Assembly (NCBI GenBank): GCA_029262315.1
Contig: JAJCZP010000119.1
Location: 1-32,996, forward strand
Reading direction: 5' to 3'
DNA: 32,996 nt
Source of the DNA: Deltaproteobacteria bacterium
GTDB taxonomy: Bacteria; Desulfobacterota; Binatia; UTPRO1
The position numbers and the translations under genes were made by a program. This document shows, one piece after another, positions 1 through 32,996 of the stretch. Numbering within the stretch: position 1 is the first letter of the stretch; every line of letters begins with the position of its first letter. The notes under the pieces were generated by a model. That model had not been told where the DNA came from and did not search any database. It saw only the letters and a list, made by a program, of their open reading frames with translations.

Positions 1-75
1 GAGCGTGAAGATGGTGGCGATGACGCTGCTAAAGAATCGAAGCCCAAGTCAGATGATTCCAAAGAAGAGGTTTAA
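1..75 (+). CDS. C-terminal end of an upstream gene (partial)
   Basis: An open frame enters from the left edge and ends at TAA 73-75. The 24 visible residues are highly charged (EREDGGDD, KSDDSKEE), an acidic/lysine tail of the kind seen at the ends of many phage DNA-binding or scaffold-like proteins. The next gene starts five bases later. Its Shine-Dalgarno (AAGAGG, about 65-70) lies inside this tail, so the two are probably translationally coupled. Nothing can be said about function from the tail alone. Confidence 0.6.
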   Translation, partial: EREDGGDDAAKESKPKSDDSKEEV

Positions 76-79
76 TTTT

Positions 80-385
80 ATGAGCGAGACAAATGAAAAT
101 CTCGGATCGATGGAAGATGTAATTTCCAGTGTATCGGTAGGAAATCTGGTTGGTGATGTCGCTCAGGCCATGTCTGATTTGGGTGTTCATGTCCAATCAG
201 AATCTGCCTCTCACAGGATTAGGATTGGCAAGAATCTTTTGAACGCTTGGCGCCATTCAGAACATGGGGCTCCGGGGTGGAAGTTACTTGGCCTTGATAT
301 TTGTGCCGATAGCCATCTTGGATTTGCTTGGGTGATCGAGCGCAATCCACATCAGTTGAAGACGGTGTTCGTCGTCAAGGAATGA
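80..385 (+). CDS. Small phage protein of unknown function (101 aa)
   Basis: I chose ATG 80 because AAGAGG sits nine bases upstream; an earlier in-frame ATG at position 5 would overlap the preceding gene. The protein starts MSETNENLGSMEDVISS, with an acidic N-terminus and a mixed alpha/beta C-terminal part (GWKLLGLDICADSHLGFAWV). No catalytic motif, cysteine cluster or membrane segment is visible, and I do not recognise the family. Its stop overlaps the next start (ATGA at 382), which puts it in the same operon as the cysteine-rich protein and the DUF5131 gene. Confidence 0.65.
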   Translation: MSETNENLGSMEDVISSVSVGNLVGDVAQAMSDLGVHVQSESASHRIRIGKNLLNAWRHSEHGAPGWKLLGLDICADSHLGFAWVIERNPHQLKTVFVVKE

Positions 386-576
386 ACCAGATGCACGAAT
401 CAAATGCGATTAGACGCTACGAAGCACCGCGATGCGAATGTGAGCGACCGTGCCCGCAGGCGTTTCGTTGCGATGAGTGTGCGGCGTACTGGGATCGGAT
501 GATTCAAGATGGTTTTTGGGATGCCGATCTTGATCAGTTGACAGATGCCGGGTTGCGTGAGGCAATTAAAGTTTGA
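382..576 (+). CDS. Small cysteine-rich protein, possible zinc binder (64 aa)
   Basis: The start ATG 382 overlaps the previous stop as ATGA. The protein has a compact cysteine cluster (CECERPCPQAFRCDEC, about residues 17-32), which could bind one zinc ion as in small phage zinc-ribbon proteins. A short acidic helix (MIQDGFWDADLDQLTDAGLREAI) follows. Its last codons overlap the TTG start of the next gene. Zinc binding is inferred from the cysteine pattern only. A regulatory or protein-protein role would fit the size, but no function can be assigned. Confidence 0.6.
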   Translation: MNQMHESNAIRRYEAPRCECERPCPQAFRCDECAAYWDRMIQDGFWDADLDQLTDAGLREAIKV

Positions 577-1451
577 GCAAGGAAACGAAAATCCAGTGGT
601 GTGACTCCACCGTCAATCCAGTGATGGGATGCGATGGGTGCGAGATATGGAATTCCAAGCGCCGCACCTGCTACGCGGGCGTGCTTCATGGCCGCTATCA
701 CGCCAACCCGGGCTATGCCGATAGCTTTGATGTTCCGGTGGAGTTCCCTGGCCGGATGGCTGCAGCGGCGAAGTGGAAGCCGCTGGGTCGGTGGGATGAT
801 CGACCTGGAAAGCCGTGGCTCAATGGTCAGCGTCGTTTGATTTTCGTCTCAGATATGGGAGACGCGCTCTCTGGGTCTATCAGCTTTGATTATCTCTACG
901 AAGAGATCATTCGCGTTGCGATGTCAGATCGGGGCAGGGCGCATCGTTGGCTCTGGTTGACGAAGAGGCCGCGTCGGATGCGTGAGTTTTACCGTTGGCT
1001 CATGGACAACTCATACACCTGGCCCATGAATCTGTGGCCTATGACCAGCATCAGTGGGCACGGAACCGTTACCCGGGCATCATTTCTGAGAGAGGTTGGT
1101 CCGCCCGGAATCATCCGCGGCATCAGCTTCGAGCCGTTGATCAGCGAGCCAGACTGGGATTTTTGCCTGTCTCCGTCGATGCAAAACAATGAGAATGGTT
1201 TGATTTGTCCAATATCATGGGCCATCTTTGGTGGGGAGTCTGGAAGTAATCCGCGAGCATTCAATGCGAACATCCTCCGCCGAGGAATCCGAGCCTGTCG
1301 GGAACGAGGGATTCCTGTGTTTGTCAAGCAGATGGGCGTGAGTCCTGTGGGGCTAAGGATCAAAGGCCGGCTTAAGGATGGTCATGGTGGTGACTGGTCT
1401 GAGTGGCCGGATGAGTTCAAGGTGCGCGAGATTCCATCCGAGCATGCTTGA
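573..1451 (+). CDS. DUF5131 family protein (phage Gp37/Gp68-like)
   Basis: This 292-residue protein opens with KIQWCDSTVNPVMGC, then GCDGC...TCYAG. That matches the DUF5131 (phage Gp37/Gp68) pattern: a W(T/C)D.T.NPV.GC block followed by closely spaced cysteines. Further family-like blocks are WLWLTKRP (about 127-134), GISFEPLI (about 183-190), WAIFGGESG (about 216-224) and VFVKQMG near the end. The cysteine cluster resembles an iron-sulfur or radical-SAM-like site, but the biochemical role is not established. The start is TTG 573, overlapping the preceding TGA. The family is common in phages, prophages and plasmids. Confidence 0.85.
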   Translation: MSKETKIQWCDSTVNPVMGCDGCEIWNSKRRTCYAGVLHGRYHANPGYADSFDVPVEFPGRMAAAAKWKPLGRWDDRPGKPWLNGQRRLIFVSDMGDALSGSISFDYLYEEIIRVAMSDRGRAHRWLWLTKRPRRMREFYRWLMDNSYTWPMNLWPMTSISGHGTVTRASFLREVGPPGIIRGISFEPLISEPDWDFCLSPSMQNNENGLICPISWAIFGGESGSNPRAFNANILRRGIRACRERGIPVFVKQMGVSPVGLRIKGRLKDGHGGDWSEWPDEFKVREIPSEHA

Positions 1452-1457
1452 TTCATG

Positions 1458-1485
1458 TTGACGACATTGAGCTATCGGATACGAT
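1458..1485 (+). promoter_or_regulatory. Sigma70-type promoter just before the RuvC-like gene
   Basis: TTGACG (1458-1463) and TACGAT (1480-1485) are 16 bases apart. A transcript from this promoter would begin around 1491-1493, only a few bases before ATG 1497, and there is no Shine-Dalgarno between them. The mRNA would therefore be leaderless or nearly so. The layout is shared with the promoter before 4915. Confidence 0.55.
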
Positions 1486-1496
1486 AGTGCGCTGTT

Positions 1497-2123
1497 ATGA
1501 ACGTCCTGGCCTTCGATCCGAGTTCGACTTCCACCGGATACGCGATCATGCGTATTTCGGGAGAGATCGAACCGCTTGAGGTTGGTGTTCTCCGGCGTCC
1601 CGAGGGTTGGCCGGCGTGGCTTCGGGTGAGATGTATTCACCATGACGTTCGAGGCTTGCTCTCGCGGCTCCAGGGCCAGTTCGATCGGATCGTGGTCGAG
1701 GTTCCTGGCGTTGCCCAGGCTGGCCGGCGTCGGAGTCAGTACGGCATCAGCGGACCGTATGCCGCTGCGGTCGGGGCGGTCCTGGCCGAGGCGTGGCGCG
1801 TTGGATGTCCCGTCATCACCGTGGCCTCTGATCACTGGACTCGCCAGGGCGGCGGGAAGGGGCAGAAGAAGGGAGATCGTCTCAAGTTGCTCGAGCTTTC
1901 GAGCAGCTATTCCCAGGACGGCGACAAGGGGGGCGACGCGGGCGACGCGATTTCACTGGGCGCGTGGTATGCGTGGCATCACGGATCGGAAGGAGTAAAT
2001 TCATGCCTGCTGCACATCCCAACTGCAAAGCTTTCAGCGGGGCGTCCCTACGGCGTGGACACGACGGGCGTCGACCCCAATGGGGCTCCGATGCCGGTTG
2101 GAAGTCGATGGGGCTCCCCTTAG
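1497..2123 (+). CDS. RuvC-like Holliday-junction resolvase / RNase H-fold nuclease
   Basis: The N-terminus MNVLAFDPSSTSTGYAI is the RuvC motif with the first catalytic aspartate (D7). A second acidic residue lies in the strand DRIVVEVPG (E68), and the C-terminal DxxD pair in GGDAGDAISLG (D147, D150) completes a RuvC-type metal site. A basic patch, GGGKGQKKGDRLK (about 118-130), precedes it. Such enzymes resolve branched DNA in phage recombination or before packaging. The fold is normally complete near residue 165. The remaining 40 residues overlap another well-signalled gene (2003) in a different frame, so the tail may be read-through of weak functional value. No Shine-Dalgarno is seen; the start is probably leaderless. 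Confidence 0.8.
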   Translation: MNVLAFDPSSTSTGYAIMRISGEIEPLEVGVLRRPEGWPAWLRVRCIHHDVRGLLSRLQGQFDRIVVEVPGVAQAGRRRSQYGISGPYAAAVGAVLAEAWRVGCPVITVASDHWTRQGGGKGQKKGDRLKLLELSSSYSQDGDKGGDAGDAISLGAWYAWHHGSEGVNSCLLHIPTAKLSAGRPYGVDTTGVDPNGAPMPVGSRWGSP

Positions 2124-2215
2124 CCGAACAGCGGCGCCTGGAGGCCATTGACCGGTTCCTCCGCGACCATGAGGATTGCCGCTATCCCCCGCCTGATCGA
2201 ATCCCTGGGGTCTGA
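2003..2215 (+). CDS. Small hypothetical protein overlapping the RuvC-like tail (70 aa)
   Basis: ATG 2003 has a very good ribosome binding site (GGAAGGAG at 1988-1995, seven bases upstream). The frame overlaps the last 121 bases of the RuvC-like gene in another frame. The protein is basic at the N-terminus (SLRRGHDGRRPQ) and ends with a helix rich in charged residues (LAEQRRLEAIDRFLRDHEDC). It resembles no family I know. The strong start signal is the main support. Confidence 0.5.
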   Translation: MPAAHPNCKAFSGASLRRGHDGRRPQWGSDAGWKSMGLPLAEQRRLEAIDRFLRDHEDCRYPPPDRIPGV

Positions 2216-2325
2216 CCATTTTGTTGATTACCAGTGGATTTCGCTGGTTTCTGGATTACTCTCGGATGCGGGTGTACAAGCTGTCGTCTGCGCCGTGGTC
2301 GATGATTGAAAAAGGAGCCGCTGGA

Positions 2326-2451
2326 ATGAAGAACCGTTCGATTTTGGAATGGATGATTTTGGTATGGACTCCGTTCATGGCATTGTTTCGCTTGGTGTTC
2401 GCGGCCCTGGTGGCAGCGGCATCGTGGAAGATATTGTTCGGAGGCCCGTGA
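2326..2451 (+). CDS. Tiny membrane protein (41 aa)
   Basis: ATG 2326 follows AAGGAG at 2312-2317 with eight bases between. The protein is MKNRSILEW followed by one long hydrophobic segment (MILVWTPFMALFRLVFAALVAAASW), so it is almost entirely a single membrane helix. An in-frame TTG at 2221 would add a non-hydrophobic extension but has no good binding site. The stop overlaps the start of the next membrane protein by one base (TGATG), so the two are probably translated together. Holin-like or membrane-modulating roles are possible but unproven. Confidence 0.55.
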   Translation: MKNRSILEWMILVWTPFMALFRLVFAALVAAASWKILFGGP

Positions 2452-2642
2452 TGGATTACTGCTCTTTTGTGATGGGCGGATTGAGTGTTGGGTTTGGCTT
2501 GGGTTTGGGTTTATTTGTTGAGACCTTGCTTGGGCCGAGGCGCGAGTCATGGTATTGGAATCCTCGTTTCATTTACGGCGCGTGTGGACTCTCGGGTGCG
2601 GCGAGTGGGGTGGCGCTAGCATGGTTGGTATGTGGTGGATAA
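2451..2642 (+). CDS. Small membrane protein with two helices (63 aa)
   Basis: The start ATG 2451 overlaps the preceding TGA and has GGAGG at 2440-2444. Two glycine-rich hydrophobic segments are visible: about residues 5-22 (SFVMGGLSVGFGLGLGLFV) and about 42-60 (YGACGLSGAASGVALAWLV). A short charged loop, LGPRRESWYWNPR, separates them. Paired with the 41-residue membrane protein just upstream, it forms a two-gene membrane cassette of unknown role. Confidence 0.55.
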   Translation: MDYCSFVMGGLSVGFGLGLGLFVETLLGPRRESWYWNPRFIYGACGLSGAASGVALAWLVCGG

Positions 2643-2783
2643 CCAGTCGTCTCTTGTCTGCGCCCGACGCCCGGCGCGGCTCGCTATTGTCGGATGGCCT
2701 TGCGCCGCAGACAGCTGGCGACAGTTTGGAGGCTCCGTGGTGATAACTTTTTCGCTGTTCAACTCGTTGGAGGATCGTTGGTT

Positions 2784-3248
2784 ATGAGCGATGACGATAA
2801 AAACATCCACCATCCGACAGGGCTTACTACTACTAATCAAGATTTATCTAATTTAGGAAGTATGTATGTCCTGCCCGCTGACCTGACCCTGCTCTACTCT
2901 CGCATCCACGTCGATTGCCAGATGGCTGTAATCCAGTGGGCGTGCTTTGGTGAGATGCCTGGCAACTTCATCCAGGCGCTGCTGAGGAATGATTTGGCGG
3001 GTGCGTGCGCACGGGCCGATGGAACCAACATTTCGCTCATTCCGGTCTGGGCGCTGTTGATGGTCAATATTTTGCCGGGAACGTGTTGGGGGTCGAAGGA
3101 GAAGATGGATATCCACGCCAAGCGGCGGGCGTTGTTGGAGATGCCGCTCGACGATGTCGACTGGCCTGATTGCTGGGCTCCCCAGGTTGAGCGTGTTCGG
3201 GTTATGGAGAAGCGTGGAGATTTTGACCGCCGTGCCAAGTCGGGCTGA
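2784..3248 (+). CDS. Hypothetical protein (154 aa)
   Basis: I place the start at ATG 2784 (MSDDDKNIHHPTG), which follows GGAGG at about 2769 with ten bases between. The same frame is open further upstream without a good start. The protein has a hydrophobic middle (MAVIQWACFGEMPGNFIQALL, ISLIPVWALLMVNILPG) and a charged C-terminal helix rich in K/R/E. It looks like a soluble helical protein, and I do not recognise it. The coding sequence contains one copy of the recurring ACTCTCG(G/C)AT element at about 2896. Confidence 0.55.
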   Translation: MSDDDKNIHHPTGLTTTNQDLSNLGSMYVLPADLTLLYSRIHVDCQMAVIQWACFGEMPGNFIQALLRNDLAGACARADGTNISLIPVWALLMVNILPGTCWGSKEKMDIHAKRRALLEMPLDDVDWPDCWAPQVERVRVMEKRGDFDRRAKSG

Positions 3249-3498
3249 ACGATTTGCGATGTCCTGCCTTCAGGCTCTGCATGAGCTTTCGGCCTACGAG
3301 GGCGACAGGAGCCCCGAGGCGCTCTCCAAGCATTTTGGCCCTGGCATCGCCAAGCTCTTTGCTCATTTGCGTCAGCGGGGCTACATCGAGCTTGTGCTGG
3401 GAGACCTGAGAGTTTCCGCGGCGGGTCGCCTGATTGTCGATGGCACCCATACGTTTGACGATGTCGCAGGCTCCGTTCCGACGACGATGGGTTTTTGA
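3232..3498 (+). CDS. Small winged-helix-like protein (about 88 aa)
   Basis: The frame overlaps the end of the previous gene. I start it at GTG 3232; TTG 3223 is an alternative, and neither is ideally spaced from GGAG at 3216. The body reads like a small winged helix: a first helix (ERFAMSCLQALHELSAYEG), a turn and recognition-type helix (SPEALSKHFGPGIAKLFAHLRQRG), then a beta wing (YIELVLGDLRVSAAGRLIV). A DNA-binding regulatory role is inferred from this pattern alone. GTTTTTGAAGGAGG follows, leading into the next gene. Confidence 0.5.
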   Translation: MPSRAERFAMSCLQALHELSAYEGDRSPEALSKHFGPGIAKLFAHLRQRGYIELVLGDLRVSAAGRLIVDGTHTFDDVAGSVPTTMGF

Positions 3499-3514
3499 AG
3501 GAGGATTGTGAATC

Positions 3515-4264
3515 ATGGCTATCGAACAATGGCTCGGTGTGCCGTTCGGGATGACCGGCCTCAGCCCGAAGCTGTGGTGGTGGATGAGCGCGTCGGGGAT
3601 TTTCGGTCACTTGATGGAGTACGTCATCAACTGGCGTAAGCACAACGATGGCCGCAACCCGCAATCGATCCTGATCGTCACGCCTGGCCGATGGTTCGGC
3701 GGTCGGCCCTGGTGGGGGAAGGTGCGCATCGATCAGTGGGCGCGTACCAGCAGGAGGCAGCGGCAGGGGCTCGAGCTATTTCGTGCATGGTGCGAGAGTG
3801 AGGGCATACCATTGGCCGTATACGTCGGGAGTGTGACGCGAAAGGGCGTGTATCAGAGGCAGGCGATGATTACAGAACTGCTCGCTTGGCTTGCACTCGC
3901 CAAGTTCTCCCGTGTATTTATCGACGGCGCCTCAAATGACGATCGTCAACGGGACATCGCAACGCTTCCGATCATTGAAGGCGAGATTGTCGGTGAAGCG
4001 TTACCTGGCGTTGATGAAATGGCGACGGATAAGATGCGGGAGATGGGCTGGTGCGCAGATCACAGCTTCATCAAGAGGTATGGGCTATTTGATTGGCCGA
4101 TCCAAGTTCAGAAGGCTCATGGAACTAGGCCCGCGACGTATGCGTTCATTCGGGCCCGCGCTGACAAGACGATGCACAATCTGAATATTTATGAGGCGAA
4201 CAAGTTTCGCGCCGTTGTTGTCTGGGCTTTGCGTGGTGCGCGGAGTGCGAGGCCGATCGCATGA
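3515..4264 (+). CDS. Hypothetical protein (249 aa), function unknown
   Basis: ATG 3515 follows GGAGG (about 3500). The protein is tryptophan- and arginine-rich at the N-terminus (PKLWWWMSASGIFGHLMEYVINW). It has beta-strand segments that resemble an alpha/beta fold (NPQSILIVTPGRWFGG; IPLAVYVGSV; FSRVFIDGASNDD). The segment SRVFIDGASNDDRQRD, with two acidic clusters, could hold an active site, but I cannot match it to an enzyme family. The C-terminus (TYAFIRARADKTMHNLNIYEANKF) is basic. Length and position do not decide a role. The stop overlaps the start of a 28-residue membrane peptide. Confidence 0.55.
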   Translation: MAIEQWLGVPFGMTGLSPKLWWWMSASGIFGHLMEYVINWRKHNDGRNPQSILIVTPGRWFGGRPWWGKVRIDQWARTSRRQRQGLELFRAWCESEGIPLAVYVGSVTRKGVYQRQAMITELLAWLALAKFSRVFIDGASNDDRQRDIATLPIIEGEIVGEALPGVDEMATDKMREMGWCADHSFIKRYGLFDWPIQVQKAHGTRPATYAFIRARADKTMHNLNIYEANKFRAVVVWALRGARSARPIA

Positions 4265-4347
4265 TGTTTTTGGTCCTGGCAGTCATCCTGATCGTGTCGG
4301 TCTTTTTCCTGCTTGTTGTGATCTCAGCGAGGGAGGATGGTTGGTGA
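4261..4347 (+). CDS. 28-residue membrane micro-protein
   Basis: ATG 4261 overlaps the previous stop as ATGA. The product starts MMFLVLAVILIVSVFFLLVV and ends in ISAREDGW: one membrane helix with a short charged tail. Its stop TGA overlaps the next ATG by one base (TGATG at 4345-4349). The stop/start coupling on both sides supports translation. Single-helix phage peptides of this size can be holin-like or envelope-modulating, but nothing specific shows that here. Confidence 0.5.
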   Translation: MMFLVLAVILIVSVFFLLVVISAREDGW

Positions 4348-4523
4348 TGCCTGGTGATTGGTTATGGGTTGAGATTTTGTGCCTAATGCTTTGTGCTGGG
4401 TTTTTTATTGTTGGGGTTCAAGCATCGATTCCACTGTTTTGGTGGCTCGCCGGCCTCTTTGCGTGGGGGGCTGTTTCGATCAAGTATTTCCGAACAAAGG
4501 GCCAGCGAGATTCCAGGTGGTGA
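4347..4523 (+). CDS. Small membrane protein (58 aa)
   Basis: ATG 4347 overlaps the previous stop and has GGGAGG at 4331-4336. Two hydrophobic segments are seen: WVEILCLMLCAGFFIVGVQ and PLFWWLAGLFAWGAVSI. The tail is basic (KYFRTKGQRDSRW), which would place the C-terminus in the cytoplasm by the positive-inside rule. Together with the 28-residue peptide before it, this is the second small membrane-protein pair in the window. Function unknown. Confidence 0.55.
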   Translation: MPGDWLWVEILCLMLCAGFFIVGVQASIPLFWWLAGLFAWGAVSIKYFRTKGQRDSRW

Positions 4524-4838
4524 TTGATGTTCTCTATCTCCACAAACGCTGAAATGTCGACGCTTTATGTTTGATGTCATCGCTTCAGTGTGTACCTTTT
4601 GGGCTCGCTGGACCTCGGCGTGAGCCTTTTCGCGGTGCCCCACATCGCGGCTGGGCTCTTTGCCAGGATCAAGATGATCCGTCGTTCAGTCATGGAGGAC
4701 TTTTTAAATCGTGGTTTCCCTCTTGCCGTCTTCCGGCGTTGTCTATCGGCGCCGTGGACTCCTCCGTTGCGCCGGTTACTGGTGTAGCCGGCGCAACATT
4801 CACTTCTCCCTTCGGAGAGTGTGTTCCTTCTATCCTAG

Positions 4839-4874
4839 ACCGTCCCTCGGTACGTTGCCGGGGGCCGGTTTTTT
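4839..4874 (+). terminator. Rho-independent terminator
   Basis: ACCG (4839-4842) pairs with CGGT (4866-4869), and CCCTCGG (4844-4850) pairs with CCGGGGG (4858-4864) with one T-G wobble. They are separated by a 1x1 mismatch and close a seven-base loop. A T run follows (4869-4874). It ends the operon to the left. Confidence 0.7.
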
Positions 4875-4901
4875 GCGACTGGTGAAGCCCTCGCGTATAC
4901 G
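4873..4901 (+). promoter_or_regulatory. Promoter before the 4915 gene
   Basis: TTGCGA (4873-4878) and TATACG (4896-4901) are 17 bases apart, directly after the terminator. The predicted transcript start, about 4908, is seven bases before ATG 4915, with no Shine-Dalgarno. The last 21 bases before and including the start (ATACG.TAGT..CGC.G..ATG) match the layout before the RuvC-like gene base for base at the fixed positions. Confidence 0.5.
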
Positions 4902-4914
4902 CTAGTATCGCGGC

Positions 4915-5253
4915 ATGGAATATTCGATAACGGTTGCAGAACTAAATGCGCTTATCACAGAGCGGAACAATTTGATTTCTTGGGTAAAGGTATTTGACCC
5001 GTCATCGCCACTTCCGTCTTTGGACTCTACCGGCGCTGTCGATCCCCATGTTGGCGAGATCGTTCTCCCTCCGCACTGCTGGATTACCGCCGGGCCGGAT
5101 GGATCGAGTTATGGCGATCGACGTGCGCAAATCTCTTACCCAATATCAGAGAAAATCTCTGAGGCATTTCGACTCGACGTGCTTGATGAGTGGCGGGCGC
5201 GTGTCCAAGAGATCGATACTCGCCTGGCCGCTGTGCGCGGCGTCTTCCCCTGA
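4915..5253 (+). CDS. Hypothetical protein (112 aa), probably leaderless
   Basis: The protein begins MEYSITVAELNALITERNNLISW, a helix. It continues with a proline-rich beta-like middle (PHVGEIVLPPHCWITAGPDG) and ends in a charged helix (LDVLDEWRARVQEIDTRLAAVRGVF). No known family is recognised. No ribosome binding site precedes ATG 4915, which lies just downstream of a promoter, so it is likely the first gene of a leaderless mRNA that continues through the HD and ATPase genes. Confidence 0.55.
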   Translation: MEYSITVAELNALITERNNLISWVKVFDPSSPLPSLDSTGAVDPHVGEIVLPPHCWITAGPDGSSYGDRRAQISYPISEKISEAFRLDVLDEWRARVQEIDTRLAAVRGVFP

Positions 5254-5273
5254 TCATCAACGAGAGGAACGCT

Positions 5274-5357
5274 ATGGAAACCATCGTCGGATTGATTCGC
5301 TCAATTATCGATTGGCTCCGTCACACCGACCAACGCAATGAGGAAGAGAAGCTATGA
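5274..5357 (+). CDS. 27-residue amphipathic micro-protein
   Basis: ATG 5274 follows GAGAGGAA. The product, METIVGLIRSIIDWLRHTDQ then RNEEEKL, is a single amphipathic helix with hydrophobic residues spaced 3-4 apart and a charged tail. Its TGA overlaps the start of the HD-domain gene (ATGA at 5354), which supports translation by coupling. It could be a membrane-surface peptide or simply a leader that couples translation. No function can be assigned. Confidence 0.45.
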   Translation: METIVGLIRSIIDWLRHTDQRNEEEKL

Positions 5358-5950
5358 CGTGGATGCAAACTCGCTCTGGTCGCCGTTTCAGGTTTGACGA
5401 CATAGAGAGCAACCATATTGAGCCATCGGATGTTGCCTGGTCGCTCGGACACACATGCCGTTTCGCGGGCCACTGTAGAAGGTTTTATTCTGTGGCCGAG
5501 CACACGCTTTTGATGGTTCACTTACTGAATTCTGACGTGGGTATGTTTGATGTAGAATCGAAGTTCGTTGTTACTGGACAGATTCTTGTTCATGACGCGC
5601 ACGAAGCATATGTCGGCGACATGACACGTCCTCTCAAGGCACATATTGGTGATGCATGGCGTTTGATTGAAGAACAGGTTGAGAATCACGTTCGCGCGTC
5701 CCTGGGAGTCTCTGGCCCGAGATTTGATGATTGGTCAACTGTCTCCCGATTGGATGCAATGCTTTTGGCGGCGGAAGCTCGAGAGCTTATGACTTGGCCG
5801 CCAGAACGCTGGGATATTCCAGATTTTGCCGCCGATACCAGGCTCACCATTGGTGAACCGATTGGCAGTCCTGAACGCATGGGAATGCTCTGGATCGATG
5901 CATACAACGAGTGGAGGAAGGGCCTTGCCAACTTCGGTTCGTCTGGATGA
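5354..5950 (+). CDS. HD-domain phosphohydrolase, YfbR-like nucleotidase family
   Basis: This 198-residue protein carries the HD-superfamily metal signature: histidines in SVAEHTLLMVHLL (about residues 47-59) and the HD pair in LVHDAHEAYVGDMTRPLK (about 78-95). The spacing resembles YfbR/YqeK-type 5'-deoxynucleotidases of phages and bacteria, which remove phosphate from deoxynucleoside monophosphates using a divalent metal. A phage would use it to adjust nucleotide pools or produce unusual nucleotides. It overlaps the upstream micro-protein (ATGA) and, by 26 bases, the ATPase downstream. The substrate is not readable from sequence. Confidence 0.75.
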   Translation: MTWMQTRSGRRFRFDDIESNHIEPSDVAWSLGHTCRFAGHCRRFYSVAEHTLLMVHLLNSDVGMFDVESKFVVTGQILVHDAHEAYVGDMTRPLKAHIGDAWRLIEEQVENHVRASLGVSGPRFDDWSTVSRLDAMLLAAEARELMTWPPERWDIPDFAADTRLTIGEPIGSPERMGMLWIDAYNEWRKGLANFGSSG

Positions 5951-7628
5951 TGGCACTGTCGATTTCTCGGTGCGCCTCAACCCAGAGACGCTTGCGTCAT
6001 CGCGTGCGCTGATCCAGGCGAGTTCAGGTGGCGGCAAGAGCTATCTGCTCCGCCTGATCGTCGAGAAGGTTGGCGCACGGCTTCCCGTCATCGTCATCGA
6101 CCCCGAGGGGGAGTTCCACACTGTCCGCGAGGTGTGTTCCATGATCCTGGTGGGCCCTGGTGGCGAGCTTCCGGCCCAGGCTGGCACGGCAGGCAAGGTG
6201 GCGCGTGGCTTGCTCGAGCATTCCTGCTCCGCTGTGATCGACCTGTCAGAGCTTCACACGAAAGAGCATTCTCGCTATGTCGCCGATTTCTTGACAGCGA
6301 TGATGCATGCCCCGCGCCGCCTCTGGCGTCCGACGCTTGTGGCGATTGATGAGGCGCACCGATTCTGCCCCGAGGGCGGGCGCGACAATATTGCGTCCGA
6401 TCCGGTTATCGACCTCATGAGCCGTGGCCGGAAGCGAGGGTATGGCGGCCTGCTGCTCACCCAGCGGATCAGCAAGATCAGGAAGGACGCGATCGCAGAG
6501 GCGTCCAATGGGTTTCTCGGACGAACAACCCTGGACATCGACGTCAAGAGATCCGCCGATATGCTCGGGATGCCCGTCAAGGAGGCCCAGAGGCTTCGGT
6601 CCCTCCGTGCTGGCGATTGGTTCGCGTATGGGCCTGCTATCGACGCTGACGGCGTTGTACAGTTTCCAGCAGCCTTACCTCGCACGGCTCCCCCAAAGCC
6701 AGGGCAGGCTTCGGCGCCGGTGAAGGGTGCCCGGTCGCTGGAGGCGATCGCCGGCATGGTTGAGGAGGTGCTGGCCCAGGACGACACGCCGATAACGCTC
6801 GAGGAGGCCGAATCTACGATCCGTGCTCTCCGGCAGGATTTGGTGGTGGCCAAGCGGTCGTCGGGCCCATCAGAGGCTGACCTAAAGCGATCCTACGACG
6901 ATGGCTGGGCCGAGGGCCATACCAACTGCCGCGAACAATGGAACGCGCATAGCCTGAGAATCGGCGATAGCGTGGATGCAGCTGAGGAGTTTGCCGCCGC
7001 GTCACATATTTTGTCTTCAGATGTTGTTTCGAGCATTGAGAAGCTTAAGGAGATTTTGGATCAACCCTTAACTCGAGATTCGCCGAATTCACATCCGACC
7101 ATCAAGAGCTCGGCTCCAACCGTAAGGTCGTTCGCTTCATCGAGAGTGTCTGGTTCGTCTCAAGCGAGGATGCTCCACGCCCTTGCGTGGTGGGCCCAGG
7201 TAGGCGAGGACGATCCCACCATCGAGCAGATCGCTTTCGTCGCCGGCATCAGCCCCAGGAGTTCGACGATCCGCGGCGCCCGTGCGGCGCTTAAGTCCGA
7301 GGGCATGATTGAATACACGAGTGGTGGAACAAAGCTCACCGAAGCCGGGCGGGCTGCCGCTCCAGATATCAAGCGTCCGCCCGACCTGGCGGCATGGCAC
7401 GCCTCGATTCGTGAACAACTTGGCGGTGGGGTTCCTCGGAAGGTGTTCGACGAGCTTTTGTCCTCCCGTGATCCTCTTTATCAGGGTGATGTGGCATCCA
7501 GAATCATGGTTTCTCCGAAGAGCAGCACCATTCGCGGCGCTGTTGCTGCCTTGCGTAAGCTTCGCCTGGTTCAGTCTGGAAACCCACTCAGGCTCTCTGA
7601 CATCGCATTTCCGCCTGGCCTGAATTGA
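5925..7628 (+). CDS. HerA/FtsK-like ATPase with C-terminal winged-helix repeats
   Basis: I start it at TTG 5925, preceded by GGAGGAAG, giving 567 residues. The N-terminal ATPase domain has a Walker A (QASSGGGKSYLL, about 31-42), a strand ending VIVIDPEGEF (about 55-64), a Walker B (TLVAIDEAHRF, D142-E143) and a sensor-like glutamine (LLLTQRISK). This is the pattern of HerA-type (DUF87) DNA-pumping ATPases. After a charged linker come two copies of a winged-helix-like unit sharing SPRSSTIRGA/SPKSSTIRGA, which probably bind DNA. Likely roles are DNA translocation or processing in replication or recombination. No NurA-type nuclease partner is seen beside it. Confidence 0.75.
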   Translation: MPTSVRLDDGTVDFSVRLNPETLASSRALIQASSGGGKSYLLRLIVEKVGARLPVIVIDPEGEFHTVREVCSMILVGPGGELPAQAGTAGKVARGLLEHSCSAVIDLSELHTKEHSRYVADFLTAMMHAPRRLWRPTLVAIDEAHRFCPEGGRDNIASDPVIDLMSRGRKRGYGGLLLTQRISKIRKDAIAEASNGFLGRTTLDIDVKRSADMLGMPVKEAQRLRSLRAGDWFAYGPAIDADGVVQFPAALPRTAPPKPGQASAPVKGARSLEAIAGMVEEVLAQDDTPITLEEAESTIRALRQDLVVAKRSSGPSEADLKRSYDDGWAEGHTNCREQWNAHSLRIGDSVDAAEEFAAASHILSSDVVSSIEKLKEILDQPLTRDSPNSHPTIKSSAPTVRSFASSRVSGSSQARMLHALAWWAQVGEDDPTIEQIAFVAGISPRSSTIRGARAALKSEGMIEYTSGGTKLTEAGRAAAPDIKRPPDLAAWHASIREQLGGGVPRKVFDELLSSRDPLYQGDVASRIMVSPKSSTIRGAVAALRKLRLVQSGNPLRLSDIAFPPGLN

Positions 7629-7634
7629 CGTTAT

Positions 7635-7665
7635 ACTCTCGCATCCGCAAGGTGCGGAATAGAGT
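7635..7665 (+). promoter_or_regulatory. Two-part stem-loop in the leader of the 7683 gene
   Basis: ACTCT (7635-7639) pairs with AGAGT (7661-7665) and encloses CCGCA (7645-7649) paired with TGCGG (7653-7657) around loop AGG. The Shine-Dalgarno AGGAGG (7669-7674) follows within four bases. The 5' half is also a copy of the recurring ACTCTCGCATCC element. It may be an RNA structure that tunes translation or a DNA operator; the sequence cannot tell which. Confidence 0.45.
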
Positions 7666-7682
7666 CATAGGAGGACTTGGCG

Positions 7683-8045
7683 ATGCTTAAGCAGTTCAAG
7701 GTTCGGGATATTGGCGAGCTTGACGACGGTCGGCCCGCCGCGATGGTGGACAAGGCTTTGCGCTCGGCGATAGAGGATTGTTCGAATCGCCCTGGGGTGG
7801 GCAAGGCACGCAAGGTGGCAGTGATCTTCGAGATCATTCCGCAGTGTGGCGAGAATGGTGTCTGCAGCGACGTCGATATTGAAATCGTGAGTAGCGCCGT
7901 CTTACCCAAGTCGCGTTCGAAGACGCTCAATATGGGTGTGCGCCCGAATGGTCAGATGGTGTTCAATCCAGGTTCCGACGACAACCACAAACAGGGCACG
8001 CTGGACCAGAGCGATGGGATGGCCGAGCCGAAACTGGAGGAGTGA
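7683..8045 (+). CDS. Phage protein of unknown function (120 aa)
   Basis: ATG 7683 follows AGGAGG with eight bases between. The protein has a compact alpha/beta N-terminal part (AAMVDKALRSAIEDCSNRP, KARKVAVIFEIIPQC). The C-terminus (NPGSDDNHKQGTLDQSDGMAEPKLEE) is acidic and low in order. It sits directly before the possible DUF2303 gene. Similar small partner genes often precede DUF2303 genes in phage recombination or replication regions, but I cannot name the family with confidence. The next start is four bases after its stop. Confidence 0.5.
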   Translation: MLKQFKVRDIGELDDGRPAAMVDKALRSAIEDCSNRPGVGKARKVAVIFEIIPQCGENGVCSDVDIEIVSSAVLPKSRSKTLNMGVRPNGQMVFNPGSDDNHKQGTLDQSDGMAEPKLEE

Positions 8046-8048
8046 TTC

Positions 8049-8897
8049 ATGATGACAGACATTACGAATAATCTTGAGTTGGTGGATGCTTCGACTGCAG
8101 TCGAGCAGATTGCAGCGCTTGCTGTTGCTGCAAAGAAGCCTGGCATATTTGATTTTCCAGGCGCCGATGATCATCGATGTTTTGTCATAGAGGCAAACGG
8201 AAGTCTCGGTGAAATGTATTCCCCACCGAGGAGCTATCAGGCTCTCAGCCTTCAGGGTTTAATTGATCAGATCAATGATCTTTCGGTTGTTGGGTTTCCA
8301 AATAGCGATGGAACGTTTGAGACATTGGAATGCCGAGTATTTGTTGGCAATACCGTCGTTCAAGCTATTCTGGACGAGCGTGTTACCCGTGTCGAAAGGA
8401 TGTCGCTTCGGCTCAGAGCCGTCGAATCTGTCCAGGCTTTGCAGAATGGATTCAATGGACTCAAGCAAGCTGAGTTGGAGTGGAAACTTCGCTCTCTATT
8501 CCCTGGGCGTATTTCACCCGAGACGATGTTGCCGACGATCCGCAAGCTCAAGTTTCGCCAGGGTCAGTCTGGTGGCTCTGCTGTCGAGCATGGGAACGAG
8601 ACCGTTGACATGGAGGTCGAGGCTTCGATCGCTGGGATTGACCAGGATATTCCTGACGAGATCGTCCTCTCTACCCCGGTCTTTGATCAACTAGCAGCGC
8701 TGGAATCCCCACCCCTGTTCCCTGTTCGTTGCGCCGTTCACATCGATGTCCAGAAAATGAAGTTCACGATTAAGCCGCTAGAGGGGGAGATCATTCGCGT
8801 GTTCCAGTCTGCGCGTTCGAAGATTGTGGATATGCTTGAAGATGCCGCCTTGCCCTCCAATGTGAAGATATTCCGGGACTCGGCTTCGTCGTTATAA
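8049..8897 (+). CDS. DUF2303 (YfdQ)-like phage protein, tentative
   Basis: ATG 8049 follows GGAGGAG. The protein has 282 residues. An early beta/alpha block (FVIEANGSLGEMYSPPRSYQ; ALSLQGLIDQIND) leads to a central predicted beta region, then a long helix (FNGLKQAELEWKLRSLFPG) and a beta-rich C-terminal half. The order and length resemble the DUF2303/YfdQ family of prophage proteins of unknown biochemistry, but this is an impression from pattern and length, not a firm motif match. A terminator follows about 35 bases downstream, closing the operon that began near 4900. Confidence 0.45.
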   Translation: MMTDITNNLELVDASTAVEQIAALAVAAKKPGIFDFPGADDHRCFVIEANGSLGEMYSPPRSYQALSLQGLIDQINDLSVVGFPNSDGTFETLECRVFVGNTVVQAILDERVTRVERMSLRLRAVESVQALQNGFNGLKQAELEWKLRSLFPGRISPETMLPTIRKLKFRQGQSGGSAVEHGNETVDMEVEASIAGIDQDIPDEIVLSTPVFDQLAALESPPLFPVRCAVHIDVQKMKFTIKPLEGEIIRVFQSARSKIVDMLEDAALPSNVKIFRDSASSL

Positions 8898-8931
8898 TCG
8901 TTCCGTCCGTCAAACCTTGGCCCCCACGAGC

Positions 8932-8968
8932 AGCCCGTTCGCCCTTGCGGCTTGAGCGGGCTGTTTTT
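8932..8968 (+). terminator. Rho-independent terminator
   Basis: AGCCCGTTC (8932-8940) pairs with GAGCGGGCT (8954-8962), with one T-G wobble, around a 13-base loop. A run of five T (8964-8968) follows. It closes the 4915-8897 transcription unit. Confidence 0.8.
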
Positions 8969-9001
8969 CTATCCGATGTATGTGGTGAAAGGAGGGCCAT
9001 C

Positions 9002-9460
9002 ATGCCCATCACCACCACGTATCGTTTCTTCCAGGGGTGTCTTCCCTCTCACCTGCGCGGCTGGATCGGAGACGACCCGGAGCGGATCGTGAGGGACATC
9101 CTGGCCGACCAGTTGCTCGCGGTTCGCAAGATCACACTTTGTGACTGTGATGTCGCAGGCGAGGTGTGGGCCAATCGCCTTGCGTGTCAATCGATCGTTT
9201 TCCGTGACGAGTCAGATCGTGCTCGCCGGCTTGTTCTCACGTCTCAACTTCCCGATCGACTGCTGCGCGGCATGCCACCCCATGCGGTCGGCTTCGGTGT
9301 GTGTATGAGCCGGATTAACTCTGGGCGTCCATTCCGCATCGAATGGATCGTGCCATTCGGCCTTGATGGGCCGATAGGGTTCCGATTCGGCGACGTCGAG
9401 CTTTATCCGGGTCAGGCCGCGGTGATTTTCTGTCGGAAAGTCCTCATTGGGGATGAATAA
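9002..9460 (+). CDS. Hypothetical protein (152 aa)
   Basis: ATG 9002 is preceded by AAAGGAGGGCC, a strong ribosome binding site. The protein (MPITTTYRFFQGCLPSHLRGWIG...) has a small cysteine pair (ITLCDCDVAGEVW). It ends in beta-rich sequence (FRIEWIVPFGLDGPIGFRFGDVELYPGQAAVIFCRK), suggesting a compact beta fold. No family or active site is recognised. It is the first gene after a terminator and is likely transcribed from an unseen promoter or by read-through. Confidence 0.55.
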   Translation: MPITTTYRFFQGCLPSHLRGWIGDDPERIVRDILADQLLAVRKITLCDCDVAGEVWANRLACQSIVFRDESDRARRLVLTSQLPDRLLRGMPPHAVGFGVCMSRINSGRPFRIEWIVPFGLDGPIGFRFGDVELYPGQAAVIFCRKVLIGDE

Positions 9461-9469
9461 GCGGTTGAC

Positions 9470-9497
9470 TTGTTGGTCGCGTATGCGACAGTACGAT
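9470..9497 (+). promoter_or_regulatory. Possible promoter before the 9515 gene
   Basis: TTGTTG (9470-9475) and TACGAT (9492-9497) are 16 bases apart, the same -10 sequence and spacing as the promoter before the RuvC-like gene. Here a Shine-Dalgarno (GGGAGG, about 9503) follows, so the message has a short leader. The gap between the flanking genes is only 54 bases. Confidence 0.4.
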
Positions 9498-9514
9498 CAT
9501 TAGGGAGGTTTTTT

Positions 9515-9874
9515 ATGGGGTTTGATTTTTATTATTCTTATGAAGCTCGTTTGTTGTCGCGCTACTCCACCTTGGACGATGGGCGTGTGATTATCCAGCG
9601 TGTGACTATGGACGAAGTAATCATTTATGCTGATTTGATTACGTCTGGTGATTACGACGATGGTTTTACAGCAATATCTCTTTGTTCGGATGTCAACGGA
9701 ATAAGTCCGTCTGGCTGTCCGAGGAGGCTGCACGCCACCAATGTTTTTTGTACGTTCGACAGATTCCACGCGCATTTGTTTATTCGAATCGGGGCGAAGT
9801 ATTACCCGAAAGAGGGATTCACCACATCGGATTTCGTTTCCGCCGTAGAGTCTCTGCCGGCTCCTCCCGATTAA
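9515..9874 (+). CDS. Hypothetical protein (119 aa)
   Basis: ATG 9515 follows GGGAGG with about six bases between; an in-frame TTG at 9470 lies inside the promoter and is rejected. The protein has an aromatic start (MGFDFYYSYEARLLSRYS) and alternating beta-type segments (GRVIIQRVTMDEVIIYADLI; HAHLFIRIGAKYY). No known motif is seen. Base composition is more A+T-rich than its neighbours, which may reflect a different origin. Confidence 0.5.
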   Translation: MGFDFYYSYEARLLSRYSTLDDGRVIIQRVTMDEVIIYADLITSGDYDDGFTAISLCSDVNGISPSGCPRRLHATNVFCTFDRFHAHLFIRIGAKYYPKEGFTTSDFVSAVESLPAPPD

Positions 9875-9894
9875 ATCAAAAAGTGAGGTCAGCG

Positions 9895-10152
9895 ATGCCG
9901 GAACTCGAGTTTGCCACACTTGCCGAGATTGTTGACGAGTTGGATAAACGGTATGAAGCCTTGGTGCTTATTGCAGAGGGGAGAGATATGGATGGTGATT
10001 ACAATCGCCAGTCATATTTCCACGGTGGAACATTCCGTGCCCTCGGACTGAGCCGAGCCCTTTGCGCCGTTATCGAAAATGACATTGTTAGCACCTGGAA
10101 AACATCGACCCAGGAAGGCGATTCCTGGGAAAAGCCAATAGGGGACGATTGA
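9895..10152 (+). CDS. Small hypothetical protein (85 aa)
   Basis: ATG 9895 is preceded by AGTGAGGTCAGCG, a modest binding site. The protein is mostly helical: LEFATLAEIVDELDKRYEALVLIAEG, then a loop (NRQSYFHGGTFRALGLSRALCAVIE). It is acidic at both ends. No family is recognised. One base separates its stop from the next start, so it belongs to the same operon as the zinc-ribbon protein that follows. Confidence 0.5.
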   Translation: MPELEFATLAEIVDELDKRYEALVLIAEGRDMDGDYNRQSYFHGGTFRALGLSRALCAVIENDIVSTWKTSTQEGDSWEKPIGDD

Positions 10153-10153
10153 C

Positions 10154-10354
10154 ATGGACCCATGCTCAGGCTGTGGCGAGTTTCATTCCCCGATCGATCC
10201 GTGTCCTGACGGTACGACTTGGAAGACTGGACATGTTGTATGTCGATTGTGCTCCGAGATTCACATAGCTGTGTGGCCGTCGAGCATTGTTGATGAGGAC
10301 GCGCAGCAATGTACAAGCTGCGGTCATAACGCCTGCGAACCCGTGGAGGATTGA
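10154..10354 (+). CDS. Small zinc-ribbon-like protein (66 aa)
   Basis: Cysteines occur as CSGCGEFHSPIDPC (residues 4-17), CRLC (about 30-33) and CTSCGHNAC (about 53-61). Pairs of this kind typically form one or two zinc-binding knuckles. The protein has no room for a catalytic domain, so a nucleic-acid or protein-binding role is the likely use. Its stop overlaps the possible TTG start of the following gene. Function is otherwise unknown. Confidence 0.55.
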   Translation: MDPCSGCGEFHSPIDPCPDGTTWKTGHVVCRLCSEIHIAVWPSSIVDEDAQQCTSCGHNACEPVED

Positions 10355-10356
10355 TT

Positions 10357-10875
10357 GTGGTAGTCGCTTTGATTGTCTTATCTTTGTGGGCCGTCCTTGC
10401 AAGCTGCCTATTGGTTTGGAATGGTAATCGACTCAATTCCCATATTGATTTTCTGAGAACTGCGCACAAGTCTGAGGTCAATAAGCTTTTGCAGCAATAT
10501 TCAGAGTTGAATTCGGCATGGTCTGAGCTAATCGGTCAGAGCACGGGTGTTGTGGGTCGGATGATGTCTTTGGTGGAGAAAGCTGGCGGCCCGATCGATC
10601 CGCTTGTGTTGCCCGATCTCGAGTTTTATTACAGAACTAGCCCACTAGAAGACATTCGAAGTATTGATGATTCGTCTTTTACTCGCAGCCCGGGGATTGC
10701 TTGCAAGCAAGGTAAGCTTCGCAGGTATCGATTCGAGACGTGGGTGTTTGTTCCGAGCGAGCAAGAGGCTCCATCAGAGAAGCGCTCCGCCATTCTTTAT
10801 GCCGCGCTCGTAGGGCATGGAGCCAAGGTGTTCGCCGATGCAGCAAAACAGGAGATCAATCGTGCCTTCGCATGA
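10357..10875 (+). CDS. Membrane-anchored hypothetical protein (172 aa)
   Basis: GTG 10357 is favoured because GGAGGA ends at 10350; TTG 10351 is possible but too close. The first 20 residues (VVALIVLSLWAVLASCLLVW) form an N-terminal membrane anchor. A predicted coiled or helical region (NRLNSHIDFLRTAHKSEVNKLLQQYSELNSAW) follows, then a soluble C-terminal domain. The arrangement, anchor plus coiled-coil plus domain, resembles envelope or spanin-like proteins, but the C-terminal domain gives no family match. The stop overlaps the next gene. Confidence 0.5.
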   Translation: MVVALIVLSLWAVLASCLLVWNGNRLNSHIDFLRTAHKSEVNKLLQQYSELNSAWSELIGQSTGVVGRMMSLVEKAGGPIDPLVLPDLEFYYRTSPLEDIRSIDDSSFTRSPGIACKQGKLRRYRFETWVFVPSEQEAPSEKRSAILYAALVGHGAKVFADAAKQEINRAFA

Positions 10876-11404
10876 CCAGCCACATTATTCCCCAGCCGTT
10901 CTCGGCCATCACTGCCCCAAGAAACTCACCCTAGATTCCAAGCAATGCGTCGAGGCAATCAGGTGGTGGGCGCGAAAGCTCTGCCTCGAGCACTGGGCGA
11001 TCGACTTCGAATTCTTTCGCCATCACGAGTTCGAGTACGGTCAGGCCCGATGCTCTTTTGAGCTATCGAAGCTTCGCGCGACTATTGGCGTGCTCAATCC
11101 TGTTGATCACACAGCCAACGACGACCCGATCGATATGGAGCAGGTGATCGTTCACGAGATGCTGCACGTCCTGTTCGCATCGTGGCAGGAATGGACAGAC
11201 AACAAGGAGCCGAATCGAAGTTTGCACGATCGTGCGGTTTGCGAGGAGCAGCCGATCGAGCGTCTTTCCTGGGTGTTGCTGAGCATGCGTCGCAGCATGC
11301 CAGGCTTGTCGATGCCTGAGTCGAAGATGTCATGGGAGAAAGAGGTTTCCAAACCTCCGATCGCCGATCTTCTTGCCGAGGGAGGTATTGAGGTTGGTCA
11401 GTAA
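10862..11404 (+). CDS. Zinc metallopeptidase-like protein (HExxH)
   Basis: I start at GTG 10862, seven bases after AGGAG. The 180-residue protein carries IVHEMLHVLFASW, a textbook HExxH zinc-binding helix at about residues 98-102. A strand pair (QARCSFELSKLRATIGVLNP) precedes it. The order, a basic N-terminal helical part, a beta hairpin, then HExxH near residue 100, resembles SprT-like or phage-encoded metallopeptidases. The third zinc ligand may be in the following acidic stretch (HDRAVCEEQPIERLSW). Its substrate is unknown; it could act on host proteins or in virion processing. Confidence 0.6.
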   Translation: MPSHDQPHYSPAVLGHHCPKKLTLDSKQCVEAIRWWARKLCLEHWAIDFEFFRHHEFEYGQARCSFELSKLRATIGVLNPVDHTANDDPIDMEQVIVHEMLHVLFASWQEWTDNKEPNRSLHDRAVCEEQPIERLSWVLLSMRRSMPGLSMPESKMSWEKEVSKPPIADLLAEGGIEVGQ

Positions 11405-11678
11405 TCATTCTGGTGTTGGTGATCCGTCTCCAGATCCGCATGCGTTCGACGTGATGAACGAGGTCGAGCTTGGAGAGTTGTTTCGGAATTTGGCAAAGAA
11501 GATTGAGGTTCAGCTGCCTCCCAATACGGGTTTCATCGTCCTGGCGACACCTCTGTCCCAACAGGGCATCGCCCAATACGCTTCTAACTGCCAGAGGGAG
11601 GATGCTGCGATGTGGATGATCGAAACGCTCAAACGGTGGGGCCTGGGGGACTTCGTCGAAAGGGAAGGTGGCGGATGA
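11394..11678 (+). CDS. Small hypothetical protein (94 aa)
   Basis: TTG 11394 is the best-placed start after GGGAGG (about 11380-11385) and overlaps the stop of the metallopeptidase-like gene. The protein is helical with an acidic middle (NEVELGELFRNLAKKIEVQL) and ends in ...RWGLGDFVEREGGG. No family is recognised. The downstream gene at 11778 follows after a structured leader of about 100 bases. Confidence 0.5.
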   Translation: MVSNHSGVGDPSPDPHAFDVMNEVELGELFRNLAKKIEVQLPPNTGFIVLATPLSQQGIAQYASNCQREDAAMWMIETLKRWGLGDFVEREGGG

Positions 11679-11715
11679 GAGACCCTTGTGTATCCGAGAG
11701 TGTTATGGGTAGGAT

Positions 11716-11751
11716 GATCGCTGACGATCGTCGGATCGATAGTGTCGATCC
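11716..11751 (+). promoter_or_regulatory. Two adjacent stem-loops upstream of the 11778 gene
   Basis: GATCG-CTGA-CGATC (11716-11729) and GGATCGA-TAGTG-TCGATCC (11733-11751) are two perfect stems separated by three bases. They lie about 25 bases before ATG 11778 and its GGAGG. An inverted copy of the ACTCTCGGATAC element is at 11690-11701. This is likely RNA structure in the leader or an operator region; the loop sequences differ from the GTGAY hairpins at 18512 and 29909. Confidence 0.45.
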
Positions 11752-11777
11752 ATCATTTCTAGCCCCCGGAGGTACCC

Positions 11778-12725
11778 ATGAGCATTTCGACCAGTATCGG
11801 AACCAGAACCAATCAGATCGAGCCATTCCTCGGCGAGGTCAATCGGGAGGTTCCGCAAGGGAACAACTCTCAATTCTTTGTCGTCTCTGTCGAAGACTCC
11901 GAGCGCACGCAGAATCGCAGCGCCTTCGAATTGTTCGATTCCATCAACTCGCACGGTCAGGGGTTGACCTACAGCGACGCCGCCCTGCAGCCGATGATTA
12001 CCAAAGACCTGATCGAGGATGCGTTGAGTCGGATCAACATTTGCTTCGCCGAGGTTGGCACTCGCGTCGTCACGCATGCCAATCGCTTGTTCGGGTCTGT
12101 GTTCGGTGGTCCGCCGGCGTACCAGTTCCAGCAGTGGCCGATGCGGTGGTCGGGGGAGAATCTTCGGGCCCTGACGATTTCCCAGGCGTTCGTCGCTGCT
12201 GCCTATCAGATTCCCAGGCTCCGCTGCAACGCCCTGGACGCCGGAATCGTCGACAACCAGGCTGCGGTGGTGCTTCGCCCGCTGTTCGACATCAAGGCGG
12301 AGATCATGAGGCAGCACTTCGGCCTCGAGGTTCTCGGCGAGGTCAACCCGGACGAACTGGACGCGATGCTCGCTGGGATCGACTTGCTCAGGTCGCGGCC
12401 TGGGTCCGACGATCAGCGGCGCGAGTCTGGCGTGGCTACGGCCGCCCGTCACGCGGAGGCGATGGGCAACGAGTCTGTGGCGCAGCCGACCGTCGAGCGG
12501 TCCGATCAGGCGCGTCAGGGGTTCAACCCGTGGACGTGGCGTCCGTCGCAGCCGGACTGGGATGTCTTTGCCGCCCTGCTCAAGGCCCGAGAAATCACTC
12601 AGGTGCAAGACCCGCCCCTGATCCCGTATCCGTTCAGTCCAGAGGTTATCGGCGCTCAGCCTTCCCCCATTGCTTCGGGCACAGGCGGGGCCAACACTAC
12701 GGTTCCACAGCCACGACCGGTCTGA
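11778..12725 (+). CDS. Hypothetical protein (315 aa), possibly virion or abundant phage protein
   Basis: ATG 11778 has a strong site (CCGGAGG) and the gene is followed within about 30 bases by a very strong terminator, the usual setting of an abundant product. The sequence has few hydrophobic runs and is rich in Q/R/N/D. Its middle (TRVVTHANRLFGSVFGG; VAAAYQIPRLRCNALDAGIVD) looks like a compact mixed fold. The C-terminal third (RPGSDDQRRESG to the end) is low complexity and disordered. No family is recognised. A structural or internal-virion role is only a guess from its signals. Confidence 0.55.
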   Translation: MSISTSIGTRTNQIEPFLGEVNREVPQGNNSQFFVVSVEDSERTQNRSAFELFDSINSHGQGLTYSDAALQPMITKDLIEDALSRINICFAEVGTRVVTHANRLFGSVFGGPPAYQFQQWPMRWSGENLRALTISQAFVAAAYQIPRLRCNALDAGIVDNQAAVVLRPLFDIKAEIMRQHFGLEVLGEVNPDELDAMLAGIDLLRSRPGSDDQRRESGVATAARHAEAMGNESVAQPTVERSDQARQGFNPWTWRPSQPDWDVFAALLKAREITQVQDPPLIPYPFSPEVIGAQPSPIASGTGGANTTVPQPRPV

Positions 12726-12755
12726 TATATTGTCAGCGTCCAAGTTCTTACAGAG

Positions 12756-12789
12756 CACCCCGCTGGATCGTCCTGGCGGGGTGTTTTTT
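12756..12789 (+). terminator. Strong Rho-independent terminator
   Basis: CACCCCGC (12756-12763) pairs perfectly with GCGGGGTG (12776-12783) around a 12-base loop, followed by six T (12784-12789). It ends the transcription unit of the 11778 gene. Confidence 0.85.
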
Positions 12790-12998
12790 CATGACCGTGG
12801 CGTCGCTCGGTGGGTGCATGGGCCCATCGGGTCCGATCCCGTTTCCTCCGCTGCAGAGATCGGCGTTGCCTGTATCGACTGTTCCGATTGGACGGTCTGG
12901 AGTTGACAAAATCTCCGGCAACGCGATGCAAGGGCTGGCATCGAGGCGGTTTGGATTCGACAATAGGGGTGTAGACACCACCTATGGAGTATCAAGTC

Positions 12999-13184
12999 AT
13001 GAACGAACGCACTCGCAATATTCCCGTCCGCGTCTGGATGATCCTCGGTATTTTCGTCGGCATCATGGGTGCAGTTGCTCTCGGCGGCGCGGCCATGACG
13101 ACTGATTCGGACGATAACACGATGAGCAGAATCCAGGACCGCAATGCCCAGACGGCTCAGGTTCTCGAGATGCTCCGCCGATGA
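12999..13184 (+). CDS. Small membrane protein (61 aa)
   Basis: ATG 12999 follows TATGGAG with about nine bases between. The protein reads MNERTRNIPVRV, then a membrane helix WMILGIFVGIMGAVALGGAAM, then a soluble acidic/polar tail (TTDSDDNTMSRIQDRNAQTAQVLEMLRR). This single-pass arrangement with a helical cytoplasmic or periplasmic tail is common among small lysis-cassette proteins, such as holins or spanin components, and the neighbourhood (holin, lipoprotein) fits that. Not proven. Confidence 0.5.
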   Translation: MNERTRNIPVRVWMILGIFVGIMGAVALGGAAMTTDSDDNTMSRIQDRNAQTAQVLEMLRR

Positions 13185-13420
13185 AATCCCATGCAGCATC
13201 CCAGACGGGCCTCGGTCGGCGCACTGGTCGATCGAGGTCTTTTTATTCGGACTGTTATGGTGTCCGAATGCGACCCGGGTTCATGATGGTCGAGCATGGC
13301 GTCGATGGCGTCGATGATCATCAGCGCTCTGGTGGTGCTCTCTGTGGGCTCATCGTCGCTGTGCCGCTCGGATTGGCCCTCTGGTTCCTTCTGATACGAC
13401 TACTCGCTTATGCGATATGA
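13181..13420 (+). CDS. Possible small membrane protein (79 aa), uncertain
   Basis: ATG 13181 overlaps the previous stop (ATGA). The C-terminus has a convincing membrane helix (LCGLIVAVPLGLALWFLLIRLL) and follows a polar stretch. Against it, an apparent terminator (13210-13244) lies inside the frame and the first 40 residues are basic and odd. A shorter internal start (ATG 13282) is possible. It sits just before the holin candidate, so a lysis-related role is conceivable. Confidence 0.35.
   Translation: MKSHAASQTGLGRRTGRSRSFYSDCYGVRMRPGFMMVEHGVDGVDDHQRSGGALCGLIVAVPLGLALWFLLIRLLAYAI
13210..13244 (+). terminator. Rho-independent terminator plus adjacent stem-loop
   Basis: CCTCGGTCG (13210-13218) pairs with CGATCGAGG (13229-13237), with one G-T wobble, followed by T-rich TCTTTTT. 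Directly after it, ATTCGGAC (13245-13252) and GTCCGAAT (13262-13269) form a second perfect eight-base stem. The pair separates the 12999 gene from the holin region. Confidence 0.55.
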
Positions 13421-13421
13421 T

Positions 13422-13439
13422 GGCCCCTCTCAGGAGGCC
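13422..13439 (+). promoter_or_regulatory. Stem-loop that hides the holin ribosome binding site
   Basis: GGCC (13422-13425) pairs with GGCC (13436-13439), and CCT (13426-13428) pairs with AGG (13432-13434), around loop CTC with one bulged A. The Shine-Dalgarno AGGAGG (13432-13437) of the holin candidate is therefore inside the stem. This is the kind of arrangement phages use to hold back lysis timing. Confidence 0.5.
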
Positions 13440-13443
13440 ACTT

Positions 13444-13752
13444 ATGTCGATGCAAGAACTGTCGGTCGCTTTTTCGTCAACCCATGCCTCTCGCCCCGGG
13501 GTCAAGACCACAGAGTTTCAGGGCAAGCTGGCGGTGCAGATCGTCCTGACGATCGTGATGATCCTTCAGGCGTTTGGCATTGATGTCCAGCTTGATGAGC
13601 AGACCGCCCTTGTCATCATCGCTGGCCTTGAGGCGTTGTACGGTGTTGGTCGTTCGTTCGTGAAGAGTTCAGCGGTGAAATCTGCCGGCACCGGTGGATC
13701 ATCGGATTCCGCAAATCCGCCGGCAAGGTCCGGCACTCACACAGGAGATTGA
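13444..13752 (+). CDS. Holin-like protein (102 aa)
   Basis: ATG 13444 follows AGGAGG (in the stem-loop). The protein MSMQELSVAFSSTHASRPG... carries a first hydrophobic helix (KLAVQIVLTIVMILQAFGI). A second segment (TALVIIAGLEALYGVGRSFV) follows, and between them the phrase FGIDVQLDEQT. It ends in a basic polar tail (KSSAVKSAGTGGSSD). Two helices, about 100 residues and this helix-turn-helix layout are typical of small phage holins. Adjacent lipoprotein and membrane proteins support a lysis block. Holin function is inferred, not shown by a specific motif. Confidence 0.55.
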   Translation: MSMQELSVAFSSTHASRPGVKTTEFQGKLAVQIVLTIVMILQAFGIDVQLDEQTALVIIAGLEALYGVGRSFVKSSAVKSAGTGGSSDSANPPARSGTHTGD

Positions 13753-13753
13753 C

Positions 13754-14200
13754 ATGATTCGTTCCCGCTCTCGCCCAATTCTGGCGTTGCTTGCGTTGTC
13801 CATTGCATTCATAGCTCTGGCGCCTCTCTCGGGCTGTACAGGCAAGACTGTGCGAGACAACGCGCTGTCTCCGACTCTCACTCTCGGATCGAGCGGCCTT
13901 GAGTCAGACGTGTCTGCTGGCATCGCTGCGCTCCCCGCCGATCAACAGTCGGCTGAGATCATGATCGCCACTCAATTCTTTGATGCCCTTCGCAGCAACA
14001 ATCGATCTTTGATCCTGACCAATGCCATTCCTGTCTGGCCGAGGATTGTTGAGCTTGCCAATTCTGGCATTGATGCCAAGGTGGCATCTGGAGAGATCAA
14101 AGAGAACGGAGCAGAGTCTCTCCGCGAGAGAGTTCGCAGCTTTGACCTGGGACTTGCGAAAGTCATTCAGCGACTGACCCAAGACCAGCTTGACGAATGA
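13754..14200 (+). CDS. Lipoprotein, candidate lysis/spanin component (148 aa)
   Basis: ATG 13754 follows AGGAGAT, one base after the holin stop. The N-terminus MIRSRSRPILALLALSIAFI leads into ALAPLSGC, a basic n-region, hydrophobic h-region and a clear lipobox with cysteine at about residue 28. The mature part is polar and helical (SAEIMIATQFFDALRSNNRS; SLRERVRSFDLGLAKVIQRL). Phage outer-membrane spanin subunits are short lipoproteins placed just after holin or endolysin genes, so this is a reasonable candidate, but other roles such as superinfection exclusion remain possible. Confidence 0.6.
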   Translation: MIRSRSRPILALLALSIAFIALAPLSGCTGKTVRDNALSPTLTLGSSGLESDVSAGIAALPADQQSAEIMIATQFFDALRSNNRSLILTNAIPVWPRIVELANSGIDAKVASGEIKENGAESLRERVRSFDLGLAKVIQRLTQDQLDE

Positions 14201-14217
14201 GGCGCGTGCCTCATCGT
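14193..14217 (+). other. Stem-loop at the end of the lipoprotein gene
   Basis: TGAGGC (14198-14203) pairs with GCCTCA (14208-14213) around loop GCGT, extended by ACGA/TCGT with one bulged base. There is no T run, so it is not an intrinsic terminator. It may stabilise or process the mRNA between this gene and the next. Confidence 0.4.
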
Positions 14218-14243
14218 TCGACATCCCGTAGTTGGAGACTTTT

Positions 14244-14564
14244 ATGCCCACCAAAGAAGAAGCCCTCAAACAGATCGGCGACGATTTCGTCGCGTTGATT
14301 AAGAACCAGGCTGAGCAGATCGGTGAGGGGTTGGTTGATGATCTCGATTCTGTTTCTGAATACGCTGCGCAGAGAGCCGAACATTTGAGCACCGTTGTTG
14401 GTGAGCCTGGCTTTGATCAGGCTCTCATCGCAGAGCGAGACAGCATCGCCATCCGCATCGCCATCCGCGCCGTTGATAGTGCTGACGATTTCGACAATCG
14501 CTTGCTGGCTGTTGTCCGGGGCGGATTGAGCATCGCCGCGAATGCCTTGCGGGTCATCGTCTGA
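14244..14564 (+). CDS. Helical hypothetical protein (106 aa)
   Basis: ATG 14244 follows TTGGAG. The protein is almost entirely helical and acidic, with repeating heptad-like hydrophobics (EEALKQIGDDFVALIKNQAEQIGEGLVDDLDSV; AERDSIAIRIAIRAVDSADDF). No catalytic motif is seen. It closes the lysis-like block and is followed by a terminator. A structural or regulatory role is possible; no family is recognised. Confidence 0.5.
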   Translation: MPTKEEALKQIGDDFVALIKNQAEQIGEGLVDDLDSVSEYAAQRAEHLSTVVGEPGFDQALIAERDSIAIRIAIRAVDSADDFDNRLLAVVRGGLSIAANALRVIV

Positions 14565-14592
14565 TCGACGTCCGATATACACGGCTTCTACT

Positions 14593-14622
14593 ATGCCTCA
14601 GCAGAAATGTTGGGGCATTTTT
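14593..14622 (+). terminator. Rho-independent terminator
   Basis: ATGCCTCA (14593-14600) pairs with TGGGGCAT (14611-14618), with one T-G wobble, around a ten-base loop. A run of five T ends at 14622. It ends the block that holds the holin and lipoprotein genes. Confidence 0.75.
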
Positions 14623-14632
14623 CATGCGCGTG

Positions 14633-14660
14633 TTGAATCTGGCTCGGTGCGTGGTTTACT
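14633..14660 (+). promoter_or_regulatory. Promoter before the 14667 gene, leaderless layout
   Basis: TTGAAT (14633-14638) and TTTACT (14655-14660) are 16 bases apart, right after a terminator. ATG 14667 is six bases beyond the -10 and no Shine-Dalgarno is present, so the message is probably leaderless, as at 1497 and 4915. Confidence 0.45.
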
Positions 14661-14666
14661 GGTGAC

Positions 14667-15314
14667 ATGGATTTTCCCGCAGGCGAATACATCATCCCAG
14701 CGCACATGGCTCACATGGATCGTGTCGGCGGGCTTCCGGTTCCGAAGATCGTTGTGCCCATGCGTGTTGGCCGGATTGATTTGGCGCCGTCGACGTGGCC
14801 TGGATTCGATTTGATGACGGTGTGGGTATCGGAGAGCGGTCCTCCCGACTTCGGCAAGTATGACGAGGAGCTTCATCGCCAATGCATGGCGCAGTATTGG
14901 TGTCACGTTTGCGGCCTGCCGTCGAAGCACCTGTTGATTTGTGTTCCCACTGCACTGCAGACTCGCGAGGTCAATGGAAGGTCGATGGCCCTTGCTATCC
15001 AGCCGTGGGTGTGCGCCGGGTGTCTGGCCTATGCAACGCGATCGTGTCCGCCTCTGTGGAAGGCGATCGAGGAGGGGCGTGGATTCGTCATATCAGGTGT
15101 GCCTGCTCGGTCGATCGTTCAGACGCAGTGGAAGCCAGCGAATGAAGACGATCCAATTCCGCCCGAGGGCGCTCGCGTGCTGTCGTCTCACAAGATTGCG
15201 ATCCCAGATTCGTTTTTGGGGCATCACATTTCCTCTCAGCCGCTTGCTGAGTGGGCGCACAGCATTGGCAACCGGCATTGGCGTCGATGGAAGCGTGGGA
15301 GTGGTCTGGCATGA
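14667..15314 (+). CDS. Zinc-binding-like hypothetical protein (215 aa)
   Basis: The N-terminal half (MDFPAGEYIIPAHMAHMDRV...) is beta-rich. A cysteine cluster, YWCHVCGLPSKHLLICVP followed by VCAGCLAYATRSCP, gives two CxxC-type pairs about 45 residues apart, consistent with a zinc ribbon. The C-terminal part is helical and basic (NRHWRRWKRGSGLA). Probably a nucleic-acid or protein binding zinc protein; the family is not recognised. Its stop overlaps the next start (ATGA at 15311). Confidence 0.5.
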   Translation: MDFPAGEYIIPAHMAHMDRVGGLPVPKIVVPMRVGRIDLAPSTWPGFDLMTVWVSESGPPDFGKYDEELHRQCMAQYWCHVCGLPSKHLLICVPTALQTREVNGRSMALAIQPWVCAGCLAYATRSCPPLWKAIEEGRGFVISGVPARSIVQTQWKPANEDDPIPPEGARVLSSHKIAIPDSFLGHHISSQPLAEWAHSIGNRHWRRWKRGSGLA

Positions 15315-15592
15315 AGACGAGCAAGGGCGACGAGATTCGCGTCGAGGTCTGCGACGGCGACGACCTCGATCCGTGCGTGAAGATTGAGGTATGGATGCCG
15401 CGGCCTGATCGCGATTTCTGCGTGGAGGAGTGGATGGAGTTCGGCATCGCTCGCTGGCGGGCCCAGGAGATCGTGGCGGATGCCACCTGCGACCCGGTCC
15501 TGGTCCACGAGATGCACGTCCCTGCCTCGGATGTTCCTCGCCTCTGTGAGAGGCTGCAAACGGTGTCAAATGACGCCCTCGCGCCGGAATAA
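15311..15592 (+). CDS. Hypothetical protein (93 aa)
   Basis: ATG 15311 overlaps the preceding stop. The protein is acidic (GDEIRVEVCDGDDLDPCVKIEVWMP), with beta strands then a helix (EEWMEFGIARWRAQEIVADATC). It ends in a polar tail. No motif is seen. It is the last protein gene before about 1.1 kb of noncoding sequence with the tRNA cluster. Confidence 0.5.
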   Translation: MKTSKGDEIRVEVCDGDDLDPCVKIEVWMPRPDRDFCVEEWMEFGIARWRAQEIVADATCDPVLVHEMHVPASDVPRLCERLQTVSNDALAPE

Positions 15593-15658
15593 ATCGGGAT
15601 TCATAAGTCGTTATAGGACAGGTGTTTATCGGTCGTTTTACAGGTGAGCGCCAGCGGG

Positions 15659-15674
15659 TGTTCCACGTGGAACA
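15659..15674. promoter_or_regulatory. parS-like centromere palindrome
   Basis: TGTTCCACGTGGAACA is a perfect 16-base palindrome and an exact match to the bacterial parS consensus TGTTNCACGTGNAACA bound by chromosomal ParB. It lies in noncoding DNA just before the tRNA promoter. Only one copy is seen in this window. The protein coded at 18555 has a ParB-type N-terminal domain but no visible helix-turn-helix, so the likely binder would be a host or distant ParB. Confidence 0.75.
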
Positions 15675-15679
15675 TATCC

Positions 15680-15708
15680 TTGCGTGGTGTCGTATCCGAT
15701 GGTATGGT
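15680..15708 (+). promoter_or_regulatory. Promoter of the tRNA cluster
   Basis: TTGCGT (15680-15685) and TATGGT (15703-15708) are 17 bases apart. The tRNA-Met begins 11 bases after the -10, as expected for a tRNA transcript with a short 5' leader. Confidence 0.5.
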
Positions 15709-15718
15709 TTGCTCGTTC

Positions 15719-15792
15719 GGCGGGGTGGAGCAGTTTGGAAGCTCGCCAGGCTCATAACCTGGAGGTCGCTGGTTCAAATCCAGCCCCCGCTA
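15719..15792 (+). tRNA. tRNA-Met (CAT), initiator-like features
   Basis: It folds as a normal 74-nt cloverleaf: acceptor GGCGGGG (15719-15725) with CCCCGCT (15785-15791), anticodon stem CCAGG/CCTGG around CTCATAA (anticodon CAT at 15753-15755), T arm GCTGG-TTCAAAT-CCAGC (15768-15784). The first acceptor pair is G-T rather than Watson-Crick. The D-arm sequence TGGAGCAG...AGCTCG resembles initiator tRNA, but the three G-C pairs typical of initiator anticodon stems are not complete. No CCA is encoded. Confidence 0.85.
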
Positions 15793-15800
15793 TTGAGATT

Positions 15801-15905
15801 GACCGGGTCCGCTGGCGCGGCTCCGTCGGACGATCCAGACGCTGTCTGGTGGGCCTGAAACTTCCGACGTCATGGATGAGGGTGGTTCGAGTCCACCCCC
15901 GGTAT
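15801..15905 (+). tRNA. Atypical tRNA-like element, 105 nt
   Basis: It starts eight bases after the tRNA-Met. A canonical T arm (GGTGG-TTCGAGT-CCACC, 15881-15897) is followed by CCCGGTA, which pairs with GACCGGG at 15801-15807 in six of seven positions (first pair G-A). Between them are a GTCCG/CGGAC stem (15807-15811/15827-15831) with a 15-base loop and a perfect CCAGAC-GCT-GTCTGG hairpin (15835-15849). About 30 further bases precede the T arm. It is longer than any normal tRNA and the amino acid cannot be assigned. Confidence 0.4.
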
Positions 15906-15907
15906 TT

Positions 15908-15983
15908 GAGAGATTCCTTTTGGACGTGGCCGGGATTTCACGAGGGCGATGCCGGACCCGGACGTGCTCGCCCTGATCTCTCA
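15908..15983 (+). ncRNA. tRNA-sized folded element without a T arm
   Basis: GAGAGAT (15908-15914) and ATCTCTC (15976-15982) form a perfect seven-base acceptor-like stem 75 nt apart, the size of a tRNA. Inside are two arms, CGTG/CACG (15925-15928/15939-15942) and AGGGCGA/TCGCCCT (15943-15949/15968-15974), giving a three-way junction. No TTCRA T-loop is present, so it is not a standard tRNA. It lies two bases after the preceding tRNA-like element. Confidence 0.4.
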
Positions 15984-16095
15984 CGGAGTTCCCCGTGTCC
16001 GCGCTCTGGCAATGCCAGGTGACGGGCGGGGCCGCGGGCCCTGGCGCTGGGCGACTGGCGTTGGGGTGTTTACAGATAGGTTTTTGCCATAGGGA

Positions 16096-16137
16096 GGACG
16101 CCCTTTTGCATCGAGTCGCTCACTCGAGAAAGCGTCC
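16096..16137 (+). ncRNA. Nested stem-loop in the noncoding region
   Basis: GGACGC (16096-16101) pairs with GCGTCC (16132-16137) and encloses TCGAGT (16111-16116) paired with ACTCGA (16122-16127) around loop CGCTC. Both stems are perfect. It lies in DNA with no protein gene and is one of several strong stems between 15905 and 16288, suggesting a structured RNA. Confidence 0.35.
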
Positions 16138-16288
16138 AATGAGCGTTGCCTTCAGTCGCGTGAAGCGCCTGCTGGCATTTGGACCGATTCTGACCCCGGT
16201 CGGGTGATATCCAGCGTGGCTTTGCTCGCGTGTTCGTGTTTCTGTTTCTCCAGTTAAACTGCATGCTGGCGGCTCGTAGGGGTAGTTT

Positions 16289-16410
16289 GGGGAGCGTCGT
16301 AGGCTGGGTACTACGGCACGGTGTGGGCATGTTGCCCACTCGAGACATCGTGTGCTGGCATGGGGTTGATCACCATGTTCGGCTAGTTGGTTCAAATCCA
16401 ACACTCCCCA
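16289..16410 (+). tRNA. Atypical tRNA-like element, 122 nt
   Basis: T arm GTTGG-TTCAAAT-CCAAC (16386-16402) leads into ACTCCCC (16403-16409), pairing with GGGGAGC (16289-16295) in six of seven positions. A normal-looking D arm CGTAG-GCTGGGTA-CTACG (16298-16315) follows the acceptor. The anticodon-position stem CACGG/TCGTG (16317-16321/16348-16352) encloses 26 bases instead of seven, with a perfect hairpin GTGGGCA-TGT-TGCCCAC. A variable-arm-like stem CATGG/CCATG (16359-16363/16373-16377) comes before the T arm. This looks like a class II tRNA with an insertion in the anticodon loop; identity unclear. Confidence 0.4.
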
Positions 16411-16415
16411 TTTTT

Positions 16416-16545
16416 GATCGTGTGGCCGAGATATCCGGTTGGCTCCGGTTCAGGACGAAGGCGCCCCGGGAGTTAATAGCCCGCAGTCAGGGGATCGGTG
16501 GTCCATGAGCTACGCCGATCGTGGGTTCGAATCCCACCGCGATCG
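16416..16545 (+). tRNA. Atypical class II tRNA-like element, 130 nt (possible Leu-TAA)
   Basis: Acceptor GATCGTG (16416-16422) pairs with CGCGATC (16538-16544) in all seven positions (one T-G). TGGCCGAG follows, the class II tRNA consensus for positions 8-15, and GAAGGC ends the D arm, but the D loop is about 30 bases with an internal CCGG/CCGG stem. An anticodon-like arm CGGG/CCCG (16467-16470/16480-16483) encloses AGTTAATAG, so TAA is the best anticodon guess. A long variable arm GATCGG/CCGATC touches the T arm GTGGG-TTCGAAT-CCCAC (16521-16537). A GGCC-TTCG-GGCC hairpin follows. Confidence 0.45.
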
Positions 16546-16687
16546 TTGGCCTTCGGGCCGTGATATCTGGTCCCCGCGTACTGCATGATGCGGCGGGAAA
16601 GAGAGACCGCGCTTTGGATGAAGCATCATGGTCCCGGGCAGGGCGACGGCTCTGTCAACGGGGTTTTCTCAACGAGGAGGATTTCAC

Positions 16688-17233
16688 ATGCGGTTTTCAA
16701 TTGGCGAAGAGCTTGGCTACCTGGCCGAGTATGTAGAACTCGACGGTGTGCGCGTATTCGTTCAGTCTCTGGATGTTGTCGAGCGATGGGTAGATGCATA
16801 TGTGCATGCGACGGAGGATCGACCGTTGCGACCTGACGATAAATGTCCGAGACGCTTGGATGCAAACTTCGAGCCAGTAATTCGACGCTACGAAGGCGAG
16901 GTCGCGGTGGCGTTTAGATCAGCAGCAGTTATATCAAGAGATCCGATGCGCCCGATTTGGCACGGCTGTTGCACATTTTGGACAGATGAATCGAACAGAC
17001 TCGACAAATCGGAAGGCGATCCTGTTTGTCCGACGTGTGGCTCGCCTGTATTTGAGACGACGTCGGAAGAGTGGTTTGATCTCATCGACACTTACGAGAA
17101 AGACCGTCCTGGCTATGAGAATTTCATGCTGTCTGGTCCAGGCAGGAAGAACCTTTGCCGTGGACGTGGATTTCCCACTGATCGAGTTTGGAAAGAATAC
17201 GTTGAATCAGCAGCAAAGAAAGTTGATTCATGA
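16688..17233 (+). CDS. Zinc-ribbon protein, first of two tandem paralogues (181 aa)
   Basis: ATG 16688 follows GAGGAGG. The N-terminal half (MRFSIGEELGYLAEYVELDG...) is unique to this copy. The C-terminal half holds IWHGCCTFWTDE, CPTCGSPVFETT and SGPGRKNLCRGRGF, giving cysteines in CC, CxxC and a final C, a likely zinc site. That half is repeated, in order and spacing, in the next gene (17230), so the pair arose by tandem duplication with the N-terminal part lost or gained. No enzyme motif is recognised. It is the first gene after the tRNA region. Confidence 0.55.
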   Translation: MRFSIGEELGYLAEYVELDGVRVFVQSLDVVERWVDAYVHATEDRPLRPDDKCPRRLDANFEPVIRRYEGEVAVAFRSAAVISRDPMRPIWHGCCTFWTDESNRLDKSEGDPVCPTCGSPVFETTSEEWFDLIDTYEKDRPGYENFMLSGPGRKNLCRGRGFPTDRVWKEYVESAAKKVDS

Positions 17234-17547
17234 CTGCGAAGTATCAACGCATGAACGGATCGGTTTGCAGCGGCGCAACCGATCCGATGCGCATGATTTG
17301 GTACAGCAGCTGCACATTCTGGACAGATGAATTGGACATACTGGACACGTCGCGCGGCGTTCCTCTTTGTCCGCTGTGTGGCTCGCCAGGATTTCAGACG
17401 ACGGCGGAGGCATGGTTCGGCGGCATCGCTTCGCATGACAAAGACACTCCGGGCTATGAAACTTTCATGCTGACCGGGCCCGGCAGGAAGAATGTCTGCA
17501 ATGGTCGCGGTTTTTCGACTGGTGAATTGTGGGATCAACACGTGTGA
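17230..17547 (+). CDS. Zinc-ribbon protein, second tandem paralogue (105 aa)
   Basis: The start overlaps the previous stop (ATGA). The sequence follows the C-terminal half of the preceding protein nearly throughout: IWYSSCTFWTDE, CPLCGSPGFQTT, TGPGRKNVCNGRGF and a final WDQHV for WKEYV. It lacks the long N-terminal half. Conservation of the cysteines and of the GPGRKN.C.GRGF block points to a maintained fold, probably zinc-stabilised. The role is unknown; a dosage or specialised pair is possible. Confidence 0.55.
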   Translation: MTAKYQRMNGSVCSGATDPMRMIWYSSCTFWTDELDILDTSRGVPLCPLCGSPGFQTTAEAWFGGIASHDKDTPGYETFMLTGPGRKNVCNGRGFSTGELWDQHV

Positions 17548-17563
17548 TCTTGGGAAGGTGTTC

Positions 17564-18484
17564 ATGGCTCCGCGGAATATGTCGTTCTCTGAGTTCGTCG
17601 CGTTCGTCCTGGGCCTTAAGGGGACTGCGCTTGCGAGGCTTGTGCTGGTCGTCGCAACGGCTGCGCTGTTGATATACGAGGTGTGGAGCCTGCTCAACGC
17701 GACGCCAGGCGACACGCTCTCTCAGGGTGTGTGGTCGTTCGTTGACGCTTTCCCGGTGCTGTTGTTCGTCGCTGGTTTTCTATGCGGGCACTGGTTTTGG
17801 CCGCGGAGGATCACGCGCGTTGTGTCTGGGCCGCATCCGCCGCAGCACGTCAACTGCAAATCGGTTTTGGATGAATCGATGGAACCGCAAGGATACGGCA
17901 ACTTCAGCGCTCCGCCCGATTTGTTGAAGGCGCCACGTCCCGACGCAACATCGATCCATAGCATGCCTAGCGGTGGTTGGCCTTATGTTTTGAAAACTCC
18001 GCCTGGCCCTCCAGATCCACTGGCGGGCATCACGTATCAAGAGTGGATTGCCCACCAAGATTCTAATGTTCAGGACGAGATACTTGGGAAGGAGGCTGCT
18101 GATTTCTTTCGCGGGAGGATTGCGCCCAGGTTGATTTCCCCTGGATTCGACGAGGCGCTAACTCCATCGGCTTCGACGAAGGCGGAATACATCGGCGAGT
18201 TTTCTTTTAACGTGGAGACTGCGATCGATTCTGAACGCTTTGTCTCAGTTGACACCGTCGTTCCGTGGACCACGGTCAAGCAGATCATGGCTGCCATCCG
18301 CGCCCGTGCCATGCGAAGCCAAGACATGACGTTTTTCCTCGCTCAGGGAATTCGTCCAATCGTTGATCAGATGGAGGTCGGCTCTATACGCTCGTTCCAG
18401 ATATTGAAGCAAGCTGAACGCGACGGGGGACATCCTATCTCGTTCAGGCATACTGGCGGCACTGTAAAGCCGCCAAGCGATTGA
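17564..18484 (+). CDS. Membrane protein with a MuF-like C-terminal motif (306 aa)
   Basis: ATG 17564 follows GGGAAGG; earlier in-frame ATGs overlap the previous gene. Two membrane helices are seen near the N-terminus (ARLVLVVATAALLIYEVW and FPVLLFVAGFLCGHWFW), then a long proline-rich linker. In the middle, TYQEWIAHQDSNVQDEILGK (about residues 152-171) matches the motif TYQDWLRRQPVSFQDDVLGP near the end of the MuF-type head protein at 28672. The C-terminal domain (EFSFNVETAIDSERFVSVDTVVPW...) is unrecognised. It may be anchored in the envelope and interact with the same partner as the head protein; this is an inference. Confidence 0.5.
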   Translation: MAPRNMSFSEFVAFVLGLKGTALARLVLVVATAALLIYEVWSLLNATPGDTLSQGVWSFVDAFPVLLFVAGFLCGHWFWPRRITRVVSGPHPPQHVNCKSVLDESMEPQGYGNFSAPPDLLKAPRPDATSIHSMPSGGWPYVLKTPPGPPDPLAGITYQEWIAHQDSNVQDEILGKEAADFFRGRIAPRLISPGFDEALTPSASTKAEYIGEFSFNVETAIDSERFVSVDTVVPWTTVKQIMAAIRARAMRSQDMTFFLAQGIRPIVDQMEVGSIRSFQILKQAERDGGHPISFRHTGGTVKPPSD

Positions 18485-18511
18485 TCGCGTACAGTGTTGA
18501 TGCACAAGACC

Positions 18512-18547
18512 CCGCCGGTGATCGGCGGATAGGCGTGACGCCGGAGG
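18512..18547 (+). promoter_or_regulatory. Tandem GTGAY-loop hairpins before the methyltransferase gene
   Basis: CCGCCG-GTGAT-CGGCGG (18512-18528) is a perfect six-pair hairpin. After three bases comes GGC-GTGAC-GCC (18532-18542), directly followed by the Shine-Dalgarno GGAGG (18543-18547), seven bases before ATG 18555. The same design (hairpin, three-base gap, GGC/GCC hairpin with GTGAY loop, Shine-Dalgarno) recurs at 29909. Likely a cis-acting RNA element controlling translation. Confidence 0.55.
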
Positions 18548-18554
18548 TGCAGAT

Positions 18555-19940
18555 ATGACGGAGTCTTCCACCGATCGACTGGAGGTGATCTACCGGTCGA
18601 TAGAGGAGCTTACCCCCTACGGGGCCAACGCCCGTACCCATACCGATCATCAGATCAGCCAGGTCATGGCTTCGATCAACGAGTTCGGATGGACCAATCC
18701 GATCCTGCTCCGTGATGATTCCTCGCTGGTGGCGGGTCATGCGCGTCTGGAGGCGGCCAAGCGTCTCGGCTTGACCGAGGTGCCCACGATATCCCTGGCC
18801 AATCTCACCGAGGACCAGGCCCGGGCCTACGTCATCGCCGATAACCAGCTTGCGACCAATGCCGGCTGGGACGAGGCGATTCTTGCCGGCGAGCTTGTCG
18901 CGCTGCAGGAGGCTGGGTTCAACATCGACGTTGTCGGGTTCTCCGATCAGGACATTGCTGCTCTGCTCGCCCCGCGGGATGAGGAGGGCTTCACGGACCC
19001 TGACGACGCTCCGCCGCTGCAGGACGACCCAATCTCCAAGGTTGGCGACGTGTGGCTGCTGGGCTCTCACCGCCTGGTGTGTGGCGACTGCACGGTGCCC
19101 GAGTTCGTCGATCACTGTCTGGACGGCGCCCGGCCCAATCTCATGGTTACGGACCCGCCCTATGGGGTGAATTACGATCCATCGCATCGCGTGCGTTCCG
19201 GCCTCGCCAAGCGCGGGCAGGTGGCCGAGGGAAAGGTCATGAACGACGATCGCGCGGACTGGCGCGAGGCGTGGGTGCTCTTTCCTGGCATCGTTGCCTA
19301 CGTCTGGCACGCGGGCACCAAGGCTCACATCGTCTCGGATTCGCTCGAGAGCGTGGGGTTCGACATCCGGTCGCAGATTGTTTGGGTGAAGAACCGGTTC
19401 GCCATCAGCCGCGGGCACTACCACGTCCAGCACGAGCCGTGCTTCGAGGCGGGCAAGGATGCCGACTACGAGCACGAGACGGCTCAGTACGCCTGCCGCT
19501 CTGGTGAGGCGGCTTCGTGGGCTGGCGATCGCAAGCAGTCGACGGTGTGGTTCATTGCGCACCGCGCGAACGACACGGGGCATGGCACGCAGAAACCGGT
19601 CGAGTGCATGGAGCGCCCGATTCGTAACAACTCTTCGCCTGGCCAGGGTGTGTACGACCCGTTTTGCGGATCGGGCACCACGATCATCGCTTGTCAGCGG
19701 ACGGGGCGCGTCTGCTATGCGATCGAGCTTGACGAAAGATATGTCGATGTGATCGTGCGTCGCTGGGAGGCGTATACGCGTAAGTCCGCTGTTCTTGAGG
19801 AGACCGGACAGACCTTTGCAGATGTGGTGCGGTCTTCTGAAAAACGAAAGGGAGATGCCGCGGTTACCAAACCTGAATCCGAAAGCAAAGCGAAGGGCGC
19901 ATTGAAGAAGAAGTCGAGGAAGAAGGTGAGCAAGAAATGA
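18555..19940 (+). CDS. ParB-domain / DNA adenine methyltransferase fusion
   Basis: The N-terminal 100 residues are a ParB/Srx-type domain: PYGANARTHTDHQISQVMAS, then the nucleotide-binding box VAGHARLEAAKRLG (about 74-87). The C-terminal part is an N6-adenine or N4-cytosine DNA methyltransferase. It has the catalytic DPPYG motif (about residues 200-204) and, near the end, the SAM-binding block YDPFCGSGTT (about 369-378), the reversed order of the beta class. A lysine-rich tail ends it. No restriction partner is seen, so it probably protects phage DNA or marks it. The leader holds a tandem hairpin element. Confidence 0.9.
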   Translation: MTESSTDRLEVIYRSIEELTPYGANARTHTDHQISQVMASINEFGWTNPILLRDDSSLVAGHARLEAAKRLGLTEVPTISLANLTEDQARAYVIADNQLATNAGWDEAILAGELVALQEAGFNIDVVGFSDQDIAALLAPRDEEGFTDPDDAPPLQDDPISKVGDVWLLGSHRLVCGDCTVPEFVDHCLDGARPNLMVTDPPYGVNYDPSHRVRSGLAKRGQVAEGKVMNDDRADWREAWVLFPGIVAYVWHAGTKAHIVSDSLESVGFDIRSQIVWVKNRFAISRGHYHVQHEPCFEAGKDADYEHETAQYACRSGEAASWAGDRKQSTVWFIAHRANDTGHGTQKPVECMERPIRNNSSPGQGVYDPFCGSGTTIIACQRTGRVCYAIELDERYVDVIVRRWEAYTRKSAVLEETGQTFADVVRSSEKRKGDAAVTKPESESKAKGALKKKSRKKVSKK

Positions 19941-20155
19941 ACGCTCCACCCAAGAACGACGTGTCTGGGCTTGTGGCAATGGCCTTGGCTCACGCCGCTG
20001 CGTATCAGCATGATCATCGTTTGAAAGAGATGCATCCAGCGCATCAGAAGATACTTGCTCCGTTTCTGTCGCCAGAACAAATAGCGCGGTTGGGAATCAG
20101 TTCTGATCCGAAGGTTGCCGTGGACAGTTCTCTTCGAGCGGACGGTGAATCATGA
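19937..20155 (+). CDS. Small hypothetical protein (72 aa)
   Basis: ATG 19937 overlaps the methyltransferase stop (ATGA). The protein is helical and histidine-rich in the middle (AMALAHAAAYQHDHRLKEMHPAHQK). A small domain-like stretch, LAPFLSPEQIARLGI, follows. No family is recognised. Its own stop overlaps the following gene, so it is coupled in the operon. Confidence 0.5.
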   Translation: MNAPPKNDVSGLVAMALAHAAAYQHDHRLKEMHPAHQKILAPFLSPEQIARLGISSDPKVAVDSSLRADGES

Positions 20156-20433
20156 CGTGTTGTCATCCGACACATGGAAGTCGACTTCACAATCGATACG
20201 AAAGTGAGGTGGTCCGTGCGATTTTGGATATCTCCGGCTCCGATTCCAGCCTCTATGACAAGGTGAACAATTGGGTTCTCATTGGGGCTGGCCTTCGCCC
20301 CAATATTGTTCTTGAGCAGGACGTTCCTGTAGCCAGGTCATATATGCGCGTGAATGACTATCTCTTCCGTCCTCAACTTGTCGGAGTGAGGAATGAATGT
20401 GATTTATCTTCACTCAAATTCTATTCGGGATAA
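20152..20433 (+). CDS. Small hypothetical protein (93 aa)
   Basis: ATG 20152 overlaps the previous stop. A cysteine pair near the start (MTCCHPTHGSRLHNRYESE) and an even helix/strand pattern follow (EVVRAILDISGSDSSLYDKVNNW; VLIGAGLRPNIVLEQDVPV). No motif is recognised. A 36-base gap with a weak site leads to the next gene. Confidence 0.5.
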   Translation: MTCCHPTHGSRLHNRYESEVVRAILDISGSDSSLYDKVNNWVLIGAGLRPNIVLEQDVPVARSYMRVNDYLFRPQLVGVRNECDLSSLKFYSG

Positions 20434-20469
20434 GCAGCCATGAAATCAAATCCAGATCAAGGGTGAATC

Positions 20470-21015
20470 ATGAATCGTAAAATCGTTGCAAGCATGGGCA
20501 TTGGCCCGAGTGAAGGAAATGCCATCGATACAGAGCGGGTGATTCGCCTGCTCGAGAAGATCGGTGATGATGCTCCGTTGCCTGGCTTCGAGCTTCGTCT
20601 GCCATCAGATGTTTTTGGCGGTGATGAGGTATCAGACGAGGATCGTCGAATTATTGCTGATCGTGCCCTGGAAGCTTTGGGCTTGTCTAAGCTTCCAGAA
20701 ACCACAAACGGCGAAGAGTGGCCGCCGCTTCTTTTTATTGAGGAGGATGGCCCAAGTCACAATCGACAACTTGACGAGTTTGAGATCGCGGCCTTGACTG
20801 GCGGCGCGATGCTGGTGCTGCAATATCGCTGGAACTCGCGCCGAGACCACGGAATCTTTGGCTGTTACGACGGCAGGTATCACATCGGGTGTTCCAGGAG
20901 CACGGGTGGGTTCCCCCGCTATCGATCAGAGGCGATGTGCAAAGCCCGCGTGATCATCCAGGCGCTGGAGCTTGAGTTCGATCCTGATAACTGGCTCGAG
21001 GTTGAGGAGGGGTGA
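20470..21015 (+). CDS. Hypothetical protein (181 aa)
   Basis: ATG 20470 has only a weak AAGGGTG site. The protein has an acidic helical N-terminal half (TERVIRLLEKIGDDAPLPGFELRLPSDVFGGDEVSDEDR). The C-terminal half is beta-rich with cysteines (RDHGIFGCYDGRYHIGCSRSTGGFPRYRSEAMCKARVI). The CYDGRYHIGCS pattern may bind metal but matches nothing I know. Followed after three bases by the next small gene. Confidence 0.5.
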   Translation: MNRKIVASMGIGPSEGNAIDTERVIRLLEKIGDDAPLPGFELRLPSDVFGGDEVSDEDRRIIADRALEALGLSKLPETTNGEEWPPLLFIEEDGPSHNRQLDEFEIAALTGGAMLVLQYRWNSRRDHGIFGCYDGRYHIGCSRSTGGFPRYRSEAMCKARVIIQALELEFDPDNWLEVEEG

Positions 21016-21018
21016 TCG

Positions 21019-21219
21019 ATGGCTGGTTTGATGCTGTTCCATATCCAATCTGAGAGCGAGGATTTCTGGGTCGAGGCCAATTCTTTTGGTAGCGCCATTA
21101 AACATTGGAAGGAGCACATATTCGCTGAAAATCCCGGGGAGCATTTTCAAGATTTGTTACCTGAATCCGTTGTTCTTATTAGCCGCAGCCCTGTTATTCG
21201 TGGCAATTCGAAAGAGTGA
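21019..21219 (+). CDS. Small hypothetical protein (66 aa)
   Basis: ATG 21019 follows GAGGAGGGG. Sequence MAGLMLFHIQSESEDFWVEANSFGSAIKHWKEHIFAENP looks like a small alpha/beta protein of the kind found in phage accessory regions. No motif is recognised. The next gene starts three bases after its stop. Confidence 0.5.
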   Translation: MAGLMLFHIQSESEDFWVEANSFGSAIKHWKEHIFAENPGEHFQDLLPESVVLISRSPVIRGNSKE

Positions 21220-21222
21220 TCG

Positions 21223-21618
21223 ATGTCATCGCCAGTCTCCATATCTCCTATCCGGCTGCGCCGGGATCGCAGCCTCGGATGGAGGAAGCCCGCGGGGTCT
21301 GTCATCGTGGATCGGACATCGCGGTGGGGCAATCCGTGGGGATGGGTTCTCTGTCCTGAGAGCCGGACCTGGTATGTCTGCCGCGCCCGCTCCAAGCGTC
21401 GCACCGGTCACTGGCGAGGTAATCCCCAAGCGGCACAGCGGGCGGCTGTGGCTTATTTCTGTCGCTGGTTGACCCTGACACCTTCGGGACGCGCGTTGGC
21501 TACTCGGGCCCGAGAGCAGCTTCAGGGCTATGACCTGGTCTGCTGGTGTTTTCCAGACGATGCCTGTCATGCGGATGTCTTGCTCGAGGTCGCAAATGCC
21601 GAAGAGGAGGCATCATGA
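21223..21618 (+). CDS. DUF4326 family protein
   Basis: The protein has the DUF4326 pattern: RLRRDRSLGWRKPAGSVIV then DRTSRWGNPWGW near the N-terminus, a helix with FCRWL (about residue 80), and LQGYDLVCWCFPDDACHADVLLELA-type ending (here LQGYDLVCWCFPDDACHADVLLEVA). The conserved R.SRWGNP and the CWC...CHAD cysteine/histidine cluster near the end define the family. It is a small single-domain protein, common in phages, of unknown biochemistry. Its stop overlaps the deformylase start region. Confidence 0.85.
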   Translation: MSSPVSISPIRLRRDRSLGWRKPAGSVIVDRTSRWGNPWGWVLCPESRTWYVCRARSKRRTGHWRGNPQAAQRAAVAYFCRWLTLTPSGRALATRAREQLQGYDLVCWCFPDDACHADVLLEVANAEEEAS

Positions 21619-22094
21619 ACATCCCCCCGCTGAACGAGCTTCATATTCATGAGTCGCCGGCCTTGCGGGCGATCGCGGAGACGTTCGACGTGACGAGTGC
21701 GCTGGTTCCATCTTTGGCGTTCCGCATGGTGGAGTTGGCACGAGAAGCTGATGGGATCGGATTGGCTGGTCCCCAGATCGGCCTTCCATACCGCGTCATC
21801 GTTTGCAAGCTTCAAGAGCAATGGTCTTTCCTCATGAATCCTCGGATCGTGTGGATATCTCACCATCGTGTGGGGGCGGCTGAAGGGTGCCTGAGTCTCC
21901 CTGGGATCAAAGTGAATGTTGTCAGGCCATGCGCCGTGAGGGTTGCCCACACGATGGCCGATCGCTCCATTCGTTCGATTGAAGCATGCGATTTGGCTGC
22001 GAGGGTGCTGCAGCACGAGATCGACCACCTGGACGGGATTCTGATCACGGATCGAGGGCTCAGCGGGGGGATTGAACCAGTTGGGGGTGGATGA
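21615..22094 (+). CDS. def: Peptide deformylase
   Basis: All three deformylase motifs are intact: GIGLAGPQIG (motif I, about 51-60), EGCLSLPG (motif II, cysteine ligand, about 95-102) and LQHEIDHLDG (motif III, two histidine ligands and catalytic glutamate, about 135-144). The enzyme removes the formyl group from new proteins using a metal ion. At 159 residues it is slightly short, lacking a long C-terminal helix, as in several phage and organellar deformylases. ATG 21615 has GAGGAGGC before it. It sits in an operon with DUF4326 and a zinc-ribbon membrane protein. Confidence 0.95.
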   Translation: MNIPPLNELHIHESPALRAIAETFDVTSALVPSLAFRMVELAREADGIGLAGPQIGLPYRVIVCKLQEQWSFLMNPRIVWISHHRVGAAEGCLSLPGIKVNVVRPCAVRVAHTMADRSIRSIEACDLAARVLQHEIDHLDGILITDRGLSGGIEPVGGG

Positions 22095-22273
22095 TGAGTT
22101 TTTTGATTGCCATCGCTTTTGCAGCTGGGCTGTTTTGGCTGTCTGAGGTGCTCCGTCCCAGCGACGATCCGCCGGTCGTCGGGAAATGTCCGTTTTGCGG
22201 GTGTTCGGGTGTCGATGACGATCCTGGCTTTGCCAATTATCGGAGGTGCTCCGGCTGTGGGGCGTCTCGGTGA
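22091..22273 (+). CDS. Small membrane-anchored zinc-ribbon protein (60 aa)
   Basis: ATG 22091 overlaps the deformylase stop. The product is one N-terminal membrane helix (MMSFLIAIAFAAGLFWLSEVL) and a C-terminal zinc ribbon (CPFCGCSGVDDDPGFANYRRCSGCGASR). CPFCG...CSGCGA resembles the cysteine layout of Lar-type restriction-alleviation proteins and small zinc ribbons of phages, but the membrane helix is unusual for that family. It is the last gene before a C-rich noncoding stretch. Confidence 0.6.
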   Translation: MMSFLIAIAFAAGLFWLSEVLRPSDDPPVVGKCPFCGCSGVDDDPGFANYRRCSGCGASR

Positions 22274-22529
22274 AGCACCGCCCTTGCCCAGCGCCGCCAC
22301 CGCGCCATCGCCGCGCCACACCCGCGCCACACCCGCGCCGGTTCTCGGACGAAACGCCGGACACAGTCTCCGAACATTGCTCGCACAGTTGTCGCCGGCG
22401 CCGCTCACGCCTCAGAAATGGGGCTTTGGTTAGCGAACACACTACAACACACCCTCCCCACAGCCCTGGGCATCCGGTCCGATATGCATCCAACTCCCGC
22501 CCATCGCCGGCGCCATATGGGGGTGCCGG
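22274..22529. other. C-rich noncoding stretch before the terminase genes
   Basis: This 256-base stretch has the opposite strand skew to the rest of the window: the + strand is rich in C (runs like CCGCGCCACACCCGCGCC, with CGCGCCACACC repeated in tandem) while neighbours are rich in G. A start-overlapping frame is open through it but its product is an arginine/proline-rich artefact. A GGCGCC/GGTGCC stem lies just before the GTG start of the next gene. A packaging (cos or pac) site is a possibility. Confidence 0.35.
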
Positions 22530-23081
22530 GTGGCTAAATCTGGCAAACCCAAAGTCGGACGCCCCAGCGCCTTCGATCCCGATATTGCTGCTGAGATTCT
22601 TGACGGCCTCTGTGACGGCCTCTCTCTCCGCGTCGTCTGTCTCCGAGACACCATGCCCTCGGCCCGCTCCGTTCACCGCTGGCTCTCAGATGGCGAGGGG
22701 AAGGAGTTCGACCTGTTTCGTCAGCAATACGCGCGGGCGCGTGAGATTCAGGCGTCGACGCTGTTTGACGGGATCATCGAGGCGGTGGGCCTGGTGCAGA
22801 GCGGGCGGCTGGATTCGAAGGCTGGTCGGACGATCATTTATGGGCTGGAGATCGTGGCGTCGCGGCTCCACCCGAAGAAGTTCGGTCGCAAGCTGGACGT
22901 CTCGGCTGACGTAAACGCCAACGTGGGGCTGTTGGCGATTCCCGTGGCGCCTGGGTCGCTCGAGGCGTGGCGCGAGCTTGATGAGCCGATGGAGTTGCCC
23001 GAGGGTCAGCCGGAGATCGTGGCGGAGCAGGCCCCGCAGCGGGAGGTGCGTGTTGGAGGGGCGGGGGTGGTCCGTGTGTGA
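22530..23081 (+). CDS. terS: Terminase small subunit
   Basis: GTG 22530 gives 183 residues beginning MAKSGKPKVGRPSAFDPDIAAEILDGLCDG, followed by SLRVVCLRDTMPSARSVHRWLSD. This is the helix-turn-helix of small terminase proteins, which recognise the packaging start on DNA. The helical middle (AREIQASTLFDGIIEAVGL; TIIYGLEIVASRLHPKKFG) is the oligomerisation part, and the C-terminus is an acidic/valine-rich tail. It lies upstream of the large subunit, but eight small genes separate the two. The sequence fits the family well; the exact subfamily is uncertain. Confidence 0.8.
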   Translation: MAKSGKPKVGRPSAFDPDIAAEILDGLCDGLSLRVVCLRDTMPSARSVHRWLSDGEGKEFDLFRQQYARAREIQASTLFDGIIEAVGLVQSGRLDSKAGRTIIYGLEIVASRLHPKKFGRKLDVSADVNANVGLLAIPVAPGSLEAWRELDEPMELPEGQPEIVAEQAPQREVRVGGAGVVRV

Positions 23082-23313
23082 TAAACCGCTCGCCGCCTGG
23101 ACCTGGGAGGAAATCTACGACTGGTTCCGCGACGAAGGCGTTTGGACGTGTTCCGATGGCGATCTCTACGACCTGACAACAGACGAAATGCGCGTCGAGG
23201 TGGCCCTGCAGGCTGAGGCGATGGAGATGCGTCTGTGTGGCATCGATGCCGTTTTGATCGACCATCGTGGCTATGGGGCCGAGTTTACGCTACTCTCGGA
23301 TACGGAGGCATGA
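23074..23313 (+). CDS. Small hypothetical protein (79 aa)
   Basis: GTG 23074 overlaps the small terminase stop, after a G-rich binding region (TTGGAGGGGCGGGGG). The protein is acidic and tryptophan-rich at the start (CDKPLAAWTWEEIYDWFRDEGVW), then helical (TTDEMRVEVALQAEAMEMRL) and beta (AVLIDHRGYGAEFTLL). No family is recognised. A copy of the recurring ACTCTCGGATAC element is embedded in its last codons, just before the next gene's ribosome binding site. Confidence 0.5.
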   Translation: MCDKPLAAWTWEEIYDWFRDEGVWTCSDGDLYDLTTDEMRVEVALQAEAMEMRLCGIDAVLIDHRGYGAEFTLLSDTEA

Positions 23314-23314
23314 C

Positions 23315-23506
23315 ATGGCAAGTTTTGAGCGTCAATTTTTGAGATTGAATGTCTCGGTGCAGCCATTCAAGTGTGGATGGCAAGGGTTCCGATTTGGAGG
23401 TCGCGGCTGTTATTGGTTTTGTGCGATCAATATTGGGTGCGTAAGCATTGCGTGGTTTCGCCGCAGTCCAAGTTGGAGAACTAAACAAGGAGATGGGCAT
23501 GGATAA
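23315..23506 (+). CDS. Small basic aromatic protein (63 aa)
   Basis: ATG 23315 has GGAGG nearby (23302-23306). The protein is rich in F, W, R and G (MASFERQFLRLNVSV; WQGFRFGGRGCYWFC) and ends SWRTKQGDGHG. It may have two short beta strands and a cysteine pair. No family is recognised. The next gene starts inside its last codons. Confidence 0.45.
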   Translation: MASFERQFLRLNVSVQPFKCGWQGFRFGGRGCYWFCAINIGCVSIAWFRRSPSWRTKQGDGHG

Positions 23507-23786
23507 CAACGTAGGGTTCGACCTCTCAGAATCGTTCAACATCGACGAAGACCAGTTGGATGGCTTGTCGCCTCAGAAGGTTTTTGTGCTGGGCTATGAG
23601 CTTGCGCAGGTGAGCGCCGAGCTTGGCTCAGGAAACAAGGTCGCCAAGCCTGTTCACCCCCAGAACAGAGAGCGCATTGAAGCTGCTGCCAAGAAGCGTG
23701 ACCGTCTAATCACCTTCACGGTGTATCACGATGATTGGCTGTGGCTGCTGACGATCGATGACGAGGCGGCGAAGAGTAAAGCATGA
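23499..23786 (+). CDS. Hypothetical protein (95 aa)
   Basis: ATG 23499 follows AAGGAGATGGGC. The protein is acidic and helical at the start (MDNNVGFDLSESFNIDEDQLDGLSPQKVFVLGYELAQVSAELG). A basic turn (HPQNRERIEAAAKKRDR) and a beta/aromatic end (LITFTVYHDDWLWLLTIDDEA) follow. No motif is recognised. It overlaps the next gene's start. Confidence 0.5.
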   Translation: MDNNVGFDLSESFNIDEDQLDGLSPQKVFVLGYELAQVSAELGSGNKVAKPVHPQNRERIEAAAKKRDRLITFTVYHDDWLWLLTIDDEAAKSKA

Positions 23787-24136
23787 GCGATCAAGAAGCG
23801 GATCAATACCCGAAGGTCGTCGGCAGTAACTCTCTGTATCCGATCGTCAGTGATCATGGCATCATCATTGCGTATGGCTTCTGGTGCCCAGGATGTAATA
23901 GTCATCATGCGTTTTTGCTTCCGCGATGGGATTTCAATGAGAATTTCGATTCACCCACTTTTTCCCCATCGCTGTCGATCGATGCGAGCAAACACGACTT
24001 TGAGATGCGACGATGTCACTTGTATCTTCGTGACGGAGTCTTAGAGTTTTTGCCTGATTGCACGCACCATCTTGCCGGCAAGAAGGTTGCGCTGGCTCCA
24101 GAGCCGAAGCTTCCGAAATCAAAGGAGGAAGAGTGA
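23783..24136 (+). CDS. DUF6527-like protein
   Basis: The sequence has the pattern of this phage-associated family: FWCPGCNSHHAFLLP (zinc-type CxxC), W.....DSPTFSPSLSI, then CHLYLRDGVLEFLPDCTHHLAGKKVALA. The cysteine/histidine residues probably bind a metal ion. Family members are single-domain phage proteins of unknown role. It belongs to the run of small genes between the two terminase subunits and shares its stop with the GTG start of the next gene. Confidence 0.6.
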   Translation: MSDQEADQYPKVVGSNSLYPIVSDHGIIIAYGFWCPGCNSHHAFLLPRWDFNENFDSPTFSPSLSIDASKHDFEMRRCHLYLRDGVLEFLPDCTHHLAGKKVALAPEPKLPKSKEEE

Positions 24137-24474
24137 ACGACACTCCAACCTTAAAACCAAAGATGTTCCCCGTTATGGTCGGTCCTCCAGGACACAAGGT
24201 TTACGTCCCGTGGGAGTTGATATCGCCTCACGAAGATCAAGCCAAGCGTAATCATTGTGGTCAGAGCTTTGAAGAACTAGCTGAGCGTGGTGGATTGTCT
24301 GCGAGAGAGACGGCTGCGGTGATGTCTGGATTCAGCCTGTTCGATAGACCTCGCCCAGCCATGAGGAGCGATCGCGAGGCGTGGGACATCATCTGGCGAT
24401 GCGCAGCAGAGTTTCACGGCAGTATGGGCTGGGCAGATTTCCAAGAGGCGAAGCCCGAAGGAAACGATAAATGA
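24133..24474 (+). CDS. Hypothetical protein (113 aa)
   Basis: GTG 24133 overlaps the previous stop (GTGA) and has a strong AAAGGAGGAAGA site. The protein begins MNDTPTLKPKMFPVMVGPPGHKVYVPWELI and continues as a helical domain (HEDQAKRNHCGQSFEELAERGGLSARETAAVMSG). The stretch SFEELAERGGLSARETAAVMSG resembles a small helix-turn-helix. A DNA-binding or adaptor role is possible but unproven. Confidence 0.5.
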   Translation: MNDTPTLKPKMFPVMVGPPGHKVYVPWELISPHEDQAKRNHCGQSFEELAERGGLSARETAAVMSGFSLFDRPRPAMRSDREAWDIIWRCAAEFHGSMGWADFQEAKPEGNDK

Positions 24475-24953
24475 AGTGTATTTCTCTCTGGCAGCCCTGG
24501 GCTACGCTTGTTGTCATCGGCGCTAAGCGCATCGAGACTCGATCATGGTCGACGAAGTATCGCGGTCCTATTGCAATCCATGCTGCGAAGAATTGGAACC
24601 AGACTCTGATAAACATGTGCGGCGAGGATTTTTTCAGGAAAACCCTGGGACCACTTTGTGTCGATGCTGGCTACTGCTCATACTCACGAGAAGCGCTCGA
24701 GCACATCCTTCCGCGAGGATGCGTGCTGGGAACCGTAGAACTCACCGACTGTGCAGACATAGTGGCGATGAATCGGGTTTCCATAGGCAGGCAAGAACTT
24801 GCGTTCGGAGACTTTGCCGATGGTCGTTACGCGTGGTCACTGTCCGAGCCCCGCCAATTCGTTCAGCCGGTCCCTTGTGTTGGCCGGCAGGGTATCTTCA
24901 ACATCGAAGAGTCGATGACGCATCACGCCTATGTTGGAGCACCAGATGAGTAG
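24471..24953 (+). CDS. ASCH domain protein
   Basis: The start MKCISLWQPWATLVVIGAKRIETRSW is the ASCH motif (W-Q-P-W-A and K-x-x-E-x-R-x-W), and YRGPIAIHAAK (about residues 30-40) and GCVLGTVELTDC (about 83-94) are the next family blocks. ASCH domains belong to the PUA-like RNA-binding fold; some members are nucleases or amidohydrolases acting on modified nucleosides, others act with RNA modification. Which activity applies here cannot be read. The gene overlaps its neighbours on both sides. Confidence 0.9.
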   Translation: MKCISLWQPWATLVVIGAKRIETRSWSTKYRGPIAIHAAKNWNQTLINMCGEDFFRKTLGPLCVDAGYCSYSREALEHILPRGCVLGTVELTDCADIVAMNRVSIGRQELAFGDFADGRYAWSLSEPRQFVQPVPCVGRQGIFNIEESMTHHAYVGAPDE

Positions 24954-25263
24954 CGCCGAATCTTTCCAAGGCATCATTGATATTCCTCGCGGTGGCGTCG
25001 CGTTCGTCGACAAGTGGGCTTCGAACCGCGACCCTATCGACGATCTTGCTCGGCATTTGTACGAAATCGAGTGTGAGATGCACGCCGCGGATATGCGAAA
25101 TGCCGACACTCTTCGCATGCTCGAGGCTGAGTTGGATAATCGGGGACTGGAGATCGATCCCGATCTTGATGATCCTGGCCCGCTTGTTCCTGGACTTGTT
25201 CGCGTTGATTACCCAGAGCTCGAGGAGGGTGTCGATGTCGAATGCTGCGATGATCAGGACTGA
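24946..25263 (+). CDS. Acidic hypothetical protein (105 aa)
   Basis: ATG 24946 follows TTGGAGC and overlaps the end of the ASCH gene. The sequence is strongly acidic and helical (DPIDDLARHLYEIECEMHAADMRNADTLRMLEAELDNRG). The C-terminus (LEEGVDVECCDDQD) is even more acidic. DNA-mimic proteins have this charge profile, but no family is recognised and nothing else supports that idea. The next gene starts inside it. Confidence 0.45.
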   Translation: MSSAESFQGIIDIPRGGVAFVDKWASNRDPIDDLARHLYEIECEMHAADMRNADTLRMLEAELDNRGLEIDPDLDDPGPLVPGLVRVDYPELEEGVDVECCDDQD

Positions 25264-25576
25264 ACCACACGTTGAGATTCAGCTGCATGCGCGGCCTGAC
25301 AAGACGTGGTTTTGGGTGGTGCGCGTGTTCTCTTCTCAGAAAACTCTGGTGAACACCGACTGGTGTGATCAGATCAGTTTTGGATCGGTCGATGGACGTG
25401 ACGGCGAAACAGAGAAGCGCATCATGGTGACAGCTGGAGCGCTGGCCGAGCATCAGGCGCTTCATCTTGGCTCGCTCTTTGATCCGTCCGAAGTCGCCAA
25501 GCTGGCCCGGGATGTCTACCGAGAGCTTTGTGATGATCTTGAGAACAAACACGGGACAGACATCTCGCGTCACTAA
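25235..25576 (+). CDS. Hypothetical protein (113 aa)
   Basis: ATG 25235 has GAGGAGG before it (about 25222-25228). The protein has a beta-strand start (HVEIQLHARPDKTWFWVVRVFSSQ), a charged middle (GDGRDGETEKR type sequence) and a helical C-terminus (AEHQALHLGSLFDPSEVAKLARDVYRELCDDL). No family is recognised. It is the last small gene before the large terminase. Confidence 0.5.
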   Translation: MSNAAMIRTEPHVEIQLHARPDKTWFWVVRVFSSQKTLVNTDWCDQISFGSVDGRDGETEKRIMVTAGALAEHQALHLGSLFDPSEVAKLARDVYRELCDDLENKHGTDISRH

Positions 25577-25587
25577 GATCGTCGACA

Positions 25588-27051
25588 ATGATTGCCCAAA
25601 ATGCTAAGCGCATCGCATGGAAGCCACAGGACGGCGCCCAGTTTCTATTCGTGACCTGCGACGTGTTCGAGTGTTTGATGCACGGCAATCGTGGCGGCGG
25701 CAAGTCGCTCGGGATGTTGATCGACTTTTGCCAACACGTCGGACCCATTCGCTTCCCTGGGCATCGAGCTAATTATGGCGCCGCCTGGCGTGGTGTTCTC
25801 TTTCGTAGGAACTACGAAGAGCTCCAGGACATGATCGCCAAGGCGCAGGAGTGGATTCCGAAGATATTCCCCGATGCGCGGTATGTCTCAAGCCCGAACC
25901 CGCAATACAACTTTGCAACTGGCGAGTCGCTTCTCTTCCGCTCGATCGAACGTCGCATCGATTTCCTCAAATATCAGGGACACGAGTATCCGTGGATCGG
26001 ATTTGAGGAGCTTACGAACTGGCCCGACGATTTCCTCTACCGCCAGATGATCAGCTGCTGTCGGTCATCCAAGCCTGGCATGCCGTTCAAGATTCGATCG
26101 ACGACGAACCCCTCTGGCCCTGGTCATAACTGGGTAAAGAAGCGGTTCCGGCTTCCCGGTCCTGCTGGTCAGCGGATTGGCTACCACATTCACAACATCG
26201 GCGAGGAGGCTCGGACATCAATCCGATCCGACATGGCCGAGAATATTGCGCTGCTCAAGGCGGTGCCGAATTATCGAGATCGCATCAAGATGGCCGCCAC
26301 CAGCATTGCCCAGGAGCGGGCCTGGCTGGATGGGGACTGGAATATCATCGCTGGGGGGATGTTCGACGACGTTTGGGTTCCAGAGGTTCATATCGTGCCC
26401 AGCTTTCCGATCCGTGCGATCCCGCGCGGATGGATGATCGATCGGGCCTATGACCACGGGTCCAGTAAGCCGTTCAGCGTCGGTTGGTACGCCCAATCCA
26501 ATGGCGAGCCGTTTGAATGGGATGGCCGCGTCATGGGAACGGTTCCTGGGGATGTCTTTCGCATTGCCGAGTGGTATGGCTCGCCTTCGCATTCGAATGA
26601 GGGCCTGCGGATGACGGCGCGTGCGATCGCGGATGGCATCATCGACCGAGAACAAGACCTGGGCCTCTGGGGTCACGTTCGTCCTGGCCCTGCCGACACG
26701 GAGATATTCTCTGCCAAGGAGCCTGGCCGGCCCAGCGTCCACCGTGAGTTTCAGACTGTGGGCGTGTCATTCGTTCCCGCCGATAAGGGACCGGGCTCTC
26801 GCAAGCCCGGCTGGGAGTTGATGCGCCAGATGTTCAAGGGGGCGGTTGTTCCTCCGTCCGGTTATCGTGAAGACCCAGGCTTGTTCATTTGCGAGCGATG
26901 CGTCGATGCGATCGAGAAGATTGTTGCGCTCCCCCGCGATATGAAGGATCAGGACGACGTGGACACGGAGTCCGAGGATCACATCGGCGACGAGATGCGA
27001 TATCGGATAAGGCGCAAGGCGGTTGGCTCTACCACGGGCTCATGGAGGTGA
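25588..27051 (+). CDS. terL: Terminase large subunit
   Basis: This 487-residue protein carries the ATPase motor and nuclease of a packaging terminase. Walker A is HGNRGGGKS (about 32-40) and Walker B YPWIGFEEL (about 132-140); TTNPSGPGH (about 172-180) is the coupling motif. The C-terminal nuclease has its RNase H-type acidic residues in DRAYDHGSSKP (about 290-300), PADTEIF (about 369-375) and DHIGDEMRY (about 467-475). It starts at ATG 25588 with a weak ribosome binding site. The domain order is complete and undamaged. It feeds DNA into the portal made by the next gene. Confidence 0.9.
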   Translation: MIAQNAKRIAWKPQDGAQFLFVTCDVFECLMHGNRGGGKSLGMLIDFCQHVGPIRFPGHRANYGAAWRGVLFRRNYEELQDMIAKAQEWIPKIFPDARYVSSPNPQYNFATGESLLFRSIERRIDFLKYQGHEYPWIGFEELTNWPDDFLYRQMISCCRSSKPGMPFKIRSTTNPSGPGHNWVKKRFRLPGPAGQRIGYHIHNIGEEARTSIRSDMAENIALLKAVPNYRDRIKMAATSIAQERAWLDGDWNIIAGGMFDDVWVPEVHIVPSFPIRAIPRGWMIDRAYDHGSSKPFSVGWYAQSNGEPFEWDGRVMGTVPGDVFRIAEWYGSPSHSNEGLRMTARAIADGIIDREQDLGLWGHVRPGPADTEIFSAKEPGRPSVHREFQTVGVSFVPADKGPGSRKPGWELMRQMFKGAVVPPSGYREDPGLFICERCVDAIEKIVALPRDMKDQDDVDTESEDHIGDEMRYRIRRKAVGSTTGSWR

Positions 27052-27054
27052 TGC

Positions 27055-28668
27055 ATGGCTAAGAAGTCTGATCCCAGCAGGATTCCGTCCACCACCAGCA
27101 TGGCCTACGACAAGATGCTTCCGCGCTGGAATAAGATGGCTTCTGTGCTCGGAGGCACAGAGACCATGCGGGAGGCTGGCGCAGAGTTTTTGCCCCAGCA
27201 TGAGAAGGAAACAGATCAGGCTTGGCGCGAGCGCCTGGGTAGGAACACGCTATTCAACATGCTCCAGATCACGCTCGACTCTTTGGTCGGTCGTCCGTTC
27301 TCTGATCCTGTCGAGGTTTCCGATGATGTTCCCGATGACATGAAGCTGCTTTTGGAAGATGTTGATCTCCAGGGAAACAACATCGATGTGTTTGGGCGTG
27401 AGTGGTTTCGTGACGGGATGTCAAATGGATTCGCGGGCGTGCTCGTTGAGTTTCCGCGCACCAATATCACTCCCGATCGAACGCTCGAGGATGATATTCG
27501 TGAGGGTGTGCGCCCGTACTGGGTGGCAATCCCATCAGAGAACGTCATATTTGCGAACGCGAATATCATTGATGGGCATGAGATTCTGACTCACATACGT
27601 TTCCGCGAAGAGATCGTTGAGCAAGAAGGCTTTGCCGAAGTATCTCGCACTCGGATTCGTGTTCTCGATCTGATCGATGCTGGCATGCCGACCAGACTGC
27701 CGACTGGGTTTGTTCCGTTTGGTCTGAGGGGTGTAGAGACGATCGTTGAGAATGATGGCATGACGACGATGGCTTTCGATAAGTCGCGCGTTCAAGTGTC
27801 TATCTATCGAGAAGACCTAAAGGCTGACGAAGATTCAGAGGATCGATGGGTTTTGGACGAGGTCTTCTTTATGGAGATCGGCGTTATCCCATTTGCTGTT
27901 TTCTATGCAGAGCGTGATGGATTGATGCTCGCCAAGCCACCCTTGCTTGATTTGGCAGATTTGAATATCAGCTGGTGGCAATCCGCATCCGATCAACGCA
28001 TGGTGCTCACCGTTGCGCGGTTCCCAATCCTCGCTTCCAGCGGCGAGATCGATGAGGACAAGATCACTGTTGGTCCGAGCGCATGGCTCAACGTCAAAGA
28101 CCCGAATGGCAGCTGGTATTACGTCGAGCACTCCGGCGCTGCTATCGAGGCTGGTCGAGAAGATATGGCGTCGCTGGTTGAGCAGATGGCGGAGTACGGT
28201 GCTCAGTTTCTCAAGCGTCAGCCTGGCGATATGACCGCCACCGCGCGTGCGCTCGATTCTGCGGAGGCGACGTCGCCCCTTCAGGATATGTCTATTCGCT
28301 TCAATGACACGTTGAACGTCGCGTGGGGTTTCAGTGCAATGTGGCTTGGCCGCGACTCATCGGATATTGGATCGCTTGGCGTAGCAACCGACTTCGGCCC
28401 GGAGGAGATCAACTCTTCCGATGTTGCTGAGCTTGGGCAGGCGCGTCGAGGCCGCGACTTGTCTCGACCGAAATATCTGGCCGAGCTTCAGCGACGTGGC
28501 ACTCTGGGCGATGATTTTGATGCCGATGAGAACGAAAAAGAACTCGAGGACGAGCGGGCTGAGTTTGCGGACGGCGTCGCCAACTTGGACATCGATCCTG
28601 CGGGCGGTGATGATCCGCCTGATCCTGGGGCCCCGCCTGCTGAGAAGAATTCCGCTGCGGAGGAGTAA
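27055..28668 (+). CDS. Portal protein, DUF4055 type
   Basis: ATG 27055 follows GGAGGTGATGC. The 537-residue protein is of the usual portal length and has the DUF4055 pattern: an early YDKMLPRWNKMASVLGG helix, QAWRERLGRNTLFNMLQITLDSLVGRPFSDP, PYWVAIPSENVIFANANIIDG, and later EHSGAAIEAGREDMASLVEQMAEYG. The acidic C-terminal tail (from about 480) is disordered, as in other portals. The portal forms the ring at the head vertex through which DNA is packed. Followed by the MuF-type head protein. Confidence 0.85.
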   Translation: MAKKSDPSRIPSTTSMAYDKMLPRWNKMASVLGGTETMREAGAEFLPQHEKETDQAWRERLGRNTLFNMLQITLDSLVGRPFSDPVEVSDDVPDDMKLLLEDVDLQGNNIDVFGREWFRDGMSNGFAGVLVEFPRTNITPDRTLEDDIREGVRPYWVAIPSENVIFANANIIDGHEILTHIRFREEIVEQEGFAEVSRTRIRVLDLIDAGMPTRLPTGFVPFGLRGVETIVENDGMTTMAFDKSRVQVSIYREDLKADEDSEDRWVLDEVFFMEIGVIPFAVFYAERDGLMLAKPPLLDLADLNISWWQSASDQRMVLTVARFPILASSGEIDEDKITVGPSAWLNVKDPNGSWYYVEHSGAAIEAGREDMASLVEQMAEYGAQFLKRQPGDMTATARALDSAEATSPLQDMSIRFNDTLNVAWGFSAMWLGRDSSDIGSLGVATDFGPEEINSSDVAELGQARRGRDLSRPKYLAELQRRGTLGDDFDADENEKELEDERAEFADGVANLDIDPAGGDDPPDPGAPPAEKNSAAEE

Positions 28669-28671
28669 TCC

Positions 28672-29895
28672 GTGGCTGATCCGCGCCGTGACAAGCCGAA
28701 TGTGACAGGCAATCAGAAGCTGTTCGACGCCGCTCTGCGCCACCAGGTCGGCCTCATCCGGTTCACATCGGGAGAGGTCCGTCGCGTCGTCGATTTGCTC
28801 GAGGAGGCCGATCGCGACCTGGTCGGCATGCTTCGCAACCGGTTGGGCGATGTTAGCCGGGCCCCTACCGACTTCACGTCAGAGCGGTGGAAGCTGCTGC
28901 TGGCTGATATCAGGGTGGCTCGAGGGGAGGCGATGAGCAAGGTTCGTGGCGAGCTTTCCCCCACGCTCCGCGAGCTTTCGGTGATGGAGGCTGGTTTTGA
29001 GAAGCGGATCATCCAGGGGTCGATGCCGCTCTCGCTCGAGCTTGCCTCTGTTTCGTCCTCGAGCCTGCATGCGATCGTCACCACCCAGCCGTTCAACGGG
29101 AACCTGCTTGGCCAGTGGTACGGCACGCTTGCGTCGTCTGATAAGTCGAATCTCATTCGGACCATCCAGCTGGGGCTGACCGAGGGCTCTACGCTCGATC
29201 AAATCGTGCGTCGCGTCGCCGGCACCCGCTCCGAGGGGTTTTCCAACGGTGTGCTCGCCATAAACCGCCGCAACGCCGAGACTGTGGTCCGAACCGCGGT
29301 CAACGGCGTGGCCAACGCCGCTCGCAACGCCCTTTGGGTCGAGAACGCCGACTTAATATCGGCTCTGCGGTGGACAGCGACGCTGGATGGTCGGACAACT
29401 CCGGTCTGTCGGGCCCGCGATGGTCGCGTGGCTCCGGTAAGCCCCCAAGGGTCGATCCCGAAGGGCCAGCCGGCGTTGTCGCCATCGGGCGCTCGCCCTC
29501 CCGCTCACCCGGGTTGCCGCTCCGTCATGGTCGCGGTGGTCGACGGCATTGAGGCGGTTGGCACTCGCCCGTTCGTGAGGGACACCAGGACGCGCGGTGG
29601 CCGCGAGACCAACTTCCGCAAGGAGGCCCGTCGTTCGGGTCGTCCGATACAAGAGGTGCGGAAAGCGTGGGCGCAGCGTAATATCGGGTCGGTCCCAGCC
29701 GAGGTGACGTATCAGGACTGGCTCCGTCGCCAGCCTGTCTCATTCCAGGATGATGTTCTCGGACCTTCTTTTGGTAAGCTGTTCCGCGATGGTGGGCTGA
29801 CCTTGCCCAAATTCGTCGATGAAGCCGGCAAGCAGTTTACGCTCGCCCAGCTTCGAATAACAGAATCCGCGGCCTTCGCCGCCGCTGGGCTCTGA
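28672..29895 (+). CDS. MuF/SPP1 gp7-type head morphogenesis protein
   Basis: GTG 28672 follows GGAGGAG. The N-terminal two-thirds is helical. The MuF core is visible as NAETVVRTAVNGVANAARNALW (about 203-224) and LDGRTTPVCRARDGRV (about 238-253), with ARPPAHPGCRSVMVAV (about 272-287) supplying the conserved H/C residues. The C-terminus holds TYQDWLRRQPVSFQDDVLG, a motif of MuF-type proteins that recurs in the membrane protein at 17564. MuF proteins are minor head proteins that travel with the portal and may be injected with DNA. It lies in the expected place between portal and scaffold. Confidence 0.85.
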   Translation: MADPRRDKPNVTGNQKLFDAALRHQVGLIRFTSGEVRRVVDLLEEADRDLVGMLRNRLGDVSRAPTDFTSERWKLLLADIRVARGEAMSKVRGELSPTLRELSVMEAGFEKRIIQGSMPLSLELASVSSSSLHAIVTTQPFNGNLLGQWYGTLASSDKSNLIRTIQLGLTEGSTLDQIVRRVAGTRSEGFSNGVLAINRRNAETVVRTAVNGVANAARNALWVENADLISALRWTATLDGRTTPVCRARDGRVAPVSPQGSIPKGQPALSPSGARPPAHPGCRSVMVAVVDGIEAVGTRPFVRDTRTRGGRETNFRKEARRSGRPIQEVRKAWAQRNIGSVPAEVTYQDWLRRQPVSFQDDVLGPSFGKLFRDGGLTLPKFVDEAGKQFTLAQLRITESAAFAAAGL

Positions 29896-29908
29896 TCAGA
29901 CTCTGGAC

Positions 29909-29945
29909 CGGGAGTGATTCCCGAGGGGGCGTGATGCCCAGGAGG
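29909..29945 (+). promoter_or_regulatory. Tandem GTGAT-loop hairpins before the scaffold gene
   Basis: CGGGA-GTGAT-TCCCG (29909-29923) is a perfect five-pair hairpin. Three bases later GGGC-GTGAT-GCCC (29927-29939) follows. After one base comes the Shine-Dalgarno GGAGG (29941-29945), five bases before GTG 29951. The design and loop sequence match the element at 18512. Confidence 0.55.
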
Positions 29946-29950
29946 ATGCC

Positions 29951-30802
29951 GTGAAGTTCGATTTCGCCGCCAACAAGACTGTTGATTCGATCGAAAAGGT
30001 TCCAGCGGATTTCCGCGGCCTATATAGCGAGGGTGACGATGGATCGTTCTCGCTCCGATCCGATGATGCTGGGGTTCAGTCAGCTGTCTCTGCCATTACG
30101 CGATTGAACAATGCGCTTGTTTCTTCCCGCGCCGAAGCGAAGGCGGCGAAGGATAATTCCGGCGTCGATCTTTCCGCTCTGGAAGACTATGGAGTTACTC
30201 CAGAAGAGATTGCAACGACTGTCGCAGGAAAACTGGAAGAGCTTCAGGCCCAGATCACATCGGGGAAGGGAAAGAAGTCTGCGGAAGAAGTCGAGCGCCA
30301 GATTGAGAAGATCAAGAAGGACTTGATGAAAACGCATCAGACAGAGGTCGATGCGAAGGAGGTGGTCATCGGTGGACTTCGCGGGCATCTTCACAAGACG
30401 CTGATTTCCGACGCCGCTACGCGCGAGATCGCGGCTGCTGGAGGCGATGCGGAGATGTTGATGCCGTTTGTCGCTCCGACCCTTAAGCCGTTTGAATCCG
30501 ATGGAAAGTATGGTGTTAACGTCATAGATCCAGAAGATGGATCGACGCGATATTCCGGCGTTACGGGCGAGCCTATGACGATCGCAGAGCGTGTGGCCGA
30601 ACTCAAGGCCACGGATAAATTCACCAAGCTTTTCAGCAGTGAAGCTCCGTCTGGTGGCGGGACACCCCCCAATGGACGCAAGTCTCCCCAGGCTCCCAAG
30701 GGTCAAGAACTCACGCCTGTTCAGAAGATTTCCTCCGGGCTCAGCAAGGGTCTGGCGAGCAAGGCTGGTGCAACAGAAAAGGTTGGCGCGGGGGTGCGTT
30801 GA
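29951..30802 (+). CDS. Scaffolding protein
   Basis: GTG 29951 has a good GGAGG site inside the tandem-hairpin leader. The 283-residue protein is mostly helical with long charged stretches (LEELQAQITSGKGKKSAEEVERQIEKIKKDLMKTHQTEVDAKEV). A polar flexible region (SSEAPSGGGTPPNGRKSPQAPKG) and a basic helical tail follow. Absence of catalytic motifs, the coiled-coil region and its place right before the major capsid gene identify it as the internal scaffold that shapes the procapsid and is later lost. The start has an N-terminal beta segment MKFDFAANKTVDSIEKVPADF. Confidence 0.75.
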   Translation: MKFDFAANKTVDSIEKVPADFRGLYSEGDDGSFSLRSDDAGVQSAVSAITRLNNALVSSRAEAKAAKDNSGVDLSALEDYGVTPEEIATTVAGKLEELQAQITSGKGKKSAEEVERQIEKIKKDLMKTHQTEVDAKEVVIGGLRGHLHKTLISDAATREIAAAGGDAEMLMPFVAPTLKPFESDGKYGVNVIDPEDGSTRYSGVTGEPMTIAERVAELKATDKFTKLFSSEAPSGGGTPPNGRKSPQAPKGQELTPVQKISSGLSKGLASKAGATEKVGAGVR

Positions 30803-30810
30803 CTTCTTTG

Positions 30811-30840
30811 TTGCATATTTCTCTGATTGGGCGATATACT
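30811..30840 (+). promoter_or_regulatory. Promoter of the major capsid gene
   Basis: TTGCAT (30811-30816) and TATACT (30835-30840) are 18 bases apart. The transcript would carry a leader of about 100 bases with several stems, including one with a GTGAT loop, then the capsid start at 30948. Confidence 0.55.
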
Positions 30841-30947
30841 TTCGGCGTCTGGTTGGCGTGATGCCACCCAACCGATGCGCCAGAGGGTGATCCAACGGGC
30901 TCGGATGTGTTTTATTCAACACCGCATCCCATCTTGGAGACCCTGCG
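30841..30947 (+). promoter_or_regulatory. Structured leader of the capsid gene
   Basis: TGGC-GTGAT-GCCA (30854-30866) is a hairpin with the same loop as those at 18512 and 29909, but here it is followed only by a weak GG-GTGAT-CC (30885-30893), so the tandem design is partial. An imperfect stem (GGATGTG/CACCGCATCC, 30903-30930) lies between it and the start. Likely leader structure affecting capsid mRNA stability or translation. Confidence 0.4.
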
Positions 30948-31916
30948 ATGCCCACCGTCACACTCGCGGAGTCCGCGAAGCTCGCACAGAATGAGCTAAT
31001 CGCGGGCGTCATTGAGAACGTCATCACTGTCAATCGAATGTTCGAGGTTCTGCCCTTTGACGGAATTTCTGGCAATGCTCTCGCATACAACCGTGAGAAT
31101 GCTCTCGGTCCTGTTGCCACCGCCGGCGTGGGCGATTCCGATGGCGCCATCGGCGCCGGAGCCACTGGCACCAACCAGGCGGAACGAGTTGCTGCAAAGA
31201 ACGCTGCAACATTCACGTCGGTTACTTCAAGCCTGACGACTATCCTCGGCGATGCCGAAGTGAACGGTCTGATCCAGGCTACGCGGTCCGACGATGGCAA
31301 TGATCAAACTGCGATCCAGATTGCGTCGAAGGCGAAGTCTGCTGGTCGCAAGTATCAGGATATGTTTATCAATGGCGACGGGACCAACTTCACGTTCCCT
31401 GGCCTTATCAGCTTGTGTGCTGCTGATCAGAGCGTGACTCCGGCCACCAATGGGCAGGTGCTGTCGTTTGACATCCTCGACGAACTCATGGATTTGGTTG
31501 TCGACAAGGATGGGCAGGTCGATTACTTCACAATGCATGCGCGAACGTTGCGATCCTACAACGCGCTCTTGCGCGGCCTTGGAGGCGCTTCGATTGGTGA
31601 CGTCGTTCAGCTTCCATCCGGTGCTGAGGTTCCTGCGTATCGTCAGGTTCCGATCTTCCGCAATGACTACATCCCACTTGACCAGACGCAGGGCTCTCTC
31701 ACCACTGGGACCACGATCTTCGCCGGCACGCTTGACGATGGCTCTCGCCAGCATGGGATCGCTGGCCTTACTGCTGCGAGCATGGCTGGTATCAACGTGG
31801 TTGATGTTGGCGAATCCGAGATCAAGGATGAGCACATCTGGCGCGTGAAGTGGTACTCTGGGCTTGCCGCGTTCTCGGAGAGGGGACTCGCCTGCGCCGC
31901 CGGCATGAGCAACTGA
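30948..31916 (+). CDS. Major capsid protein
   Basis: The 322-residue protein starts MPTVTLAESAKLAQNELIAGVIENVITVNRMFEVLPF. It has a long amphipathic N-terminal segment and then beta-rich P-domain sequence (NALAYNRENALGPVATAGV). A conserved-looking central part (SAGRKYQDMFINGDGTNFTFPGL; LDELMDLVVDKDGQVDYFTMHARTLRSYNALL) is seen, with an end (HIWRVKWYSGLAAFSERGLACAAGMSN) typical of HK97-fold capsid proteins of this size. Its place after the scaffold, its own promoter, long leader and a strong terminator right after it all fit the most abundant head protein. No frameshift or damage. Confidence 0.85.
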   Translation: MPTVTLAESAKLAQNELIAGVIENVITVNRMFEVLPFDGISGNALAYNRENALGPVATAGVGDSDGAIGAGATGTNQAERVAAKNAATFTSVTSSLTTILGDAEVNGLIQATRSDDGNDQTAIQIASKAKSAGRKYQDMFINGDGTNFTFPGLISLCAADQSVTPATNGQVLSFDILDELMDLVVDKDGQVDYFTMHARTLRSYNALLRGLGGASIGDVVQLPSGAEVPAYRQVPIFRNDYIPLDQTQGSLTTGTTIFAGTLDDGSRQHGIAGLTAASMAGINVVDVGESEIKDEHIWRVKWYSGLAAFSERGLACAAGMSN

Positions 31917-31924
31917 ATTTCCAT

Positions 31925-31957
31925 CGCCCTCCGACGAAAGCTGGAGGGCGGTTTTTT
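31925..31957 (+). terminator. Strong Rho-independent terminator after the capsid gene
   Basis: CGCCCTCC (31925-31932) pairs perfectly with GGAGGGCG (31943-31950) around a ten-base loop, followed by six T (31952-31957). It ends most capsid mRNA; downstream genes must be read through or have their own start. Confidence 0.9.
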
Positions 31958-31977
31958 ACCTTGAGGAGATCATTTTT

Positions 31978-32604
31978 ATGGCGCATCAAGTGGCAATCAA
32001 ACTGGTGCTGGTCGGCCCTCGCCAGGGCATGAATATTGTTCTCCAGGGACGTGAGTTCGTGAAGGGGGTTCACGTTCTGCAAGGCAATCCCGACATCCTG
32101 GCCGGCGCCGTGGATTATTTCGGTCGATGCTACAATGCTCATCCCGAAGGAAGCGTCGCTCACAAAGATGCTCTTGCGCAGTGGGAAGTCGCCAAGAAGG
32201 AGGCATCGGATGGCCAGCGTGATCTTCAGTCCTCGCCCGAGCCGGACGCGCCAGAAGAGGTTTCAGGCGAGGTTCAGCCGGATGGGGGAGGGTCTGCCGA
32301 GGTTGCCGCAGATGACAGCGGCCCAGATGACGACTCCGCGACCGGGACCGCCGGCAGTGTTCCCGGTGGGGACGGACACGCGGACACCCGGGTTCCCCCG
32401 CAAATCTCCCCCGAGCAATCGGGGCGTATCCAGGAGGCGCTGAGCATCCTGGATCATTCGAACGACGATCATTGGACGCAGGACGGGAAGCCCGCTGTGT
32501 CAGCCGTGTCTGAGGCCCTGGGTGAGAATGTATCGCGTCAGGTGCTGGACCTGGTTGCGCCCGACTTCACCCGTCCGGTCCAAACTGACCAACAGGAGAG
32601 TTGA
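31978..32604 (+). CDS. Head accessory protein with acidic linker (208 aa)
   Basis: ATG 31978 follows GAGGAG. The N-terminal domain (MAHQVAIKLVLVGPRQGMNIVLQGREFVKGVHVLQGNPDIL) is beta-rich. A long acidic, glycine/proline-rich linker (about residues 80-140) follows. The C-terminal part (LSILDHSNDDHWTQDGKPAVSAVSEALGENVSRQVLDLVAPDF) is a small helical domain found in phage head or decoration proteins, with the telltale ND.HWT..GKP.V..V phrase. Placed after the capsid, it is likely a head completion or decoration protein, but the exact class is uncertain. Confidence 0.6.
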   Translation: MAHQVAIKLVLVGPRQGMNIVLQGREFVKGVHVLQGNPDILAGAVDYFGRCYNAHPEGSVAHKDALAQWEVAKKEASDGQRDLQSSPEPDAPEEVSGEVQPDGGGSAEVAADDSGPDDDSATGTAGSVPGGDGHADTRVPPQISPEQSGRIQEALSILDHSNDDHWTQDGKPAVSAVSEALGENVSRQVLDLVAPDFTRPVQTDQQES

Positions 32605-32607
32605 CCG

Positions 32608-32996
32608 ATGCCTGCATACATCGTCCAAGCGGCCCATCCGCATCACGTCTCTAGCGGAAATGTCCGTCTCGTTAATGCTGCGTCTGCCGCGGCTGCGCGG
32701 GAGATCGCTGCGTGCTTCCGGTCTGGCGAGCGCGGGCAGTGGCCGGCTTCGACCGTGACCGAGATCGCCGCTCCGGCTGACTTCGCCGGTTGGACTTTCC
32801 GCGTTGTTGTCAATTCTCCGGCTGGTGTTGATGTTGCGGATGTCACGCACACAGGAATCGCATCCGATGGCCTGGATGAGGTTGGCGATGCGCTTGTGAT
32901 CCTGCTCAATGCCACGGCGTCGATTGCGAACGCCGCATATGTCGGCGCCACCCAAACTCTGACGATTGCGTCTGGTGCTGGTGGTGATGATCTGGG
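32608..32996 (+). CDS. Partial CDS running off the right edge
   Basis: ATG 32608 follows CAGGAGAG and the frame stays open to the end of the window (about 129 residues visible). The sequence begins MPAYIVQAAHPHHVSSGNVRLVNAASAAAAREIAACFRSG and continues in beta-rich segments (GWTFRVVVNSPAGVDVADVTHTG; DALVILLNATASIANAAY). It looks like a compact virion protein in the head or tail-connection region. The end is missing, so no family call is possible. Confidence 0.6.
   Translation, partial: MPAYIVQAAHPHHVSSGNVRLVNAASAAAAREIAACFRSGERGQWPASTVTEIAAPADFAGWTFRVVVNSPAGVDVADVTHTGIASDGLDEVGDALVILLNATASIANAAYVGATQTLTIASGAGGDDL

Follow-up and report, generated by a model that had tools for sequence, protein, structure and literature searches.

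Oversized and Interrupted tRNAs in Phages

Introns in phage tRNA genes were described in the Lak megaphages as 'enigmatic' and, to the knowledge of the authors, as the first in phages (Devoto et al., 2019; PMC6784885), and a later Lak paper restates the presence of introns in Lak tRNAs (PMC8346664). A further paper (PMC7886860) is concerned with self-splicing introns in protein genes and with suppressor tRNAs. Charging with serine is independent of the anticodon, and E. coli tRNA-Leu variants lacking the anticodon arm stay active (PMC9976931). Among the papers listed by literature searches, none dealt with phage tRNAs expanded by hairpins. The three elements described below (E1–E3) are tRNA-derived as far as the tests reach, recur in a phage clade and are not explained by a simple intron; they exemplify a broader group of phage tRNAs, oversized or interrupted, that is poorly understood.

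The Phage Contig and Its tRNA Region

The window, by which we mean the whole stretch of DNA that was analysed, is an entire contig (C119; 32,996 bases) of a 5.9 Mb genome assembly and encodes a tailed phage. A tRNA-Met of normal size and E1–E3 occupy a stretch without an evident gene.

15719–15792, + strand: tRNA-Met(CAT), normal size, initiator-like (ARAGORN; Rfam, 66.4 bits)
15801–15905, + strand: E1, oversized tRNA-like element (acceptor 15802–15807/15898–15903; T arm 15881–15897)
16289–16410, + strand: E2, oversized tRNA resembling host tRNA-Ser(CGA) (host alignment; fold stability)
16416–16545, + strand: E3, oversized tRNA; D and T arms serine-like, acceptor 7/7 (Rfam tRNA, 28.1 bits; host alignment)
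25588–27051: terminase
27055–28668: portal
28672–29895: head morphogenesis protein
30948–31916: major head protein

An earlier note on this DNA had placed elements of 105, 122 and 130 nt after a normal tRNA-Met, and these coordinates and lengths are correct. In the host assembly, 43 tRNAs were found besides those of the window, all of 72–92 nt, with CCA encoded in 11 of the 43; since these host tRNAs are of normal size, oversized elements are, on the evidence of the assembly, particular to the phage. A sigma-70-like promoter was not found, and the search for terminator-like hairpins gave one, compared with 1.5 in shuffles.

The relatives nearest by terminase in IMG/VR are L001 (72% identity), L002 and the short L003 (67%), and L004 (62%), and a further relative, L092, was recovered via the protein encoded upstream of tRNA-Met. 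That protein was found on four phage contigs and on a contig of a Phycisphaerales MAG (L096), on which ARAGORN sees no tRNA; searched against two overlapping sets of 58 and 395 genomes, the protein matched only its own genome. When positions 15600–16700 were compared with named phages by BLAST, the records listed (20 of 904) matched the tRNA-Met stretch only.

Several features of the surroundings may be recorded here. A peptide deformylase (PF01327, E 9.5e-33) is encoded at 21546–22094 of the same phage as the initiator-like tRNA-Met, and protein starts are the site of action of both. Directly after the tRNA region, 16628–17233 and 17230–17547 encode small proteins that are tandem paralogs (60% identity over 90 aa) and have no Pfam match up to E 0.01. 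Between E1 and E2, inverted repeats are seen by eye at 15908–15978 (AGAGAT...ATCTCT enclosing AGGGCGA...TCGCCCT) and at 16103–16139 (GGACGC...GCGTCC), which are possibly more structured RNA. The frame at 18555–19940 matches a ParB-like nuclease family in its N-terminal part and also has a match to a DNA methyltransferase (phrog_498); among the 80 loci of a methyltransferase search, oversized elements, judged on T arm and acceptor, were found only on contigs already known.

tRNA-Like Ends of the Elements

Each of E1–E3 has the canonical T arm that the note had reported, i.e., a 5-bp T stem and a tRNA T loop. Strict T arms, defined as GGTTCRANYCC closed by a 5-bp stem, occur four times in the window (tRNA-Met and E1–E3), compared with a mean of 0.025 per dinucleotide shuffle (40 shuffles), and all four are accompanied by at least six Watson–Crick acceptor pairs at a span of 60–150 nt, compared with none in the shuffles. 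If any TTCRANY loop with an acceptor is counted, shuffles contain 0.1 per window. A matching acceptor had also been claimed and is present in all three elements, but it is fully paired only in E3 (7/7, including one G.U): that of E1 has 6 bp with a G.A mismatch at position 1, and that of E2 has 6/7 pairs with a C.A adjoining the T stem. The extra length indeed lies at a different site in each, namely in the interval between acceptor and T arm in E1, in the anticodon arm in E2 and in the D loop in E3, and additionally in the variable arm in both E2 and E3.

ARAGORN reported the tRNA-Met of the window and none of E1–E3. By the Rfam tRNA model (RF00005), E3 scores just below the cut-off of 29 bits, and E1 and E2 are not reported. 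The window contains no tmRNA call by ARAGORN, and the tRNA-Sec model (RF01852) reached 14.5 bits (E 7.1; cut-off 47) on part of E2. Rfam intron models (group I or other) gave no match up to E 10 in 15600–16700.

E2 and E3 Compared With Host tRNA-Ser

The interiors of the elements were aligned with all 43 host tRNAs and evaluated against 500 shuffles. E2 aligns best with tRNA-Ser(CGA) (2/500 shuffles), the large gaps corresponding to hairpins of 17 and 18 nt, and E3 aligns best with tRNA-Ser(TGA) (7/500), the large gaps again holding hairpins. For E1, likeness to the 43 host tRNAs is not significant (274/500). This test has little power, because the normal tRNA-Met itself reaches only 6/500. 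With the ends included, the values are 0 (E2), 1 (E3) and 35 (E1) of 100 shuffles. The link of E2 and E3 with tRNA-Ser is therefore suggestive and short of proof, since six oversized elements were tried.

16321–16337, + strand: E2 insert 1, 17-nt hairpin in the 5′ strand of the anticodon stem (alignment gap relative to tRNA-Ser(CGA))
16341–16343, + strand: E2 candidate anticodon CGA
16360–16377, + strand: E2 insert 2, 18-nt hairpin in the variable arm (alignment gap relative to tRNA-Ser(CGA))
16428–16459, + strand: E3 enlarged D loop, 32 nt, CCGG-TTGGCT-CCGG (sequence; alignment gaps relative to tRNA-Ser(TGA))
16467–16483, + strand: E3 candidate anticodon arm, four Watson–Crick pairs and an A.G mismatch (by eye)
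16493–16520, + strand: E3 variable arm, 8-bp stem 16493–16500/16513–16520 (by eye)

E2 matches tRNA-Ser(CGA) in the letters of the D stem and the anticodon arm (CGT, ACGGCACG, ACTCGA, ATCGTGTG). E2 folds with a z score of -3.68, and 0/200 shuffles are as stable; its anticodon loop has 9 nt, and position 73 is A73, compared with the G73 of serine tRNAs. The candidate anticodon arm of E3, drawn by eye, has a 7-nt loop (GTTAATA) with UAA as the candidate anticodon, and the fold of E3 is no better than that of shuffles (65/200; more stable than 135/200). In codon usage taken from uncurated open frames (minimum length 100 and 120 aa), the codon UUA, corresponding to the candidate anticodon of E3, is enriched 2.8-fold in the phage relative to the host, which is the top enrichment among the codons compared, and UCG, the codon for E2, is unenriched (0.8-fold).

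E1 and Its Ortholog

E1 contains an inner stem-loop, which was delimited by aligning E1 by hand with an element of L001 (3608–3719), its single ortholog; neither E2 nor E3 has an ortholog.

15825–15868, + strand: E1 inner stem-loop (hand alignment with the L001 element)
15825–15830/15863–15868, + strand: P1, GTCGGA/TCCGAC
15835–15839/15845–15849, + strand: P2, CCAGA/TCTGG
15850–15862, + strand: 13-nt linker with TGGGCC

The two elements have in common, in this order, GTCG.ACGA, CCAGA, TCTGG, TGGGCC..AA and T.CGACG. In the hand alignment, of which MAFFT aligns the middle otherwise, 22 pairs were compared (acceptor without position 1, T stem, P1 and P2): 17 are unchanged, five are changed on both sides, none is changed on one side and none is broken. 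Changes of the compensatory kind for which the earlier note had proposed to look among relatives are seen in 5/22 pairs of this one ortholog, and the free drift of acceptor and T stems that it had named as evidence against its reading is absent from this single hand-aligned pair. The comparison supports the maintenance of pairing in E1 and its one ortholog. In free folds, P1 is missing from E1, and the L001 element has P1 and lacks P2 as drawn; the fold of E1 is more stable than those of 186/200 shuffles. A pattern made from the E1 core found 22 stretches in IMG/VR, in which the sole E1 homolog (L234) is the already known L001 contig, and 10 of the 22 have an acceptor of 6–7 pairs at the normal tRNA span of 64–72 nt.

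Oversized Elements in Relatives and Other Phages

Near the place of tRNA-Met, an oversized element with a 7/7 acceptor is present in three of four relatives (L001, L002, which is identical to L095, L004 and L092).

L001, 3608–3719: oversized element, 112 nt, acceptor 7/7
L092, 8451–8570: oversized element, 120 nt, acceptor 7/7
L095, 7710–7853: oversized element, 144 nt, acceptor 7/7

The L095 element exceeds the Rfam tRNA cut-off (44.2 bits), with 79 nt replacing the 7-nt anticodon loop of the model; those of L001 and L092 do not exceed it. A tRNA-Met is present in 3/4 relatives, L095 having none. In L004, a tRNA-Met and a tRNA-Ser are accompanied by an unusual tRNA of 71 nt and by two T arms for which no 7-pair acceptor lies upstream. 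At 830–1100 of L004, two T arms with the 3′ acceptor strands CTTGACC and CCCCGCC have, by eye, exact 7-nt partners just downstream (GGTCAAG, ahead of a D arm, and GGCGGGG), an arrangement that resembles a circularly permuted tRNA; the second pair (GGCGGGG) might instead form a terminator-like hairpin. The contigs of relatives contain 16 T-arm motifs, five of which lie, by eye, within apparent coding sequence.

When the elements of relatives were aligned with the host tRNAs, their interiors gave 1 (L095), 37 (L001) and 71 (L092) of 500 shuffles and, with the ends included, 3 (L092), 21 (L001) and 77 (L095) of 100, so that the result for L095 is inconsistent between the two versions (1/500 and 77/100). 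Further elements, with ends included, gave 21 (a second one in L001), 51 (L004, 913–1064) and 0 (L004, 3571–3641) of 100, and 12 other oversized IMG/VR tRNAs gave no signal (42–197 of 200). Serine-type oversized tRNAs of 102–131 nt are also present on other phage contigs: a scan for serine-type D arms found 36 stretches, of which nine have a 7/7 acceptor (L438 among those being a partial tandem copy), and L465 (127 nt) has, by eye, hairpins in the anticodon region and variable arm, like E2.

Tests for Introns

The inserts could be small introns that are removed by an unknown splicing step to leave ordinary decoding tRNAs, a reading that we consider rather unlikely for E1–E3. The earlier note had offered degeneration, intron-like insertion and mimicry as options. 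Insertions are supported for E2 and E3 by the alignment with tRNA-Ser, but a single clean intron is not supported by the shuffle tests, in which one segment was cut out and the remainder was inspected for an anticodon arm of canonical form. When the variable region had to be short, shuffles equaled E2 in 64/400 and L092 in 62/400, and no solution exists for E3; when it could have any length, the values are 166 (E2), 175 (L092) and 38 (L095) of 400. A wider excision search gave 11 (E1), 16 (E2), 6 (E3), 14 (L001) and 10 (L092) of 60 shuffles. Simple introns are thus unsupported in E2 and E3, because removal of one segment restores no normal anticodon arm above chance; moreover, the extra length of E3 sits in the D loop and variable arm. 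Among the matches listed, ARAGORN with introns allowed read E2 as Ile(GAT), E3 as Leu(CAG), the second element of L001 as Arg(CCG), L092 as Ala(AGC) and L095 as Leu(CAA), none of which the shuffle tests support. L095 gives a weak signal for a cut other than the Leu(CAA) proposal (6/400 shuffles with a short variable region; 0/60 in the wider search), and this possible split arm in a relative favors introns.

Further points in favor of introns come from other phages, in which a precise class of split-anticodon-arm tRNAs exists.

L246–L325, L330–L331 and L366–L412 (IMG/VR), and L413–L416 (named phages): split-arm tRNA loci

In IMG/VR, a scan for a canonical D arm distant from the T arm gave at least 120 stretches, of which 80 were retained; these contain 81 matches, 36 with a 7/7 acceptor. 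Of 42 elements with at least six pairs, four were dropped for an inner T loop or a tandem tRNA; a tally from the shuffle test for a canonical arm (25/42 with 0/60 shuffles), in which six elements have no solution, was left out of account. Among the remaining 38 oversized tRNAs (from 80 of at least 120 stretches), excision yields a perfect 5-bp arm with U33 and purine 37 in 20, compared with 0.06 expected, and the cut falls after position 28 or 29 in 17, compared with 0.016 expected. In one family, a hairpin precedes ACAGCAA, and another has a GTTAC-like motif near the 3′ end of the insert. A scan for ACAGCAA found 60 stretches, in which 65 elements were read, 54 of them distinct; two of these have fewer than six acceptor pairs and were dropped. 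In 32 of the remaining 52, the arm is perfect once the insert is excised (no more than one G.U), compared with 0.32 expected. The inserts of this family are 37–57 nt long (median 46), with 12 different pair combinations at 27–28/42–43.

The same kind of tRNA is present in isolated jumbo phages (Cronobacter GAP32, Serratia BF, Pectobacterium CBB and Erwinia pEa_SNUABM), and in the four regions read, tRNAs of 114–127 nt are annotated as tRNA-Lys, tRNA-Phe or tRNA-OTHER. The halves of the split stem, drawn by eye, covary in GAP32, pEa_SNUABM_12 and pEa_SNUABM_50 (CG-AGC with GCTCG, CG-ACA with TGTCG and GG-GCA with TGCCC, the hyphen marking the split). Introns have been suggested for this class and for the Lak tRNAs (PMC6784885), and both speak for the intron reading; the ACAGCAA motif is absent from the sequences of E1–E3, which speaks against it.

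Interpretation

We hold with moderate confidence that E1–E3 are hairpin-expanded tRNA genes that have kept the acceptor and T arm, with E2 and E3 class II-like and potentially chargeable. The acceptor stem and T arm are the parts of a tRNA seen by RNase P, 3′ processing, CCA addition and EF-Tu. In phage tRNA genes whose loops and arms were enlarged by short hairpin inserts, the kept acceptor stem and T arm would serve the processing enzymes, CCA addition and EF-Tu, and anticodon-independent charging would allow class II tRNAs to bear such inserts. Since the serine and leucine synthetases need no anticodon, molecules of the E2 and E3 type could be charged despite an altered anticodon arm or D loop. 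E1–E3 are probably chargeable. They would be transcribed together with tRNA-Met, processed, charged and used in infected cells. If so, such hairpin-expanded tRNAs raise the question of how much enlargement still allows processing, charging and use.

It is distinctly less probable that E1–E3 are stable non-decoding tRNA-like RNAs, whose ends would provide for processing and protection and whose middle would act as a decoy (e.g., for anticodon nucleases) or regulator. The rebuilding of the anticodon region while the acceptor and T stems stay is consistent with such a role, as is the TGGGCC of the 13-nt linker common to E1 and its L001 ortholog, but neither a target nor a nuclease has been identified, and E2 and E3 retain candidate anticodons in tRNA-Ser-like arms. 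That E1–E3 are functionless, degenerating tRNA genes is improbable: E1 and E2 fail the tRNA models, the E3 fold is no better than shuffles and some T arms of L004 lack a matching acceptor on their upstream side, but the acceptor and T stems of all three are near-perfect and no pair of the 22 is broken between E1 and its ortholog (hand alignment).

Beyond the hairpin-expanded tRNA genes of this phage, it is conceivable, though unlikely in this general form, that phages widely carry tRNA genes interrupted by several kinds of small structured RNA inserts (inserts with an ACAGCAA core that split the anticodon arm; hairpins of the D loop, anticodon stem and variable arm), which would be removed or tolerated by a mechanism undescribed in bacteria, E1–E3 being the multi-hairpin class II version. 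Because standard tRNA finders miss genes such as E1–E3, phage tRNA counts are too low.

Comparison With Known Systems

E1–E3 look partly serine/leucine-like, and E2 and E3 are possible class II tRNAs (tRNA-Ser and tRNA-Leu), with a long variable arm in both and serine-like D and T arms in E3; for E1, the host alignment does not support a class II reading. E2 and E3 differ from class II tRNAs by extra hairpins in the D loop or anticodon stem, by A73 in E2 and by variable arms that exceed those of host tRNA-Ser in length.

Like the intron-containing tRNAs of Lak megaphages, E1–E3 are over-long, unclassified by standard bacterial prediction and provided with unexplained inserts (PMC6784885); going by the description of the Lak tRNAs, E1–E3 differ in having hairpins in several arms and no clean excision. 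The split-anticodon-arm tRNAs are, like E1–E3, oversized phage tRNAs with an intact acceptor and T arm, and they make the 'enigmatic' phage tRNA introns of 2019 testable in cultured phages. They are a class different from, and cleaner than, the elements of the window: unlike in E1–E3, a single insert of 37–57 nt, in many cases with ACAGCAA, sits at a constant position, and its excision leaves a perfect arm.
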